DNA of 64,000 nucleotides. Origin: Luteibacter sp. UNC138MFCol5.1 (GTDB lineage Bacteria > Pseudomonadota > Gammaproteobacteria > Xanthomonadales > Rhodanobacteraceae). The stretch is from assembly GCF_900110505.1 (NCBI RefSeq), contig NZ_FODZ01000001.1, positions 462,216 to 526,215 on the forward strand, in the 5' to 3' direction. Position 1 is the first letter of the stretch. Each line of letters begins with the position of its first letter. The position numbers and the translations under genes are program-made. A model generated the notes under the pieces. The model searched no databases, was not told the DNA's origin, and saw nothing but the letters and a program-made list of their open reading frames with translations. This document shows positions 1 to 64,000 of the stretch, piece by piece.

Positions 1-6
1 AAGGCT

Positions 7-65
7 GTCGCGGCCAGGTCCGCTCCCACCACCGCGGCTGTTGTGGGAGCGGACCTGGCCGCGAC
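7..65. repeat. GTGGGAGCGG-type palindromic repeat (REP-like)
   Basis: Two perfect 23-bp arms (7-29 and 43-65) are reverse complements separated by 13 bases. Each arm reads GTGGGAGCGG...GGCCGCGAC in one orientation. The unit recurs with one difference at 8683-8705, and a related palindrome occurs at 25847-25912, so this is a dispersed intergenic repeat. It lies just past the 3' end of ada and could fold as a hairpin in ada mRNA. A role in termination is inference. Confidence 0.8.
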
Positions 66-83
66 GGCTCTTCGCGAGAGCGC

Positions 84-1133
84 TCAAGCGAACCTTCGTT
101 CGTGCCGCAACAACCAGTCCTTCCGCCACAGCCCACCGCCATAGCCGGTCAGCGACCCGTCCGCACCGATCACCCGGTGGCAGGGGATCACGATCGCCAG
201 CTGGTTCGCACCGTTCGCGCGAGCGACGGCACGCACCGCCGTGTGCCGCCCCGCGGCGGCCGCGATCTGCGCATAGCTGCGCGTGGTGCCGGGCGGAATG
301 GCGACGAGCTCGTCCCAGACGGCCTTCGTGAAAGCCGATCCGTGCAGGGTCAGCGGTGTCTCGAAGCGGCATCGGGTTCCTCCGAAGTACTCGCGAAGTT
401 CGGCCTCGATGGCATCGATCGCCGGCGTCCGGCCGAAGGTGACCGTGGACCGGGTGGCCGTGCGCAGGCGCTTGAGCTCGGTCGGCAACGCGGTGCGATC
501 GAAGAACTCGAGCAGATGGATCGAGCGCTCGTCGCCCACGGCGAGCATGCTGCCGATGGGGGTCTCGATCCAGTCGGCCTTGAGCCATTCGCGCCCGCGA
601 AGGTCAGCCGGGCAGTCGCCGAGCAGGCGCACGATCGCGTCGCGGAATCCGCTACCGGAGTCGTAACCCGCGGCGTGCTGGGCGTCGATCACCGACGCAC
701 CCGCGACGACGCGTTCCATGCCCCGGCCGGCGCGCCGTAGACGGGCCATGTCCAGGAACGTCAGCCCGAGGTGGCGCTTGAAGGCGCGGCGGACGGTCGA
801 CGGGTCGTAGCCGAGTCGCACCAGGTCGTCTTCCGACCAGACCCGTTCGGGCTCGTCTTCCAGCGCGCGAAGCAGGGCCGACACGAGGGGTTCGCGCTGG
901 CCCACCGGATCCAGCGGCCGGCAGCGGAGGCAGGGGCGGAACCCCGCCTCGAAACATGCCGCCACCGAATCGAAGAACCGGGTGTTCTCCAGCAGCGGCT
1001 TGCGGGCCGCGCAGGTCAGGCGGCAGAAGACGCCGGTACTCGTGACGCCCACGAAGACGTGGCCATCATAGGCCGGGTCGCGGTCGAGGAGGGCCCGGTA
1101 GAGCGTGTCGCGGTCGGGTAGGTCGAAAAGCAT
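84..1133 (-). CDS. ada: Bifunctional DNA alkylation regulator/O6-methylguanine-DNA methyltransferase Ada
   Basis: Ada repairs methylphosphotriesters and O6-methylguanine by irreversible transfer of the methyl group to its own cysteines, and when methylated activates the adaptive response. The 349-residue protein has the full three-part layout: an N-terminal zinc domain with ligands at C37, C41, C68 and C71; an AraC-type helix-turn-helix at roughly residues 80-170; and a C-terminal methyltransferase domain with PCHRVIG, acceptor C318. The ATG at 1133 is preferred over an in-frame TTG two codons earlier. It stands alone; a GTGGGAGCGG-type palindrome lies just beyond its stop codon. Length and domain order are normal for the family. 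Confidence 0.95.
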   Translation of the reverse strand: MLFDLPDRDTLYRALLDRDPAYDGHVFVGVTSTGVFCRLTCAARKPLLENTRFFDSVAACFEAGFRPCLRCRPLDPVGQREPLVSALLRALEDEPERVWSEDDLVRLGYDPSTVRRAFKRHLGLTFLDMARLRRAGRGMERVVAGASVIDAQHAAGYDSGSGFRDAIVRLLGDCPADLRGREWLKADWIETPIGSMLAVGDERSIHLLEFFDRTALPTELKRLRTATRSTVTFGRTPAIDAIEAELREYFGGTRCRFETPLTLHGSAFTKAVWDELVAIPPGTTRSYAQIAAAAGRHTAVRAVARANGANQLAIVIPCHRVIGADGSLTGYGGGLWRKDWLLRHERRFA

Positions 1134-1201
1134 GGCCAAAGGGTACGCCGGCGGGCCGGCGCTCGCCGCCGCGAATCGGGCGGCGATTTACCGGGGCTGG
1201 C

Positions 1202-2548
1202 TCAGGCCTTGTTGCGGTCCGTCTCGAACGCCTTGTTGATGCGCAGGGCGAGCAGGGTGCAGGCCACGCCCGAGAGCAGGTACACGCTGACCGCGCCGAG
1301 GCCGAAGCGCATCGACAGGCCGAGGGCCACCAGCGGGGCGAAGGCCGCGCCGATGAGCCAGGCGAAGTCGGACGTCAGGGCCGCGCCGGTGTAACGGAAG
1401 CGGCGCGAGAAGTTCGCCGTGACGGTGCCCGCGGCCTGGCCGTAAGAGAGGCCGAGCAGGGCGAAGCCGATGATCAGGAAGGCGTCCTGGGCGATCCGGC
1501 CGCCGCCGAGCAGCCACGGCGAGGCGATCGCGAACAGACCGATCAGCACCGCCATGGTGCCCAGCGTGTTGCGACGGCCCACCTTGTCGGCGATGACGCC
1601 CGAGGCCACGGTGGCGAGGATCGCGACGAGGGCGCCGACGATCTGGACGGTCAGGACGCTGTCGACCTCCTGCGTCTGGTGCACCGTGATCCACGACAGC
1701 GGGAAGATCGTCACGATGTGGAACAGGGCGTAGCTGGCCAGGGCGGCGAACGCGCCGATGAATAGGTTGTAGCCCTGTGCGCGGAACATCTCGATGATGC
1801 CGATCGGCTCCAGCTGGCCCTCTTCGAGCAGCTGGGTGTATTCCTCGGTCACCACCAGGCGCAGGCGGGCGAACAGCGCCACCACGTTGATCGCGAAGGC
1901 CACGAAGAACGGATAGCGCCAGCCCCAGCCGAGGAAGTCCTCGCGGGAGAGCTGCGTGTTGAGGAACAGGAACAGCGAGGCGGCGATCAGGAAGCCGGTC
2001 GGGGCGCCCAGCTGGCCGAGCATCGCGTACCAGCCGCGGCGCTCCTTCGGGGCGTTGAGGGAGAGCAGCGACGGCAGGCCGTCCCAGGATCCGCCCAGCG
2101 CAATGCCCTGCAAGAACCGCAGTACGGCAAGAACCACAATGACCGCGTAGCCGTTGGTCGTGTTCGCCGGCAGGAAGGCGATGCAGACGGTGGAGGTGCC
2201 CAGCAGGAACAGGGCGGCGGTCAGCTTCGTGCCGCGGCTCCAGTTGCGCTGGATCGCCATGAACAGCGTCGTGCCGATCGGGCGGGCGATGAAGGCGAAC
2301 GAGAAGATCGCGAAGGCCAGCAGGATGCCATCCAGCTGGCTCAGGAATGGAAAGAACACCGACGGGAACACGAGGACGGACGCGATGCCGTACGTGAAGA
2401 AGTCGAAGTACTCCGAGGCACGGCCGATGACGACGCCGACGGCGATCTCACCGGGGGCGACGGCCGCGTGGCTGGTCTGGTGCTGGCGGCGGACGTCGTG
2501 TTCGGCGCCTTCCGCGGCATTGTGATGGGCGTGTGAAATGCTCGACAT
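1202..2548 (-). CDS. MFS transporter, metabolite:H+ symporter type
   Basis: An inner-membrane secondary transporter of 448 residues with about twelve hydrophobic segments. The loop motif VIADKVGRRNTLG resembles the GxxxD(R/K)xGRR signature, and the N-terminal GVVIGRASEYFDFFTYG is typical of the metabolite:H+ symporter (MHS) branch that includes shikimate, proline/betaine and dicarboxylate carriers. The substrate cannot be told from sequence. The start is taken at the ATG at 2548 (MSSISHAHHN); a 26-codon upstream extension is rich in Ser/Pro and looks non-coding. It is divergent from cyoA with 142 bases between, so the two may share regulation. Confidence 0.85.
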   Translation of the reverse strand: MSSISHAHHNAAEGAEHDVRRQHQTSHAAVAPGEIAVGVVIGRASEYFDFFTYGIASVLVFPSVFFPFLSQLDGILLAFAIFSFAFIARPIGTTLFMAIQRNWSRGTKLTAALFLLGTSTVCIAFLPANTTNGYAVIVVLAVLRFLQGIALGGSWDGLPSLLSLNAPKERRGWYAMLGQLGAPTGFLIAASLFLFLNTQLSREDFLGWGWRYPFFVAFAINVVALFARLRLVVTEEYTQLLEEGQLEPIGIIEMFRAQGYNLFIGAFAALASYALFHIVTIFPLSWITVHQTQEVDSVLTVQIVGALVAILATVASGVIADKVGRRNTLGTMAVLIGLFAIASPWLLGGGRIAQDAFLIIGFALLGLSYGQAAGTVTANFSRRFRYTGAALTSDFAWLIGAAFAPLVALGLSMRFGLGAVSVYLLSGVACTLLALRINKAFETDRNKA

Positions 2549-2616
2549 CGGATTCGGCCCGCTCGGGGAGGTGGATGGCAGGATAGCGAAGGATCGCACT
2601 ACTCGGCTTGTAGAGC

Positions 2617-2637
2617 CATGGGACAAAGTGTCCTATG
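2617..2637. promoter_or_regulatory. Inverted repeat upstream of cyoA (candidate operator)
   Basis: The 9-base arms CATGGGACA and TGTCCTATG flank a 3-base spacer and differ from perfect dyad symmetry at one position. It sits in the short divergent region between the MFS transporter and cyoA, 53 bases before the cyoA start. It does not match the FNR/ANR consensus TTGAT-N4-ATCAA. Function as a protein-binding site is inference. Confidence 0.4.
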
Positions 2638-2690
2638 GTGAGCGCAGGCGGATCGGCGTATTTTTTCGTGTCCCCACGGTTGCCTCCATC

Positions 2691-3764
2691 ATGCGAATGT
2701 CCATGAAGATGTTGCGCGGATTGCTGATCCCCGCCCTCGCCCTGCTGCTTTCGGGCTGCGATGCCGTGCTTTTCTCGCCGTCCGGCGACATCGCCCGGCA
2801 GCAGCGCGACCTGATCATCATTTCCGTGGTCCTGATGCTGCTCATCGTGGTCCCCGTGATCGTGATGATCCTGCACTTCGCCTGGAAGTACCGTGAGTCG
2901 AACAAGGCCGCCAGCGCCGAGTACGCCCCGGACTGGAACCATTCCACGGTGCTGGAACTGCTGATCTGGGCCGCCCCGCTGCTCATCATCATCGCCCTGG
3001 GCGCCATCACCTGGACCAGCACCCACAAGCTCGACCCGTACCGCCCGCTCGACCAGGTGTCGCAGGGCCGTCCGCTGGTCGCCGGCGTGAAGCCGCTGCG
3101 CGTCGACGTCGTGGCGCTGGACTGGAAGTGGCTGTTCCTCTACCCGGAGCAGGGCATCGCCACCGTCAACGAAGTGGCCGCCCCGGTCGACCGCCCGATC
3201 GAATTCCACATCACCGCCTCCACGGTGATGAACGCGTTCTTCGTGCCGTCCCTGGCCGGCATGATCTACGCCATGCCGGGCATGGAGACGCAGCTCAACG
3301 CCGTGATGAACAAAACCGGCGATTTCGAAGGCATTTCGGCCAATTACAGCGGTGCCGGCTTCTCGGACATGCGCTTCCGCTTCCACAGCCTGTCCGAAGG
3401 CGACTTCGACGCCTGGGTGGCCAAGGCCAAGGCCAGCGCCGATGAGCTCGGCCGCGAGGACTACCTGAAGCTCGAACAGCCGAGCGAGAAGGAGCCGGTC
3501 CATTACTACGGCAGCGTCGCCCCGGGCCTGTACAACGCCATCCTCAACCGCTGCGTCGAATCCAACCGCATGTGCGCCAACGACATGATGGCGCTGGATG
3601 CCCGCGGCGGGCAGGGCGTGGTGGGCGCGTACAACGTCACCTCGCTCGATGCCGCGACCCGTGCGCGCGTCGGCCTGGCGGACGACGACCGTCGCTACGT
3701 GGGCGCCCTGTGCGTCGCGAGCAACGGCGGCCAGCCGATGACCCCTGCCGGACGTCCGCTCTAA
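2691..3764 (+). CDS. cyoA: Cytochrome bo3 ubiquinol oxidase subunit II
   Basis: Subunit II of the proton-pumping quinol oxidase, anchored in the inner membrane with a periplasmic cupredoxin-like domain that lacks the CuA site. The 357-residue protein has a lipoprotein signal ending in LLLSGC (lipidated Cys23), two transmembrane helices at about 38-62 and 85-106, then the globular domain. The ATG at 2691 gives a proper lipoprotein signal; a longer frame reaching back to 2538 overlaps the divergent MFS start and looks spurious. It is first in the operon cyoABCD-SURF1. No cyoE (heme O synthase) is present in this window. Confidence 0.95.
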   Translation: MRMSMKMLRGLLIPALALLLSGCDAVLFSPSGDIARQQRDLIIISVVLMLLIVVPVIVMILHFAWKYRESNKAASAEYAPDWNHSTVLELLIWAAPLLIIIALGAITWTSTHKLDPYRPLDQVSQGRPLVAGVKPLRVDVVALDWKWLFLYPEQGIATVNEVAAPVDRPIEFHITASTVMNAFFVPSLAGMIYAMPGMETQLNAVMNKTGDFEGISANYSGAGFSDMRFRFHSLSEGDFDAWVAKAKASADELGREDYLKLEQPSEKEPVHYYGSVAPGLYNAILNRCVESNRMCANDMMALDARGGQGVVGAYNVTSLDAATRARVGLADDDRRYVGALCVASNGGQPMTPAGRPL

Positions 3765-3809
3765 GAGCGCGGCGCCTTCCAAGTATTCAAGCCTTTGCCG
3801 AGTCCGGTA

Positions 3810-5810
3810 ATGAACATGCCCGATCTAGCCAAACTGATCTTCGGACGCCTCACCATCGAGGCGATTCCGTACCACGAGCCGATCCTCATCGGCACCTTCA
3901 TCGCGGTGGCGATCGGCGGTATCGCCCTGCTCACCCTGATCACCCGGGCGAAGCTCTGGGGCTATCTGTGGAGCGAGTGGTTCACCAGCATCGACCACAA
4001 GAAGATCGGCATCATGTACATGGTGCTCGGCATCGTGATGCTGCTGCGCGGCTTCTCCGACGCCATCATGATGCGCGCCCAGCAGGCGATCGCCTTCAAC
4101 GGCAATCCCGGCTTCCTTCCGCCGCATCACTACGACCAGATCTTCACCGCCCACGGCGTGATCATGATCTTCTTCGTGGCGATGCCGCTGGTCACCGGCC
4201 TCATGAACTACGTGGTGCCGCTGCAGATCGGCGCGCGCGACGTCGCGTTCCCGTTCCTCAACAACTTCAGCTTCTGGATGACGGTCGCCGGCGCCATGCT
4301 GGTGATGGCGTCGCTGTTCGTCGGTGAGTTCGCCCGCACGGGCTGGCTGGCCTATCCGCCGCTCTCGGGCCTGGCGCAGAGTCCAGATGTCGGTGTCGAC
4401 TACTACATATGGTCGCTACAGGTGGCCGGCGTGGGAACCACCCTCTCCGGCATCAACCTGCTCGCCACCATCGTGAAGATGCGCGCGCCGGGCATGACCA
4501 TGATGAAGATGCCCGTCTTCACCTGGACCTCGCTGCTGACCAACGTGCTGATCGTCGCGGCCTTCCCGGTGCTGACGGCGGTGCTGGCGCTGCTGGCGCT
4601 CGATCGCTACGCGGGCACCAACTTCTTCACGAACGACTTCGGCGGCAACGCCATGATGTACGTGAACCTGATCTGGATCTGGGGCCACCCCGAGGTCTAC
4701 ATCCTCGTGCTGCCGGTGTTCGGCGTGTTCTCCGAGGTCGTGGCGACGTTCAGCCGCAAGCGCCTGTTCGGTTACGCGTCGATGGTCTACGCCACGGTCG
4801 TGATCGCGGTGCTGTCGTACCTCGTGTGGCTGCACCACTTCTTCACCATGGGATCCGGCGCGAGCGTCAACTCGTTCTTCGGCATCACCACGATGATCAT
4901 CTCGATCCCCACGGGCGCGAAGATCTTCAACTGGCTGTTCACGATGTACCGCGGCCGCATCAAGTTCGACGTGCCCATGCTGTGGACCGTCGGCTTCATG
5001 GTCACGTTCGTCATCGGCGGCATGACCGGCGTCATGCTGGCGGTGCCGCCGGCCGACTTCCTGCTGCACAACAGCCTGTTCCTGATCGCGCACTTCCATA
5101 ACGTCATCATCGGCGGCGTGATCTTCGGCCTGTTCGCGGGCATCAACTACTGGTTCCCGAAGGCCTTCGGCTATCGCCTCGACGAGTTCTGGGGCAAGTG
5201 CTCCTTCTGGTTCTGGCTGGTCGGTTTCTGGGTGGCCTTCACGCCGCTGTACGTCCTCGGCTTCATGGGCGTCACCCGCCGCATGAACCACTTCGAGGAT
5301 CCTTCGCTGCAGATCTGGTTCCAGATCGCCGCGTTCGGCGCGTTCCTCGTCGCCCTCGGCATCGGTTCGTTCCTGATCCAGCTGTGGGTCAGCTACAAGC
5401 GCCGCGACCAGCTGCGCGACGTTACCGGCGATCCGTGGCACGGCCGCACGCTCGAGTGGTCGACCTCGTCGCCGCCGCCCGCCTACAACTTCGCGTTCAC
5501 GCCGGTCATCCACGACAACGATGCCTGGTGGGACATGAAGGAGCGCAACGCGCGCCGTCGCCTGGAAGGCTACCTGCCGATCCACATGCCGAAGAACACG
5601 GGCGCGGGCGTGATCCTCGCCGGTATCTCGTTCGTGTTCGGCTTCGCGATGATCTGGCACATGTTCCTCGTCGCCGGTATCGCGTTCGTGGCGCTCGTCG
5701 CCACCGCGATCGGCCACACGTTCAACTACAAGCGCGATTACTACATCCCCGCCGACGTCGTGGCCCGGACCGAGGCCGCCCGCACGGAAGAGCTTGCCGC
5801 CCATGTCTGA
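3810..5810 (+). CDS. cyoB: Cytochrome bo3 ubiquinol oxidase subunit I
   Basis: The catalytic subunit, binding low-spin heme and the heme/CuB oxygen-reduction centre. It has 666 residues, the usual length, with about 15 hydrophobic segments. Diagnostic motifs are visible: WGHPEVY (CuB His and cross-linked Tyr), the LHHFF His pair, and HFHNVIIGG (heme-ligand histidines). The ATG at 3810 ([11 protein letters not shown]) is chosen over an in-frame TTG at 3795. The gene overlaps cyoC by eight bases, consistent with translational coupling. Confidence 0.96.
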
Positions 5811-6438
5811 TATGCACGCCACGCCCTCCGCGGCCATTGCGGAACAGGACGTCGAGTTCTGGATGAAGGAAGACCACCACCCGGCCAACGGCACGTTGCT
5901 CGGGTTCTGGATCTACCTGATGAGCGACTGCCTCATCTTCGCCTGCCTGTTCGCCACCTACGGCGTGCTCGGCCGAAGCTATGCGGGCGGTCCGTCCGGC
6001 GCCGACCTCTTCGACCTGCCCCTGGTGGCGGTCAACACGACCATGCTGCTCCTGTCCTCGATCACGTACGGCTTCGCCGTGCTCGAGATGCAGAAGGACC
6101 GCAAGGGCACGATGATGGCCTGGCTCATCATCACCGGCCTCTTCGGCGCCGCGTTCCTCGGCATCGAGCTGTGGGAGTTCTCGCACCTCATCCATGAGGG
6201 CGCGGGTCCGCAGCGCAGCGCCTTCCTGTCGTCGTTCTTCACGCTCGTCGGAACGCACGGCCTGCACGTCACCTTCGGCATCATCTGGCTGATCACCCTG
6301 CTGTTCCAGGTGGGTCGCCTCGGCCTCACGCCGGCCAACAAGCGTCGCATCATGTGCCTGTCGATGTTCTGGCACTTCCTCGACGTGGTCTGGATCGGTG
6401 TCTTCACCTTCGTTTACCTGATGGGATCCCTGCCATGA
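5803..6438 (+). CDS. cyoC: Cytochrome bo3 ubiquinol oxidase subunit III
   Basis: Subunit III of the heme-copper quinol oxidase, a five-helix membrane protein that stabilises the complex. The product has 211 residues and belongs to the COX3 family (for example [17 protein letters not shown] near the start and [14 protein letters not shown] later). The start ATG at 5803 overlaps the end of cyoB; a second ATG at 5812 is possible. The stop overlaps the cyoD start as ATGA. Confidence 0.95.
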
Positions 6439-6845
6439 GCGCGCAGATCGATTCGCACGGCGCGCATGGCGCGCACGACGACCACCACGACGACGGCGTC
6501 GGTCACAGCACCCTGAAGGGCTACATGATGGGGTTCTTCCTCGCCGTGGTCCTGACGGCGATCCCGTTCTGGCTCGTGATGGAAAAGGTCATCCCGAATA
6601 CGCAGACGCTGGCGGTGGTGCTCCTGACCTTCGCCGCGATCCAGATCGTGGTCCACATGATCTACTTCCTGCACATGAACCCGCGGTCGGAAGGCGGCTG
6701 GAACATGCTGGCGCTGATCTTCACCCTCGTGATCGTGGTGATCACCCTGGCCGGGTCCATCTGGGTCATGTTCCATCTCAACTCGAACATGATGCCCGGC
6801 ATGTCGCACCAGATGACCGAGCAGCAGGTGAAGAACCTGCCTTGA
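6435..6845 (+). CDS. cyoD: Cytochrome bo3 ubiquinol oxidase subunit IV
   Basis: A small accessory subunit of the bo3 oxidase with three transmembrane helices (about residues 34-53, 62-82 and 95-116 of 136). It begins with an ATG overlapping the cyoC stop. The N-terminus carries a His/Asp-rich stretch ([17 protein letters not shown]) before the first helix. Histidine-rich N-termini occur in some CyoD/CtaF homologues but this one is pronounced, and metal binding is speculation. The stop overlaps the TTG start of the SURF1 gene. Confidence 0.93.
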
Positions 6846-7618
6846 GCGCGGACGTCGCCACGGAGAAGAAAACGCCGCGTCCTCGCGGCGTTTTCGTTCT
6901 GGGAGCGCTATCGCTGCTTGGTGTGGCGCTGTTCGCGGGCTTCGTCGCGCTCGGTACGTGGCAGGTGCATCGCCGCGCCTGGAAGCACGACCTCGTGGCG
7001 CGCGTCGACGCGCGCGTCCATGCCGCGCCGGTCGATGCCCCGGGGCGTGCGCAGTGGCCGCGGATCACCGCGGCCGACGACGAGTACCGCCGCGTGAAGC
7101 TGACCGGCGAATTCCTGCAGGACCGCAGCGTGCGCGTCCGCGCCAGTACCGAACTCGGCATGGGCTCGTGGCTGCTGACGCCGATGCGCTTGCGCGACGG
7201 CGACGTGGTCATCGTCAATCGCGGCTTCGTGTCGCCCACCTGGTGCGGCGGCAAGGCGACATGCGCACCGGGGCCCTCGGGTGAGACGACCGTGTCGGGC
7301 CTGCTGCGCATCAGCGAGCCGAAGGGCGCCTTCCTCCAGCCGAACGATCCCGCGGCCGACCGCTGGTATTCCCGCGACGTCCCGGCGATCGCGGCGGCCA
7401 GGGGGCTGTCCGACGTGGCGCCTTACTTCGTCGATGCGGACGCGGCGTCCTCGCCGGGTCGCGGCGACGGCAACGAGGGTCCCGTCGGCGGCCTCACCGT
7501 GATCGCCTTCCCGGACAACCACCTCAGCTACGCCCTGACCTGGTACGGCCTGGCCCTGCTCACCCTGCTGGGCGCCTGGGTCGTCTGGCGCGACGAGCGG
7601 CGCAAGCGGAGCGGCTGA
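6842..7618 (+). CDS. SURF1-family oxidase assembly protein
   Basis: A SURF1/Shy1-type membrane protein that helps insert heme into heme-copper oxidases. The 258-residue product has the family layout: an N-terminal transmembrane helix (about 17-37) ending in LGTWQVHRRAWK, a periplasmic domain with RRVKLTGEF and VIVNRGFV motifs, and a C-terminal helix (about 228-248, LTWYGLALLTLLGAWVVW). The start is TTG at 6842, overlapping the cyoD stop as TTGA, which keeps the tight spacing of the operon. Its place at the end of cyoABCD supports a role in maturing this oxidase. Confidence 0.9.
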   Translation: MSADVATEKKTPRPRGVFVLGALSLLGVALFAGFVALGTWQVHRRAWKHDLVARVDARVHAAPVDAPGRAQWPRITAADDEYRRVKLTGEFLQDRSVRVRASTELGMGSWLLTPMRLRDGDVVIVNRGFVSPTWCGGKATCAPGPSGETTVSGLLRISEPKGAFLQPNDPAADRWYSRDVPAIAAARGLSDVAPYFVDADAASSPGRGDGNEGPVGGLTVIAFPDNHLSYALTWYGLALLTLLGAWVVWRDERRKRSG

Positions 7619-7699
7619 TCCTCCGCCGTTACGGCGTCCCCGGCACTGGGCCCGCTGCGCGGGATCGCCGATGCGATCGGCTCCCACCTGTCTTGCCCA

Positions 7700-7731
7700 T
7701 TTCAATTTTCCGCGCCCTGCACGTCTTAAGG
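7700..7731 (+). promoter_or_regulatory. Composite motif TTTCAATTT-N10-GCACGTCTTAAGG
   Basis: The same two blocks with identical 10-base spacing occur on the minus strand upstream of fecI (12947-12978). The second block contains CGTC, a frequent element of ECF sigma -10 boxes, so an ECF-type promoter is a reasonable inference. Here it ends three bases before the ATG at 7734, implying a very short or absent leader, or a regulatory site instead. Confidence 0.5.
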
Positions 7732-7733
7732 AC

Positions 7734-8675
7734 ATGCAGTCCCGTTACCCACACAGTGCGCCGTTCGACGACCTGCCCCACGGCTGGGCGTCGCCCCGCC
7801 AGCCGAAGGAGCGCGGCCCGCTGGCCCTCGTGATCGGCCATGCGAGGCGTCGCGCGGCATTGCGCCGGTCGCGTCCCATGCCCGAGCGCCGCCTCGCCTA
7901 CTTCCTGCGCACGCTCGCGGCGTTCAAGCGCCAGGCCGAGTGGCTGCGGCTCGTGGGCACCTCGCGTGTCATGCGGGCCGCCGCCGAGACCAATCCCCGG
8001 GTCTACGAACGCTGGCAGTCGCATTACATCTCGCGCTCGTTCGATCTCGACGTCCGCGCGCGCATGATCGAATCGCATTACCGCTTCGTCGCCCGACAGT
8101 TCCCCGAGCGGCTGAGCAACCGCATGCTCCGGGGCCACGACGTGCGGCTCGCGACGCTGCCGCTGGGCAACGGTGAGATCGCCTACCTGCATGCCCGCGC
8201 GCCGGAGCACGAGTGCACTGGCGAGCTGGGGTTGTTCCTGCTCAACGGCGACAAGGAAGTCGTGTCGTCGTGCACGGTGACCTTCGCGGGCGATCAGGGT
8301 CTGCTGATCGGTGCGATGCGCGGGTCGTGGGCCTACCTCGGCCGCAACGCGATCGCCCGTTTCACGCGCGCGACCGGCGGCCTGCGACCCCGCGACCTGC
8401 TGCTCTCGGTGGTCCGGGCGCTCGCGACGCATTACGGCATCGAGCGGGTCCGCGGCGTCTCGCGCGCCGCCCATCCGCTGGACCGCCGTACCGGCGTCAC
8501 CGCCGCGGCCTACGACCGTTTCTGGAAACGCCACGGCGGCATCATGGGGCCGGACGGCTGCTACGAGATTCCCCGTATCGACACGGCGAGCGGCCGCGCC
8601 GAGCGCGACGCGTTCCGCCGCGAAGCGTGCGACGTGGCGCTCAGGGCATTCGCAAGACAACACGCAGTGTTGTAG
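7734..8675 (+). CDS. VirK/YbjX family protein (DUF535)
   Basis: A 313-residue member of the DUF535/VirK/YbjX family, whose enterobacterial members have been linked to PhoP-regulated envelope and antimicrobial-peptide phenotypes. The biochemical function is unknown. Family-typical stretches include LRMIESHY-like (RARMIESHYRFV), GELGLFLLNGD, LYSCTVTF-like (VSSCTVTFAGD) and GIMGPDGCYEIPR near the C-terminus. The start at 7734 is preceded by AAGGA only one base away, too close for a good ribosome site, and the gene lies directly behind a motif shared with the fecI promoter. An upstream start at 7671 is possible but would place coding sequence across that motif. Confidence 0.85.
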   Translation: MQSRYPHSAPFDDLPHGWASPRQPKERGPLALVIGHARRRAALRRSRPMPERRLAYFLRTLAAFKRQAEWLRLVGTSRVMRAAAETNPRVYERWQSHYISRSFDLDVRARMIESHYRFVARQFPERLSNRMLRGHDVRLATLPLGNGEIAYLHARAPEHECTGELGLFLLNGDKEVVSSCTVTFAGDQGLLIGAMRGSWAYLGRNAIARFTRATGGLRPRDLLLSVVRALATHYGIERVRGVSRAAHPLDRRTGVTAAAYDRFWKRHGGIMGPDGCYEIPRIDTASGRAERDAFRREACDVALRAFARQHAVL

Positions 8676-8682
8676 GAGCGCC

Positions 8683-8705
8683 GTGGGAGCGGCCCTGGCC
8701 GCGAC
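8683..8705 (+). repeat. Single GTGGGAGCGG repeat unit
   Basis: A 23-base unit differing at one base (C for A at position 11) from each arm of the palindrome at 7-65. It lies between the converging DUF535 gene and the TonB-dependent receptor gene, within 108 bases of non-coding DNA, and is preceded by the shorter related string TGTAGGAGCG. Confidence 0.75.
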
Positions 8706-8783
8706 GCCTTTGGGGCCGTGAGCCACAGGACCTGAAGCTCTTCGCGAAAGTCGTCGTCCCGAAACGCACGAACGCGCCATCGA

Positions 8784-11243
8784 TCAAAAATCGTAACACC
8801 CCGTCAGCAGCACCACGCGCCCCTGCCGCACAGGCACGAACGTCTCGTCGAAGTTCACCGCGTAGAGCGTGCGGTCGAAGAGGTTCTTGACGCCGAGCGT
8901 GACGCGCCAGCGTTCGCCGTAGCGGGAGACGTTCGCCTCGACGCTGGCCTGGCCGGGAATGCCGAAATAACGGCCGTCGGCGGTGGTGCGGCCCAGGCTG
9001 CGGCTCCTTGCGAGCACGCCGGCGGCCACGCCCCACGGCTTTACCTCGCCGCTGCCGAAGCGATAGCTGCCCCATACGGCGGCCTGATGCTTCGGTGCGC
9101 CGGTCGGACGGGTGTCGTCGTTGTTGTGGATGCGCGCCTCGGTGAGGCTGGCCAGCACGTCGAGCCCGGGTGCCACTTCGCCCGCGAACTCCACTTCCAG
9201 TCCGCGGTTGGTCTGGCCGGGGCCAGGCGTGGCGAAAAAAGGCGGCTCGGGCGAGACGAGGTCGACGCTGTGATCGACGCGGATGCGGTAGACCGCCGCG
9301 GTGAGGCGTGCCCGCTGGTCGAAGAGGTCGAACTTTCCGCCGACCTCCACCTGCCGCGACGTCGCCACCGGCAGCGGCTGGCCATCCTTGCCGAGCAGTG
9401 GATCGGGCTGGAAGCCGGTGGAGGTGTCCGCGTACAGCGCGACATCGGGCGACACCTTGTAGACGACGCCGAGCTTCGGGATCCAGCGCGACTGGTGCAC
9501 GCGCCGCGGCGAGCCGTCTTCCCATCGCGTCTCCAGCCGATAGCTGGTGCGGCGAAGCGCGGCGAGCACGTTCCAGTCCTCGCCGATCGCGATCTGGTCC
9601 TGCAGGTAGATGCCCGCGTTGGTCTGCCACGAACCGCCTAGATTCTGCACCGTCGTGCTCACGGGCGTGACCATCGCGTTGTACTTCTTCGAGAAGTCGC
9701 TCGTCGTGCGCAGGTCGTACGCGATGGGCCGCGTCACGATGACGGACCCGCGATCCATCGAGCCTGCCATGTCGTCGCTCACCTCCACATTGCCGTTACC
9801 GTCGTCGCCGGCGTGCGTGCGCGCGAGGTCGATGCCCATCAGCAGCGTATGCGTGACGTCGCCGTGCTCGAAGCGCGTGGTGAGGTCGTTCTGCCACGTC
9901 CAGTACGTGCCGGAATAGCGGAAGCGGCGATCCACCGCGTCGAGCGCACCGGCGAAGCCACCGATCAGATACGACTGGCTGCGGCCGTCGCTGCGCTGGC
10001 GCACGTACTGGCCCTGGCTGTGGAACGTCCAGTCGTCGGCGACGTCATGATCCAGCTCGAACACGGCGCGACTGGTGCGGAACGTGGAGACGTCCGTCGG
10101 ATCGTTCGACGAGACGTCCGAAAGCGTCGCGGTCGAAAGCGTCGGACCCAGCAATACCGAGTGGTCGGGACCCGGCACGCGGTTGTCGACGAATTCCAGT
10201 CCGGCCATGACGCGCGTGCGGTCACCCTGCCACGCGAGCGACGGGGCGAGGTAGGCGCCACGCCCGCCGCCGTAACCCTGCGGCGTCTTCTCGCCGCGTT
10301 GTCCCGCGGCGACGAGGCGGTAGGTGAACGCACCGTCCTTCGACGCGGTGCCGGCGAGATCGAGACCCACGCGTGCGCCGTCGTACTCGCCGAGCGAATA
10401 GGTCAGCGTGCGCACGGTGCTCGCCTGCGGCCGCTTCATGACGACGTTGATCGAGCCGCCGAAATTGTTGTTCTGCGAGGCGTCGCCGAGGATCGCTTCC
10501 GGGCCGCGCAGCACTTCGACGCGCTCGATGCCGATGAGCGGAGGCAGGTCTTCGGTGCGGGCGATGCCGTTCGGCATGCCGTCCGTCATGCCATGCCCGG
10601 CATCGAAGCCGCGGATGAGGAAAAGTGGCGATCCGCCGTAACCATCCACGTACTGGACGCCGGCGACGTAACGCGCCACGTCGCCGATGTCGACCGCCTG
10701 CTGCGATTCGATGGCCTGCTTGGTGACCACCGTGACCGATTGCGGCACGTCGCTCAGGCGGGTTTCGTTGCGCGTGACCGTGCGGGTCGAATCGGCCTTG
10801 AAGCCGGTGTCGGAGACGAGGCCACGCACGTCGACCGTCGCCAGGGGCACCACGCTGTCCGGGTCGAACGTCACGTCGGCATCGACCGGCGCGGGTGTCG
10901 CGTTTCCGGCCTTCTGGCGCTGGCGGACGACGACGGTGCGCGTGTCGTAGGACTCGCGTTCGAGATCGGTGCCTTCGAGCAGTTCGTCGAGCGCCTGGTT
11001 CGGCGTCAGCACGCCTTTCGCACCGCCGGTGCGCCAGTTCGCGATCGATCCGGAGGCGGTGAGCACCTGCACGTTGGCCTGCTGACCCCATGCGAGCAGG
11101 GCGGTCGCCAGCGGTTGCGGATCGATGGAAAACGCCTTGGGAGGCAGGTTGCCGTCGGCCGCGGCGTCGGCCGCGCTGGCGCAGCGCATCGCGACGACCA
11201 GCGCGAACGCGCCGGTGAGTGCGCGCCGGCGCCCGCGAAGCAT
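8784..11243 (-). CDS. TonB-dependent siderophore receptor with N-terminal signalling (STN) domain
   Basis: An outer-membrane transporter for ferric siderophores or a similar chelate, driven by TonB, and also a signal transducer. The 819-residue protein has a signal peptide ending near ASA (about residue 24), an STN domain (about 40-105, KAFSIDPQPLATALLAWGQQANVQV), a plug with LSDVPQSVTVVT, and a 22-strand barrel ending in the aromatic residue F (GCYDF). The STN domain and the adjacent fecR and fecI predict that ligand binding signals to the anti-sigma factor. The ATG at 11243 is preferred over a TTG at 11252. The ligand is not identifiable. Confidence 0.93.
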   Translation of the reverse strand: MLRGRRRALTGAFALVVAMRCASAADAAADGNLPPKAFSIDPQPLATALLAWGQQANVQVLTASGSIANWRTGGAKGVLTPNQALDELLEGTDLERESYDTRTVVVRQRQKAGNATPAPVDADVTFDPDSVVPLATVDVRGLVSDTGFKADSTRTVTRNETRLSDVPQSVTVVTKQAIESQQAVDIGDVARYVAGVQYVDGYGGSPLFLIRGFDAGHGMTDGMPNGIARTEDLPPLIGIERVEVLRGPEAILGDASQNNNFGGSINVVMKRPQASTVRTLTYSLGEYDGARVGLDLAGTASKDGAFTYRLVAAGQRGEKTPQGYGGGRGAYLAPSLAWQGDRTRVMAGLEFVDNRVPGPDHSVLLGPTLSTATLSDVSSNDPTDVSTFRTSRAVFELDHDVADDWTFHSQGQYVRQRSDGRSQSYLIGGFAGALDAVDRRFRYSGTYWTWQNDLTTRFEHGDVTHTLLMGIDLARTHAGDDGNGNVEVSDDMAGSMDRGSVIVTRPIAYDLRTTSDFSKKYNAMVTPVSTTVQNLGGSWQTNAGIYLQDQIAIGEDWNVLAALRRTSYRLETRWEDGSPRRVHQSRWIPKLGVVYKVSPDVALYADTSTGFQPDPLLGKDGQPLPVATSRQVEVGGKFDLFDQRARLTAAVYRIRVDHSVDLVSPEPPFFATPGPGQTNRGLEVEFAGEVAPGLDVLASLTEARIHNNDDTRPTGAPKHQAAVWGSYRFGSGEVKPWGVAAGVLARSRSLGRTTADGRYFGIPGQASVEANVSRYGERWRVTLGVKNLFDRTLYAVNFDETFVPVRQGRVVLLTGCYDF

Positions 11244-11273
11244 GTACGGCAAGACCTGCGGCCCCTTGGGTTT

Positions 11274-12299
11274 TCAGCGCGGCTGGGCACTCCGCGCCAT
11301 CGTCGTCTGACGGGCGAGTTCCAGTCGATCGGGGTAGGTGGCGACACGCACCGGGAAAACCCGCGGCAGGGCGGCCACCCAGCTGTCGATGGTATCGACC
11401 TCGACCGTACCGGTAAACGTCAGCTTGCCCAGCGTGGGGTCCGCCAGGCGAACCGGGCGCTTGCTGTAGCGATTCACGTTCTCCACCACCGAGGCCAGCG
11501 GTTCGTTGACGAACTCCAGCCGATGCCCGCGCCAGGCGACGGCGTTGGCCGGATCGACGTCGAGGATGCGCATCGCCTGGGTCTCAGGATCGAACGAGAC
11601 TTCGCGGCCGGCGCCCAGTTCGACCGTGCCGGCATCGCTCTGGGCCGCCATCGGCGACACGCGAACGCGGCCTTCCGTCACCGTGACCGTGACCCGTTCC
11701 CCCGTGCGACGGACGTTGAAGGCGGTACCGAGGTCGCGGATCCGGAGGGGCCCGGCGTTGACGATGAAGGGGCGCTCCGCGTGCGCGACGCGGAAGAACG
11801 CCTCGCCCGCGTCGAGATCGACCATGCGCTCGTCGCGGCCGTAGCGCGCGGTCACCGAACTGGCGCCACCCAGCTCGATGCTCGAGCCGTCGGGAAGCGC
11901 GATGTCGCGATGACCGGCGCGTTCGCTGGCGTAGCTGGCGCTCACGTCCTGGGTGCGGGGCTTCAGGGCCAGGAACGCGCCCGCGCCGACGACCGCCAGC
12001 GCGACACCGGCGGCGAGCGCCAGGGCGAAGCGCGGACGACGGGCGCGCGCGGGAGCCGTCGCCGTCGCGGGGACGTAGCGGTCCACGAACGCGCGGCGCT
12101 CGGCGCCGCCCATGGCGGCGATGGACTCGGCGAGCGCGGACGCCTGTTCGAAGGCGTCGGCGTGGCGCGGATCGGCCTCCAGCCACTCGCTCCAGGCGAG
12201 AAGCTCGGCGTCGGGCAGGGAAGGATCGCGCAGCCGCGTCCACCAGTCGGCGGCGGTGTGCTCGAGTGGCCGGTCGAACGGGGAGGTGGTCGTTGTCAT
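11274..12299 (-). CDS. FecR-family anti-sigma/sigma regulator
   Basis: An inner-membrane regulator passing the receptor signal to the ECF sigma factor. The 341-residue protein has the FecR arrangement: a cytoplasmic N-terminal DUF4880-type segment (AADWWTRLRDP and WLEADPRHADAFEQ), one transmembrane helix (about 93-113, ALALAAGVALAVVGAGAFLAL), and a periplasmic FecR domain (IALPDGSSIELGGASSVTARY, then GEAFFRVAH and GTAFNVRR). Its ATG overlaps the fecI stop as ATGA. The TonB receptor follows 30 bases downstream. The longer frame upstream lies inside fecI and is rejected as the start. Confidence 0.93.
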   Translation of the reverse strand: MTTTTSPFDRPLEHTAADWWTRLRDPSLPDAELLAWSEWLEADPRHADAFEQASALAESIAAMGGAERRAFVDRYVPATATAPARARRPRFALALAAGVALAVVGAGAFLALKPRTQDVSASYASERAGHRDIALPDGSSIELGGASSVTARYGRDERMVDLDAGEAFFRVAHAERPFIVNAGPLRIRDLGTAFNVRRTGERVTVTVTEGRVRVSPMAAQSDAGTVELGAGREVSFDPETQAMRILDVDPANAVAWRGHRLEFVNEPLASVVENVNRYSKRPVRLADPTLGKLTFTGTVEVDTIDSWVAALPRVFPVRVATYPDRLELARQTTMARSAQPR

Positions 12300-12859
12300 C
12301 GGGGGTTCTCCGCGCTGTCGCGGCGTTCTCGGCAATGCGCCAGGGCATTGCCGACGTGGTAGCGCACCATGCGCTCGCTCAGATTCATCTCACGCGCGAT
12401 GGTCGCGAAGTCGCGTCCGTCGATCATGTGCATCACGAAGGCGCGACTCGTTTTCGGCGGCAGCTCGTCCAGCGCGACGCGCAGGTCCCGCCACTGTTCG
12501 TGGGCCGAGGCGTGCTGCTCGGGAACGGGCGTGACATGCCAATCGTCGGCATCCGGATCCACCGGCGCCGTCGCCCGCACGTTGCGCATGCGGATCCGGT
12601 CCACGGCGAGGTTGGACGCCGCGCGGAAGAGGAACGCGCGCGGTGCGTCGATCACCGTTTCGTCGCTCAGCGAGAGCAGCTTGAGGTAGACCTCCTGCGC
12701 CACTTCCTGGGCGTCGGCCAGCGAATTCAGGCGCGCGCGGAGGAAGGCGACGAGCGCCGCGTTGTGCTCACGGAACAGGTCGACGACCTGCCGGGCCCGG
12801 TTGCCGCCCGACGAGGCGGCCGCCTCGGATGGATCCATGGTTTGCCTGACCGCGTTCAT
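12296..12859 (-). CDS. FecI-like ECF RNA polymerase sigma factor
   Basis: An ECF sigma-70 factor of 187 residues. Region 2 is at about 24-95 (DAQEVAQEVYLKLL, ending in FRAASNLAVDRIR) and region 4 at about 130-175 (LPPKTSRAFVMHMIDG followed by the helix-turn-helix FATIAREMNLSERMVRYHV). It probably transcribes the downstream receptor gene when released by FecR. It heads the operon fecI-fecR-receptor. The non-coding region upstream holds the composite motif at 12947-12978, 87 bases from the ATG, suggesting ECF-type or autoregulated expression. Confidence 0.93.
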   Translation of the reverse strand: MNAVRQTMDPSEAAASSGGNRARQVVDLFREHNAALVAFLRARLNSLADAQEVAQEVYLKLLSLSDETVIDAPRAFLFRAASNLAVDRIRMRNVRATAPVDPDADDWHVTPVPEQHASAHEQWRDLRVALDELPPKTSRAFVMHMIDGRDFATIAREMNLSERMVRYHVGNALAHCRERRDSAENPR

Positions 12860-12946
12860 GGGCTGGAGGGGAATGCTTATGGTCGCACGGTGGGAAATCG
12901 GCGCCCGTACGGGCAGGGACGAACGCCGATTTCCGCACCGGCGAAC

Positions 12947-12978
12947 CCTTAAGACGTGCCAGCTCCACGAAATTGAAA
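12947..12978 (-). promoter_or_regulatory. Composite motif TTTCAATTT-N10-GCACGTCTTAAGG upstream of fecI
   Basis: Read on the minus strand, the blocks TTTCAATTT and GCACGTCTTAAGG are separated by exactly 10 bases, as in front of the DUF535 gene at 7700-7731. It lies 87 bases upstream of the fecI ATG. The CGTC core of the second block fits an ECF sigma -10 element. Promoter function is inference. Confidence 0.5.
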
Positions 12979-13082
12979 CGGCTCCGGCGAGAAAATGCGG
13001 TCACGTCGACTAAGCCCTTGATAGGGTAGAAAGACTTTTCTTCGGCTAGGATCGCCCCAGCCCGCCAGGACCGCCGGTCGAG

Positions 13083-14774
13083 ATGCCACAGAACGACGAA
13101 CGCCTCCCCTTACGTGAATTCGCCTGGTTCATGCTGATCGCGCTGGTCGTGCTCGCGGCCGGCATCGGCATGCGGGACCCCTGGCCGCCGGACGAGCCCC
13201 GCTTCGCGCTCGTGGCCCGCCAGATGCTCGAAACCGGCCAATGGCTGTTCCCCCAGCGGGGCGCGGAGCTGTATTCCGACAAGCCGCCCATGCTCATGTG
13301 GACGGAAGCCTTCTGGATGTGGATCACCGGCGGCTGGCGCGGCGCGTTCCTACTGACCTCGCTGCTTTCCGGCCTCGGCACCCTGGCGCTGGTCTGGCAC
13401 CTCGGCCGCCGGCTGTGGAGTCCGCGCGTGGGACTGGTCGCCGCGGGGCTGGTGCTGGCGACCATGCAGTTCGTGGACGTGATCCGTCACGCCCAGATCG
13501 ATCCCCTCAATCTCTTCTGGATCACCCTGGGCAACACCGGGATCCTGCTGCACTGCCTGCGCGGCCCGAACTGGCGCATGTACTGGCTGGGCTGCTTCGC
13601 CGCCGGCCTGGGCGTGATCACGAAGGGCGTGGGCGTCGTCGTCCTGCTGATGCTGCTGCCGTACGTGCTGCTGCGCGTGCGCGCGTGGCCTGGCGTCACG
13701 ACGACGCGCGGCGATGGCTGGCGATGGGCCGGCGGCGCGGCGGCGTTCCTCGTCGCGGTGTCCCTCTGGCTGGCGCCGATGCTGCTCACGGCGTACGGCC
13801 AGCCGACGCCGGAGCACATGGCGTACGTGCGCGACATCCTGTTCCGCCAGACAGCCGAGCGTTACGCGAACTCCTGGCAGCACGAGGAAGCCCCCTGGTA
13901 CTTCCTGCTGGTCATCCTGACGCACTGGGTGCCGACCTGGCTGCTGATCCCGTTCGTGGCGAAGCCATGGCGCGAGGCGCTGCGCCAGCGGGACGGGCGC
14001 GTGTGGATGCCGCTGCTGTGGGTCGTGCTGGTGCTCGTGTTCTTCTCGATCCCGAGCGGCAAGCGCGAGATCTACATCCTCCCGGCCCTGCCGATGCTGG
14101 CGCTCGCGATGGCGCCGTACGTGCTGGAGCTGCTCAGGACGCGCTGGCTGCAGCGCGCGGCGTTCGCGATCGGAATCGCCTGCGGCGCGATTTTCGGCGC
14201 GGCCGGCCTGTGGGCCCTGATCAAGGCGCCGAAGGCGGCGCGCCGCATCGCCGAGGGCTACGAGTTGAGCGGCCACGGCGAGGCGCTATGGATCTGCGTC
14301 ATCCTCGTCGGCGCGGGCTTCTTCCTCGCCGCGGCGATCGCGCGGCCGCGCCGTGGCGTGGCCGCGCTCGCGGGCGGCATGGCGCTCGCATGGATCATCT
14401 GGCCCCTCGGCACCTTCCCCCTGCTCGATGCGAACCAGTCGACCCGCCAGCTCATGGAAGAGGCCGATACGACGATCGGCCCCGATGGCCAGCTCGGCCT
14501 CGTCCTGTGGCGCGAGGAACTGATGTACCAGGCGCGCCGGCCGGTCGCCGAGTTCGGATTCGCGCGCGACGCGGCCAGCCAGTTGCGCGATGCGCGTGCC
14601 TGGCAGGCGGCCGATCCGGCGCATCGGTGGATCCTCATCAACGACCAGGCGCTCGACGCATGCGTCGTGGCGGGCAAGGCGGTGCCGCTCGGGAAGGCGA
14701 ACCGGGTCAGCTTCTCGCTGCTGCCCGCGGAAGCGACGCGGGCCGGTTGCGAACCCGGCCCGACGCGGCCTTAG
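13083..14774 (+). CDS. ArnT-like/family 39 membrane glycosyltransferase
   Basis: A polytopic GT-C-fold transferase using a polyprenyl-phosphate sugar, of the ArnT/PMT family. The 563-residue protein has the hallmark first-loop sequence with acidic residues (MRDPWPPDEPRFALVARQML), then GAELYSDKPPMLMW, about ten or more transmembrane helices, and a C-terminal periplasmic domain. ArnT adds aminoarabinose to lipid A, but the acceptor here is unproved. The start ATG at 13083 begins a hydrophilic leader before the first helix. Its stop overlaps the convergent yrbL-like stop. A second GT39 gene lies at 61742-63694. Confidence 0.85.
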   Translation: MPQNDERLPLREFAWFMLIALVVLAAGIGMRDPWPPDEPRFALVARQMLETGQWLFPQRGAELYSDKPPMLMWTEAFWMWITGGWRGAFLLTSLLSGLGTLALVWHLGRRLWSPRVGLVAAGLVLATMQFVDVIRHAQIDPLNLFWITLGNTGILLHCLRGPNWRMYWLGCFAAGLGVITKGVGVVVLLMLLPYVLLRVRAWPGVTTTRGDGWRWAGGAAAFLVAVSLWLAPMLLTAYGQPTPEHMAYVRDILFRQTAERYANSWQHEEAPWYFLLVILTHWVPTWLLIPFVAKPWREALRQRDGRVWMPLLWVVLVLVFFSIPSGKREIYILPALPMLALAMAPYVLELLRTRWLQRAAFAIGIACGAIFGAAGLWALIKAPKAARRIAEGYELSGHGEALWICVILVGAGFFLAAAIARPRRGVAALAGGMALAWIIWPLGTFPLLDANQSTRQLMEEADTTIGPDGQLGLVLWREELMYQARRPVAEFGFARDAASQLRDARAWQAADPAHRWILINDQALDACVVAGKAVPLGKANRVSFSLLPAEATRAGCEPGPTRP

Positions 14775-15391
14775 ACCGCGGGTGCCTCGGCGCGCGTGCG
14801 CCGGAGCATCCGCTCGTACTTCTTCTTCGTGCGCGACGCGTTGTGCGCGCGATTCATCGAGCAGTGCGGCACGATGTTCTTCTCGCCGAAGCCGTCGATC
14901 ATCACGAGCCGCGGGCCGCCGCGGGAATCCTCGCCGTAGACCACGTTCCAGGCGTGGAGGTCGGCGGCGATGGTGTTGTGCGAAAGCAGCCGGGCGTAGA
15001 AGCTTTCGAGTTCCTGCTCCGTCCTGCGCGTGAAGCCTTCCGCCTTCACCCAGTCGTGCAGCGTCGGGGCGAGGCGGCCGTCCGGGGTCCGCACCTTCTC
15101 CACGATCTGGCCGAGGCCGATGTCGGTCATCTCCAGCCCCACGACGCGCGCGATCGGCGAGGTCTCGTACCCGCCCACGTAGATGCTCGTGACGTACTCC
15201 CGGAACTCGCGCACGAAGTCCTTGTACGGGCCGCTGCGCGCCAGGCGCCGGTACCACGGCGTGTCGTTCCAGCGCTGCTCGATGGACGCGGCGGAGATCA
15301 CCTTGATCAGGAGGTTCTCGTCGTCGGGATGCTGGTACACCTCGCGGACGTGGCCCGTGGCGATCGGCGTGGCATCGGCCAGTCTGAACAT
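14771..15391 (-). CDS. yrbL: YrbL-like PhoP-regulated network family protein
   Basis: A 206-residue member of the YrbL-PhoP_reg family, distantly related to protein kinases. Kinase-like features include DENLLIKVI (beta-strand lysine), a catalytic-loop-like AADLHAWNVVYGE and a metal-loop-like LVMIDGFGEKNIVP. Enterobacterial yrbL is controlled by PhoP/PmrA and its biochemical function is unknown. The ATG at 15391 is chosen because the upstream in-frame sequence overlaps the divergent sulfatase gene and is not family-like. It ends 4 bases inside the convergent glycosyltransferase gene. Confidence 0.8.
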   Translation of the reverse strand: MFRLADATPIATGHVREVYQHPDDENLLIKVISAASIEQRWNDTPWYRRLARSGPYKDFVREFREYVTSIYVGGYETSPIARVVGLEMTDIGLGQIVEKVRTPDGRLAPTLHDWVKAEGFTRRTEQELESFYARLLSHNTIAADLHAWNVVYGEDSRGGPRLVMIDGFGEKNIVPHCSMNRAHNASRTKKKYERMLRRTRAEAPAV

Positions 15392-15485
15392 CGTGGATCC
15401 TCGCTGGGGCCGTCGGCGAAAGGCGGCCGTAAGTTGCTGACAAGGCGCACAGTGTAAAGTCACGGGCCAGTAACATGCGTTTTCC

Positions 15486-17429
15486 ATGCGCGGCCGTCCG
15501 CCGCGCTCGATCCGGGACCTATTCGTGCGCAAGCTTTCCTGGCGTTTCATCGTCGTCGCCCTCGTCTTCCTGACGCTCTCACGTATCGGCCTGTCGGTCT
15601 GGCAGTGGGGCCGCGTGCACGATGCCGGTGGCATCTGGCCCATCCTGCTCGGCGGCTGGCGCATCGACATCTCCCTGGTGGCGATGATCGTCGCCTGGCC
15701 GGCGCTGCTGTCGCCCTGGCTGGGCCATCGCGCATGGCCGACCCGGCTGGCCGCCTGGTGGCTGCGCTTCTGGTGGCTGGCCTTCGTGCTGCTGGAAGTC
15801 TCCACGCCGCAGTTCATCGTCGAGTACGACACCCGGCCGAACCGCCTCTGGTTCGAGTACCTGACCAGCCCCAACGAAGTGGCATCCATGCTCTGGCAGG
15901 GCTACAAGCTCTCCGTCGGCGCCGGGCTCGTCGTCTTCGTCCTGCTCGGCTGGCTCGGCTTCCGCCTGCTGCCGACGCGCCGTCCGGATGCGCGTCCGAT
16001 GCGCGGCTGGTTGCGCCCGGTGGCGACGGCGCTGATCTTCGTCGTCCTCTTCCTCGGCGGCCGCGGCACGCTGCAGCACCGTCCGCTCAACGCGTCGCAG
16101 GTGGCGTTCACCAGCGACGCGATGGTCAACACGCTGCCGCTCGACTCCCTCTACAACGTGCTCAACGCCGCCATCGCGCTCGGCAACGAGCGTTCCGCGT
16201 CGGCCGTGTACGGCAAGATGCCGGAAGACGAGATGCAGTCGATCGTGCGCGCCGCCGCCGGTTTCGACGGCGCGCCGCTCGATCCGACGTACCCGAGCCT
16301 GCATCGCCAGCAGGCGACGCGGCAGGGCGACAAGCCGCTGAACCTCGTGATCATCCTCGAGGAAAGCCTCGGTGCGCAGTTCGTCGGCAGCCTCGGCGGC
16401 GCCGGCTACACGCCGGAACTCGACAAGCTTTCGAACGACGGCTGGTGGCTGACGCGTGCCTACGCCACCGGCACGCGCAGCGCGCGCGGCCTCGAAGCGG
16501 TGACGACGGGCTTCCTGCCCACACCGGCCGAAGCGGTGCTGAAGCTTCCGCGTAGCCAGCGCGACTTCTTCACGCTCGGCGCGCTGCTCGACACGTTCGG
16601 CTACCACACGCGCTTCCTTTACGGCGGCGAGGCGCACTTCGACAACATGCGCTCGTTCTTCTTCGGCAACGGCTTCAACGAAGTCGTCGACCGCGCGACG
16701 TTCGAAACGAAGCCGTCGTTCGTCGGCTCCTGGGGTGCGTCCGACGAGGACATGTTCAACGAGCTGCATCACCGCCTGATGGACGACGGCGAGAAGCCCA
16801 CCCTGACCGTCGCGTTCTCCGTCTCGAACCACACGCCGTGGGAATACCCGGCCGGCCGCATCCAGGCCGAGGGCGATCCCGCGAGCAACGCGAACGCCGT
16901 GCGCTACGCGGACTGGTCGATCGGCCGGTTCTTCGAGAAGGCGAAGCAGTCGCCGTACTGGAACCACACCGTGTTCCTCGTCGTCGCCGACCACGATGCG
17001 CGCGTCTTCGGCGCGAGCCTCGTGCCCGTCCGCCACTTCCACATTCCCGCGCTGATCATCGGTGCCGGCGTGCCGGTGAAGAAGGACGATCACATCGTCA
17101 GCCAGGTCGACCTCGCACCGACGTTGCTCTCGCTCATCGGCATCAGCAGCGAGCATCCCATGCTCGGCGCGGACCTGACGCAGCGCTATCCCGATCGCGC
17201 GATCATGCAGTACGGCGACAACTACGGTTACCTCAAGGGCGACACGCTGGTCGTGCTGCGCCCGAACCAGGAGGCGACCCAGTACCACTATCTCGTGCAG
17301 GGCGAGAAGCTCGACCCCGAGGCCGTCGATCCGCAGCTGGAGAAAACGGCCCTCGCGCATGCCCTCTGGCCCAGCTGGGCGTACGGCAACCAGCGATACC
17401 GCCTGCCTCCGAAGGGCGAGTCGAAGTAA
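15486..17429 (+). CDS. LTA synthase-like sulfatase/phosphoglycerol transferase, membrane-bound
   Basis: A 647-residue inner-membrane protein of the alkaline phosphatase superfamily (LtaS/OpgB/EptA-like). About five N-terminal transmembrane helices (residues 15-195) are followed by a periplasmic sulfatase-fold domain. That domain has the metal-binding LVIILEESLG, a Thr/Ser-containing nucleophile region GTRSARGLEAVTTG, VSNHTPWEYP and a C-terminal metal motif VADHDARVFG. Likely activities are transfer of phosphoglycerol or a similar group to a periplasmic glycan or lipid, but the substrate is unknown. It starts 94 bases from the divergent yrbL-like start. Confidence 0.85.
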   Translation: MRGRPPRSIRDLFVRKLSWRFIVVALVFLTLSRIGLSVWQWGRVHDAGGIWPILLGGWRIDISLVAMIVAWPALLSPWLGHRAWPTRLAAWWLRFWWLAFVLLEVSTPQFIVEYDTRPNRLWFEYLTSPNEVASMLWQGYKLSVGAGLVVFVLLGWLGFRLLPTRRPDARPMRGWLRPVATALIFVVLFLGGRGTLQHRPLNASQVAFTSDAMVNTLPLDSLYNVLNAAIALGNERSASAVYGKMPEDEMQSIVRAAAGFDGAPLDPTYPSLHRQQATRQGDKPLNLVIILEESLGAQFVGSLGGAGYTPELDKLSNDGWWLTRAYATGTRSARGLEAVTTGFLPTPAEAVLKLPRSQRDFFTLGALLDTFGYHTRFLYGGEAHFDNMRSFFFGNGFNEVVDRATFETKPSFVGSWGASDEDMFNELHHRLMDDGEKPTLTVAFSVSNHTPWEYPAGRIQAEGDPASNANAVRYADWSIGRFFEKAKQSPYWNHTVFLVVADHDARVFGASLVPVRHFHIPALIIGAGVPVKKDDHIVSQVDLAPTLLSLIGISSEHPMLGADLTQRYPDRAIMQYGDNYGYLKGDTLVVLRPNQEATQYHYLVQGEKLDPEAVDPQLEKTALAHALWPSWAYGNQRYRLPPKGESK

Positions 17430-17436
17430 AGGATGC

Positions 17437-19050
17437 TCAGAGCGGCTGCATCACCCAGCCGCTCGCCGTCACCTCCAGGCGGTGCGTCAGCCCTAGCCGG
17501 TCGAGGAACGCCTCGTCGTGCGATACGACGACGAGCGCGCCGTCGTACTGCGACAGCATGGCCTCCAGCGCCTCGAGCGACGCGAGGTCGAGGTGGTTGC
17601 CCGGCTCGTCGAGCAGCAGCAGGCCCGGTGGCGGCTCCGCCACCAGCGCGTGCGCGAGCGCGGCCTTCAGCCGCTCGCCGCCACTGAGGCTGCCGACCTT
17701 CGCCGAGATACCGCCCGCGTCGATGCCGAGCAAGGCGAGCCGCAATCGCAGCGCGTCCTCGCCGGCGGCGGGGTTCGCCTCGCGCATCTGATCGATCAGA
17801 GGGCGCGAGGCGTCCAGCGTCGCCAGGCGCTGATCCAGGAAGGCCACGCGCACCGGCACGTCGCGGCGGCCGTCGATCGGGTCGCGGTTCCCCGCGAGCA
17901 CGTGCAGCAACGTCGACTTGCCACTGCCGTTCGGCCCGACGACGCCAATACGCTGGCCCGCGCCCACGATCAGATCGACGCGTGCCGCCGCACCGCGCAC
18001 GAAGGGAAGGGTGACGCCATCGAGCAAGGCCACGCGGCGCGGGCCGCCGGCCGTTCCAACGGGTACGAGCAGTGCCACCGACGCGTCGTCGTCGACGCGC
18101 TTCGACGCATCGGCCACGCGCGCGGACAGCGCATCGCGCGCATCCTCCTGCCGCCGCCGGAGCCGGCCGGCGCTCGCTTCGCTACGTCCTTTCTGCCCGC
18201 CGAGCAGGATCGGTGCCTGGTTCGCGTCGGCGGCATCCTTCCTGCCACGCGACTGCCGTCGCTCCTGACGCTCCCGCTGATCGCGCAGCGCCGCCTCGCC
18301 GCGCTTCCTTTCCGCCTTGCGCGCCTCCAGCTCGCGCAGGGCGTTCCCACGCTCCCGCTGACGCGCCTCGGCGTAAACGTCGTAACCGCCGCCGTAACTG
18401 CGCAGCCCGGATGGTGTGAGTTCCACGATGCGCTCCATCGCGCGCAGCAGGGTCCGGTCATGGCTGACGACGAGCAGTCCGCCCGGCCACGCGCGGATCC
18501 AGTCGAGCAACGCCGCGCGTGCCGCGCCATCCAGATGATTGCTCGGCTCATCGAGGATCAGGTAATCCGCACCACGCAGGCGCGCGCCGAGCAGGGCGAC
18601 GCGCATCGCTTCGCCGCCGCTCAGCCGCCGTGCCGGATCGCCCACGCCCACATGCGCGAGGCCGTCGGCGTCCAGCGCATCGCGCAGCCGCTCGCGCGCG
18701 TCCCAGCGATCGTCCACCGCGTCGAAGTCGGCCGGATCGCTGCTGCCCGCCTCGATGCGGCCGAGTGCGTCGATCGTTGCGCCGACGCCTGCGAGCGAGG
18801 CGACCGTCTCGTCCACGTCGTCGGCGACGCGCTGCGCGAGGTAGTACACCGTTCCGTGGCGCACGACGCGCCCGCTCGTCGCTTCGGCCTGCCCGGCGAG
18901 CACACGGGCGAGCACGCTCTTGCCGACACCGTTGCGGCCGACGAGCCCGGTGCGCCGTTCGTCGAAGGTGTCGTGGAGGTCCGAAAAGAGTGTCCTGCCA
19001 TCCGGCAGGATGAAAGAAGCGCCATCGAGCGCCAGGTACGTCGTCGTCAT
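17437..19050 (-). CDS. ABC-F family ATP-binding protein
   Basis: A soluble twin-ATPase of 537 residues without membrane segments, of the ABC-F type that acts on the ribosome. Two Walker A motifs (GLVGRNGVGKS and GVVGPNGSGKS) and two signatures (LSGGEAMRVAL and LSGGERLKAAL) are present, with a highly charged linker between the domains (RKAERKRGEAALRDQRERQE region). The start MTTTYLALDGASF at 19050 is where homology-like sequence begins; an in-frame extension to 19128 is Arg/Pro-rich. It could be a housekeeping translation factor or a low-level antibiotic resistance protein, and sequence alone does not decide. Confidence 0.87.
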   Translation of the reverse strand: MTTTYLALDGASFILPDGRTLFSDLHDTFDERRTGLVGRNGVGKSVLARVLAGQAEATSGRVVRHGTVYYLAQRVADDVDETVASLAGVGATIDALGRIEAGSSDPADFDAVDDRWDARERLRDALDADGLAHVGVGDPARRLSGGEAMRVALLGARLRGADYLILDEPSNHLDGAARAALLDWIRAWPGGLLVVSHDRTLLRAMERIVELTPSGLRSYGGGYDVYAEARQRERGNALRELEARKAERKRGEAALRDQRERQERRQSRGRKDAADANQAPILLGGQKGRSEASAGRLRRRQEDARDALSARVADASKRVDDDASVALLVPVGTAGGPRRVALLDGVTLPFVRGAAARVDLIVGAGQRIGVVGPNGSGKSTLLHVLAGNRDPIDGRRDVPVRVAFLDQRLATLDASRPLIDQMREANPAAGEDALRLRLALLGIDAGGISAKVGSLSGGERLKAALAHALVAEPPPGLLLLDEPGNHLDLASLEALEAMLSQYDGALVVVSHDEAFLDRLGLTHRLEVTASGWVMQPL

Positions 19051-19213
19051 TTGCGATTCCAATGCATGCCGTCGGCTTCCCCGAAGTCGGGAAGGTCGAG
19101 TTCGCCCGGGACGGGCAAAGGGCATCACTGGCGCATCGGACGAATACCTCTATGGGAGAAATCGGACGGTCATCATACCTGCATGGTGCGGCACAGGCAT
19201 CCCATCCGACGAT

Positions 19214-21826
19214 TCACCCTGCCGCCTGCTCCCTGGCAACCACGGTACGCGCCACGATATCCGCGAGCGTGGCTTGCGAGTACGGCTTCGCGAGGCGGGG
19301 AAGGTCGAGCGTCTGCCCCGGCGGCAGGTCCGCGTAGCCGGTGGCCATGACGATGGGCAGGTCCGGGAGGCGTTCCCTGATCGCCGCGGCGAGCTGGGCT
19401 CCGGTCATCTGCGGCATCGCGTGGTCGGTGATCACCAGGTCCACGCACGCTCCTTCCAGCAGGCGCAGGGCCTCCGCGCCGGAGCGCGCCGCGACGACCG
19501 AGTACCCGAGGTCCTCGAGCATCTCGACGGTCGTCGCGCGGACGAGATCGTCGTCGTCGACGGTGAGGATCGTGATCGAACCGGCCGATGAGCAGCGGCC
19601 GGGTACCGCCTCCGCGCTGACGGCCACCGCGGGATGGACGGCCGGATCGGCAGCCGCCGCGGCGGGGAGCCAGATCTCCGCGGTGGTGCCGATGTCGCGC
19701 CGGCTGCTGAGCAGCAGGGCGCCGCCGAGCTGTTCGGCGAGGCCGTGCACCATCGACAGTCCCAGGCCCGTGCCCTTGCCGACGCCCTTGGTCGTGAAGA
19801 ACGGCTCCGTGGCGCGCTTCAGCGTGGCATCGTCCATGCCCGCACCCGAATCGGAGAGCGACAGGCGAACGTACCGGCCCGGCGCCACCGGGCCATCCGT
19901 GTCGTGCACCCAGGCCTCGCTCGTCGCGATGACGATGGTGCCGACGCCGTCCATCGCGTCGCGCGCGTTCACCGCGAGGTTGAGCAACGCCGATTCGAGC
20001 TGGTTGGCGTCGGCTTCCACCGGCGACAGATCGGCGGCGAAATGCGTTTCCACCACGATGGTTCCGCCGAGCGAGCGCTGCATCAGCTCGCGCATGCCGT
20101 CGACCAGCGCGTGCACGTCGATGCGCTCGGTCTTCAGCTCCTGGCGTCGCGCGAAGGCGAGCATGCGGCGCGTCAGCGTGCTGCCGCGATCGGCACCGGC
20201 CATCGCGTTGTCGACGAGGCGCAGAAGCAGCGGCTCGTCCGAAAGACGCTCGCGCAGGAGTTCGAGGCTGCCGCGCACGGCCATGAGGAGATTGTTGAAG
20301 TCGTGCGCGATGCCACCGGTGAGGTTGCCGAGCGCCTCCATCTTCTGCATCTGCAGCAGCGCCTGCTCGGCCTTCACGCGCGCCGTCTTTTCCACGGCCT
20401 CGTACACCATGGCCACGACCTTGCCGTCGTCGTTCGCGACGGGGCGCAGCGACAGGTCGAAGGCGCGCGTGCCGGTCGGGAGATCCAGCACCACGCCCAG
20501 GTTTTCGGTCGCGCCCGCCGCGACACGGCGCGCGGCGGCCTCGATCGTCCGGGGCATGCCGGGTGTCTCGCTGAACCATGGGGTGAGCCACAGCGGCAGG
20601 CCGACCACCTCCGTGAGCGTGCGGCCGATGCCGGCCAGCGATGTCGCGTTGGCGAAGCGGACGGTGCCGTCGAGGTCGATCAGGCCCTGGAACAGGTGCG
20701 AGGTCTCGAGGATCGTCCGGCTGTTCGCCTCGCTGCGTTCGAGCGCGGCCGTGCGATCCCGTACCTGCGCTTCGAGCTCCTCGCGGAAGCGTCGCTCGCT
20801 CTCGCGCGCATCGGCCTCGGCGCGCACGCGCTGGATGTGCGACCAAGAACGCTCCGTGACCTCACGCATCAGCGCGAGCTCGCGAGGCTGCCAGCGTCGC
20901 GGCACCTTGTCGTGGATCGCCATCAGGGCGGTGAGGCGGCCCTCCTTCAGCAGCGGCATGCAGACCGTCGCCGCGAGCCCGATGTCGAGGAACGTCTTCG
21001 CTTCCTCGGAAGCCAGCTCGGCCCGGATGTCGTCGATGACCAGCGGCGCGCCCGCGTGCAGGTTCCGCACGGCCAGCGTGCCGAAGGCGTTGAGGCTGTA
21101 GTGACCCACGATGCTGGGCGATCCCGGCCGCGACCAGTCCCCACGGATCGTGAAGCCGTCCTCGTCGGGTTCCATGTCGGCATAGGCGCAGACGGCGACG
21201 CCGAGGTGCTCGCCCAGCAGTCGCATCGTGGTGGCGAGGATCGCGTCCGCGTCGGTGTGGCGCGCGGTCGCTTCGCGCAGCTCGTCGAGGAACTGCAGGC
21301 GCGCCTGGTTCTCCCGCTCGCGCTGATCCGCCAGCACGCGCTCGGTCGTCTCCACGACGATGGCGATCACACCCGCCGGCTTGCCGTCCTCGCCCAGCAC
21401 CGGCGAGTAGTCGAGATCCATCCACACCGGCTCCGGCTTGCCATGCCGGACCAGGCTCAGCTGCTGATCCTTGTACGCGAGCGTGCCGCCGGCGAGGCCG
21501 ACGCGCATCACGTTGTCGTTGAAGTCGGCGATCTCGTCCCAGCCCTTGCGCACTTCGGAGCCAAGCAGGGCGGGGTGCCGGTTTCCCGCGAAAACCGAAT
21601 AGGCATCGTTGTAGATCATGATGCCCTTCTCGCCCCACAGCAGCACGATGGGCACGGGCGAAAGCAGCAGCATGCCCGTGACCGTGCGCAGGCTCTGCGG
21701 CCACGATTCGGGCGGACCGAGGCCGGTGGGCGTCCAGTCCATGGAGCGAATGAGCTCACCGACCTCACCGGCGCCGTCGAGCCAGCTGAGATCGCGGGAG
21801 CCTGGCGTCGTCGCGGTCGGGGTCAT
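19214..21826 (-). CDS. Hybrid sensor histidine kinase/response regulator with PAS and GAF domains
   Basis: A cytoplasmic hybrid kinase of 870 residues without clear transmembrane helices. Order: PAS-like domain (about 45-165), GAF (about 185-335), coiled coil (335-365), second PAS (about 370-480), HisKA with phospho-acceptor H508 in GGIAHDFNN, HATPase_c (about 600-725), and a C-terminal receiver (751-870) with acidic pocket VDDDD and phospho-acceptor D801 in ITDHAMPQMTG. The phosphorelay partner is not adjacent. The signal is unknown; the soluble architecture suggests an intracellular or redox/light cue, which is inference. Confidence 0.9.
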   Translation of the reverse strand: MTPTATTPGSRDLSWLDGAGEVGELIRSMDWTPTGLGPPESWPQSLRTVTGMLLLSPVPIVLLWGEKGIMIYNDAYSVFAGNRHPALLGSEVRKGWDEIADFNDNVMRVGLAGGTLAYKDQQLSLVRHGKPEPVWMDLDYSPVLGEDGKPAGVIAIVVETTERVLADQRERENQARLQFLDELREATARHTDADAILATTMRLLGEHLGVAVCAYADMEPDEDGFTIRGDWSRPGSPSIVGHYSLNAFGTLAVRNLHAGAPLVIDDIRAELASEEAKTFLDIGLAATVCMPLLKEGRLTALMAIHDKVPRRWQPRELALMREVTERSWSHIQRVRAEADARESERRFREELEAQVRDRTAALERSEANSRTILETSHLFQGLIDLDGTVRFANATSLAGIGRTLTEVVGLPLWLTPWFSETPGMPRTIEAAARRVAAGATENLGVVLDLPTGTRAFDLSLRPVANDDGKVVAMVYEAVEKTARVKAEQALLQMQKMEALGNLTGGIAHDFNNLLMAVRGSLELLRERLSDEPLLLRLVDNAMAGADRGSTLTRRMLAFARRQELKTERIDVHALVDGMRELMQRSLGGTIVVETHFAADLSPVEADANQLESALLNLAVNARDAMDGVGTIVIATSEAWVHDTDGPVAPGRYVRLSLSDSGAGMDDATLKRATEPFFTTKGVGKGTGLGLSMVHGLAEQLGGALLLSSRRDIGTTAEIWLPAAAAADPAVHPAVAVSAEAVPGRCSSAGSITILTVDDDDLVRATTVEMLEDLGYSVVAARSGAEALRLLEGACVDLVITDHAMPQMTGAQLAAAIRERLPDLPIVMATGYADLPPGQTLDLPRLAKPYSQATLADIVARTVVAREQAAG

Positions 21827-21908
21827 GCGTTCTCGGTCCGGGCGTTCTCACCGCAAGTGTAAGCGGGCCATATGTGACGACGACCGCAAGAAGATGCCGT
21901 GAAAGCCT

Positions 21909-22778
21909 TCAGGGCGCGGCACGAATCCTCGCCGCGTCCAGCGCGACGCATAGCGTGCGGACACCCGGAAGGATCGATGGCGAGGGCAGGGCGAGCGTCG
22001 GCGCGTCGATCGCGAAGACGTTCTGGTGCTTCACGGCGGTCAGGAATCCGGACCGCTTCCAGTCGTCGAGCGACTCACCCTCGGCGCCGCCGCTGACGAT
22101 GACGTCGGGGTCGCGCGCCAGCACGGCTTCCCGGCTCACCGTCGGGGCGGCCACCGTGAGGTCGGCGAAGACGTTGTCGCCGCCGCACAGCGTCAACGCG
22201 TCGTCGATGATCTGCGCGCGCCCGATGGTCATGAGCGGGCGGTCCCATATCTGATAGAAGACCTTCAGCCGCTTCTTTCCCGCATAGGTCGCGCGCAGCC
22301 CGGCGAGCGCCTCCTCGAACGCGGTCGCCTGCCGGTCCGCCACGCCGCTGGTGCCGGCGAGCACGCCGAAGCGGCGCGTCGCGGCGGCCACGTCGGCCAG
22401 TCGCGTGGTTTCCGCGTAGAACACGGGAATGCCGAGGCGCACGATCTTCTCGACCTGCGCCGCCGCGTTGCCGCTCTTCCACACGACCACGATGTCGGGT
22501 TTCAGGGCGACGATCCGCTCCAGGTCGATCATCGTCGCGTCGCCGACCACGGGGACCTGCTTTGCCGCTTCCGGGTAGTCGCTGAACCGCGATGTCCCCA
22601 CCACGTAGGCGCCGGCGCCGGCGGCGAACAGGGCGTCGGTGATGTTGGGCGCGAGGCTCACGATGCGATGCGCCGGTGCGGGCAGCGTCACCGTGCGGGC
22701 CGCGTCGTCCACCACGGTGACGGAGGCGAAAGCCGGCGCCGCGACGAGGCAGGCGAGCAGGAGGACATAGCGGATCAT
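21909..22778 (-). CDS. btuF: BtuF-like periplasmic substrate-binding protein
   Basis: A periplasmic binding protein of 289 residues with a signal peptide (MIRYVLLLACLVAAPAFA). It resembles BtuF: RIVSLAPNITDALFAAGAG, SDYPEAAKQVPVVGD, MIDLERIVALKPDIVVVW and CGGDNVFADL followed by VSREAVLARDPDVIV. BtuF delivers vitamin B12 to BtuCD. Heme or siderophore cargo is possible because related families share these features. The ATG at 22778 overlaps the ATPase gene stop, forming a three-gene operon permease-ATPase-binding protein. Confidence 0.85.
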   Translation of the reverse strand: MIRYVLLLACLVAAPAFASVTVVDDAARTVTLPAPAHRIVSLAPNITDALFAAGAGAYVVGTSRFSDYPEAAKQVPVVGDATMIDLERIVALKPDIVVVWKSGNAAAQVEKIVRLGIPVFYAETTRLADVAAATRRFGVLAGTSGVADRQATAFEEALAGLRATYAGKKRLKVFYQIWDRPLMTIGRAQIIDDALTLCGGDNVFADLTVAAPTVSREAVLARDPDVIVSGGAEGESLDDWKRSGFLTAVKHQNVFAIDAPTLALPSPSILPGVRTLCVALDAARIRAAP

Positions 22779-23563
22779 GGGGACGTTCCGTTGAGGCGGC
22801 CGGCGCGGAAGAACAGCTCGTCGTCGAGCATCACGCCATGGATCGGATGGTGGAAAGCGGCGCTCAGGTGCTCGCTCGTGACGACGTCGTTCTTGGGACC
22901 GGCGAGCGCGCCACCCCGGCCATCGAGCAGCACGGCGTGCGTCGCGTGCTGGAAGGCGAGGTTGATGTCGTGGACCGTGTAGACCACCGACCTTCCTTGC
23001 TCCGTCGCCACGCGCATCAGCTCGTGCAGGGTCTTCATCTGGTGATGCAGGTCGAGCGACGAGAGCGGTTCGTCGAGCAGGAGCAGCTCGACATCCTGCG
23101 CGAACAGCGTGGCGATGTTCACGCGCTGGCGCTCGCCGCCCGAGAGCGTCGTGACGTCGCGCTGCGCGAGTTCCTCGAGTTCGAACGTGTGCAGCGCGTC
23201 CACGGCCGGTGCCGTGTCGCTCTCGCCCCACGCCCAGAACGGCAGGCTGGGATGGCGTGCGGACATCACGGCTTCCATCACCGTGAGGCTGAAGGCGTCG
23301 ACGATGGTCTGCGGCAGGAAGCCGCGCCGGCGGGCGAGTTCGATCGGCCGGAAGCTTTCGACATCGCGGCCACCGAGCAGGACGCGTCCGCCGTCGGCCG
23401 GCCGCAGTCCGGCCAGCGTCCGCAACAGCGTGGACTTGCCGGCGCCGTTGGGTCCCAGCACGCACCAGACGTCGCCCGGCGCCACGCGCATGTCGAGGCC
23501 GCGCACGAGTTCGCGATCGCGCATCGTCACGCGGAGCGCGTTCGCCGTCAGTTCCAGACTCAT
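22775..23563 (-). CDS. btuD: BtuD/FecE-like ABC transporter ATPase
   Basis: The nucleotide-binding subunit of a BtuCD/FecCDE-type importer, 262 residues. Walker A GPNGAGKST, signature LSGGERQR, Walker B LLLLDEPLSSLD and the switch His (TVHDINLAF) are all present. It starts at the ATG at 23563, overlapping the permease stop, and ends overlapping the btuF-like ATG. No TonB-dependent receptor lies in the same operon. The cargo assignment rests on the BtuF-like partner. Confidence 0.88.
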   Translation of the reverse strand: MSLELTANALRVTMRDRELVRGLDMRVAPGDVWCVLGPNGAGKSTLLRTLAGLRPADGGRVLLGGRDVESFRPIELARRRGFLPQTIVDAFSLTVMEAVMSARHPSLPFWAWGESDTAPAVDALHTFELEELAQRDVTTLSGGERQRVNIATLFAQDVELLLLDEPLSSLDLHHQMKTLHELMRVATEQGRSVVYTVHDINLAFQHATHAVLLDGRGGALAGPKNDVVTSEHLSAAFHHPIHGVMLDDELFFRAGRLNGTSP

Positions 23564-24561
23564 CGGCGGCGCACCAGCAGGAACATGAAGGTCGGCACGC
23601 CGATGATCGCCATCACGGCGCCCACGGGGAGCTGGATCGGATCGGCGACCACGCGTGAAATCGTATCGGCGATGGTGACCACGATGCCGCCGCCGATCGC
23701 GCACGCGGGCAGCAGCACGCGCTGGTCGTTGCCGACGACGCGGCGCAGCGCATGCGGGACGACGAGGCCGACGAAGCCGACGGTGCCGGCCGTCGTCACC
23801 GCGACCGCGGTGGCGATCGACGCGATGACGAAGATCGCCGACTTGACCACGTTGGGCCGTACGCCGAGCGCGCTGGCGGATTCCTCGCCACGCATCAGCA
23901 GGTTCAGCTGACGCCCCAGCGGGACGACCAGCAACACGCACGCCGCCAGCGTGGCGACGGGCAGCAGCCAGTTCGCGACGCCGCTGAGGTCGCCCATCAT
24001 CCAGAACAGCATGCCGCGCAGGTTCTTGTCGGGTGCGAGGACGAGCATCATGCTGACGATGGCGCCGAGACCCGCCGCCAGCATCACACCGATCAGGATC
24101 AGATCGGTGGAATCTTCGCGTTGCGCGGCGCGGGCCCGGGCCAGGAGGTCGCGGTGCGCGAGCACGAACACGGCCACGCACGCGACCAGCGCGCCGGCGG
24201 CCGCACCCAGCGCCGTCGCGACGGCACCCGCACCCGCGAGCATCGCGCCGAGGGCACCCACGGCGGCGCCGCCGGAAAGGCCAAGCGTGTACGGATCGGC
24301 GAGCGGATTGCGCACGAGGATCTGCATGAGGCAGCCGGAGACGGCGAGCAGGCCGCCCACGCCGCAGGCGGCGACCGAACGCGGAATGCGCAGCTGCCAC
24401 ACGATCGCGTCCATCGGCGTGCCGGTGGACCCGACCAGCGCCTTCCACGAGGCGGCGACCGACGAATCCGCGCCGCCGATCAGCACCGAGCCGAGCAACA
24501 CGGCGACGCCGCACGCCAGCATGCCGGCCCAGAGGCGCAGCGCGGAACCGAACGTCTTCAT
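23560..24561 (-). CDS. btuC: BtuC/FecCD-like ABC transporter permease
   Basis: The membrane subunit of the importer, 333 residues with about ten hydrophobic segments. FecCD-family stretches include QLRIPRSVAACGVGGLLAVSGCLMQ, NPLADPYTLGLSGGAAVGA and VGFVGLVVPHALRR. The ATG at 24561 (MKTFGSAL) is preferred; an upstream ATG at 24585 is possible. First gene of the operon, with an unusual triple inverted repeat 86 bases upstream. No cobalamin riboswitch core could be recognised in front of it. Confidence 0.88.
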   Translation of the reverse strand: MKTFGSALRLWAGMLACGVAVLLGSVLIGGADSSVAASWKALVGSTGTPMDAIVWQLRIPRSVAACGVGGLLAVSGCLMQILVRNPLADPYTLGLSGGAAVGALGAMLAGAGAVATALGAAAGALVACVAVFVLAHRDLLARARAAQREDSTDLILIGVMLAAGLGAIVSMMLVLAPDKNLRGMLFWMMGDLSGVANWLLPVATLAACVLLVVPLGRQLNLLMRGEESASALGVRPNVVKSAIFVIASIATAVAVTTAGTVGFVGLVVPHALRRVVGNDQRVLLPACAIGGGIVVTIADTISRVVADPIQLPVGAVMAIIGVPTFMFLLVRRR

Positions 24562-24646
24562 GCGCGGCAGGTTTGGTTCACGCATGTCACGGGACCACGA
24601 CGATATTGGGGGCCACCGTGCGGCTGCTTACTGCCAAGGCTGCCAG

Positions 24647-24695
24647 TATTCGGCTCATTTCGTGAGCCGAATATAGCGGCTATTCGGCTCACGAA
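24647..24695. promoter_or_regulatory. Triple alternating inverted repeat upstream of the btu operon
   Basis: The word TATTCGGCTCA occurs at 24647-24657 and 24681-24691 on the plus strand, and its reverse complement at 24663-24673 between them. Copies two and three extend to a perfect 15-bp inverted repeat (24659-24673 and 24681-24695, arm TTCGTGAGCCGAATA) with a 7-base spacer. Copies one and two form an alternative 11-bp hairpin with a 5-base loop. Mutually exclusive hairpins or an array of operator half-sites are both possible. It lies between btuC and the divergent aldo-keto reductase gene. Confidence 0.6.
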
Positions 24696-24810
24696 CCATC
24701 CAAAGCATTGATGACGGGGTGATGCATGGGGTGATCGGGCAAGATCGCCCACGCGGCCATGGCGTACCATCCGGGGCCTGATTTCGTTCCCCCGTCCCCC
24801 GGAGTTACCC

Positions 24811-25842
24811 GTGACCTACCAAGCCGCACCGGACCGCTACGACAACCTCATGCCTTACCGCCGCTGCGGTCGCAGCGGCATCGACCTCCCGGCGATCTCG
24901 CTGGGCCTGTGGCAGAACTTCGGCGGTGCCGACGTCTTCGAGACCGGCCGCGCCATCCTGCGCCGCGCGTTCGACCGCGGCATCACGCACTTCGACCTCG
25001 CGAACAACTACGGGCCGCCCTACGGTTCGGCCGAGGAGAACTTCGGTCGCGTCATGGCGACCGATCTCGCCGCCTACCGCGACGAGCTGATCATCTCCAC
25101 GAAGGCGGGCTGGGACATGTGGCCGGGCCCATACGGCGGCATCGGCGGCAGCCGCAAGTACCTCATCGCCAGCCTCGACCAGTCGCTGAAGCGCATGGGG
25201 CTGGATTACGTCGACATCTTCTACTCGCACCGCGTCGATCCGGACACGCCGCTGGAAGAGACGATGGGCGCGCTGGCGCACATCCATCGCCAGGGCAAGG
25301 CGCTCTACGTCGGCATCTCGAGCTATTCGCCGGAGCTGACGCGCAAGGCCGCCGCGATCCTCGCCGAGGAACGCGTGCCGCTGTTCATTCACCAGCCGAA
25401 CTATTCGATGTTCAACCGCTGGATCGAGGACGGCCTGCTCGACACGCTCGAAGACCTCGGTACGGGGTGCATCGCGTTCTCGCCGCTCGCGCAGGGCCTG
25501 CTCACGTCGAAGTACCTCAAGGGCGTCCCCAGCGACGCACGCGTCACGCGCGACGGCTCGCTCGGCAAGAGCCAGCTCAACGAGACGAACCTGGAGCGCG
25601 TTCGCGCCCTGAACGCCATCGCCGAGCGTCGCGGCCAGACGCTGGCGCAGATGGCCATCGCGTGGGTGCTTCGCGATCCGCGCGTGACGTCGGCCCTGAT
25701 CGGCGCGCGCACGGTCGAGCAGCTCGACGATTCGCTCGGCGCGCTGCGCGGCCTCGCCTTCACGGCGGAGGAACTGGCGGAGATCGACCGCTACGCGAGC
25801 GACGGCGGCACCGACCTCTGGCGCGAATCGGCGAAGCTCTGA
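24811..25842 (+). CDS. Aldo/keto reductase, L-glyceraldehyde 3-phosphate reductase (YghZ) type
   Basis: An NADPH-dependent aldo-keto reductase of 343 residues in the KCNAB/YghZ subgroup, which can reduce L-glyceraldehyde 3-phosphate and methylglyoxal. Motifs include FDLANNYGPPYGSAEENFG (catalytic D and Y), LIISTKAGWDMWPGPYG (catalytic K), DIFYSHRVDPDTPLEETM (catalytic H) and, at the C-terminus, SALIGARTVEQLDDSL for cofactor binding. The start is GTG at 24811 with GGAG ten bases upstream. Monocistronic; a strong palindrome follows its stop codon. Confidence 0.9.
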   Translation: MTYQAAPDRYDNLMPYRRCGRSGIDLPAISLGLWQNFGGADVFETGRAILRRAFDRGITHFDLANNYGPPYGSAEENFGRVMATDLAAYRDELIISTKAGWDMWPGPYGGIGGSRKYLIASLDQSLKRMGLDYVDIFYSHRVDPDTPLEETMGALAHIHRQGKALYVGISSYSPELTRKAAAILAEERVPLFIHQPNYSMFNRWIEDGLLDTLEDLGTGCIAFSPLAQGLLTSKYLKGVPSDARVTRDGSLGKSQLNETNLERVRALNAIAERRGQTLAQMAIAWVLRDPRVTSALIGARTVEQLDDSLGALRGLAFTAEELAEIDRYASDGGTDLWRESAKL

Positions 25843-25846
25843 GGCC

Positions 25847-25912
25847 GTAGGAGCGCACCTGGGCGCGATGGAGGCCGAGGGAGCGCCCGATCGCGCCCAG
25901 GTGCGCTCCTAC
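25847..25912. repeat. 23-bp-arm palindrome between convergent genes
   Basis: Perfect 23-bp arms at 25847-25869 and 25890-25912 flank a 20-base loop. The arm begins GTAGGAGCGCACC and ends GGGCGCGAT, related to but distinct from the GTGGGAGCGG units at 7-65 and 8683-8705. It starts 5 bases after the aldo-keto reductase stop, and the second arm contains the stop codon of the tautomerase gene. It may act as a bidirectional terminator; no T-tract is evident. Confidence 0.8.
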
Positions 25913-26142
25913 CGGGGCCGGCCGGCCCGCTTGCGCAGTTCGCTGACGGGCAGGCCATGCCAGCCCCAGTTGTCGAGGTCCACTTCCTCGATCACCACGA
26001 ACGTGCTGTCGAACGGCTTGCCCATCACGTCGAGCAGGAGCTGGCTCACGCCCTGGATGAGGGCCGCCTTCTGCTCGGCCGTGGTGCTCGTGGCACCGGG
26101 GGCCGTCCCTTCGCGTGTCACCTGAATCGTCACGATGGGCAT
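25909..26142 (-). CDS. 4-oxalocrotonate tautomerase family protein
   Basis: A small tautomerase of 77 residues using the N-terminal proline exposed after Met removal (MPIVTIQVTREG). It has the family elements EQKAALIQGVSQLLLDVMGKP and TFVVIEEVDLDNWGWHGLPV. The natural substrate is unknown. The start at 26142 is required to place Pro at position 2; two upstream codons are rejected. The stop codon falls inside a dispersed palindrome. It follows the SDR gene by 12 bases and is probably co-transcribed with it. Confidence 0.88.
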   Translation of the reverse strand: MPIVTIQVTREGTAPGATSTTAEQKAALIQGVSQLLLDVMGKPFDSTFVVIEEVDLDNWGWHGLPVSELRKRAGRPR

Positions 26143-26154
26143 CGCACGCACTCC

Positions 26155-26868
26155 TTACCAGCGGCCGGCATGCTGCCCGCCATCCACGTTGAGGATCTCG
26201 CCGGTGACGAACCGGGCGCGTTCCAGGTAGAGGATCGCGTCGACTACATCGGCGATCTCGCCCAGCCTGCCCACCGGATGCAGGCCGGCGAGGAATTCCA
26301 GCGAATCGTTCGCATGCATCGGCGTGCTGATGATGCCCGGCGCGACGGCGTTCACGCGTATGCCCGACCTGGCGTACTCGATGGCAAGGCCCCTCGTGAT
26401 GGCGGCGAGGCCCCCCTTGGTCAGCGACGCGAGCCCGCTGGGTACGCCTGCGATGGGTTGATCGACGATCGTCGTGGTGATCTGCACGATGTGGCCCGAG
26501 CCCTGTCGCAGCATCTGTTGCGCGACGAACTGCGTGATGTGGAAGAACCCCGCCAGGTTGACGTCGACGGCGTTGCGGAAATCCTCTTCGGTGAAGTCGA
26601 CGAACGGCTTCGAAAGGAAGATGCCGGCGTTGTTGATCAGCGTGTCGACGCGGCCGAAGCGTTCGATCGCGGTCGTGGCGACCTGTGCCGCCACGTTGCG
26701 ATCGGCGATGCTGCCGGCGACCGTCACCAGGTCGTCGTCGGTGGACGGACGGATGCCGCGCGAGTTGGCGACCACGGCGAAGCCGAGTCGGCGATACGCC
26801 TCGACGATTCCCGCGCCGATGCCCTGCGACGCGCCGGTGACCACGGCGACCTTGCGTTGCGATTCCAC
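26155..26868 (-). CDS. SDR-family oxidoreductase with altered active site
   Basis: A Rossmann-fold short-chain dehydrogenase/reductase of 237 residues. It keeps the cofactor motif TGASQGIG, NNAG and the PG motif (VAPGIISTPMHAND). The position of the catalytic Tyr of YxxxK is occupied by Ala (SGLASLTKGGLAA), while the Lys is retained. Some SDR subgroups with PSxLAxLTKGGL-type sequence share this, so the catalytic mechanism may differ or be lost. The start is the GTG at 26868; no ATG lies near. Probably in an operon with the tautomerase. Confidence 0.82.
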   Translation of the reverse strand: MESQRKVAVVTGASQGIGAGIVEAYRRLGFAVVANSRGIRPSTDDDLVTVAGSIADRNVAAQVATTAIERFGRVDTLINNAGIFLSKPFVDFTEEDFRNAVDVNLAGFFHITQFVAQQMLRQGSGHIVQITTTIVDQPIAGVPSGLASLTKGGLAAITRGLAIEYARSGIRVNAVAPGIISTPMHANDSLEFLAGLHPVGRLGEIADVVDAILYLERARFVTGEILNVDGGQHAGRW

Positions 26869-26945
26869 GGTGGTTGTCCCGTCAGCCTGCCTCCCGATGC
26901 TAGGCCTGGCGTACGTGCGGGGATTGCCGTTTTCTGCGCTGCCGG

Positions 26946-27323
26946 TCACTTCGAGACGCAGCCGCGCAGCAGGGGGCGGTCCGGGTCCTTGCGGGTGTCG
27001 TAGTAGTCGCCCTGGCGGCCCTTGCTCCACCACGTGACGAAGCCCGACTGGTATCGCACGCCATCGGCGGACGCCGTGGCGACGAGCAGCTGCGGTACGC
27101 GGTCCACCGGCAGCAACGCGAAACTCTGGCCGTTGCTGCCGTTGAAGTACGTCACACGGAAGGATTTGCCTCCGGGACAGCGGTACATCGCTTCGACGGG
27201 CGGGCCGACCTGAACCTGGGGCACGTGGAGCGCCGCGGCGACCGCGGGCGGGCACAGCGGCAGGCAGAGCGCCCACAGGCCGGCAAGCGGATGGCGGCGG
27301 TAACCGGGCTTCTTCGTCGTCAC
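26946..27323 (-). CDS. Secreted MliC-like lysozyme inhibitor domain protein
   Basis: A 125-residue exported protein with an N-terminal signal (hydrophobic segment about 13-31, cleavage probably after AVAA) but no lipobox. The mature part resembles the MliC/PliC C-type lysozyme inhibitor fold: YRCPGGKSFRVTYF, then PVDRVPQLLVATASADGVRYQSG and WWSKGRQGDYYD. MliC-type proteins bind lysozyme in the periplasm. The start is GTG at 27323 with GAGG eight bases upstream. It is divergent from the DUF3348 operon. Confidence 0.7.
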   Translation of the reverse strand: MTTKKPGYRRHPLAGLWALCLPLCPPAVAAALHVPQVQVGPPVEAMYRCPGGKSFRVTYFNGSNGQSFALLPVDRVPQLLVATASADGVRYQSGFVTWWSKGRQGDYYDTRKDPDRPLLRGCVSK

Positions 27324-27449
27324 GGCAGGTACCTCGATGGGGTGGGCGTCGGGGACGAGCGGTTCATGGCGTTGTACACCAGCGCGTGCCGCGACAGGGT
27401 CCCGGTCGCCGATAGCGTGTAAAATGGCGGTTTTTCAGCCAGTCTCATC

Positions 27450-28178
27450 GTGCAAGCAACTCGTCGGACGACCGTCCGCGGGCCGACGTTCATCCGCCTC
27501 CTGGCGCGCCTCGCGGACGTCGACGCCCCACAATCGAGCCAGTCGTTGCCGGACCACCTCAGCGGGTGGCTGAACTGGACGCAGGCGATCGCCCTGTCGA
27601 CGGCGCTCGACGGGCGGTTGCCCGAGCCAGACGACGAGGCACCGGCCTTCGAGGACGGCCCGGCGGCCGAATGCGCGCGCCTGCGCGAGGCCCTGGCCGA
27701 GACGATCGCCAACGCGCGTGAGCTGGTGCCTTCGGCCCAGCGCGAGCCGGCGCAGGTGCCTCCCGTGGAGGGCTGGGTGCCGCCGCCGCCCGACTATGCG
27801 CCCTACCGGCAGCGCTACCTCACGCTGCAGCGCGCCATGCAGGGCACCACCGGCCGCCTGCGGGGCGAACTGCGCGATCTCCTCGGCCGGGCGTCCGAGG
27901 ACATGGCACGGCTGGCGGAGCTCGATGCCGTGATGGAGCTGGCCCTGAGCCCGCGCGAGCAGCGTCTCCTGGGCACGGTGCCCGGCCTGCTGGAAACCCA
28001 TTTCGAACGCCTCCGTCGCGCGCACGCGGACGAGGGCTCGCCGGATGCTCCGGCCACGGCCACGCACGATGCGTGGCTCGACATCTTTCGCAAGGACATG
28101 CAGAGCGTCCTGCTCGCCGAACTGGACGTTCGTTTTCAACCGGTCGAAGGCCTGCTTGCGGCGCTCCGCGCCCGCTAA
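27450..28178 (+). CDS. DUF3348 family protein
   Basis: A soluble 242-residue protein matching the DUF3348 family, of unknown function. The N-terminus RGPTFIRLLARLADVD and the stretch WLNWTQAIALS are typical. The middle is helical (QRYLTLQRAMQGTTGRLRGEL) and the C-terminus ends AELDVRFQPVEGLLAAL. The start is GTG at 27450; no convincing ribosome site is seen. It is the first gene of the four-gene operon with DUF802, MotB/OmpA-like and DUF2894 genes, an arrangement conserved in many proteobacteria. That context suggests it is a cytoplasmic partner of the putative motor complex. Confidence 0.85.
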   Translation: MQATRRTTVRGPTFIRLLARLADVDAPQSSQSLPDHLSGWLNWTQAIALSTALDGRLPEPDDEAPAFEDGPAAECARLREALAETIANARELVPSAQREPAQVPPVEGWVPPPPDYAPYRQRYLTLQRAMQGTTGRLRGELRDLLGRASEDMARLAELDAVMELALSPREQRLLGTVPGLLETHFERLRRAHADEGSPDAPATATHDAWLDIFRKDMQSVLLAELDVRFQPVEGLLAALRAR

Positions 28179-28188
28179 CCGAGAAATC

Positions 28189-30318
28189 ATGTTCAGGAAT
28201 CTCCTCTATCTCTTCGTGTTCGTCGTGGGCCTCGCGGTCGTCGCCTGGATCGGCACCGGCTATGTCGGCAGCAATCCGCTCGGCGCGGCGATCGCGGCGT
28301 TGATCGGCGTCTGCTACGTCGCGGGCGCGCTCGAACTCTTCCGTTACCGTCAGGCGACGGGTTCGCTGGGCGCGGCCGTCGGCGAGCTGTCCGGCGAGCC
28401 GCCCTCGCTCGCCGCCTGGGTCGGCCGCCTGCATCCCGCGCTGCGCCAGACGGTGCGCCTGCGCGTGGAGGGCGAGCGCGTCGCGCTGCCGCCGCCGGTG
28501 CTCACCCCTTACCTCGTGGGCCTGCTGGTGTTGCTGGGCATGCTCGGCACGCTGCTGGGCATGATGGCCACGCTGCACGGCACGGGCCTGGCGCTCGAGA
28601 GCGCCACCGACCTGCAGGCGATCCGCAACTCGCTCGCCGCGCCGGTCAAGGGCCTCGGCTTCGCGTTCGGCACCTCCATCGCGGGCGTCGCCAGTTCCGC
28701 GATGCTCGGACTCCTTTCCGCGCTGTGCCGCCGCGAACGCGTCGCCGTGGTGCAGCAGCTCGACGCCGCGATCGCCACCACGCTGCGCGTGCATTCCCGC
28801 GCGCACCAGCGCGAGGAATCGTTCCGCCTGCTGCAGCGGCAGAGCGAAGCGATGCCGGCACTCGTCGATCGCCTGCAGGCGATGATCGAAGCGATCGAAC
28901 GCCAGGGCACCGTGGCCGGCGAGCGTCAGCTCGCCAGCCAGGAGACGTTCCAGGCGAAGACCGAAGCGATCCACCAGCGACTCGCCGCGGCCGTGGAGCA
29001 GTCGCTTCGCGAGAGCGTCGTCGAGAGCGCCCGTGCCGCGGGTGCAGCCTTCCAGCCGGTGGTCGACACCACCATGGCCGCGCTGGCGCGCGAGACCACC
29101 GCGTTGCACGAGGCGATCAACGCGTCCGTGAAGCAACAACTCGAAGGCCTTTCCACCGGTTTCGAAGCCGCCGCGACGCAGGTGTCGTCGATCTGGACCG
29201 ACGCGTTGGCCGCCCAACGCGCGGCGAACGACGACCTCGTCCGGCAGCAGCGCGACAGCCACGAAGCCCTGACCCGCGAGCTCGCCGGCACGCTGGAGGC
29301 GTTCGGCACGACGTTCGGTCAGCGTTCCGCGACGCTCGTCGACAACGTGACCTCGCGCCTGGACGCCACGGGCGCGGCGATCGCCGAGGGCTGGGGTGCC
29401 GCGCTGTCGCAGCAGCAGGCGGCAAACCGCGATGCCGCGGAACGCACCGAACAGGCGCTGGCGCAGGCGGCGGCGACGTTCGAACGACATGCCGCGTCGC
29501 TCGTCGAGAAGGTCGACGCGACGCAGCTCGCGTTGCAGGAAACGCTGCAGGCGCGCGACGACGCGCGTCTCGACGCATGGACGGGGGCGCTCACCCGCAT
29601 GGGCGACACGCTGGGCGAGCAGTGGGTCGCCACGGGCGATGCGACGGTCGCGCGCCAGCAGGCGATCTGCGACGTGTTCGAGTCCACGGCGAAGCAGGTC
29701 GCCGCGCAGGCGCAGGCCAGCGCGAGCCAGACAATCGCCGAGATCTCGCGTCTCCTGGACGCGGCGTCGGAAGCGCCGAAGGTGGCGGCCGAGGTCGTCG
29801 CCGAGCTGCGCCAGAAACTCTCCGACAGCATGCTGCGCGACACGGCGATGCTCGAGGAGCGCACGCGCCTGCTCGCGACGCTCGAAACCCTCCTCGATGC
29901 CGTGAACCACGCCTCCACCGAGCAGCGCACGGCGGTGGATGCACTCGTCGCGCAATCGGCGGAGCTGCTGGATCGTGTCGGCACGCGCTTCACCGATCAC
30001 ATCGAAGCCCAGACCGGCAAGCTCGAAACCGTGGCGGCGCAGGTGAGCGAAGGCGCATCGGGCATCGCCGGCCTCGGCGAAGCGCTCGGCGCGGCGGTGG
30101 CCTCGTTCGGAGAAGCAAACGGCGTGCTCACCGAGCACCTGCAGCAGGTCGCCTCCGCCCTCGACAAGTCGATGGCCCGCAGCGACGAGCAGCTGGCGTA
30201 CTACGTGGCCCAGGCGCGCGAGGTCGTCGACCTCAGCATGCTTTCGCAGAAGCAGATCGTCGAAGACCTGCAACGCCTCGCCAGCCAGCGCGATCGCGCC
30301 GGAGCCGGCGCGGCATGA
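28189..30318 (+). CDS. DUF802 family MotA/ZorA-like membrane protein with long coiled-coil tail
   Basis: A 709-residue protein with four hydrophobic helices (about 4-24, 29-51, 103-130 and 152-182) followed by roughly 520 residues of predicted coiled coil rich in Ala, Glu and Gln. The helix-3/4 pair, LVGLLVLLGMLGTLLGMMATLHG and VKGLGFAFGTSIAGVASSAMLG, follows the MotA/TolQ/ExbB pattern. The long cytoplasmic tail recalls ZorA of Zorya defence. The ATG at 28189 lies 10 bases after the DUF3348 stop; the stop overlaps the next ATG. With the adjacent MotB-like gene it probably forms a proton-driven stator. Function unknown. Confidence 0.82.
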   Translation: MFRNLLYLFVFVVGLAVVAWIGTGYVGSNPLGAAIAALIGVCYVAGALELFRYRQATGSLGAAVGELSGEPPSLAAWVGRLHPALRQTVRLRVEGERVALPPPVLTPYLVGLLVLLGMLGTLLGMMATLHGTGLALESATDLQAIRNSLAAPVKGLGFAFGTSIAGVASSAMLGLLSALCRRERVAVVQQLDAAIATTLRVHSRAHQREESFRLLQRQSEAMPALVDRLQAMIEAIERQGTVAGERQLASQETFQAKTEAIHQRLAAAVEQSLRESVVESARAAGAAFQPVVDTTMAALARETTALHEAINASVKQQLEGLSTGFEAAATQVSSIWTDALAAQRAANDDLVRQQRDSHEALTRELAGTLEAFGTTFGQRSATLVDNVTSRLDATGAAIAEGWGAALSQQQAANRDAAERTEQALAQAAATFERHAASLVEKVDATQLALQETLQARDDARLDAWTGALTRMGDTLGEQWVATGDATVARQQAICDVFESTAKQVAAQAQASASQTIAEISRLLDAASEAPKVAAEVVAELRQKLSDSMLRDTAMLEERTRLLATLETLLDAVNHASTEQRTAVDALVAQSAELLDRVGTRFTDHIEAQTGKLETVAAQVSEGASGIAGLGEALGAAVASFGEANGVLTEHLQQVASALDKSMARSDEQLAYYVAQAREVVDLSMLSQKQIVEDLQRLASQRDRAGAGAA

Positions 30319-30965
30319 GCGACGAGCTGGAATTCGAGAACGAATCCGGTACGCCGATCTGGGCCGCCTTCGGCGACCTGATGTCCGTGCTGCTTGGCGC
30401 GTTCGTGCTGATCCTCGTCGGCGTCATCGGGATGCAGCTCGCGCTGTCGAGCCGTCTCGACGAAGAGGTGAAGCACCGGCAGGCCGAGGAGCAGCGGCGC
30501 ACGACGCTCGAGCAGGCGCTTGCCGTGCCGCTCGCGGCGGGGCGCGTGACGCTGGTCAACGGACGCATCGGTATCCGCGGCAGCGTGCTTTTCGCGCTCA
30601 ACTCCGACCAGCTGCAGCCGGAGGGCCGCGAGTTGCTGAAGACGCTCGCGGGGCCGTTGTCGAGTTATCTCGCGTCGCGCGGCGAACTGCTGATGGTCAG
30701 CGGCTTCACCGACGACCAGCAGGTGCACGACGGCAACCGCCGGTTCGCCGACAACTGGGAGCTCTCGGCGGAGCGCGCGTTGACGGTCACGCGCACGTTG
30801 ATCGACGACGGTGTGCCCGCGTCGTCCGTGTTCGCCGCCGCCTTCGGCGCCGAGCAGCCGGTCGGTTCCAACGCGGACGAAGAAGGCCGTGCGAAGAACC
30901 GCCGCGTCGAACTCGCGCCGGTGCCGAAGTCCTCCAGCACCGGTCCGGCGGCGCATGGCCCGTAA
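30315..30965 (+). CDS. MotB/OmpA-like peptidoglycan-binding stator protein
   Basis: A 216-residue partner of the MotA-like protein. One N-terminal transmembrane helix (about 16-40) carries the MotB-type proton-binding aspartate D21 in WAAFGDLMSVLLGAFVLIL. A charged segment follows, then an OmpA C-terminal domain (about 75-200) with GFTDDQQVHDGNRRFADNWELSAERA and KNRRVEL, which would bind peptidoglycan. The ATGA overlap with the DUF802 gene implies coupled translation and fixed stoichiometry. Its stop lies inside the start of the DUF2894 gene. Confidence 0.85.
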   Translation: MSDELEFENESGTPIWAAFGDLMSVLLGAFVLILVGVIGMQLALSSRLDEEVKHRQAEEQRRTTLEQALAVPLAAGRVTLVNGRIGIRGSVLFALNSDQLQPEGRELLKTLAGPLSSYLASRGELLMVSGFTDDQQVHDGNRRFADNWELSAERALTVTRTLIDDGVPASSVFAAAFGAEQPVGSNADEEGRAKNRRVELAPVPKSSSTGPAAHGP

Positions 30966-31398
30966 GCGCCGCGACGACGATGCGAAGCAGGTCCCGGTGG
31001 CGACGTCCGCCGCGGGCGGCCTGCGTCAGCTCGTCGACGAACTCTCCGCGCGCGCGGCGGCGCGCGACGCGGCGGCGCCGGTGCCGTATCCCGAGCTTGG
31101 TGTCCTCGACGCGTTTCGCGCGCTCTGGTCGAGCGTGCGCACCGAAAGCCAGATGCGCGAATCCCTCGCGTATACGGCCGACGACGCCGGCCCGTTGAAC
31201 TCCAGTGCCCTCGTGCATCGTTCGATCGCGCTGATGCGCGAAACGTCGCCGGGCTACCTTCAGCACTTCCTGTCGTACGTCGACGGACTGGCCTGGATGG
31301 AGCGTCTCGGCGCCTCCCGAAGCGACGGTCCGAAGGGCGCGCAGCAGCCCGCGACGATCGGCAAACGCACCCGAGTGAAGCCTCGCGCGCGCAAGTGA
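30955..31398 (+). CDS. DUF2894 family protein
   Basis: A small, basic, soluble protein of 147 residues of the DUF2894 family, function unknown. The core LGVLDAFRALWSSVRTESQMRESLAYTADDAGPLNSSALVHRS is well formed and the C-terminus is Lys/Arg-rich (KRTRVKPRARK), perhaps for nucleic acid or membrane contact. The start at 30955 overlaps the preceding gene by 11 bases. It is the last gene of the DUF3348-DUF802-MotB/OmpA-DUF2894 operon; the constant company of these four families suggests a common complex. Confidence 0.8.
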   Translation: MARKRRDDDAKQVPVATSAAGGLRQLVDELSARAAARDAAAPVPYPELGVLDAFRALWSSVRTESQMRESLAYTADDAGPLNSSALVHRSIALMRETSPGYLQHFLSYVDGLAWMERLGASRSDGPKGAQQPATIGKRTRVKPRARK

Positions 31399-31529
31399 GT
31401 GCACGCGGCGATGCTTTCGTCCAAGCCGCGATGGAATCGTCCCACGACCACCCTTTCGTAGGGTTGCATGGCACGCGCGTTCTTCCGATAGTTCCCCGTC
31501 TTCGTTGACGAAAGGCCGGGAAGCGACAC

Positions 31530-34421
31530 ATGGGCACCATCTCCGACGACGTGCAGGTGGAGGGTGCCGAGGTGGTCTTCGGCCCGTTCCGGCTGTTGCC
31601 GGTCGAGCGACGGCTGCTGCGCGATGGCCAGCCGGTCGACATCGGCGGCCGGGCGCTGGACCTTCTCGTCGCGCTCGTCGAGCGTCCGGGCCGCGTACTG
31701 ACGAAGCGCGACATCATCCGGCGCGTCTGGCCCGACGTGGTCGTCGAGGAAGGCAGCCTGCGCTTCCACATGACATCGTTGCGCAAGATCCTCGGTGACG
31801 GCGAGGCCGGGGCCCGCTACATCGCCACGCAGGTGGGCGTCGGTTACGCGTTCGTCGCGCCCGTGCAGCGCGTCTTCGCCGAAGCGTCCATGCCTCTGGC
31901 CACGCCGGTGCATGGCGGTCTCGTCGCGGGCGCCGGACGGCTGCCGCGTCGCGCGCGGCTGATCGGTCGCGCGAACGACGTCGCGCGCGTGCTCGACCGC
32001 CTCGGAACATCGGTGCTCTACACGATCGCCGGCGCCGGCGGGGTCGGCAAGACGAGCCTCGCCGTCGAAGTGGGACACCGGCTCGTCGACGAAGGCCGCA
32101 CCGTGCGCTTCGTGGATCTCGCGCAGGTCGAGGATCCCGCGCTCGTTCCCTTCGCGCTCGCGAGCGCCCTCGAGATACCGGTGCAAACCGACGATCCGGT
32201 GAGCGTCCTCATCGCGCACCTGCGCGCCTCGACGCTCCTGATCGTCGTGGACAACTGCGAGCACGTCGTCGACGCCGCATCGGTGACGCTGGAACGCGTA
32301 CGATCGTCGGCGCCCGGCGTCGGCATCCTCGCCACCAGTCGCGAGCCGCTGCGCGCGACCGACGAGCACGTGCACTGGCTCGACCCGCTCGCCTTTCCCG
32401 CGGAAGGGGACGGCGTTCCGGACGACCTGCTCGCCTTTCCCGCCATGGAGCTCTTCATCGAGCGCGCGCGGGCGGGTAGCGCGATGCCCGAGCCGGGCCC
32501 TGAAGATCGACGCCTGATCGCCGACATCTGCCGGCGACTCGACGGCATGGCGCTGCCCATCGAACTGGCGGCGCTGCGCGTGGGCACGCATGGGGTCGCG
32601 GCGACGCACGCCATGCTCGGCGAGCGTTTCAGCCTCGGCTGGTCCGGCCGGCGTACGGCGGTACCGCGGCAGCAGACGTTGCGCGCGACCCTGGACTGGA
32701 GTTACGAGCTGCTCTCCACCGCCGAGCGGCTCGCCTTCGATCGGCTGTCGGTGTTCGTCGGCCCGTTTTCCTTCGACGCGACCGCGCATGTCCTCGCCGA
32801 CGCGCGCATGGACGCGGACACCGCGATCGCGACCCTCGACGCCCTCGCGGCCAAGGGCCTCGTGGCCGTGGATCGCGGCGTCGCGGCCGGCTCGTTCCGC
32901 TTGCTGGAAATGACCCGAGCTTACGCGCGCGAGCGCATGGCACGGCACGGCGACGCGGAGGTGCGCGCACTGCAGCGCCGGCACGCGGCGTACTTCCTGC
33001 GTGTGCTCGACTCGCTCGGCGAAACGGGCGAGGAAGCGGTGCGCGAGTCGATGCGGCTCAGTTGCCAGTTCGGCAACGTGCGCAGCGCGCTGGAATGGAG
33101 CTTCGGCCCGCAGGGCGAAAGCACCATCGCCATCCCCCTCGCCACCGTCAGCTCGCGGCTTTTCCTGCGCTTCTCGTTCATGGCGGAATGCCGCACGTGG
33201 TGCGAGCGCGCGCTGAACCTCCTCGGGATGCCGTACGTGGGCACGGCGGTGGAGTTCGAGTTGCAGGCCGCGCTCGGACTCGTGCGCATGTTCACGCTCG
33301 GCAATACCGATGCGACGGGAGTCGCCCTGCGCCGTGCGCTCGAGATCGCCCAGGCACTGGACCGTCCCTGGGACCAGCTGCGCATCCTCGGCCGGCTGCA
33401 GATCTACGAGGAACGCCTCGGCGACTTCGCGGCGTCGCTCGCGTGGGCCGAACTCGCCACCGAGGTCGGCCGCGCGATCGACGAACCGGAGGCCATCGCG
33501 GTCGCGGCGTCGCTCGCCGGCGTGTCGCAGCACCTGCTGGGCGACCAGGCGGCCGCACGGCGCTCGCTCGAGCTTTCGCTGCGCTACAGCCTGCCCTCCG
33601 AGCTCAGTCGCACGATCCACTACGGATTCGATCACCGCAATCGCTCATGCATCGCGCTGGCGCGCACGCTGTGGCTACAGGGGCACGCCGACCAGGCGCG
33701 GCACTGGGTACACCGCGCGTTGCGCGAAGCCGTCGCGCTCGATCATCCGGTCACCCACTGCATCGCGTTGATCTGGACGCTTTCGGTGCACATCTGGACG
33801 GGCGAGATCGATCGCGTGAAGGAAGCGCTCTCCACGTTCTCGGTCGCCGCGAACGCGAACATCTTCCGCCCGTACATCGCGGCGGCGGACGGTTTCCAAG
33901 GCATCGTGCAGGTACTCGGTGGCTGTTCCGGTCGGGCCGTGGACACGATCCGCGACAGCCTCGCGCGACTGAAGGCGATGCGCTACGAACTGCTGACGAC
34001 CACGTTCGAGATCGCCCTGATCGAGGCGTTGCTCTCCAGCGACAGACCCCTCGAAGCGCAGGAGCTCGTCGAGGCGAGCATCGCGCACTGCGAGCGCACA
34101 GGCGAAGCCTTCGCGCTGCCCGAACTGCTTCGACTCAAGGCCGCGGTGTCGCGGCGGCTGGGCGCTTCCGACAGCACGTTCGAGGAGACGCTTCAGCGCG
34201 CGCTCGATCTCGCCACGGCGCAGTCGGCATCGGCGTGGGCGCTTCGCTGCGCGATGGACCTCGCGCGTCACTGGCGTTCCACGTCGCGCCACGCCGAGGC
34301 GGACGCGCTCCTGGTGTCATACCGCGATGCCTTCGTCGAAGGTGCCGATACGCGGGACCTGCGCGAGCTCGGCGCGTTGATGGTCGACGTCGGCGCAGGG
34401 CAGCAGCAGGGTGACGCATAG
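31530..34421 (+). CDS. Winged-helix transcriptional regulator with NB-ARC-type ATPase domain
   Basis: A 963-residue regulator. The N-terminal OmpR-type winged helix occupies about 17-110 (VFGPFRLLPVERRLL, then RVLTKRDIIRRVWPD and RYIATQVGVGYAF). An AP/NB-ARC ATPase follows, with Walker A GAGGVGKTS (168-176), Walker B LLIVVDNCEHV, and the LATSREPL and GMALPIELAA motifs. The remainder (about 500-963) is helical and TPR-like. Such signal-transduction ATPases with numerous domains oligomerise on ligand binding to regulate transcription. The trigger is unknown. Its 3' end overlaps the convergent histidine kinase by 105 bases. Confidence 0.87.
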   Translation: MGTISDDVQVEGAEVVFGPFRLLPVERRLLRDGQPVDIGGRALDLLVALVERPGRVLTKRDIIRRVWPDVVVEEGSLRFHMTSLRKILGDGEAGARYIATQVGVGYAFVAPVQRVFAEASMPLATPVHGGLVAGAGRLPRRARLIGRANDVARVLDRLGTSVLYTIAGAGGVGKTSLAVEVGHRLVDEGRTVRFVDLAQVEDPALVPFALASALEIPVQTDDPVSVLIAHLRASTLLIVVDNCEHVVDAASVTLERVRSSAPGVGILATSREPLRATDEHVHWLDPLAFPAEGDGVPDDLLAFPAMELFIERARAGSAMPEPGPEDRRLIADICRRLDGMALPIELAALRVGTHGVAATHAMLGERFSLGWSGRRTAVPRQQTLRATLDWSYELLSTAERLAFDRLSVFVGPFSFDATAHVLADARMDADTAIATLDALAAKGLVAVDRGVAAGSFRLLEMTRAYARERMARHGDAEVRALQRRHAAYFLRVLDSLGETGEEAVRESMRLSCQFGNVRSALEWSFGPQGESTIAIPLATVSSRLFLRFSFMAECRTWCERALNLLGMPYVGTAVEFELQAALGLVRMFTLGNTDATGVALRRALEIAQALDRPWDQLRILGRLQIYEERLGDFAASLAWAELATEVGRAIDEPEAIAVAASLAGVSQHLLGDQAAARRSLELSLRYSLPSELSRTIHYGFDHRNRSCIALARTLWLQGHADQARHWVHRALREAVALDHPVTHCIALIWTLSVHIWTGEIDRVKEALSTFSVAANANIFRPYIAAADGFQGIVQVLGGCSGRAVDTIRDSLARLKAMRYELLTTTFEIALIEALLSSDRPLEAQELVEASIAHCERTGEAFALPELLRLKAAVSRRLGASDSTFEETLQRALDLATAQSASAWALRCAMDLARHWRSTSRHAEADALLVSYRDAFVEGADTRDLRELGALMVDVGAGQQQGDA

Positions 34422-35369
34422 GCCACCGGCGTCGCGGTTGGCGAGGCGCAACCGGCCGCCGAGGTTGAGCGCCAGCCGATGCGCGATCGCGAGACCGAGT
34501 CCGGATCCTTCGGTGTCGGGGTCGGTGCCACGGCGCACGCGATAGAGCGGGCGCAGGACGGCGTCCAGCTCGTGTTCGGGGATGCCCGGGCCACGGTCCG
34601 ACACGTCGATGCCCACGGCGCCCGACTCCGTTCTGTGGATGCTGAGCTCCGCATGCCCGCCGTGCTTCACCGCGTTGTCGACGAGGTTGGCGAGGATGCG
34701 CCGGAGGTCGTTGGGGCAGGTGTGGATTACGAGGGAGGGCACCGCCGCGAACGCGACCGGCTTCCCCGCGTCCCTGTAATCGCACGCGAGGCTGTCGACG
34801 AAGGCGATGAGGCAGAGCTTCACCGGTGACTCGCTCGGCGCTTCGGCGCAGCGCGCATAGCGGACCCCGTCGCGGACGAGGCGCTCCATGCGGTGCAGAT
34901 CGTCGATCACATACGGCCGCCCGGGCACCTCTTCCATGGCCTCGACGCGAAGACGCATGCGCGCGATGGGCGTCTGCAGGTCGTGCGCGATCGCGGAGAG
35001 GAACGCCAGCCGCTCCGCCACGTGATCACGTACGCGCAGGTGGATCGCGCGCAGCGCGTGGGTCGTCCGCGCCATGTCGGCCGACGCGCTCGCCGGTGGC
35101 GGCGGGAGCACGTACGCCGGATCGAAGCGTTCGAGCAGCTCGGCCGTCTCGTTGAGCGGGCGCACGGCGACGCCGATCGCATGCCACGTCCACGGCAGCA
35201 TCGACACGAACGCGACCGTGGCGCCGACGGCGACGGGCGCCCCGGCCAGAATGAGGAGCACGCAGGCCACTTGCGCGAAGAAGATACCCGCGCATTGCAG
35301 CAGCATGATGCGCGCGGCGAGCCCATGCGGCAGGGCGAAGCGAATGGGAAAGGACATCGGGCGGTTCAT
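34317..35369 (-). CDS. Orphan membrane sensor histidine kinase
   Basis: A 350-residue inner-membrane kinase with two N-terminal helices (about 18-42 and 46-68), a HAMP-like region (69-120), HisKA with phospho-acceptor H129 in SAIAHDLQTP, and HATPase_c with N box NLVDNAVKHGG, G1 DRGPGIPEHEL and G2 GSGLGLAI. There is almost no periplasmic loop, so it probably senses a membrane or intracellular signal. The ATG at 35369 has GAGGAGG seven bases upstream. No response regulator is adjacent. The last 34 codons are antisense to the end of the NB-ARC regulator gene. Confidence 0.87.
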   Translation of the reverse strand: MNRPMSFPIRFALPHGLAARIMLLQCAGIFFAQVACVLLILAGAPVAVGATVAFVSMLPWTWHAIGVAVRPLNETAELLERFDPAYVLPPPPASASADMARTTHALRAIHLRVRDHVAERLAFLSAIAHDLQTPIARMRLRVEAMEEVPGRPYVIDDLHRMERLVRDGVRYARCAEAPSESPVKLCLIAFVDSLACDYRDAGKPVAFAAVPSLVIHTCPNDLRRILANLVDNAVKHGGHAELSIHRTESGAVGIDVSDRGPGIPEHELDAVLRPLYRVRRGTDPDTEGSGLGLAIAHRLALNLGGRLRLANRDAGGLCVTLLLPCADVDHQRAELAQVPRIGTFDEGIAV

Positions 35370-35572
35370 CGATCCACCTCCTCGGGAGGAATCGACCACA
35401 GCCTGCGCGCCTTGCTTCGCGGCGGCCAGTTATATGCTGTTAGACGCCGTTAGCGCCCTCTCCTGAACCGAAGGGCCGAGGACATCGGCAAGGCCCCCCG
35501 TTCGCCGCTATGATGCCCCCATGCGCGCACGGCTTCCTTCCCCGTACGCCGCCTCCGGTGCGGCCGTGATCC

Positions 35573-37141
35573 ATGGATGAGCGACGGACGGAGTCCCGTC
35601 GTGCGATCGCCATCGTCGTCGCGCTCGTGTCGCTGCTCAGCCTGGGCGCGGTCCTCGCGCCGTCGTTCCGCTCACCTGCGGCGGTCGCCGTGGACGCCGC
35701 CCCCGCGCCGCCGGTCGCCTCCCGCGTGGAGGTGTGGCTGAGCACGGCCGATCACCGGCTCAAGCTCGCCCGGCAGTCCGACCTGGTCGTGCGTCCGAAC
35801 GACGCGTCGCCCGCCGACATCGCGATCGACGCCAGCGCGCGCTACCAGACCATGGTCGGTTTCGGCGCGGCGATGACGGACGCCTCCGCGTGGCTTCTTC
35901 ACACGAAACTGGACGCGCCGCGGCGACGCGAGCTGTTGCGGGAACTGTACGGACCGCCACCGAACCTCAACCTCGACATGATGCGCCTCACGATCGGCGC
36001 GTCGGACTTCTCGTTGCGCCTCTACACGCTCGACGACATCCCGTTCGGCCAGACCGACCCGACGCTGCGCCGCTTCGATGTCACGGCCAACGAGGAGGAC
36101 GTGATCCCCGTCGTCCAGGAAGCGATGGCGATCGAGCCGGACCTGTTCGTGGTCGCCTCGCCGTGGACGGCGCCGGCGTGGATGAAGACGAACGAGAACC
36201 TCATCGGCGGCGAACTCCAGGAGCAATACGAGAGCGTCTACGCCGACTACCTCGTGAAGTACGTCGACACGTATCGTGGCTACGGCATTCCCATCGCCGC
36301 GTTGACGCTGCAGAATGAGCCCGCCTTCTCGCCCATCAGCTACCCGGGGATGCTCATGGGCCCCGAGCAGCGCGCCCGCATCATCGCGAAATATCTGGGC
36401 CCGAAGCTTGCCGGGCGCCGGCCGCCGACACGCATCCTCGACTGGGATCACAACTGGAGCCATCCCGAGCAACCGCTGGCGGTGCTCGGCGATCCCGCCG
36501 CGGCACGTTACGTCGACGGCGTGGCATGGCATTGCTACGAAGGCAGCCAGCACGAGCAGGGGCGCGTGCACCGCGCCCATCCCGACAAGAACACCTACAT
36601 CACGGAGTGTTCCGGTGGCGACTGGGAGCTGAGCGTCAACGGCGAGCTGCTCTGGTTCTCGCGCAACCTCCTCGTCACCGGCATCCGCCAGTGGGCGAAG
36701 GGGGCCATCTACTGGAACCTCGCGCTGGACGAAAACCATGGGCCGCACTTCGGCGGCTGCGCGCTGTGCAAGGGCATCGTCACGATCGATTCGCAGACCG
36801 GGACCGTCACGCGCAACGACGAGTACTACGCGATCGCGCACTTCAGCAAGTTCGTGACGCGGGGCGCGGTGCGCCTGAAGTCCACGGATACCGACGCCGA
36901 CAAGAACATCGCCAACGTCGCCTTCCAGAACGAGAGCGACGACGCCTACGTGCTCGTCCTGGTGAACATCAACAAGAAAGCGCGGCGCGTGTCGATCGCC
37001 CAGGGCGCGAACCGGATCGAGTACGACATGCCGGCGGAGAGCGTCGCGACGCTCGTCTGGAATCGTAATGCGGCAGGGGCGTGGATACGCCGGGTGCTGC
37101 AATGGCTGGGACCTTCGCAGGCCCCGGCCGTCGCGGAGTGA
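35573..37141 (+). CDS. GH30 family glycoside hydrolase (glucosylceramidase/endo-beta-1,6-glucanase type)
   Basis: An exported or membrane-anchored glycosidase of 522 residues. It has an N-terminal hydrophobic segment (about 10-30), a TIM barrel and a C-terminal beta domain. GH30 hallmarks are the acid/base E249 in LTLQNEPAF, the nucleophile E345 in ITECSGG, an early GFGAAMTDASAW and PWTAPAWMKTN. Substrates in this family include beta-1,6-glucan, glucosylceramide and xylan; which applies is not visible. It precedes the LacI-linked glycoside operon and may supply glucosides to it, which is inference from position. Confidence 0.9.
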   Translation: MDERRTESRRAIAIVVALVSLLSLGAVLAPSFRSPAAVAVDAAPAPPVASRVEVWLSTADHRLKLARQSDLVVRPNDASPADIAIDASARYQTMVGFGAAMTDASAWLLHTKLDAPRRRELLRELYGPPPNLNLDMMRLTIGASDFSLRLYTLDDIPFGQTDPTLRRFDVTANEEDVIPVVQEAMAIEPDLFVVASPWTAPAWMKTNENLIGGELQEQYESVYADYLVKYVDTYRGYGIPIAALTLQNEPAFSPISYPGMLMGPEQRARIIAKYLGPKLAGRRPPTRILDWDHNWSHPEQPLAVLGDPAAARYVDGVAWHCYEGSQHEQGRVHRAHPDKNTYITECSGGDWELSVNGELLWFSRNLLVTGIRQWAKGAIYWNLALDENHGPHFGGCALCKGIVTIDSQTGTVTRNDEYYAIAHFSKFVTRGAVRLKSTDTDADKNIANVAFQNESDDAYVLVLVNINKKARRVSIAQGANRIEYDMPAESVATLVWNRNAAGAWIRRVLQWLGPSQAPAVAE

Positions 37142-37152
37142 TCCGGATCAAT

Positions 37153-37710
37153 TCAGCGGCCGGGCTGCGGGAGCTTGACCACTCCCCCATAGAGCTTCTT
37201 ATCGAAGACGCCGTCTTCGGGCGGCTCGAAGGCCCAGAATATCTTCACATCCGGCCGATCGGCGGGCTTCCACCTGCCGTCGTACCATCGGCTGATCGAG
37301 AACGTGCACGTGTGCGTCGAACCTGGTTCGATCACCTTCTTCACGGGAAGCACGTACTCCACGATGCCTATGCGCTCCCGTGGAACGCCGACCGCGCCCT
37401 TTCCTACGAAAGCCATGGTGGCAAGTTCCGTGGAACTGCACGGGGACTCGCGCAGATCGATCTCGACGACATGAGCGCTCGTGTTGGAAAGCCGAATCGA
37501 CAGTACATCGTCCGGACCTTCCCGTAGTAGCGCTACATTCACCGAAATGGGTCCCCGGTCAGGCGTCCCGCGAGCGGTGAGGCCCGGCGCTTGCGAGGTC
37601 GGCCTGCCATCGGCGCCACGAGGGTAGGCGATGTCCTGGCTGAAGGCCGAAACCGCGCAGAGCTGCGATGCGCCGAAAGCAGCCAGCCTCGCAACGTACC
37701 TTATCGACAT
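37153..37710 (-). CDS. Hypothetical secreted protein
   Basis: A 185-residue protein with a signal-like N-terminus (MSIRYVARLAAFGASQLCAVSAFS, cleavage probably after AFS). The mature part contains a beta-rich region (ISVNVALLREG, VLSIRLSNTSAHVVEIDL) and two cysteines, one in RESPCSS and one in STHTCTFSISRWYDG, that could form a disulfide. No family is recognised; the fold looks immunoglobulin-like, a guess only. The ATG at 37710 follows a GGGGGCAAGGGA leader. The gene converges on the GH30 gene and sits downstream of the DUF1080 gene; co-transcription with that operon is uncertain. Confidence 0.65.
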   Translation of the reverse strand: MSIRYVARLAAFGASQLCAVSAFSQDIAYPRGADGRPTSQAPGLTARGTPDRGPISVNVALLREGPDDVLSIRLSNTSAHVVEIDLRESPCSSTELATMAFVGKGAVGVPRERIGIVEYVLPVKKVIEPGSTHTCTFSISRWYDGRWKPADRPDVKIFWAFEPPEDGVFDKKLYGGVVKLPQPGR

Positions 37711-37852
37711 TCCCTTGCCCCCTGGCATCGAGCCATATGTGATGACGTCACTTGTCACCCATCAGACAAGAGCGGCCGAACCGGCCGATCTTGTACGTCG
37801 ATCGACGTCACCTTCGATCGCAGGATCACCCCATCGTGTAACGCTCTTTAGC

Positions 37853-38629
37853 TCAGTTCAGCGGCCGGACCCAGATGTTGCGGAAGCTGATCGGCTGCGA
37901 GTGGTCGCCGTGGGCCTGGAGCTTGATCGGCGCGTCGGTGTACGCCTTGTACTTCGGCTTGCCGATGTAGAAGGTTTCGCCGGTGAGTTCGGTGTGGTTC
38001 TGCACGAGCACGCCGTTGTGATACAGCGTGACGTACGCCGGCGACTTCACCGAGCCGTCGGCGGCGAACACGGGCGCCGTCCAGACGATGTCGTAGCTCT
38101 GCCACTCGCCCGGGCGGCGCGCGGCGTTCACGAGCGGCGCGGTCTGCTTGTAGATGCTCGCGGCCTGGCCGTTGACGTAGGTCTTGTTCTGGTACGAATC
38201 CATGATCTGGACTTCGTAACCCTCGTCGCCCGGACCGGTGGAGGCGAGGAAGATGCCGCTGTTGCCGCGGCCCTGGCCTTCACCCGTGATGTCTTTCGGA
38301 ATCTGCCATTCCAGGTGCAGCTGGTAGTTGCGGAAGCGCTGCTTGGTCTGGATGTTGCCCGTGGTCTTGTCGACCGTGACGATGCCGTCGTGCACCTTCC
38401 AGGCGGCGGGCGACTGGTCCTTCGACATTTCCCAGCCGGCCAGGCTGCGGCCGTCGAAGAGCACGACGGCGTCGGACGGCGGCGCGCTGTCCGTCGCGCC
38501 CGGCGTGACGACCTTGGGTACCGGTTCCCACTGCTCCGTGGCCTTCGGATCGTCCTGCGCCACGGCGGACGTCGCGCCGAGGGTGGCGATGGCAGCGAGG
38601 GCGAGGGCCGTCGGATTGAACTGTTTCAT
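37853..38629 (-). CDS. 3-keto-disaccharide hydrolase (DUF1080)
   Basis: A periplasmic protein of 258 residues with a Sec signal (MKQFNPTALALAAIATLGATSAVAQ) and a concanavalin-like 3-keto-disaccharide hydrolase domain (about 55-256). Typical motifs are VVLFDGRSLAGWE, DFHLEWQ-like (NYQLHLEWQIPKD), GNSGIFL, GYEVQIMDSY and ISFRNIWVRPL. The family has members reported to cleave 3-keto-glycosides. It is the last gene of the five-gene operon starting at 42758, next to a GMC dehydrogenase that could make the keto substrate. Confidence 0.85.
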   Translation of the reverse strand: MKQFNPTALALAAIATLGATSAVAQDDPKATEQWEPVPKVVTPGATDSAPPSDAVVLFDGRSLAGWEMSKDQSPAAWKVHDGIVTVDKTTGNIQTKQRFRNYQLHLEWQIPKDITGEGQGRGNSGIFLASTGPGDEGYEVQIMDSYQNKTYVNGQAASIYKQTAPLVNAARRPGEWQSYDIVWTAPVFAADGSVKSPAYVTLYHNGVLVQNHTELTGETFYIGKPKYKAYTDAPIKLQAHGDHSQPISFRNIWVRPLN

Positions 38630-38650
38630 GGGCGTTCCTTGGGGAGGGGG

Positions 38651-39562
38651 TCAGACAGCGCAGATCCGGAACGCCTCGGCGAACGAGTCGAACGGATCCG
38701 CGTGGGTCGGCATGAATTCGTGCGCGATGAAGCCCTGGTACTTGAGGTCCGCGATCGCGGTCGCGACGGCGCGGTAATTCAGCTCCTGCGTGCCGTCGAT
38801 CTCGTGGCGACCGGGCACGCCGCCGGTATGGAAGTGACCGATCCACTGGATGTTGTCGCGGATCGTGCGGATCACGTCGCCTTCCATGATCTGCATGTGG
38901 TAGATGTCGTAGAGCAGCTTGACGTTGGGCGAATTCAGACCCTTCGTCACCGCCACGCCGAACGCCGTGTGGTCGCCCTGGTAGCCGTGGTGGTCCACCT
39001 TGCTGTTGAGCAGCTCGAGGCACAGCGTGATGCCGTTCTCCGTGGCGTAGGGCGCGATCTTCGACAGGCCGGCGATGCAGTTGTCGATCGCGCGCTGGTC
39101 GTCGATGCCGGCCTTGCGGTTGCCGAACATGGTGATGATGTTGGTGACGCCGGCGCGCTTCGCGAGCGGGATCGTGGTCTCGATCTCCTTGATCAGCGTC
39201 GCGTGGTTCGCCGGATCGTTGAAGCCCATCTCGATGAAGTTGTCGCGCTTGGCGGGATAGCCCATCGACACGGCCATGCCGTGATCGGCCACCACCGACC
39301 ACTCGTCCGCGTAGAGCAGGTCGACACCGGTGAAGCCGATCGTCTTCAGGCGCTTGCACAGTTCGGGCAGCGGCGCCTTGGACGTCCAGCGGCTGAGCGA
39401 CTGCTTGAGGCGTCCACCGCCGGGTGCCGGCGAAGGTGCTTTCCCGGCGACCGCCTGGGCGGAAGCGAGGAGCGGCGCGGCGCCGGCCAGCGCGGCGGCG
39501 GTGGCGAGGCGGCTCAGGGCGGAGCGGCGGCCGATATCGGTCGTGTCGTCAGGCATGCTCAT
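38651..39562 (-). CDS. Hydroxypyruvate isomerase-like TIM-barrel isomerase, Tat-exported
   Basis: A sugar isomerase/epimerase of the AP-endonuclease-2 family, 303 residues, closest in motif to hydroxypyruvate isomerase. Probable metal ligands lie in LELLNSKVDHHGYQ, LLYDIYHMQIMEGD, GHFHTGGVPGRHEI and GFIAHEF. The N-terminus has a twin-arginine signal (GRRSALSRLATAAALAGAAPLL), so it is probably periplasmic like its operon partners. Proposed role: isomerisation of the keto-sugar released by the DUF1080 hydrolase (inference). It lies 18 bases downstream of the small-subunit gene. Confidence 0.82.
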   Translation of the reverse strand: MSMPDDTTDIGRRSALSRLATAAALAGAAPLLASAQAVAGKAPSPAPGGGRLKQSLSRWTSKAPLPELCKRLKTIGFTGVDLLYADEWSVVADHGMAVSMGYPAKRDNFIEMGFNDPANHATLIKEIETTIPLAKRAGVTNIITMFGNRKAGIDDQRAIDNCIAGLSKIAPYATENGITLCLELLNSKVDHHGYQGDHTAFGVAVTKGLNSPNVKLLYDIYHMQIMEGDVIRTIRDNIQWIGHFHTGGVPGRHEIDGTQELNYRAVATAIADLKYQGFIAHEFMPTHADPFDSFAEAFRICAV

Positions 39563-39580
39563 GTGGCGAGTGTCTTCCCG

Positions 39581-40171
39581 TCAGATCTTCAGTTCCGCCT
39601 CGACGGCCCACGCCCGGCCGTTGCCGGCCTCGGACAGCGGGATGTCGGCCTTCCACTGGGCGGGCACGGCGGCGTATTGAAGCACCTGCGTGCAGCCCGG
39701 CTGCGAGAGGAAGAAGCCCAGCATCGTGAGCTTCTTGGTCATCAGCACGAAGTCGGCGGCCGGCGGGATCTTGCCGCCCTTGGGCACGGCGAGCGCTTCC
39801 TTGTGCAGCCGCCCCACGAGCGCCTTGCGCTGCGCGGGGTCGAGCTGCTGGAACGGCTTGCCGCCCGCCTTGTCGAAGGCCGCCATGGCGGTGGTGTAGC
39901 GCGCCTGGTCGGGCTTCGCGTAGACCGCGAAGAACAGCTGGTCGATGAACAGCGGCACGCCGGCGTCGGTCGCGCCTGGGGTATCGGTACGCGGAATCAC
40001 GATGTCGGCGACGGTGCCGACCAGCGTGTACTGCGCCGGATTGAAGAACTGCGGCTTGGCGCCCGGCGCCTTCGCCGCGGCATGCGCGTCGAACACCGCG
40101 AGCAACGAGGGGCCCGCGATGGCACCGACGGCCAGCGTGGACATGCTTTTCAACCATTCGCGACGATTCAT
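39581..40171 (-). CDS. Gluconate 2-dehydrogenase subunit 3-like protein
   Basis: A small partner subunit (196 residues) for the GMC dehydrogenase encoded immediately upstream. It has a twin-arginine signal starting MNRREWLKSMSTLAVGAIAG and the Gluconate_2-dh3 pattern (IPRTDTPGATDAGVPLFIDQLF, AALVGRLHKE-like region). In known flavin dehydrogenases such subunits act as Tat chaperone/escort and assist secretion of the catalytic subunit. No cytochrome c subunit gene is present in the operon, so the electron acceptor is unknown. Spacing to the GMC gene is 10 bases. Confidence 0.85.
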   Translation of the reverse strand: MNRREWLKSMSTLAVGAIAGPSLLAVFDAHAAAKAPGAKPQFFNPAQYTLVGTVADIVIPRTDTPGATDAGVPLFIDQLFFAVYAKPDQARYTTAMAAFDKAGGKPFQQLDPAQRKALVGRLHKEALAVPKGGKIPPAADFVLMTKKLTMLGFFLSQPGCTQVLQYAAVPAQWKADIPLSEAGNGRAWAVEAELKI

Positions 40172-40181
40172 GGGTCGGTCC

Positions 40182-41873
40182 TCAGATGTTGCCGCGCTTG
40201 AGTTCTTCCACGGCGTAGTTGGCCGCGCGCGCGGTCATCGCCATGTAGGTGAGGGACGGATTCTGGCAGGCGGACGACGCCATGGCCGAGCCGTCCGTCA
40301 CGAAGACGTTCTTGCACGCGTGCATCTGGTTCCAGCCATTGAGCACCGACGTTTTCGGATCGCGGCCCATGCGCGCGGTACCCATCTCGTGGATGCCGGC
40401 GCCGACGTTGGCCTTCATGGAGAACGAGCCGACGTCGCGATAACCGGCGCCGGTCAGCATCTCCATCGCGTCCTCGATGATCGCCTTGCTCATCAGGATT
40501 TCGTTCTCCTGGTGCGCGGCGTCGAAGTTGAGCACCGGCAGGCCGTACTTGTCCTTGTGGTTGCGGTCGAGCGTGACGAAATTCTTGTGCGACGGCAGCA
40601 TCTCGCCGAAGCCCATCATCGAGACGTACCACGGGCCGGGCTCCTGCGCGGCGCGCTTGAGGTCTTCGCCCAGCGCCTGCTGCTCGACGAGGCGCGTCCA
40701 GTCCTGACGACCGGCGCCACCCTGGAAACCGAAGCCACGGAGGTACTTCTGCTTGTCGGCGCCGATGTTGCGATAGCGGGGAATGTAGAAGCCGGTGGGG
40801 CGGCGGCCGGAGTAGTAGCGGTCTTCATGGCCCTCGACCATGGCGCGCGCGCCGGTGCCGAAGAGGTGGTCCATGATGTTGTGGCCGAGCTCGCCGCTGT
40901 CGTTGCCGAAGCCGTTCGGGAAGCGCGTCGAGGTCGAGTTCATCAGGATGTGCGCGGTGCCGAAGGTCGACGCGCACATGAAGATCACCTTGGCGAAGTA
41001 CTCGGTCTGCTTGCCGGTCTCCGCGTCCAGCACGCGAACGCCCGTCGCCTTGCCCTTGTCGTTGTCGTAGATCAGCTCGTAGACGATGGCGTTGGTCACC
41101 ATCGTCATGTTGCCGGTGCGCTCCGCGGAGGGCAGGGTGGACGAGTTGCTGCTGAAGTAGCCGCCGAACGGACAACCGCGCATGCACAGGTTGCGGTACT
41201 GGCAGGTGCCGCGCTGGGGGCTCTGGTCGTGCTTGAGCGGCGCGGAGAGGTTGGCCGTGCGGCCGATGATGAGCTTGCGGTTGAACTTCGCGTCGAGCTT
41301 GCTCTGGAAGTCCTTCTCGACGCAGTTGAGGTCCATGGGCGGCAGGAAGTCGCCGTCCGGCAGCTGGGCCAGGTGGTCGTTGTTGCCGCTGACGCCGATG
41401 AAGTGCTCGACGTGGTCGTACCACGGAGCGAGGTCGTCGTAACGGATGGGCCAGTCCACGCCCACGCCTTCCTTGCCGTTCGCCTCGAAGTCCATCGGGC
41501 TGAGGCGATAGCTCTGCCGGCCCCACATCAGCGAGCGGCCGCCGACGTGATAGCCGCGGAACCAGTCGAACGGCTTGGTCTCCTCGTACGGATTGTCGAT
41601 GTCGTCGACGAACCAGTGCTTCGTGGACTGCGTGATGCCGTAGAACGAGGGGCGCGTGTGCTTCGGCCAGCGCGCGAGGTCTTCCTGCGTCGGCTCGTCG
41701 CCGTACGGCAGTTCCCACGGCGCCTTCATGGCCGTCGGGTAGTCGAGGTGCTTCACCATCGGGCCACGATCGAGGACGAGCGTCTTGACGCCCTTCTCCG
41801 TGAGTTCCTTGGCGGCCCAACCGCCGCTCACGCCGGTACCGACGACGATGGCGTCGAATGTGTTCTTTTCCAT
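40182..41873 (-). CDS. GMC-family FAD dehydrogenase (glucoside 3-dehydrogenase-like)
   Basis: The catalytic flavoprotein, 563 residues, lacking its own signal peptide. The FAD dinucleotide motif is VVGTGVSGGWAAKELTEKG. The C-terminal catalytic part has IHEMGTARMG (probable base His) and DGSAMASSACQNPSLT (Asn). A cysteine pattern C-x5-C-x3-C (TCQYRNLCMRGCPFGG) resembles the iron-sulfur-binding region of bacterial FAD glucose dehydrogenases. With the subunit-3 partner it is expected to oxidise a sugar hydroxyl, probably C3 of a glycoside. It shares an operon with two isomerases and a 3-keto-disaccharide hydrolase. Confidence 0.88.
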   Translation of the reverse strand: MEKNTFDAIVVGTGVSGGWAAKELTEKGVKTLVLDRGPMVKHLDYPTAMKAPWELPYGDEPTQEDLARWPKHTRPSFYGITQSTKHWFVDDIDNPYEETKPFDWFRGYHVGGRSLMWGRQSYRLSPMDFEANGKEGVGVDWPIRYDDLAPWYDHVEHFIGVSGNNDHLAQLPDGDFLPPMDLNCVEKDFQSKLDAKFNRKLIIGRTANLSAPLKHDQSPQRGTCQYRNLCMRGCPFGGYFSSNSSTLPSAERTGNMTMVTNAIVYELIYDNDKGKATGVRVLDAETGKQTEYFAKVIFMCASTFGTAHILMNSTSTRFPNGFGNDSGELGHNIMDHLFGTGARAMVEGHEDRYYSGRRPTGFYIPRYRNIGADKQKYLRGFGFQGGAGRQDWTRLVEQQALGEDLKRAAQEPGPWYVSMMGFGEMLPSHKNFVTLDRNHKDKYGLPVLNFDAAHQENEILMSKAIIEDAMEMLTGAGYRDVGSFSMKANVGAGIHEMGTARMGRDPKTSVLNGWNQMHACKNVFVTDGSAMASSACQNPSLTYMAMTARAANYAVEELKRGNI

Positions 41874-41882
41874 ACGGGTTCC

Positions 41883-42758
41883 TTAGCGCAGCGGGCGCAG
41901 GTAATCGAAGTCGACGCGCGCGGCGTCGAGCGAGCTCATGCGGGCGAACGGGCCTTCCTGCTCGACGAAGCAATGCTTCAGGCCGGCCGCGTCGGCGGCG
42001 GCCATGATCGGCTTATAGTCGAGCGTGCCGCGACCGAGTTCGGCGCCGGGATAGTCCTTCGCGTTGCCGGGCAGGAAATCCTTCGCGTGCATCAGCGGGA
42101 TGCGGCCCGGGTTGGCCTTGAAGTAGTCGGCCGGGTTCTTGCCGCCGGCGTGGACCCAGCCGCAGTCCAGTTCGAACTGCACGAGCTTCGGATCCGTTTC
42201 CGCGAGCAGCACGTCGAAGAACGTCTTGCCGCCACCCACGTCGGTGAACTCGTCGTGGTGGTTGTGATACGCGTACTGCAGGCCGGCCTTCTTCGCCTTC
42301 TCGGCGAGACGATTGGCGTACTCCGCCGTGCGCTTTGCATCGTCGAGCGTATAGGTGAGCTTGCCCTGGCCGCCTTTTTCCTTCTGCATCGTCGCGGGCA
42401 GCATGCTGCTGACGATGTACTTCGACCCGAGCACGTGCGCGGCATCGATGCCCTTGTCGAAACCCATGCTGTCGAAATGCATGCTGGGGCAGGCGAGGCC
42501 CGCTTCCTTCAGCTGGTCGCGCAGCGTTTCGGCGGTGGTGGTGACGATCGCCTCGATCTCGGCGTAGCCGATCGACTTCAGCGTCTTGAGCGTGCCGACG
42601 GGATCCTTCTGGTACGCGTCGAGCACCATGTAGAGCTGGATGCCCATCGTCTTGCCCGCGGATGCGGCGGCGAGAAGTTTCCCGGACGTGCCGAGACCGA
42701 GCCCCAACGCCGTGCCGCACAGCGCGGACCGCGCAAGAAACTGCCTGCGAGTCATCAT
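41883..42758 (-). CDS. Sugar phosphate isomerase/epimerase family protein, Tat-exported
   Basis: A TIM-barrel isomerase of the AP-endonuclease-2 family, 291 residues, first gene of the five-gene operon. The twin-arginine signal is at the N-terminus (TRRQFLARSALCGTALGLGLG). Metal-site candidates are AYHNHHDEF, FELDCGWVHAGG, LMHAKDF and CFVEQEGPF. Starts at 42758 or the next ATG at 42755; the longer in-frame extension to 42881 has no signal-like features. It is divergent from the LacI regulator, with an operator-like palindrome 134 bases upstream. Acts probably on 3-keto-sugars in the periplasm (inference). Confidence 0.84.
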   Translation of the reverse strand: MMTRRQFLARSALCGTALGLGLGTSGKLLAAASAGKTMGIQLYMVLDAYQKDPVGTLKTLKSIGYAEIEAIVTTTAETLRDQLKEAGLACPSMHFDSMGFDKGIDAAHVLGSKYIVSSMLPATMQKEKGGQGKLTYTLDDAKRTAEYANRLAEKAKKAGLQYAYHNHHDEFTDVGGGKTFFDVLLAETDPKLVQFELDCGWVHAGGKNPADYFKANPGRIPLMHAKDFLPGNAKDYPGAELGRGTLDYKPIMAAADAAGLKHCFVEQEGPFARMSSLDAARVDFDYLRPLR

Positions 42759-42892
42759 GAGAGAGTTTTCCGAGTCTTTGGGTGCCGACGAGGGGCACGA
42801 ATCCATGCCGGGCGTCACCGGTCGGTTACCCTGGCGCTTGTCGAAATCGACTGGCTTGCCATGCTTCCCCCAACGGCCCACCGCCGTTGAAA

Positions 42893-42908
42893 ATGTATTC
42901 GATTACAT
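42893..42908. promoter_or_regulatory. LacI-family operator-like palindrome
   Basis: ATGTATTCGATTACAT is a 16-base near-palindrome with a central CG, differing from perfect dyad symmetry at one base pair. This is the usual form of LacI/GalR-family operators. It lies in the 374-base divergent region between the glycoside operon and the lacI-type gene, so it is the best candidate for the binding site of that regulator. No other coding feature is seen in this intergenic stretch. Confidence 0.6.
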
Positions 42909-43028
42909 CCGCATGGCCGGTGGACCCGAAGTCCTTCACCATGAACGGGATGTGTGAGGTTCAACAGGCGGCTTGCGGGTCGCGCGCCATGAACATGCCA
43001 AGATATGTATCAGATGGGTGAAGAGCCC

Positions 43029-43060
43029 TGCAACGGTTTTATGCAAGCCGTTACGTTGCA
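43029..43060. promoter_or_regulatory. Nested inverted repeat ahead of the LacI gene
   Basis: TGCAAC (43029-43034) pairs with GTTGCA (43055-43060), and inside them AACGG (43032-43036) pairs with CCGTT (43048-43052). It lies 72 bases before the regulator start. Could be a second regulator site or part of the leader; weak evidence. Confidence 0.3.
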
Positions 43061-43132
43061 CCGCAACATATAGGGAACGGTGCGAGCGGCGTTTCGCTCG
43101 TTCACGTCCACGCAGGAACGGGATGAGATCGG

Positions 43133-44218
43133 GTGAGCGTCGAGCGACCAGGACCGAAGAAGAAAAGCGGCAAGGGCCGTGGCGCTCATGTTGCGCCGCA
43201 GACGGTACGCGTGCGTACGGTCAAGGAGATCGCCGCGATCGCGAAAGTTTCCGTCGCAACGGTGTCGCGCGCGCTGCAGCGTCCGGAAATCGTCAGTGAG
43301 GAAACCCGCCAGCGCATCCACGAGATCGTCAAGCGGCTGGGCTACACGCCGAACGCGCTCGCACGCAACCTGCGCACGGCGCGCACGCGCCTGATCGTCG
43401 CGCTGCTTCCCGATATCGCCAATCCGTTCTTCTCGGAAGTGATCCGCGGCATCGAGCAGGTCGCTTACGAGAACGGCTATTCCGTGCTGCTCGGTGAAAC
43501 GCAGAGCAACCTCGTCCGCGAACAGGCGTACGCCGACATGGTGGCCGCGCGGCAGGCGGACGGCATCATCACCATGTTCCACCGCATACCGACCATCCCG
43601 GTGGATGGTCGCCTGCCGATCGTCAACGCCTGCGAATACGTGAAGGATCGTTCGATCTCGAGCGTGTACGTGGACAACGTGGCGGCCGCCGCCACCGCCG
43701 TCGACTACCTCGTGAGCCTCGGCCATCGCGATATCGCGTTCGTCGCGGGCCCGTCGTCGAGTCCCATCTGCGTCGATCGCGAAGAGGGCTACCAGCTGGG
43801 ACTGAAGCGTGCCGGCATCCGCGCGAATCCGGCGCTGGCCGCGGTGGGCGACTTCTCCATCGAGGCCGGGGAGCGCGCGGTCGATCACCTGCTTGCGCAG
43901 GGTGGCGCCTTCACCGCCGTGTTCTGCTCCAACGACGAGATGGCCATCGGCGCGATGCGCGCATTGATCTCGCGCGGGCTGCGCGTGCCGGAGGATGTGT
44001 CGGTGGTCGGCTTCGACGACATCCGCTTCTCGCGCTACACCACGCCCGCGCTGACGACGCTGTCGCAGCCGAAGAACGCCCTGGGCCGCGAGGCCATGAC
44101 GATGCTGATCGAGATCCTCAACGATCCCGAGGTGCCGCCGCGCAAGCGCGTCCTCTCGGCCGAGCTCGTGGTGCGTGGCTCCACGGGGCCGTGCCGCCGG
44201 GACTCACGTCCCGTCTGA
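43133..44218 (+). CDS. LacI-family transcriptional regulator
   Basis: A 361-residue repressor-type regulator. After a basic leader, the helix-turn-helix is at about 28-50 (TVKEIAAIAKVSVATVSRALQ), followed by the hinge (RLGYTPNALARNLRT) and a periplasmic-binding-protein-like sensor domain (about 85-350) with DIANPFFSEVIRGIE, YVDNVAAAATAVDYL and VVGFDDIRFSRYTTPALTTL. Start GTG at 43133. Divergent from the five-gene glycoside operon and probably controls it in response to a sugar. Its last 15 bases overlap the convergent antiporter gene. Confidence 0.9.
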   Translation: MSVERPGPKKKSGKGRGAHVAPQTVRVRTVKEIAAIAKVSVATVSRALQRPEIVSEETRQRIHEIVKRLGYTPNALARNLRTARTRLIVALLPDIANPFFSEVIRGIEQVAYENGYSVLLGETQSNLVREQAYADMVAARQADGIITMFHRIPTIPVDGRLPIVNACEYVKDRSISSVYVDNVAAAATAVDYLVSLGHRDIAFVAGPSSSPICVDREEGYQLGLKRAGIRANPALAAVGDFSIEAGERAVDHLLAQGGAFTAVFCSNDEMAIGAMRALISRGLRVPEDVSVVGFDDIRFSRYTTPALTTLSQPKNALGREAMTMLIEILNDPEVPPRKRVLSAELVVRGSTGPCRRDSRPV

Positions 44219-46012
44219 GGCCTCGTTCGCCTGGGGCGGCACGAGCGCGATCACCGTCCAGCCGGGGCGGGGCGCGAGAGGGTGCGGACCCGTGGCGATG
44301 CGCAGGTCGCCGCGCGGCTCGACGCCGAAGAGCGGCAGGGCGTCGCTGCCGTACCGGGCCAGGAATGCCGTCCAGTCGAAGGTCTCGCTGAGGCGCGTAG
44401 TCTTCACGCGCCAGCCGTCGCGCAGCAGGTCGTCGAAGCGGTCGTGCGTCATGTCCTCGGCGAACAGCGCCGGCGCGAGCAGGCTGCTCGCCAGCGACAC
44501 GCGGCCATGGCTTTCCTCCGGCGACAGATTGCGCAGACGGAACACCTTGTCGCGACCGAATTCTTCGCGGTAGTGCACGCTCACCAGCGAATTCAGCTCG
44601 CGATGCGTCGACATCGCGAGCAGGTGCCCGATGCCGGCGAGATCGAGGTGGCGGTCGGCGGCCTGCGAGGCGGGATTGCCGAAAAACGTCGGCACGCCTT
44701 CCATGCGGACGGTCCGGATGCCATGCCAGTCGTCGTCCGCGACGACGACACGCAGGCCCTCGATGGCATGCAGCGCCCGCGCCACCTCGATGGCGACGGC
44801 GTTGGCGCCGTACAGCAGCACGCCGCGCGGCTCGGGCTCGGCCACCTTGAACCAGCGCGCGAGCGGACGCGCCGTCGCGCTCTGGAACACCACGGTGCCG
44901 ATGATCATGAGGAAGACGAGCGGGACGAGCCTGTCCGCGCCGTTCATGCCGGTCTCCTCCATGCGTATGGCGAACAGGGCGGAGACCGACGCGGCGACGA
45001 TACCGCGCGGTGCGATCCAGCCGATGAGCGCGCGCTCGCGCCACGTCAGTTCGCTGCCGAGGGTGGAGACGAAGACCGACAGCGGACGGATCACGACCTG
45101 CGCCACCGCGAAGATCGCGAGCCCGGCGACGAGCGCGCCGTCGGGAAGCGGCCAGTCGAGTCGCGCCGCCAGCAGGATGAAGAGCGTGGACACCAGCAGC
45201 GTCGTCAGGTGCTCCTTGAAATCCATGATGTCGTCGATGTGCACGTCGCGCATGTTGCCGAGCGCGATGCCCATGATCGTCACGGCGAGCAGGCCCGACT
45301 CGTGGGCGATCGCGTTCGACAGGCTGAACGTCATGAGCACGGCGGCCAGCGTGCCGAAGTTCTGCAGGTACTCGGGAATCCAGTGGCGCCGCAGGAGGTT
45401 GCCGTGCAGGAACGCGGCGATGCCGCCCGTCACCGCGCCGCACGCGATCGTGCCGAGGAACACCTGCAGCGAATGGCCCTCGCGATGCGACGCGATCGCC
45501 TCGTACACCAGCACCGCGAACAGCGCCCCGATGGGATCGATCACGATGCCTTCCCAGCGCAGCACGTTCGCGATGCGCGCGTTCGGGCGGACGGTCCGCA
45601 GCATGGGCGCGATGACCGTGGGACCCGTCACGCAGGTGAGCGCGCCGAACAGGAACGAGAGCTCCCAGCCCAGCCCGCCGATGACATGCGCCGCCGCGGC
45701 GAGCAGCGCCAGGGCCAGGAGGGCGCCGTAGGATACGAGCCCACGGACGGCATGGCCGATGCCTTTGAGCTCATGGAAGCGGAGCGTCAGGCTCCCCTCG
45801 AACAGGATCACCGCGACCGCCAGCGACACGACCGGGAACAGCAGGTCGCCCATGAGCTTGTCGGGCCGCAGCAGCCCGGTGACTGGTCCGGCGACGATGC
45901 CGGCGAGCAGCAGGAACAGGATGGCGGGCAGGCGCACGCGCCACGCCAGCCACTGGCAGAAGAACCCGATCACGAGCATCAGGGTCAGCAGCAGGGCGGG
46001 TTCGATCGACAT
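44204..46012 (-). CDS. CPA1-type sodium/proton antiporter with cytosolic TrkA-N-like domain
   Basis: An inner-membrane cation:proton antiporter of 602 residues. About twelve hydrophobic helices cover residues 1-395; GALTCVTGPTVIAPMLR and WEGIVIDPIGALFAVLVYE are CPA1-type motifs, the acidic residue in the latter being a probable ion site. The cytosolic C-terminal part contains a Rossmann-like segment (GVLLYGANAVAIEVARALHAIEG) that may sense nucleotide or regulate transport. Monocistronic. The 3' end overlaps the LacI-type gene by 15 bases. Confidence 0.87.
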   Translation of the reverse strand: MSIEPALLLTLMLVIGFFCQWLAWRVRLPAILFLLLAGIVAGPVTGLLRPDKLMGDLLFPVVSLAVAVILFEGSLTLRFHELKGIGHAVRGLVSYGALLALALLAAAAHVIGGLGWELSFLFGALTCVTGPTVIAPMLRTVRPNARIANVLRWEGIVIDPIGALFAVLVYEAIASHREGHSLQVFLGTIACGAVTGGIAAFLHGNLLRRHWIPEYLQNFGTLAAVLMTFSLSNAIAHESGLLAVTIMGIALGNMRDVHIDDIMDFKEHLTTLLVSTLFILLAARLDWPLPDGALVAGLAIFAVAQVVIRPLSVFVSTLGSELTWRERALIGWIAPRGIVAASVSALFAIRMEETGMNGADRLVPLVFLMIIGTVVFQSATARPLARWFKVAEPEPRGVLLYGANAVAIEVARALHAIEGLRVVVADDDWHGIRTVRMEGVPTFFGNPASQAADRHLDLAGIGHLLAMSTHRELNSLVSVHYREEFGRDKVFRLRNLSPEESHGRVSLASSLLAPALFAEDMTHDRFDDLLRDGWRVKTTRLSETFDWTAFLARYGSDALPLFGVEPRGDLRIATGPHPLAPRPGWTVIALVPPQANEASDGT

Positions 46013-46125
46013 GGGATCCTTTGACCGGCATGGACGGGGCCGGCTCGCGGCGCAGCCTACAAAGGATCATGTGAAAACCGGGCGGTGCCCGGACGGCGCG
46101 CGTCCCTGCGCGCCGGTGGCCAGCC

Positions 46126-47703
46126 TTAAAGGGTCCAGCCCTTGCGGTACTCGCGGGTCAGGTACTGGTTGGCGTCCGCCAGGTTGGTGATGCGCATGTT
46201 GGCCGCGTCGTACTCGATGCGGCCGCCCGCGCGTAGGGCCACGACGCCCAGCAGCATGATTTCCGTGAGCTTGGCGGCATACGGGAACGGCGACGTCGCC
46301 TCGCCCTTGCCCTTGCATGCATCCACCCAGTTCATCTCGTGGGACGTCTTGATGCGCGCGACGGTCTGCGGCGGCGTGCCGACCGAGTCGTGCAGCGACT
46401 TCGGCAGCAGACGCGGGTTGTCGCCGTAGGTTTCGTGCACGAGCTTGCCCTTCGAGCCGACGTAGAGCGTGCCGCCGTCGGGCATCTGGCCGGCGCCGAG
46501 CGCTTCGAGGCCCGGCGGCACCAGCCCGCCGTCGTACCAGGTGAGCTTCACCGGCGGCTTGTCGCCGCGCGCCGGGAAGTCGAAGTGCGTCATCGTGGCC
46601 ATCGGGTACGAGGCCTTGTCGAACGGCGTCGAGACCGTTTCGATGGCGGTGGGCAGGCCGAGGTCGAGCGACCAGAATGGCGAGTCGAGCAGGTGCGCGC
46701 CCATGTCGCCGATGGCGCCCACGCCCCAGTCCACCCAGCCGCGCCAGTTGAACGGGTGATAGACCGGGTGATAGCCGACTTCCGGCCCCGGGCCGAGGAA
46801 GAGGTCCCACTCCAGACCCTTCGGCAGCGGGTAGTTGCCGACCATCGCGTTGGCGAGGCGGGCCGTCACCGCGTTCATGTCCCAATCCGCGGGACCCGGG
46901 GGCGGCACGGCGACCGGGCGGGGAATGCCCTGCGGCCAGTACGCGAGCGGACGGTTCGTCCATGCGTGGACTTCGCGGACCTCGCCGATCGCGTTGGCGG
47001 CGATGTAATCGTTGACCAGGCGCGCGTCGTCGGACGAGTGCCCCTGGTTGCCCATCTGCGTGACGATGCGCGGGTTGTCGATGGCCTTCTTCGACAGGAA
47101 GCGCGCTTCGTGGATCGACCACGTCAACGGCTTCTGAAGATAGACGTGCTTGCCGTGGCTCATCGCCGCGCTGGCGATCGTCGCGTGCAGGTGGTCCGGC
47201 GTGGCGATGACCACCGCGTCGATGTCCTTCTGCTCGTCGAGCATCCGGCGGAAGTCGGTATGGCGCTTGATCGAGCCATACTGGCGCGAGAGCAGGCGAA
47301 TGTGCTCGATGTCCTCCTGCACCTTCTTGCGCTCGGCGGGCGTCTTCGCCTTGTCGAGCCGCGCCTGCGCCTTGCCCAGGCTGTCGAACATCTTGTGGAA
47401 CGACTTGTCGGTGTAACCCCAGTCGACATCGCACAGCGCCACGATGTTCTGGCTGGCGAGGTTGCGGATGTTGCTCGCGCCCATGCCGCCGACGCCGATG
47501 CCGGCGATGTTGAGCTTGTCGCTGGGTGCCGTGTGACCCACGCCGCCGAGGACGTGGCGTGGGACGATCATGAGTCCCGTCGCCGCGATAGCGGTGCCCG
47601 TGATGAAGCTGCGGCGTGAAAGCTGGATGTTCCCCTGGGTGTCCGTGCGCGCGTCGCTCGCGCGGTCGTTCGCCCCTGATTCGGTCTTCGGTTCGTCCGT
47701 CAT
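46126..47703 (-). CDS. Gfo/Idh/MocA-family oxidoreductase, Tat-exported
   Basis: An NAD(P)-binding sugar oxidoreductase of 525 residues with a twin-arginine signal ([20 protein letters not shown]). The Rossmann motif is [18 protein letters not shown]; the family EKP motif appears as QKP in [18 protein letters not shown]. The C-terminal alpha/beta domain is long, as in exported members. It could interconvert 3-keto-glucose and glucose and so complement the glycoside operon nearby, although it is separately transcribed. An inverted repeat 62 bases upstream may regulate it. Confidence 0.87.
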
Positions 47704-47764
47704 GCTCTGTGCTGTCTCCCGAGTGGTTGCCAGTTAGCGTTCGGGACGAGGCCCCGAATCCCCA

Positions 47765-47786
47765 TGATAAGCACGTGTTCTTATCA
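47765..47786. promoter_or_regulatory. Inverted repeat upstream of the Gfo/Idh/MocA gene
   Basis: Arms TGATAAG and CTTATCA (7 bp, perfect) surround an 8-base centre containing CACGTG. It lies between the Gfo/Idh/MocA start and the end of the CocE/NonD hydrolase gene, in a 226-base stretch with no other recognisable gene. Candidate operator, different in sequence from the LacI-type site at 42893. Confidence 0.45.
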
Positions 47787-47929
47787 CAGAGTGGGGCCGG
47801 ATTCTCACATTGATGCGCGTCGATACTTCACGGAAGTGATTTCAGCGGTGGCCGTCTGGGTGTCTGGGCGGCTTTTCGACGTGCGTGAAACGACGTACGC
47901 GTGCGCATGGTTTCGCGCGTTTCGATGCG

Positions 47930-49846
47930 CTACGGCGCGATCGCGGTGGACGACGGCACAATCGGAAGCAAGACGGCGCTCGGTCCCTGACTGCCATGCT
48001 CGATCGTCACTGTCGCGGGCCGATAGTCATGCGGTTGCGCGAAAAAAATGTTGGGCACATATGTTTGTGGGTTGCGATCGTAGAGCGGGAAAAGCGACGA
48101 CTGCACCTGGACCATGAGACGATGGCCCGGCCTGAACGTGTAATTGATCGTCGGCAGTCGGAACCTGTATTCCTGCACGACGCCCGGATCGATGGCGGAG
48201 GGATGTTCGAAGCTCTTCCGGTAACGCCCACGGAACATCGCGAGGCTCACGGGAAGCTGGTAGCCGGACAGTTCCGGCGCGTCGGCGTTGCTGGCCGGGT
48301 AGACGTCGACGATCTTCACGACCACATCGGCGTCGCTTCCCGTGGTGCTCATGAAGATGTCGGCGACAGGTGCGCCCTGAACATGCACCGGCGCCTCGAG
48401 GATCGGCGTCTGGTAGCTCATCACGTCGGGCCGCGTGGATACGAAGCGCTGATCCTGCACCAGCCACGTCGACCAGCTCGCGTGATCGCCCATGCGGATC
48501 GGCAGTGGCTCGAACGGTACCGGCTTGGCGGGATCGGAGACGTAATTGTCGCGACCCGCGTCGGGGAGCGTGCGCGCGAGGCCGCCCTCCGGTTGCAGGT
48601 ACATCGGCGTGAGTTCGTCGGGACCGGCGCCGGGCCAGTCGGCGAAGCGCTCCCAGCGATCCTCCGCCGGGTTGTAGATGATCACGTGCGGCGTGGGCCG
48701 CGCCGGCTTGCGATCGCGAAGATAGGTATCGAAGAAGGGCAGCAGTACCTCGCTGCGAAACCAGGCCGCGGTGTCGCCGCTCCAGCGCAAGGGGCCGAGC
48801 GCATCGGCGCGGCCGTTCACCTGGCTGTGGTACCAGGGCCCCATGGCGAGGTGATTGGTCGCCGCCATCCTCTTCGCCTTCAGCGCTTCCCAGCTATGGA
48901 CGGCGCCGTAGATGTCTTCCTGATCCCATAGTCCCTGCACCCACATGGTTGGAACCGACGAGGGATGTGCGGCGACGAGTCGGTCGAGCGCCTGGCCCTG
49001 CCAGAGCGCGTCGTAGGCGGGATGGCTCGACAGGCGTTGCCACCATGGAAGCCGATCGATGCCGTGCAGCGCGGCGTATGCACCTGCCGAGCCGGCGTCG
49101 AGCATTTCCTGGTAATCGTCGCGCCCCGTCCGGGGAACGGCGCGTCCTTTTCCCTTCGCGGTGGTTTGCTCGACGACGTAGTCGAACATCTTCTGACGGA
49201 AGGCCCCGTGCTGAAACCAGTCGTCGCCCATCCAGCCGTCGATCATCGGACTCTCGGGTGCCGCCACCTTCAGTGCCGGGTGCGGATGCAACAACGCCAT
49301 GACGACCGCCCAGCCGTCGTACGACGAACCGATCATGCCGACGCGACCGTTGCTTTCGGGCACATGCTTCACCAGCCAGTCGATCGTGTCGTAGGCATCG
49401 GTCGTGTCGTCGGTCTTCGTGGGATTGAGCGGACCGATGGGAGGCCTCGTCATGACGTACGTGCCTTCCGAACCGTACTTGCCGCGTACGTCCTGCGCGA
49501 CGAGGATGTAGCCGTTGTCGGCCCAGACGCGATCGCCCGGGAGCAGGCGATCGCGGAGCCTTGCGCCGCCGTCGGATACGAACGAGCTCGCATCGTATGG
49601 CGTGCGTTCGAGCAGCATCGGTTCGCCCGTCGCGCCACGCGGGATGACGATCACCGTATGCAGCTTCACGCCGTCACGCATCGGGATCATCACCTCGCGC
49701 CTGACGAAATCGTCATCGCGAGCCGGTTCCTGCCATGCCTTCGGTATGTCACTGCCGCGCTGGACGGGATCGACCGGCGCCACCTGTGCATGGGCCGTGG
49801 AGAGAAGCAGGAGAAGCGCCGCGGCAGCCCGCACCATGGATGGCAT
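47930..49846 (-). CDS. CocE/NonD family hydrolase (alpha-amino acid ester hydrolase-like)
   Basis: A periplasmic serine hydrolase of 638 residues with a signal peptide (about 1-20, LLLLLSTAHA). The X-Pro dipeptidyl-peptidase/CocE fold shows VMIPMRDGVKLHTVIVIP, an oxyanion Tyr in LERTPYDASS, QDVRGKYGSEG and the nucleophile region MIGSSYDGW (probable S175). PLNPTKTDDTTDAYDTIDWLV and MIDGWMGDDWFQHGAFRQ are characteristic of alpha-amino acid ester hydrolases, which act on beta-lactam side-chain esters. The C-terminal jelly-roll domain is present. Monocistronic. Confidence 0.88.
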   Translation of the reverse strand: MPSMVRAAAALLLLLSTAHAQVAPVDPVQRGSDIPKAWQEPARDDDFVRREVMIPMRDGVKLHTVIVIPRGATGEPMLLERTPYDASSFVSDGGARLRDRLLPGDRVWADNGYILVAQDVRGKYGSEGTYVMTRPPIGPLNPTKTDDTTDAYDTIDWLVKHVPESNGRVGMIGSSYDGWAVVMALLHPHPALKVAAPESPMIDGWMGDDWFQHGAFRQKMFDYVVEQTTAKGKGRAVPRTGRDDYQEMLDAGSAGAYAALHGIDRLPWWQRLSSHPAYDALWQGQALDRLVAAHPSSVPTMWVQGLWDQEDIYGAVHSWEALKAKRMAATNHLAMGPWYHSQVNGRADALGPLRWSGDTAAWFRSEVLLPFFDTYLRDRKPARPTPHVIIYNPAEDRWERFADWPGAGPDELTPMYLQPEGGLARTLPDAGRDNYVSDPAKPVPFEPLPIRMGDHASWSTWLVQDQRFVSTRPDVMSYQTPILEAPVHVQGAPVADIFMSTTGSDADVVVKIVDVYPASNADAPELSGYQLPVSLAMFRGRYRKSFEHPSAIDPGVVQEYRFRLPTINYTFRPGHRLMVQVQSSLFPLYDRNPQTYVPNIFFAQPHDYRPATVTIEHGSQGPSAVLLPIVPSSTAIAP

Positions 49847-49892
49847 TCGTCGATCCTCGTGTGAGCCGTACCGTCGGCGCTTCCGGCTTCAA

Positions 49893-50423
49893 TCAACCCT
49901 CGTCCTGCCAACGACGCAGGTCCGTCTGATCGTGGTAGGGCATGCGATCGGGCGTGGTGATGAACTCCATCGTCGTGCCCCACGGCATCTGACAGTAGCA
50001 GACCTTGTTGCCCGGTCCCTTCTCGGTGGCGTACGGAATGGCGCGAGGCGCGGTGAGCGCCTTGCCACCCGCCTTCTCGAAGCGCGCGACGGAGGCGTCG
50101 ATGTCGTCGGTGTACAGCGCGAAATGCGTGATGCCGAAGTCGCTGGCGCGGATCGGCTGCGCCTGTTCCGGACCGTGCATCTCGAACAGCTCGATGTCGG
50201 GGCCGGTGCCGATCTTCACCATCGCCTGGGCGCGGACGACGGTGCCCGGGTAGGCGCCAACCGCACGCTCGAACTCGGGGCCCTGTCGCGGCGGATCCTG
50301 CGGTCCGAACGACTGATAGAGGAGCTGGCCGCCGAAGGCCTCGATGAGGAACGCTTTCGCCGCTTCGATGTCCGGAACGGTGATGCCGACGTGGTTGACG
50401 CCGCGGATTTCAGGTGCAGACAT
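49893..50423 (-). CDS. VOC-family (glyoxalase/dioxygenase superfamily) protein
   Basis: A 176-residue protein with paired beta-alpha-beta-beta-beta units. GVNHVGITVPDIEAAKAFLIEAFG and GITHFALYTDDIDASVARFEKAGG give candidate metal-binding His residues, with Glu in PWGTTMEFITTPDRMPY. Substrate unknown. The ATG at 50423 has GGAGA at a good distance; an ATG at 50435 is less likely. Last gene of the operon that begins at 53080. Confidence 0.82.
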   Translation of the reverse strand: MSAPEIRGVNHVGITVPDIEAAKAFLIEAFGGQLLYQSFGPQDPPRQGPEFERAVGAYPGTVVRAQAMVKIGTGPDIELFEMHGPEQAQPIRASDFGITHFALYTDDIDASVARFEKAGGKALTAPRAIPYATEKGPGNKVCYCQMPWGTTMEFITTPDRMPYHDQTDLRRWQDEG

Positions 50424-50478
50424 GATGGTCTCCATTGGGTTAGGGTGTTGACGTGAAGCGTGCCGAGGTCGTCCCGGA

Positions 50479-51327
50479 TCACCGGGCGCCCAGGAAATCG
50501 ATCAGTGCCGCGGCGACCTCATCGGGCCGTTCGTCCGCGACGTAGTGGCTGCACTGCGCGATCGAGCCGCCCGTGACGTCGCTCGCGAACTCGCGCAGCA
50601 TGGGTACCATCCGTGGGCCGAAGCGCTGGTCGCCGCCCAGCGCGAGGACGGGTATGTCCAGGGGCTGCTTCTTGTATTCGAGCGACGCGGCGTGGTCCGC
50701 GGTGAGCGTCCGGTACCACTCCATGCCGCCGCGTGTGCGGCCGGGTAGCGCCATGGCTTTGGCGAAGATCTCGACATCGGCCGGATCGAAGCGGCTGTGG
50801 TCGTGGAACCGCTCGGCCATGAACGCCGAGACGTAGTCGTACTCGCGTCCATGGATCATCCGCTCCGGCAGATCGCGATTCATATGGAACGAGAAGTGCC
50901 ACAGCTTCGCGATGGTCTCCTCCCATCCGCTCCATCCCGGAAGCGGAACGTCGAGAACCGCGAGATGCGTGACCGCGTCCCGGAACAGCGCCGCCTGCGG
51001 CAGCGCGACCATGCCGCCGATGTCGTGGCCGCACACCGCGTAGCGTTCATGGCCGAGCGCGCGCATCACCTCATGCGCGTCGCGCGCCATCGTCGCCTTG
51101 TCGTAGCCGTCCAGCGGGCAATCGGAGAAGCCCGCACCGCGAAGGTCGATGGCGACCACGCTGTGATGCCTGGCGAGTAACGGCATCACGTGATGCCACT
51201 CCCACCAGGTTTCGGGCCATCCGTGGAGCAGGAGGATGGGCGTGCCTTCGCCGCCCGTGACGGCATTGATCCGGATGCCGTTGACCGGAACCAGTTGCTG
51301 GGTGAAGCCGGGTAACGTGGGGAACAT
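50479..51327 (-). CDS. Alpha/beta hydrolase (epoxide hydrolase/haloalkane dehalogenase-like)
   Basis: A 282-residue cytoplasmic hydrolase. The oxyanion motif is HGWPETWWEWHHVMP, the nucleophile position is an aspartate, D102 in CGHDIGG, and the catalytic His is in QCSHYVADERPDE. An Asp nucleophile points to the epoxide hydrolase/dehalogenase branch. The start ATG at 51327 is preceded by GGAG; ATGs at 51339 and 51363 are upstream in frame but lack such a site. Third gene of the operon. Confidence 0.85.
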   Translation of the reverse strand: MFPTLPGFTQQLVPVNGIRINAVTGGEGTPILLLHGWPETWWEWHHVMPLLARHHSVVAIDLRGAGFSDCPLDGYDKATMARDAHEVMRALGHERYAVCGHDIGGMVALPQAALFRDAVTHLAVLDVPLPGWSGWEETIAKLWHFSFHMNRDLPERMIHGREYDYVSAFMAERFHDHSRFDPADVEIFAKAMALPGRTRGGMEWYRTLTADHAASLEYKKQPLDIPVLALGGDQRFGPRMVPMLREFASDVTGGSIAQCSHYVADERPDEVAAALIDFLGAR

Positions 51328-51359
51328 GCTTGACTCCATCGCGGGGCGAGCGCCCGTGC

Positions 51360-52184
51360 TCATGGGTTATCGAAATCGGTGTCGATCGACACGTCGCGCC
51401 ATGCGTCGACGTCGTGGCGCAACGAGGCCAGCTTTCGCTCGACGATCGCGTGAGCCACGGGGCCGAGCGGAAGATGCAGCGGCGGCTCGTCGTCATCGAT
51501 GGCCTGCAGGATCACGGCCACGGCCTTATCGGGATCGCCCGCCTGCTTGCCGTCGTTCGTTTCGCGATACCGGCGCCGCGAACTTGCCGCGTATTCAGGC
51601 ATCTCGTTCGCCGCCATCGTGATCGAGCGACCCAGGAACTCCGTACGGAACGGGCCGGGTTCGGCGAGGATCACCCGCACGCCGAACGGTGCGAGCTCAC
51701 CCGACAGCGCTTCGGACAGACCTTCGACGGCGAACTTGCTGGCGTTGTAATAGCCACCGCCGCCACTGCCGGCGACGCCCGCGCCCGAGGACATGTTGAC
51801 GATCGTGCCGCCGTTGCGTCGCAGGGTCGGCAGCACGGCGCGTGTCGTTTCGATCAGGCCGAAGACGTTCACCTCGAACAGCGGGCGATATTCCTCCGGC
51901 GTGCCCTCTTCGATCGCGCCGAACAGACCATAGCCGGCGTTGTTGACGAGAACGTCGATCGTGCCGAATGTCTCGAGAGCCGTCGCGACCGCGGCATCGA
52001 TCGATTCCACGCGGGTCACGTCGAGGGGCAGGGCGAGCATGCGCCCCTCGAAGGGCACGGCCATGTCGCGGATCGCGTCGACGTTGCGGGCGGTCGCGAC
52101 CACCCGATCGCCACGCGCCGCGGCGGCGAGCGCGAGTCGCTGGCCGAAGCCACTCGAGCAGCCGGTGATGAGCCAGGTCTTCAT
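51360..52184 (-). CDS. SDR-family oxidoreductase
   Basis: A classical short-chain dehydrogenase/reductase, 274 residues, with the cofactor motif TGCSSGFG, NNAG, a catalytic Ser in NMSSGAG and YNASK. The catalytic residues are intact. The C-terminal half (YRETNDGKQAGDPDKAVAVILQAID) is typical of SDRs annotated as ketoreductase-like. Substrate unknown. The start overlaps the stop of the HIBADH-family gene, showing tight coupling. Confidence 0.88.
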   Translation of the reverse strand: MKTWLITGCSSGFGQRLALAAAARGDRVVATARNVDAIRDMAVPFEGRMLALPLDVTRVESIDAAVATALETFGTIDVLVNNAGYGLFGAIEEGTPEEYRPLFEVNVFGLIETTRAVLPTLRRNGGTIVNMSSGAGVAGSGGGGYYNASKFAVEGLSEALSGELAPFGVRVILAEPGPFRTEFLGRSITMAANEMPEYAASSRRRYRETNDGKQAGDPDKAVAVILQAIDDDEPPLHLPLGPVAHAIVERKLASLRHDVDAWRDVSIDTDFDNP

Positions 52185-53080
52185 GCGTGTCCCTCCACGC
52201 TGCGGCCGGACGACGACGTCGACCCGTCGCCGGCTTGGTCGACCTCGGCCATGATCGACCAGTCCTTCTCGCCGAGGCCGGCCGACACGACGCGCGTCAG
52301 CCGCTCGCGAACGACGTCGAGCATCGGCAGGGGGCGACCGGATTCCTCGCCCAGCGCGCTGGCGAGGCGCATGTCCTTGAGCGCGAGCTTCGCCTTGAAG
52401 CCGGGCTCGAAGTTGCGCTCGGTCATCTGCGCGCTATAGCTCTCATAAGCTCGGCCGGCGAACAGCGTGCCGAGGATGAGCTCGAAGAAATCGGCGCGAT
52501 CGAGGCCGACGCTCTCGGTGAGCGCGACGCCTTCCACCATCGCCTCGATCGCCATCGCGATCATCATGTTCGCCGCGAGTTTGGCGGCGTTGGCCCGCAC
52601 CGGGTCGTCGCCCAGCTTCCACACCTTCTTGCTGAGCGGCGCGAGCACGGGCTCGATGGCGGCGATCGTGGCGGGCTTGCCAGCGGCGAGGATGTTGAGC
52701 TGCCCGTTCGCCGCGACATTCGGTCGGCCAAGCACCGGCGCCGACACGTAGCCGAGGCCCGCGGCCTCATGAAGCCCAGCCAGTTCCCGTGCGAACGCGA
52801 CCGAGATCGTCGAGGTGACGACGTGGATCAACCCAGGACGCGCATCGCGAAGCAGGCCGGCATCCAGCACGACCTCGCGGATGACCGCGTCATCCGACAA
52901 CATCGTGAAGACCACCTCCGCGCGGAACGCGTCCTGCGGACTGTCGAGAAGCGTCACCCCGGGCACCGCGTCGGGATCGACGCGACTGCGATTCCACGCA
53001 TGCACCTCATGGCCTGCCTTCACCAGGTTGCGGGCCATGGCGGAGCCCATGCTCCCAAGACCGATGAATCCGATCTGCAT
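52181..53080 (-). CDS. NAD(P)-dependent beta-hydroxyacid dehydrogenase (HIBADH family)
   Basis: A 299-residue dehydrogenase of the 3-hydroxyisobutyrate/6-phosphogluconate type. The dinucleotide motif is GFIGLGSMGSAMARNLVKAG, the substrate-binding motif region is SAPVLGRPNVAANGQL, and the catalytic Lys is in NAAKLAANMM. The sequence also resembles glyoxylate/succinic semialdehyde reductases, and substrate is not assigned. First gene of a four-gene operon with an SDR, an alpha/beta hydrolase and a VOC protein. Confidence 0.87.
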   Translation of the reverse strand: MQIGFIGLGSMGSAMARNLVKAGHEVHAWNRSRVDPDAVPGVTLLDSPQDAFRAEVVFTMLSDDAVIREVVLDAGLLRDARPGLIHVVTSTISVAFARELAGLHEAAGLGYVSAPVLGRPNVAANGQLNILAAGKPATIAAIEPVLAPLSKKVWKLGDDPVRANAAKLAANMMIAMAIEAMVEGVALTESVGLDRADFFELILGTLFAGRAYESYSAQMTERNFEPGFKAKLALKDMRLASALGEESGRPLPMLDVVRERLTRVVSAGLGEKDWSIMAEVDQAGDGSTSSSGRSVEGHA

Positions 53081-53200
53081 ATCTATCTCCGTAGCCTGTT
53101 GAACCAGTGCGCGAGCGGAGCGAAAAGCCGATGGCTTCCAACGCGTCGCGCCGATGGATTCAAGCTACCAAGAACAATATTGATCGGGGACTGACAGGGA

Positions 53201-53240
53201 TGAACAATGGGTGTTCAAATATGTTCGGCGGGGCCGAACA
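53201..53240. promoter_or_regulatory. Two tandem inverted repeats in the divergent HIBADH/small-ORF region
   Basis: TGAACA-N5-TGTTCA occupies 53201-53217, and TGTTCGGC-N3-GCCGAACA occupies 53222-53240. Both share the half-site TGTTC. They lie between the HIBADH operon start (53080) and the small gene at 53298. The first has the layout of a dimeric regulator operator; the second could also fold as an RNA hairpin. No regulator gene is adjacent. Confidence 0.45.
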
Positions 53241-53297
53241 GGCTGGTACCGGCCTGTGCCCGGCTCGATCCCAATCGAATATCTTCCGGAGTGCCCA

Positions 53298-53537
53298 ATG
53301 AAGTATTGCGACGGACAAGTCAGCCAGCTAGGCGACATCGTTTCCTTGGGAGGAAAGCTGGGTACGGTAGTTTGCGATATCGACGGCGGTCAATACGGGA
53401 GTGCTGCCGAATATTCGTCCGATCAGTGGGCCTACCTCGGGGCAGGCGTCATGATCGAGTTCGGGAGTTTTGGTCTTATCCATTACACGGAGCCCGAGCA
53501 CGATTTAGTGCTCGTGCGCCGCGTAGAGGATGAGTGA
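53298..53537 (+). CDS. Small hypothetical protein
   Basis: A 79-residue acidic protein, soluble, with SQLGDIVSLGGKLGTVV, AEYSSDQWAYLGAGVMIEFG and FGLIHYTEPEHDLVLVRRV. The compact beta-rich look resembles small orphan proteins often found near toxin/immunity cassettes, but no family can be named. The ATG at 53298 has GGAG seven to ten bases upstream. It lies at the edge of the lower-G+C segment that holds the reverse transcriptase, facing away from the HIBADH operon and converging on the RT gene. Confidence 0.6.
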   Translation: MKYCDGQVSQLGDIVSLGGKLGTVVCDIDGGQYGSAAEYSSDQWAYLGAGVMIEFGSFGLIHYTEPEHDLVLVRRVEDE

Positions 53538-53669
53538 CTTGACCAGCATCGGACGCTAGTTCGATCTGTCACTGAAAGCGGGAGCGTCGGCTCGGCAATC
53601 CGATGACATCAAATGTTCGCGCCGCTCCCTTGGGCCGAGTGGCCCTCTCGTACGTTGCGAGGCCGTACC

Positions 53670-56600
53670 CTAAACCTCGAGCTCTCTATCAATTGACATC
53701 TCAAATCCGATGGGAAGCGGTTTGTAGAGATCGTCTTTCGATATTGTTGCTGCCCTATGGAAGGATCTGAGGGCCGCGACGTTGAGAGAGGCAACCACAA
53801 AGTAGTCCTCATCCCCCCCCTTCACGCGAACGACATCTCGCTCGAAGTCGCGACGAAAAGGGGCTCTAACCCGGCTGTCGCCGTACCTGCGATTATTGAC
53901 CTGCACAACGTACGCATGAACATCTAGCGCTGCGGACTCAACAAGTGCTGAGAAAGACGTCGTATCGGGGTTCCATTCAAGTGCAAACACACTATCCACG
54001 AAGCCCTGTGCGTGTCGACGATTGTCTATATTGGTGAGGTCGCTACACAGCAAGACACTGAAGAAGTGCGACCCGTGCCGAAATATTGGCCTGCATTCTT
54101 CAATGCATGGAGGCTTGTAGAAGACGCGTCCAGCGTTCTCAACAGCTTCCGCCTCGTGATGGGCGGGAATCATCTTTGGCTGAGCATACAAGACATGTGA
54201 TCCATATCCCGGCCAGCGGCTGGCCAACGAGATCAATGCGTCGTTTCGAACGGCGCCAGTTCGCTTCCAGTTCTCTAGTCCGCAGAGAACCGAGATCCCG
54301 AGCTTAGCAAGCTTAATGGACACCGGAATTGCCCAGCGGCGGGGCAAGCTGGCCTCGGGAAATACAATGTAATCCACAGGCTCATCACATCGAAGAATGT
54401 CATTGATGAGTCGATGAATTCGTTTGTAACGTCTAACACCAAGATCTGGAGATTTAAGGAGCGCGCGATTCCATTGCTCGTCGCTTGAGAGGAAGCTGGT
54501 TAGCGCAACCTTATAGGTTGGCTTCGACCTATATGGTATGGAGAGACTGTTTACGTGTGGGCGAAGTTCGTTTCTCGACATCCGTGGAGCACGGTCAATC
54601 CGGATTCGCGCGCCCCGAAGCGAGAAAATTGCGTCTTCTAGCTGCACCGGACTTTCAAGAAGAGCCGGTGCTGAGAAAATAATCTCTGCAACAGATAACG
54701 GCCGCGTCGGAAATGCTATCGCAGGCCAATACGGTCTCTTGAGCCCGCTTGTTACGCGTTTGCGAAATCTAGTGATTCCAGCCAGGCGGAGCGCGCGCAG
54801 TACGTTCTTGTCTTTCGACACCGGAGGCTGGCGTCCCGAATCACGATTATCCTCGAACCAAAAGTCCTTATAGGAACGTCTTCCGAAATCACATCGAAGA
54901 ACGCGCTCGGAAAGGTCCTTTACTGTATTCTTAGCCTGCGGCACGCCGCGAACGTCGTAAGTCCTCTTGATCTTACGAAGAACACCAAGAAACTCTGGCG
55001 AGAACTTGAATCCGCCAACAGTTGACGACTGGATTGCCGTTCTGTAGAAGCCTTCGCCGTAAAACTTTAGGCAGCTTCTAAAGGCCTTTGCCTGATCTGT
55101 CCCGGCAGTCGAGGTAGATTTAATTAGCGTTGCGACCCTTTCAAAGGCGTCAAGAAACTGGCTCGCGAACTCGTGGTCGCCGCAAGCGACCATCAGCCCG
55201 AAGACACGATCCAAGTACGCGTGATAATTAAAGAATCCCCTTGGTGTTAGGACGTGGCGAAGCACGAGACCGTAGAAGGCACTTCGCTGACTAAGCCAAG
55301 CCCTCGGCTTTAGATCGCGTGCATGAGCTTCGATGTCCCGAAGAAGAAGAGCAAAGCCTAGCCTCCGAACTGACACAACGTCAGCTTTTCGAAGTGCATC
55401 AGCCTCTAACGTCGCATCAGGAGTGGCAAGCAAGGCCTTCGAAATCATCTCACTGTCGTCCTCAGGGAGGTCCGGAAGGAGTCGATGCTCGCTTGACTTC
55501 TGCTTGATCTGATCCTCGATTTGGTCGATCAGATCCAGGCCCTGTCGCCCGGATAGCACGAAGATTTTCTGTTTGTCACCGGAAAACTCGATAAGTGAGT
55601 CCTCGGCATATGGCGGTGCGAAGAGCAGCGTCGGTGGACTGCGGTCTCCACTGATTACCTTCAACGATTTCGGGGAGAGCTCAGCGATCCACTTGAGGAA
55701 GTCTCGCCCGGAGCTAATTCCAGCATCTCGTGAACACACAAGGAAAAGGTCGTCGACGTATCGGCCGTAGTAGATTGGCTTGAGTTTTTTCTGGATAAGC
55801 CGGTCAAATTCAACCAATACAAGGTTTGAGATGATCTTCGACGCAGACAGGCCCACTGGAAGGCCGCCTTCTGGACGCACCTTGGCGTCGGGAGTCCTTC
55901 GGTACCAATTCTGGATGCTTTCGATGAAATCTTGAGTAAATAATCTCTGATCTTCGCTTAGATGGACGCCGCACACTTCCATAAACTCGGGCGCTAGAAG
56001 AAACGTAGGGGACACGTTGTGATAGAAGCGCCGAATATCCATTGTCACGGAGATAATCGGGAGGTCCCGAACGAGGGCTGTGCGCATTGCTTGAAGACCA
56101 CGCTTTCGCCAGGCGCTGTACGCGCCGAAGTATGGAACAAATAAGCCTGCACACTCTTCGTTGACTACGCCCGCGCTGTGTTTCGATGACCCTGCACGAC
56201 GCAACCTGTTACCGTAGGTGCATTTAGGATCGAGCTTCGCGTCGTAGCCTTCACCGGCCTTGATGATCCATAGAGCAGAAACGATTTGATACTCGATCGA
56301 GGCCCGAATAACTAGTCGGAAGTCGGCGCGGGCGCGTTCTCGCGACGATTCTTGATAACGATGACTCCAATCATCGGTAACATCAGAGATCGAGAAATGC
56401 ATAGACCCCGACTTCCAAGAGTCAGGCTCAGTGATTGATTTGGGGACGTAAGCGTACCCACCGATGAACCTGGTGTCGTCCACCCAGTCGCCCCGCTCAA
56501 GGCGGCTTTGCAGCGCCTTGAGGTTTACACCAAGGTTGCGCTCATAGGCGTCAAACTTCAGTGGGTCGCAATGCATTCCCTCGTAGAACGCTTCAGCCTT

Positions 56601-56672
56601 CGCTTTTCGGTAGGCGCGGTAGATGTCCGCGAGCGTTATGAATTCTGCTGAGTAGCGCGGTCTGCTGGCCAA
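53670..56672 (-). CDS. Reverse transcriptase-nitrilase fusion (UG1/DRT1-like defence RT)
   Basis: A 1000-residue fusion. The reverse transcriptase (about 110-450) has motif A TMDIRRFYHNV (D212), motif B GGLPVGLSASKIISNL and motif C YGRYVDDLF with the YVDD box at 305-308. A helical middle region (about 450-690) follows. The C-terminal nitrilase-fold domain (about 715-965) has Glu E773 in IVFPEASLP, Lys K833 in QPKMIP and Cys C876 in LLCSDLTN, so the triad looks intact. RT-nitrilase fusions form class 1 UG/Abi RTs (UG1, also named DRT1, and relatives), reported anti-phage genes. The start is TTG at 56672 with AGGGGA upstream; no early ATG fits. Composition is lower in G+C than flanking genes (22/60 bases at 54361, 31/60 at 55081). 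It stands alone, near tRNA-Ile2. Confidence 0.92.
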   Translation of the reverse strand: MASRPRYSAEFITLADIYRAYRKAKAEAFYEGMHCDPLKFDAYERNLGVNLKALQSRLERGDWVDDTRFIGGYAYVPKSITEPDSWKSGSMHFSISDVTDDWSHRYQESSRERARADFRLVIRASIEYQIVSALWIIKAGEGYDAKLDPKCTYGNRLRRAGSSKHSAGVVNEECAGLFVPYFGAYSAWRKRGLQAMRTALVRDLPIISVTMDIRRFYHNVSPTFLLAPEFMEVCGVHLSEDQRLFTQDFIESIQNWYRRTPDAKVRPEGGLPVGLSASKIISNLVLVEFDRLIQKKLKPIYYGRYVDDLFLVCSRDAGISSGRDFLKWIAELSPKSLKVISGDRSPPTLLFAPPYAEDSLIEFSGDKQKIFVLSGRQGLDLIDQIEDQIKQKSSEHRLLPDLPEDDSEMISKALLATPDATLEADALRKADVVSVRRLGFALLLRDIEAHARDLKPRAWLSQRSAFYGLVLRHVLTPRGFFNYHAYLDRVFGLMVACGDHEFASQFLDAFERVATLIKSTSTAGTDQAKAFRSCLKFYGEGFYRTAIQSSTVGGFKFSPEFLGVLRKIKRTYDVRGVPQAKNTVKDLSERVLRCDFGRRSYKDFWFEDNRDSGRQPPVSKDKNVLRALRLAGITRFRKRVTSGLKRPYWPAIAFPTRPLSVAEIIFSAPALLESPVQLEDAIFSLRGARIRIDRAPRMSRNELRPHVNSLSIPYRSKPTYKVALTSFLSSDEQWNRALLKSPDLGVRRYKRIHRLINDILRCDEPVDYIVFPEASLPRRWAIPVSIKLAKLGISVLCGLENWKRTGAVRNDALISLASRWPGYGSHVLYAQPKMIPAHHEAEAVENAGRVFYKPPCIEECRPIFRHGSHFFSVLLCSDLTNIDNRRHAQGFVDSVFALEWNPDTTSFSALVESAALDVHAYVVQVNNRRYGDSRVRAPFRRDFERDVVRVKGGDEDYFVVASLNVAALRSFHRAATISKDDLYKPLPIGFEMSIDRELEV

Positions 56673-56687
56673 TGCTATCCCCTATAG

Positions 56688-56709
56688 CCTTACTGCCAGC
56701 ATAGTAAGG
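56688..56709 (-). promoter_or_regulatory. Stem-loop in the leader of the RT gene
   Basis: CCTTACT (56688-56694) and AGTAAGG (56703-56709) form a 7-bp stem with an 8-base loop, 15 bases upstream of the RT start codon and just ahead of its ribosome site. It may influence translation or be part of an RNA bound by the RT. It lies in the 230-base non-coding stretch between the RT gene and the tRNA, which is A+T-rich and otherwise featureless. Confidence 0.4.
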
Positions 56710-56902
56710 GTTTGCGCAACGTGGGTCACGCACCCGGAACGGGCTCCTCACGATGTCTTCGGATTATTTTTCGCCCATTAAGGCAGGTCGCCGTGCCATG
56801 ACATGAAAAGATCGTCGCGTTTCAAAAAATCAAAAATGGCCGGCTGGGCCGATCTATGCTTTTCAGAACACTTTTTTTCTGGCGAGATAGCCCGGAGTGC
56901 GT

Positions 56903-56978
<76 letters not shown>

Positions 56979-57147
56979 GCGTGCGGCGGTGAAGTGTAGC
57001 GAATGGGGGCGGCGGTGTCTGTCGGCGGGGTTGGGGCTGGTTGATGCCGAGGTGGGGGCGTTTGGCGCCGGTGGCCGCAAATGCGCACGGAAGTTTTGGG
57101 ACTGTCGGTGCGGTGATCATCAGTGCGTGGGCGTCCGTCCTCGTTCT

Positions 57148-57194
57148 GTGGGAGGCTTTCGCGAGCACCCTTCGCGCGCGAGCGCGCTTCCCAC
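57148..57194. repeat. Degenerate GTGGGAG-type inverted repeat
   Basis: GTGGGAGGC (57148-57156) pairs with GCTTCCCAC (57186-57194) with one mismatch; the intervening sequence is GCGC-rich. It belongs to the same loose family of GTGGGAG repeats as at 7-65. It lies in the 283-base stretch between the tRNA and the zinc-ribbon gene, in which no gene is seen. Confidence 0.4.
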
Positions 57195-57261
57195 GACAGC
57201 GCGCATCCCACAGGAGCGTGCTTACCACGAGCGCGCTCGCCCCGGGGGAGGGCACCTATGG

Positions 57262-57747
57262 TCAGCTGCCGGTCGCGTAATGCAGGCAGGCGAGGGCGAT
57301 GCCGATCGGCAGGCCGATGATGAGAATGACCATGCCGAGGCAACCTTTCGAGCCCCGGGGTGAGCCTCGGTACACGGGCGGCGGGCGCGTGTTTGCCTCG
57401 GCAGCGTCGCGGCGGGGTGCCTCGTCGGTGCGCCTCGTCGCGGTGCCGCGCGATGGGGGTGCGTCGTCAGGGTGCGGCGCCGCTTGCGAGGGTCGCGGCC
57501 CGGAGGGTGATCGGGGCGCCTCATGCGCCGGTCGCGTGGCTAGCCAGGCACGGTGACATGTCGCGCAGAAGTACCTGTCCTTGCCGGCCTGCCATGCGCG
57601 AATGGTGCGGTTGTCGTGGCGCGTCGTCTTGCGGCAGCGGCCGCAGCTGAAGAACGCGTTTTCCGGACGGCGCTGGCGGCTCAGGACCGCTTTCACGAAG
57701 AGCACGAGGATCGTGCCGGCGATGAGCAGGACGACGTTCTTGTCCAT
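57262..57747 (-). CDS. Hypothetical zinc-ribbon membrane protein
   Basis: A 161-residue protein of unknown family. An N-terminal membrane helix (about 5-22) is followed by four cysteines in CGRC (C35, C38) and CATC (C61, C64), a typical zinc ribbon. A Pro/Arg/Asp-rich low-complexity linker (about 70-130) follows, then a C-terminal hydrophobic helix (about 135-157). The topology would place the ribbon on one side of the membrane between two anchors. The ATG at 57747 follows AAGGGGA. No operon partner. Confidence 0.65.
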   Translation of the reverse strand: MDKNVVLLIAGTILVLFVKAVLSRQRRPENAFFSCGRCRKTTRHDNRTIRAWQAGKDRYFCATCHRAWLATRPAHEAPRSPSGPRPSQAAPHPDDAPPSRGTATRRTDEAPRRDAAEANTRPPPVYRGSPRGSKGCLGMVILIIGLPIGIALACLHYATGS

Positions 57748-57883
57748 GAGATTTCCCCTTGGTGGGCGTTGGGACGCCTGGGGGCATTAGAGCTTGGGTG
57801 TGGGGGTTTGCGCCACTGTCTGGAGTCGCTGGCTGCCGGTTTGGGGGCGAGCACAGCGCGAGAACCCGGGTGCATCGACGTGG

Positions 57884-57903
57884 ATACCGGCGTGGGCCGG
57901 TAT
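57884..57903. repeat. Short intergenic palindrome ATACCGGC/GCCGGTAT
   Basis: An 8-bp stem with a 4-base loop embedded in GTGGATACCGGCG...GGTATGACGG, a pattern common as an intergenic repeat in high-G+C proteobacteria. It lies between the zinc-ribbon gene and the rpoD terminator; the rest of that 245-base stretch shows no gene. Confidence 0.5.
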
Positions 57904-57938
57904 GACGGTGAAGGGCCTGGGCTGGTCCGCGCGGAGCC

Positions 57939-57970
57939 AAAAAAAAACGCCCGCTTGCGCGGGCGTTTTC
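57939..57970 (-). terminator. rpoD intrinsic terminator
   Basis: On the minus strand, a GC-rich stem (CGCCCGC/GCGGGCG, 57948-57965) with a 4-base loop is followed by nine T residues (57939-57947), starting 27 bases after the rpoD stop. The other side carries TTTT, so it may also work weakly in the opposite direction. Confidence 0.85.
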
Positions 57971-57992
57971 GTTGCCTTGCCTTTCGTCGGTA

Positions 57993-59852
57993 TCAGTCGA
58001 TATCGAGGAACGAGCGCAGGGTTTCCGAGCGGCTCGGGTGGCGCAGCTTGCGCAGGGCCTTGGCTTCGATCTGGCGGATGCGCTCGCGGGTGACGTCGAA
58101 CTGCTTGCCGACTTCTTCCAGCGTGTGATCCGTATTCATGTCGATGCCGAAGCGCATGCGCAGCACCTTGGCTTCACGCGGGGTGAGGCCGGCGAGCACG
58201 TCGCGCACGGTTTCCATGAGGCCCGTCTCGGTCGCCGACTCGATGGGCGAGCTGGCGTTGGTGTCTTCGATGAAGTCGCCAAGATGCGAATCTTCGTCGT
58301 CGCCGATCGGGGTTTCCATGGAGATCGGTTCCTTCGCGATCTTCAGGACCTTGCGGATCTTGTCTTCCGGCATCTCCATTTCCTTCGCCAGTTCTTCCGG
58401 CGTCGGCTCGCGGCCGAACTGCTGGAGCATCTGGCGGGAGATGCGGTTGAGCTTGTTGATCGTTTCGATCATGTGCACCGGGATACGGATGGTGCGGGCC
58501 TGATCGGCGATCGAGCGGGTGATGGCCTGGCGGATCCACCACGTCGCGTACGTCGAGAACTTGTAGCCGCGGCGGTATTCGAACTTGTCGACCGCCTTCA
58601 TCAGGCCGATGTTGCCTTCCTGGATGAGGTCGAGGAACTGCAGTCCGCGGTTGGTGTACTTCTTCGCGATGGAGATGACGAGACGCAGGTTGGCCTCGAC
58701 CATTTCCTTCTTCGCGCGACGGGCCTTCGCCTCGCCGACGGACATGGCGCGGTTGATTTCCTTGATGTCGGTCAGCGGCAGGTACAGCGTGCGCTCGATC
58801 TGCGCCAGCTTCTCCTGTTCACCGTCGATCTGCTCGCGGAAGTTCTTGATGTTCGGCGACCACTTCTGGCGCTTGCGCGACAGTTCGGCGGCCCACTCGA
58901 GGTTGCCTTCGTTCGACGGGAAGCTCTTGAGGAACTCGGCGCGCGGCATCTTCACGTGCTTGACGAAGATGTCCATGAGCACGCGCTCGTGGTGACGGAT
59001 GTCGTTCACCACTTCGCGCAGCTTGCGCACGAAGCTGTCGATCAGCGCCGACGGGAGCTTCAGGTTGAGGAAGGCTTCCGACATCTGCTCGCGGATCTTC
59101 GCGACCTTCTTGTCGTTGATCTCCGCCTTCGGCGCGGCCTTCTGGAACTTCTGGTGAAGGGCGCGCAGTTCTTCCATGCGGCGCTTCACTTCTTCCGGAT
59201 CGGGACCGGTCGGGCCTGCCTCTTCTTCCTCACCGGCGCCTTCGACTTCGTCGTCGTCGGTCTCGGCGTCGCTGTCGTCGGCCACGGCGTTATCGGCCTC
59301 GGCCTGGGCGGCGTCCGCGGCTTCTTCCAGGTCGGCGAAGCCGGCCAGGATTTCGGACAGGCGGCGCTTGCCCTCGACGTGCTGGTCGTATTCCTCGAGC
59401 AGCAGCTGGATGGTGAGCGGGAAGCTGGCGAGCGCGGTCTGCACCTGGCTCAGGCCTTCCTCGATGCGCTTGGCGATGGCGATCTCGCCTTCGCGGGTCA
59501 GCAGCTCGACGGTGCCCATCTCGCGCATGTACATGCGGACGGGGTCGGTGGTGCGGCCCACCTCGGCGTCGACGGCCGACAGGAGCGCCACGGCTTCTTC
59601 GGCCGCGGACTCGTCGTCGTTGCTGGTACCCGGCGCGGCGCCGTCGGAGATCGTGTCGGTGTCGGGGGCGGAATCGTGGACCTCGATGCCGACGCCCTTG
59701 AGCACCGCCATGATGTCTTCGATCTGCTCCGGATCGACGATGTCGTCGGGCAGGTGGTCGTTGATCTCGGCATACGTCAGGTAGCCCTGCTCCAGACCCT
59801 TGGAGATGAGCTGTTTGATTTCAGACTGTTGCTCGTGAGCTTTATTAGTCAT
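57993..59852 (-). CDS. rpoD: RNA polymerase primary sigma factor RpoD (sigma-70)
   Basis: The housekeeping sigma factor, 619 residues, full length. Visible parts are region 1.1 ([25 protein letters not shown]), region 1.2 ([21 protein letters not shown]), an acidic non-conserved insert (about 185-235), region 2 ([23 protein letters not shown], then [23 protein letters not shown]), region 3 and region 4 with HTH ([23 protein letters not shown]). The start at 59852 gives a normal N-terminus. A promoter-like pair lies at 59883-59911 and a strong terminator follows the stop, so it is probably monocistronic. Confidence 0.98.
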
Positions 59853-59882
59853 GCCGACCGCCGCGGGTTACAGGAACCGATC

Positions 59883-59911
59883 AGTATAGTCATTTGATGA
59901 TTTTTTGACCA
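59883..59911 (-). promoter_or_regulatory. Candidate sigma-70 promoter of rpoD
   Basis: On the minus strand, TGGTCA (59906-59911, four of six to TTGACA) and TATACT (59883-59888, five of six to TATAAT) are separated by 17 bases, starting about 30 bases upstream of the rpoD ATG. The surrounding A/T-rich stretch stands out in this genome. Confidence 0.6.
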
Positions 59912-60035
59912 GTTTTCAAGTGGATCGGCCTCGTCGGGCCAACGCAAGAATCGCGCCAGACGGTGCGTCCCGCCGGGCTTCCGGGCGTGGCGACGAGGGG
60001 GAGGATCGGGGCGGAATGCCCCGCGCAGTGACGCC

Positions 60036-60476
60036 TCAGCGCACCTCCAGGCGGAAGGTGACCGGGCCGTCGTTGATCAGATGTACCTTCATATGGGCAC
60101 CGAACCGGCCGGTTTCCACCCCCGGCCGGGCTTCGCGCGCCAGGGCCACGAGACGGTCGAACCAGCGTCGGCCTTCCTCGGGCGGCGCGGCCGTGGTGAA
60201 GCTGGGCCGCATGCCCTTGCGGGTGTCCGCGGCGAGGGTGAACTGGCTGACGAGCAGCAGGCCGCCGCCGGTATCGGCCAGCGAGAGATTCATCTTCTCT
60301 TCGGCATCGGAGAACACGCGATAGCCGAGCAGGCGCTCGAGCATGCGGCGGCACTGGGCCTCGCCGTCGCCGGGTTCCACGGCGACGAGCGCGAGCAGTC
60401 CGGCGCCGATGGCACCCACCGTTTCACCCTCGACGTCGACGCGTGCGGATTCGACCCGCTGGATCAGAGCAATCAT
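60036..60476 (-). CDS. dtd: D-aminoacyl-tRNA deacylase
   Basis: Hydrolyses D-aminoacyl-tRNA, clearing mischarged D-Tyr and related tRNAs. 146 residues, the standard length, beginning [15 protein letters not shown]. The active-site motifs are [20 protein letters not shown] (SQFTL) and INDGPVTF (the NxGPVT-type motif). Divergent from the acyltransferase gene. Confidence 0.95.
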
Positions 60477-60541
60477 GGAAGACTTAGCGGCGGATGGCGG
60501 CCAAGCTTAATGGCGAACGCGGCCGCGTTACACTCCGGCGG

Positions 60542-61447
60542 ATGCGCCCGGATATCTATCTTCTCTATCTCCTGCTCAGGCTGGTCAGCCTGTTCCCCCT
60601 TCGCACGGTCCATCGCGTCGGCGCCTGGATCGGCCGCCGCTCCCTGCGCTCAAACTCGCGCAGCGCGCGCTTCAGTGCCGTGAACCTGCGGCTGACCCGC
60701 CCGGAGCTGTCCGAGGCGGAGCGCCATGACCTTCTCGTCCGCACGATGGAGGAGTCCGGCAAGTCGGTGACCGAGGTCGCCGCGATCTGGGGCGGCGGCG
60801 CCGAGAAGTCGCTCGGGCTGGTTCGCGAGGTGGTGGGCGGCGAGCTCTTCGATCAGGCGCTGGCCTCGGGCAAGGGCGTGATCATCGCCGCGCCGCACCT
60901 GGGCTGCTGGGAGCTCCTGAACTACTGGCTGTGCAGCAGGACGCCCATGGCGATCCTCTACCGTCCGCCCCGCATCCAGGCGATCGAAGCCCTGCTGCGC
61001 AAGGTACGCGGCAAGCTGGCGCCGGAGCAGGTGCGCGCGGAGGGCGCGGGGGTGCGCACGCTGTTCAAGCGCCTGGGCGCCGGCGGCACCGTGGGCATCC
61101 TGCCCGACCAGAAGCCTCGTGAAGGCGAAGGCGAGTTCGCGCCGTTCTTCGGCGTGGATGCCCTGACGATGGTGCTGCTGCCGCGCCTGGCGGCGCGTAC
61201 CGGCGCCATCGTGCTCTTCAGCTTCGCGGAGCGCCTGCCGGACGGCCAGGGCTTCCGCATCCACGTGCTGCCGGCACCGGAGGGCATCGACAGCGCCGAC
61301 CTGCACGTGGCCTGCACCGCGCTCAACCGCGGCGTCGAGGCCTGCGTGACGCGCGCGTTCCCGCAGTACCAGTGGCACTACAAGCGCTACACGGCGCACG
61401 ACCGGCCGGATCCCTACAAGGTCAGCGCGGCCGCGAAAGCCGGTTGA
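60542..61447 (+). CDS. LpxL/HtrB-family lysophospholipid/lipid A acyltransferase
   Basis: A membrane-associated acyltransferase of 301 residues, similar in length to LpxL. An N-terminal hydrophobic segment (about 1-20) precedes the catalytic motif APHLGCWELLNYW (H-x4-D/E type), MAILYRPPR and VGILPDQKPREGEG. The reaction is probably late acylation of lipid A; cofactor and chain are not visible. ATG at 60542 (MRPDIYLL) is preferred; an in-frame ATG at 60494 is also possible. Overlaps the convergent TPR gene by 26 bases. Confidence 0.87.
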   Translation: MRPDIYLLYLLLRLVSLFPLRTVHRVGAWIGRRSLRSNSRSARFSAVNLRLTRPELSEAERHDLLVRTMEESGKSVTEVAAIWGGGAEKSLGLVREVVGGELFDQALASGKGVIIAAPHLGCWELLNYWLCSRTPMAILYRPPRIQAIEALLRKVRGKLAPEQVRAEGAGVRTLFKRLGAGGTVGILPDQKPREGEGEFAPFFGVDALTMVLLPRLAARTGAIVLFSFAERLPDGQGFRIHVLPAPEGIDSADLHVACTALNRGVEACVTRAFPQYQWHYKRYTAHDRPDPYKVSAAAKAG

Positions 61448-61745
61448 GGAAGACGGTCATTTCCTTCGCGGCCTGCATGTCGCCGCGGCCGTTGGCGGTC
61501 TCGATGCCCGAGGTCCACGCGGCGGCCGCGCCGGCCTCGTCGTCCATGGCGAGCAGGCTCTTGCCCAGCAGTTTCCAGGCCGCCGAATAGGCCGGATCGA
61601 AGTCCAGCGCGTCGCGGAACGACTGCGCGGCCTCGGCGTACGCGCCCTCGCCGAGCAGCGCGTTGCCGAGCGAGAAACGCAGCAATGCCCCGTCGCGGAC
61701 GCCACCGATCTGCTCGCGCAGGCGTTCGACGAGGGAGGCGGTCAT
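61422..61745 (-). CDS. Tetratricopeptide repeat protein
   Basis: A 107-residue helical protein with about two TPR units (LLRFSLGNALLGEGAYAEAAQ... FRDALDFDPAYSAAWKLLGKSLL). TPR proteins mediate protein contacts. Coupled by ATGA overlap to the preceding glycosyltransferase gene at 61742, so co-expressed with it. The 3' end overlaps the lpxL-like gene by 26 bases. Confidence 0.82.
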   Translation of the reverse strand: MTASLVERLREQIGGVRDGALLRFSLGNALLGEGAYAEAAQSFRDALDFDPAYSAAWKLLGKSLLAMDDEAGAAAAWTSGIETANGRGDMQAAKEMTVFLNRLSRPR

Positions 61746-63694
61746 CGGGCCGCCGTCCGCGTGCGCCAGTAATCCTGCGGGTAGAGCAGGGTGGGCTGCT
61801 TCGGCTCCGGCGGCACGCGACCATCCAGCAGCGCGTCGAGCGTCGCGGCGTCCCAGATCATCAGCCAGCCGGTGCGCGAAGGCTGGATCAGGCGCGCGTA
61901 GCGGAACGCGTTGGCGGGCGGATGCTTCGCGTACGACACGATGACGCCGTCCGGATGGTGGCGCGCGAAGTCGTTGAGGCTGTCGCCATCGCGCACTTCG
62001 TCGTCATCGTCGTCCGCCTGCGCGGGCATGCCCGGCACCACGTTGATGCGCGCGATCGGATGCATCAGACGGCCGGCGAAGTGGTACTGGCCGTTGTACG
62101 AGACACCGAGGTTGCCGATCGGGCGGCCCGCCGCATCGGCCTGCGCGAGGAAGAGCGAGGCGGGCGCCAGGTCGTAGCGGTACCAGAGGCCGAGGGTGAA
62201 AAGCGCATTGAGGGCCACGGTGCCGATCAGGCCGGCGAAGGCGAGGCGGCGCATCTCCCCGCGCCCGCGCAGCAGCAACAGCGCGCCGAGCACGATGAAG
62301 ATCACGCCGAAGAAGCGGGCGTACGGCGCCATGCCGGTCAGCCAGATGTTGTCCGGGAAGCGCGTCGGCACGATCCAGGGCATCACGAAGAGCGCGATCG
62401 CCAGGAGGAACGCGCCGAGCGACAGCGGCCACGTGCCCAGCGCGTAGTGCGAGGCGAGGCCCTTGTGGCGTTCGCGCAGGTCGGCGACCGAGGCGGCGAC
62501 GAGCATGGTCGCGCCGGCCAGTTCCGGCATCACGTAGTACAGCTGCTTGCCCGTGATCAGGGAGAACGTGAGCAGGGTGGGCAGGAGCCACGCGACGAGG
62601 AAGCGCAGGCCGGGTTCGAGCGGCTGGCGCAGCAGCGCCACGAAGAGCGGCACCGCGAACAGGACGACGAGCACCTTGTCGACCCAGCCCGGGAACGGCG
62701 CGCCGGCGGCCGACGCCAGCAGCAGGACGAGCGCGATGACGGCGACGATCAGCGCGGGCCGGGTGATGGCATGCCAGGGCCGGCGGAACAGCGCGGTGGG
62801 GACGGCGACGATGCCGCGCAGCCAGCCGCTGAGCGGGAACAGCAGCACCGGCAGGAACACGAGGTAGTACCACGCCGGGCGGGCGTGATTCTGCAGGTCG
62901 CGCGCATGGGTCTCGACCACGCGGCCCGCGGTCTGCGTGAAGAACAGGCGCTGGCGATAGGCCTCGCCGCCGGCTTCGCCGGCAGGGATCGCCCAGGCGA
63001 GCAGGATCGCGAAACCGACCAGGAGACCGAGGACGCCGAAGCCGTACCAGCGCGCCTTGTTCTGCCGCGCCCAGTCGTTCCACAGCGGGCCGAGCAGCAG
63101 CGGAAACAGCACGTGCACCGCCATCACCGGGCCCTTGGTGAGCAGTCCCGCGCCGACCATCAGGCCGAACAGCCACCAGCGCGGCGACGCGCGCGTGGCG
63201 GTCGGCGTGAGGCAGAGCAGCGCGGCCAGCACCCAGACGCCGAGGAGCACCTCGTACATGATCTGCAGGCCGAACAGGAACGAGTAGGCGAGCGCCATGA
63301 ACAGCCATGGCGTCGCCTTCGCGACCCAGGGCCGGGCCGGGAACAAACGGCTGGCGAGCGCCGACGCGAGGATGAGCTGCGCCGCGCCCACGATCACCTC
63401 GAGCACGCGCGGCCAGACGTCGCTGACGCCGAACACCGCCCAGCCCGCATGGATCATCCAGAAGAGCAGCGGCACCTTCTCGCTGTACGGCTCGCCGTTG
63501 ATGTGCGGCACGAGCCAGTGGCCATGCGCCCACATTTCCCAGGCGACGGCGAGCGTCCGCGTCGAGAACATCGGCATGGGGCCGTGGGCGAAGATGGCGA
63601 GCAGCGCCATCGCGCACCACAGCGGAAGCCATGGCCACAGGGCGCGAAGGTGCTCCGATCGGGTATAGGCGCTGTTGGACAAGGGCGTCGTCAC
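61742..63694 (-). CDS. Family 39 membrane glycosyltransferase (ArnT-like)
   Basis: A 650-residue GT-C-fold transferase with many transmembrane segments. The signature loop is MFSTRTLAVAWEMWAHGHWLVPHINGEPYSEKVPLLFWMIHAGW; repeated hydrophobic helices follow, with a soluble C-terminal domain (RMHPIARINVVPG-like region). Probably uses an undecaprenyl-phosphate sugar to modify lipid A or another envelope glycan. The start is GTG at 63694, no ATG being available near. Coupled to the TPR gene. Confidence 0.82.
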   Translation of the reverse strand: MTTPLSNSAYTRSEHLRALWPWLPLWCAMALLAIFAHGPMPMFSTRTLAVAWEMWAHGHWLVPHINGEPYSEKVPLLFWMIHAGWAVFGVSDVWPRVLEVIVGAAQLILASALASRLFPARPWVAKATPWLFMALAYSFLFGLQIMYEVLLGVWVLAALLCLTPTATRASPRWWLFGLMVGAGLLTKGPVMAVHVLFPLLLGPLWNDWARQNKARWYGFGVLGLLVGFAILLAWAIPAGEAGGEAYRQRLFFTQTAGRVVETHARDLQNHARPAWYYLVFLPVLLFPLSGWLRGIVAVPTALFRRPWHAITRPALIVAVIALVLLLASAAGAPFPGWVDKVLVVLFAVPLFVALLRQPLEPGLRFLVAWLLPTLLTFSLITGKQLYYVMPELAGATMLVAASVADLRERHKGLASHYALGTWPLSLGAFLLAIALFVMPWIVPTRFPDNIWLTGMAPYARFFGVIFIVLGALLLLRGRGEMRRLAFAGLIGTVALNALFTLGLWYRYDLAPASLFLAQADAAGRPIGNLGVSYNGQYHFAGRLMHPIARINVVPGMPAQADDDDDEVRDGDSLNDFARHHPDGVIVSYAKHPPANAFRYARLIQPSRTGWLMIWDAATLDALLDGRVPPEPKQPTLLYPQDYWRTRTAAR

Positions 63695-63776
63695 CGTAAG
63701 AGGATCATGAATTCTAAACGCAGGACGGTCGTCCTGGCTGACCGGAGTGGTACAGCTCCCCTCGTCGCGGCCATGT

Positions 63777-64000
63777 CTAGGGTGTCCGGCGCAGCAGTTC
63801 GTCGAGGGCGCGGCCGAGACGCTCGGGGAATCCGGCCTGGTTGGCCCCGTACCACGCGCGCGCCGCCTGCCCCAATGTCTCGACCTCGGCGTCGGGCATG
63901 CGCACGATCCGTTCGACGCACGCTTCCAGCGCCTCGTCGTCGAAATGCCACAGCGTCGCGGCGTTCATCGTGCCGTTTTCGTGCGCTGCCACCCGGATGC
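63777..64000 (-). CDS. C-terminal end of a gene running off the window
   Basis: The last 74 codons of a frame that remains open to the window edge. The visible part (NAATLWHFDDEALEACVERIV, then ETLGQAARAWYGANQAGFPERLG) resembles the C-terminal helix region of GT-B glycosyltransferases, but this is weak. A GTG at 63992 could in principle be a start, making a small protein instead. The context beside a GT39 gene favours a glycosyltransferase. Confidence 0.45.
   Translation of the reverse strand, partial: IRVAAHENGTMNAATLWHFDDEALEACVERIVRMPDAEVETLGQAARAWYGANQAGFPERLGRALDELLRRTP

Follow-up and report, generated by a model that had tools for sequence, protein, structure and literature searches.

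Which kind of system is encoded by the low-G+C reverse transcriptase (RT) gene that lies beside a tRNA gene in the window (the whole 64,000-nt stretch of Luteibacter DNA analyzed here), and how might its product act? The gene occupies positions 53670–56672 and encodes a protein of 1000 amino acid residues, exactly as given in the original prediction; it lies on the (-) strand and begins with a TTG codon at position 56672. The motifs read from the translation were likewise located where they had been placed, all on the (-) strand: the first catalytic Asp of the RT (D212, 56037–56039), the YVDD of the RT active site (residues 305–308, 55749–55760), the sequence GGLPVGLSASK beginning at residue 269, and the catalytic Glu, the catalytic Lys and the nucleophile of a nitrilase (E773, 54354–54356; K833, 54174–54176; C876, 54045–54047). 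E840 (54153–54155), the second Glu of the nitrilase tetrad, was found in addition. Judged from its sequence, the locus is a real RT-nitrilase gene of an already known kind, namely UG5, class 3.

The assignment to a family was made with the PADLOC models. The RT_UG5-nitrilase model (PDLC03780) matched the protein at 922.3 bits over residues 10–996 (positions 20–896 of a 907-position profile), followed by a second UG5-nitrilase model (145 bits), RTasNitrilase (131 bits), UG5 small (107 bits) and Drt1a, whose match of 66.8 bits was partial and split into two stretches; this comparison covers the best 25 of 72 families, with no DGR model among these. Among the matches listed, no model of a retron, group II or CRISPR-associated RT scored above about 40 bits, in agreement with the predicted distance from retrons and group II introns, which were compared with the window protein by HMM score alone. 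The RT tree took in UG5 and DRT1 rows and left out retron, DGR and group II rows; in it, the window protein and 16 other UG5 rows were separated from five DRT1 rows at 100/100, some of the DRT1 branches being long.

Because the scores were 922 bits for UG5 versus 66.8 bits for Drt1a, the protein is placed in UG5 by its sequence, outside UG1/DRT1 proper. The original prediction had named UG1/DRT1 and hedged towards UG5; the hedge was the better part, as the near full-length PDLC03780 match indicates, while the general claim of a defense-associated RT fused to a nitrilase was confirmed. UG1/DRT1 proper has the RT plus nitrilase layout and a C-terminal motif in common with the window protein; given the scores, the 100/100 split in the tree and the difference in length (1000 residues versus 1229 in PDB 9YFD), membership in it is practically out of the question. 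When Pfam was used, RVT_1 alone passed the cut-off (2.1e-7, residues 209–316), and CN_hydrolase was missing from the matches listed up to an E of 1. The nitrilase half would thus be overlooked with a CN_hydrolase profile alone; the proposed profile check thus succeeded for the RT and not for the nitrilase.

The UG/Abi classification that underlies the class labels is reportedly that of Mestre 2022. Nitrilase-bearing DRT1 is labeled class 3, with labels that cite the UG/Abi classification (Neville 2026), and the predicted class 1 label was accordingly mistaken; class 1 and class 3 RTs have been placed in one subclade (PMC12632851). Nor is the kind of system as little described as had been supposed. 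A 50% co-occurrence of UG5 with nitrilase has been reported (Sharifi and Ye 2021, PMC8934634), a UG5 RT-nitrilase with a one-transmembrane (1TM) protein from P4 satellites was validated as anti-phage in assays at room temperature (Rousset 2022, PMC9122126), and both structure and mechanism are known for DRT1, with template-free synthesis primed by Ser402, filaments and a lid (Neville 2026, PMC13275509). In the same report, covalently attached DNA made without a template is described for DRT1 and for two other class 3 proteins, DRT5S/L (Neville 2026, PMC13275509). We infer that DRT5S/L are UG5 small and large; elsewhere, the name DRT5 belongs to a family in the earlier list of DRT1-9 (PMC13213688).

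The RT palm core was delimited approximately to residues 206–345 (55638–56057, (-) strand) from the RVT_1 match and the invariant catalytic residues. Every one of the 17 UG5 proteins in the comparison has D212, D307 and D308, and the RT active site is intact. The full-length AlphaFold2 model was poor (pLDDT 53) and counts as weak support only; the Foldseek matches obtained with it were a mixture of DRT6, DRT4, DRT9, Abi, retron, DGR and nitrilase structures. Five Ser, Thr or Tyr residues of the window protein, Y181, Y302, Y305, S394 and S794, were identical in 17/17 UG5 rows. Since S794 sits in the nitrilase domain (two of the 17 rows have no such domain, so its identity means little) and the others are Tyr, S394 (55491–55493, (-) strand) is the sole invariant Ser or Thr of the RT and thumb. 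On account of this identity, S394 is regarded as a candidate primer of UG5 DNA synthesis; its conservation could also have a structural cause.

The surroundings of S394 were compared with those in the only close relative returned by a protein scan of one-per-species genomes, from Rhodanobacter sp. L36 (L002, 84% identity). Residues 351–450 (55323–55622, (-) strand), which lie just past the RT palm and include S394, form the 100-residue stretch least different from that relative: 2 of 100 residues differ, versus 160 of 1000 overall, and only 3 of 10000 permutations were as low. Recent DNA exchange was rejected as the source of this identity, because third positions in the stretch have diverged roughly as much as in the rest of the gene (24 and 25 of 50). 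In DRT1, DNA is primed on S402, in a loop after the palm that is unresolved in the cryo-EM map, and the authors describe this residue as unconserved in other class 3 DRTs (Neville 2026, PMC13275509). S394 lies 86 residues past the last catalytic Asp and S402 lies 77, each close to where a stretch that resembles a helix, as judged by eye, comes to an end. In the alignment of the UG5 and DRT1 profiles (RT part, E 6e-18), S394 was not paired with S402; with each of four hhalign settings, the pairing broke down beyond the DKQKIF hairpin.

The C-terminal part of the protein (residues about 717–1000; 53673–54524, (-) strand) has a nitrilase fold. This conclusion is based on the PADLOC RTasNitrilase match, on the alignment of UG5 profiles with those of DRT1 relatives, and on AlphaFold2 and Foldseek, so the point on which the original prediction had staked itself was upheld. 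In the profile alignment, the nitrilase part gave an E of 4e-25, with E773, K833, E840 and C876 standing opposite the Glu, Lys, Glu and Cys of DRT1; these four residues were identical in 15/15 UG5 proteins carrying the nitrilase in the same protein. When residues 690–1000 were modeled together with five relatives, AlphaFold2 gave a pLDDT of 82 and a pTM of 0.86, and Foldseek with this model listed 50 PDB matches (best E 1.6e-11; TM-score by query, 0.49–0.59). We take these 50 to be nitrilase-superfamily enzymes, N-carbamoylputrescine amidohydrolase, Nit2, Nit3 and a Pyrococcus amidase among them.

The same alignment extends to the C-terminus, where the DRT1 segment K1219-T-Q-P1222-A1223-G-F faces K984-P-L-P987-I-G989-F990 of UG5 (53703–53723, (-) strand), the counterpart of the DRT1 lid. 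K984 and P987 were identical in 15/15 domain-bearing UG5 proteins and G989 in 14/15, and K-x-x-P-A-G is retained by all four full-length DRT1 relatives. The last 19 residues of DRT1 are reported to be swapped between tetramers and to cover the nitrilase pocket, and the K1219A and A1223F substitutions cut defense to the level of C-terminal deletions, abolishing it (Neville 2026, PMC13275509). The shared K-x-x-P-x-G is the strongest new support for a mechanism common to UG5 and DRT1, as a matter of conservation rather than of function.

Taken together, the locus probably holds a horizontally acquired UG5 (class 3) defense-associated RT-nitrilase that acts in the manner of DRT1. By analogy with DRT1, the RT would attach semirandom DNA, made without an RNA template, to one of the protein's own hydroxyl-bearing residues, S394 being the candidate acceptor that we propose. 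The DNA adducts would cause the nitrilase domains to assemble and would keep the K-x-x-P-x-G segment in place as the lid of a neighboring active site. Phage replication proteins would then disturb the lidded state, upon which the nitrilase would act on an essential metabolite and the infected cell would die or stall.

It was also considered that the RT might work like class 2 DRTs and copy a non-coding RNA encoded in cis, the product DNA serving as signal or toxin. DRT2, DRT3, DRT9 and DRT10 are reported to use such RNAs, and 230 nt are available between the tRNA and the gene. When these flanks were inspected, however, they were unlike those of the Rhodanobacter relative (the one close relative compared) despite 84% protein identity: DNA similarity between the two was confined to the coding sequence, in one match at 53683–56672, with nothing outside it at E 1e-3. 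The upstream 188 nt gave a folding z of -0.25, with 76 of 200 shuffles folding equally well; the tRNA alone reached an Rfam gathering score, three weaker matches all lying outside the insert. Class 3 proteins, moreover, are reported to synthesize DNA in the presence of RNase A (Neville 2026, PMC13275509). With flanks compared for one close relative, a cis-encoded template is judged improbable, and the DRT1-like reading is retained in what follows.

The genomic setting bears on how the gene was acquired. As predicted, it is a low-G+C insert beside a tRNA: its G+C is 0.530 versus 0.679 outside the insert region, and every one of the 12 lowest-G+C 3-kb bins printed overlaps it. The foreign tract runs approximately from 53100 to 56900, between the 52181–53080 gene and a tRNA with anticodon CAT (56903–56978, (-) strand) whose 3' flank holds the insert. 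A terminator-like stem inferred after the tRNA (56840–56852, (-) strand) possibly separates transcription of the tRNA from that of the RT, the total of such stems being not above chance (5 found versus a mean of 3.9 in shuffles). The tract also carries an accessory ORF of 108 aa (53211–53537, (+) strand), for which no Pfam match above the cut-off and no NCBIfam or PADLOC match was obtained; its homologues occur in 20 of 233 family genomes, its own included, at scattered places, and it is unlikely to be a partner of UG5.

The 3' flank of the CAT tRNA is a variable site. When 6 kb of this flank were compared for the window and 20 of 22 genus relatives, 11 of the 21 shared a block with at least one other, mostly at different offsets, and 10 shared none; the block of the window was common to one relative (L120) only, inverted and beyond the low-G+C tract, and the tract itself had no similarity to the flanks of the 20 relatives (blastn, E 1e-10). 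No second copy of the tRNA 3' end that could mark an att site was found where the tract ends on the other side, and the other repeats listed there were short and mostly inside the gene. A search confined to tyrosine integrases gave six matches in the genome, none of them within the window. Among the relatives, mobile contexts included a serine-recombinase element, plasmids and phage contigs, and the Rhodanobacter gene stretch holds a serine recombinase, a DUF2924 gene and a ParB-like/DNA methylase gene.

UG5 matches were found in 4 of 369 class genomes, 5 of 233 family genomes and 5 of 398 phylum genomes, the window's own being included in each, and in five plasmid records. The search of GenBank phages for UG5 relatives gave no match; IMG/VR yielded 183 relatives, of which 80 were kept, and four of these (L039–L042) matched beyond the RT core. 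Two viral scans with single proteins found no relative, and a scan with the nitrilase alignment recovered nothing beyond the L039 and L040 contigs already in the set. A search for Drt1a in 274 genomes, including the window's, gave no match, and its positive controls were silent too, so it carries no information. The L002 locus contains, unchanged, a stretch of a genome from the window's family (G552), which puts the host most likely among the Rhodanobacteraceae. Another genome of the window's genus (G012) has, elsewhere in its genome, a UG5 protein of a different, well-supported branch; after L002, the nearest rows were L039, L031 and L040, whose order beside the window protein the tree leaves undecided. 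Dropped before counting were L036/L146 (G909; a reading frame split by one stop into unjoined parts of 594 and 417 aa) and the own or duplicate loci L025, L029, L032, L034, L153 and L154. Plasmids H2 and H3, near-copies of H1, and H10, a near-copy of H9, were left out, and H5 was used for context only. L033 and L042, without a fused nitrilase, were counted for RT positions only; L026 has no N-terminus, and L151 of the DRT1 set no C-terminus. The UG5 gene is uncommon, patchily distributed and mobile.

Ten neighbors of relatives, chosen by eye at seven loci, were compared with PADLOC at 1e-15, and 8 of the 10 matched its families: five as DISARM, type I specificity or PglX/type IIG, and three as PDC-S candidate families only. 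An Mrr-like nuclease (L142) and an ATPase-like protein (L144) gave no PADLOC match at this threshold. On the basis of the eight, the relatives sit in defense loci. No defense gene was seen adjoining the window's own copy, and the neighbors on the 52181 side look metabolic, as would suit a host gene of other function, such as a metabolic nitrilase with an attached polymerase or a stress-response gene. Against this stand the patchy occurrence within the family, the foreign composition, the mobile contexts, the defense neighbors in other genomes and the validated relatives, so a host function is very improbable; acquisition as a defense gene remains the preferred reading.

The Drt1b/RTasTM membrane protein was sought as a partner. 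In two phage contigs (L039 and L040, 43% identity), a Drt1b/RTasTM gene lies beside the RT (141 and 195 bits), and the P4-type locus L041 has an adjacent RTasTM gene (541 bits). PDLC03821 and PDLC03799 had no match in the window's genome or in that of L002, while the positive controls in phage records matched, and the two flanks in the window contained no hydrophobic ORF of at least 40 aa. The validated UG5 RT-nitrilase had a TM partner and none is recognizable at the window locus, an observation that counts against the preferred reading.

The partner could have been needed and then lost or left behind, in which case the window's copy would be an inactive or partly active orphan. The TM genes beside the RT in L039, L040 and L041 would fit such an orphan, as would the negative searches for both models and for hydrophobic ORFs at the window locus. 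PDLC03821, however, was absent from 12/12 UG5-carrying genomes searched and from two plasmids, so genes without this partner are common in the sample (the model also misses the L041 type); PDLC03799 was found in none of four bacterial genomes searched. DRT1 is reported to defend without drt1b (Neville 2026, PMC13275509). Purifying selection on the coding sequence, moreover, is strong all along the protein: between the window and L002, dN is 0.093, and dS is 2.2 (NG86) or 1.5 (YN00), saturated. An orphan is thus unlikely, and an evidently maintained UG5 copy is preferred. Such a copy without a recognizable partner offers a way to ask whether the Drt1b/RTasTM protein is needed.

A broader proposition, possible if doubtful, is that UG5 RT-nitrilases, like DRT1, need a single gene and are gated by a lid, with the invariant S394 as primer. 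If it were true, the nitrilase-bearing class 3 DRTs would have inherited serine-primed adducts and a C-terminal K-x-x-P-x-G lid from their ancestor, and the membrane partner would have joined later as an optional component. No account of the UG5 primer residue or of nitrilase gating was found in the literature search, nor any functional test of a close relative of the window protein. The comparison reduces both questions to single codons: S394 for priming, and K984 and P987 for the lid.

Among known systems, the UG5-nitrilase family PDLC03780 resembles the window protein most, with a near full-length match, the RT-nitrilase fusion and all catalytic residues; the window differs in host family and in its partner-free setting. 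DRT1 (PDB 9YFD) has the RT and nitrilase, the catalytic tetrad and the C-terminal K-x-x-P-x-G segment in common with it, but belongs to a separate RT clade and is 229 residues longer (1229 versus 1000), and its primer S402 has no window counterpart aligned with confidence. The P4-satellite RT-nitrilase with 1TM (Rousset 2022), most likely PDLC02995 plus RTasTM and represented here by L041, is also a UG5 RT with a C-terminal nitrilase; L041, however, is only 23% identical to the window protein, falls among the UG5 small RTs with 100/100 support, and lies beside a TM gene of a kind that the window locus lacks. Finally, the UG5 small RT with a separate nitrilase (PDLC03781; L033 and L042) has the same RT type and a Ser at the S394 position, but its UG5-type nitrilase is encoded next door, so that RT and nitrilase are two genes there and one fused protein in the window.

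The 3' flank of the CAT tRNA (56903-56978, minus strand), which holds the UG5 RT-nitrilase gene in the window, was found to vary among 20 relatives in the genus, and it forms an insertion hotspot. The tRNA itself was called as Met by ARAGORN (anticodon CAT); it may more closely resemble tRNA-Ile2 (CAU), a candidate identity. The neighboring block of peptidase-like, VOC-like, hydrolase, SDR and 3-hydroxyisobutyrate-dehydrogenase-like genes (47930-53080; peptidase and VOC names assigned by eye) was found again beside the CAT tRNA only in G014 (locus L120) among the 20 relatives examined, with four genes in inverted order. A 108-aa ORF (53211-53537) belongs to a dispersed accessory family, with homologues in 20 of the 233 family genomes, including its own.

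The UG5-nitrilase gene of genome G909 (L146), which adjoins a PDC-S02-type gene, is broken by one in-frame stop into pieces of 594 and 417 aa. DRT1-like genes are carried on two Sphingomonad plasmids (L150 and L151), and the L151 copy terminates early, with an IS256-like transposase gene directly past its end. In genome G897 (L145:4514-11225), the UG5-nitrilase gene lies between ORFs of 649 and 577 aa on the same strand, overlapping one of them by 4 bases and separated from the other by 2 bases. These ORFs correspond to positions 1-619 and 638-1203, respectively, of the type IIG model PDLC03600 (1205 positions), and PglX models were matched as well; the RT gene is flanked by the two halves of one methyltransferase.

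At L033:1504-4370 (G588) and L042:5998-8863, a UG5 small RT is encoded by its own gene, which overlaps or adjoins that of a UG5-type nitrilase. The two are fused in L041, of which the RT falls in the same clade of the RT tree, so the fusion state varies within this clade. At L041:1349-4908, the RT-nitrilase and RTasTM, its membrane partner, matched the PADLOC models PDLC02995 (958/958) and PDLC03013 (229/229) over their full length, and an integrase-like gene (assigned by eye) adjoins the pair. Based on these matches, L041 most likely corresponds to the system from P4 satellites described in Rousset 2022 (PMC9122126).
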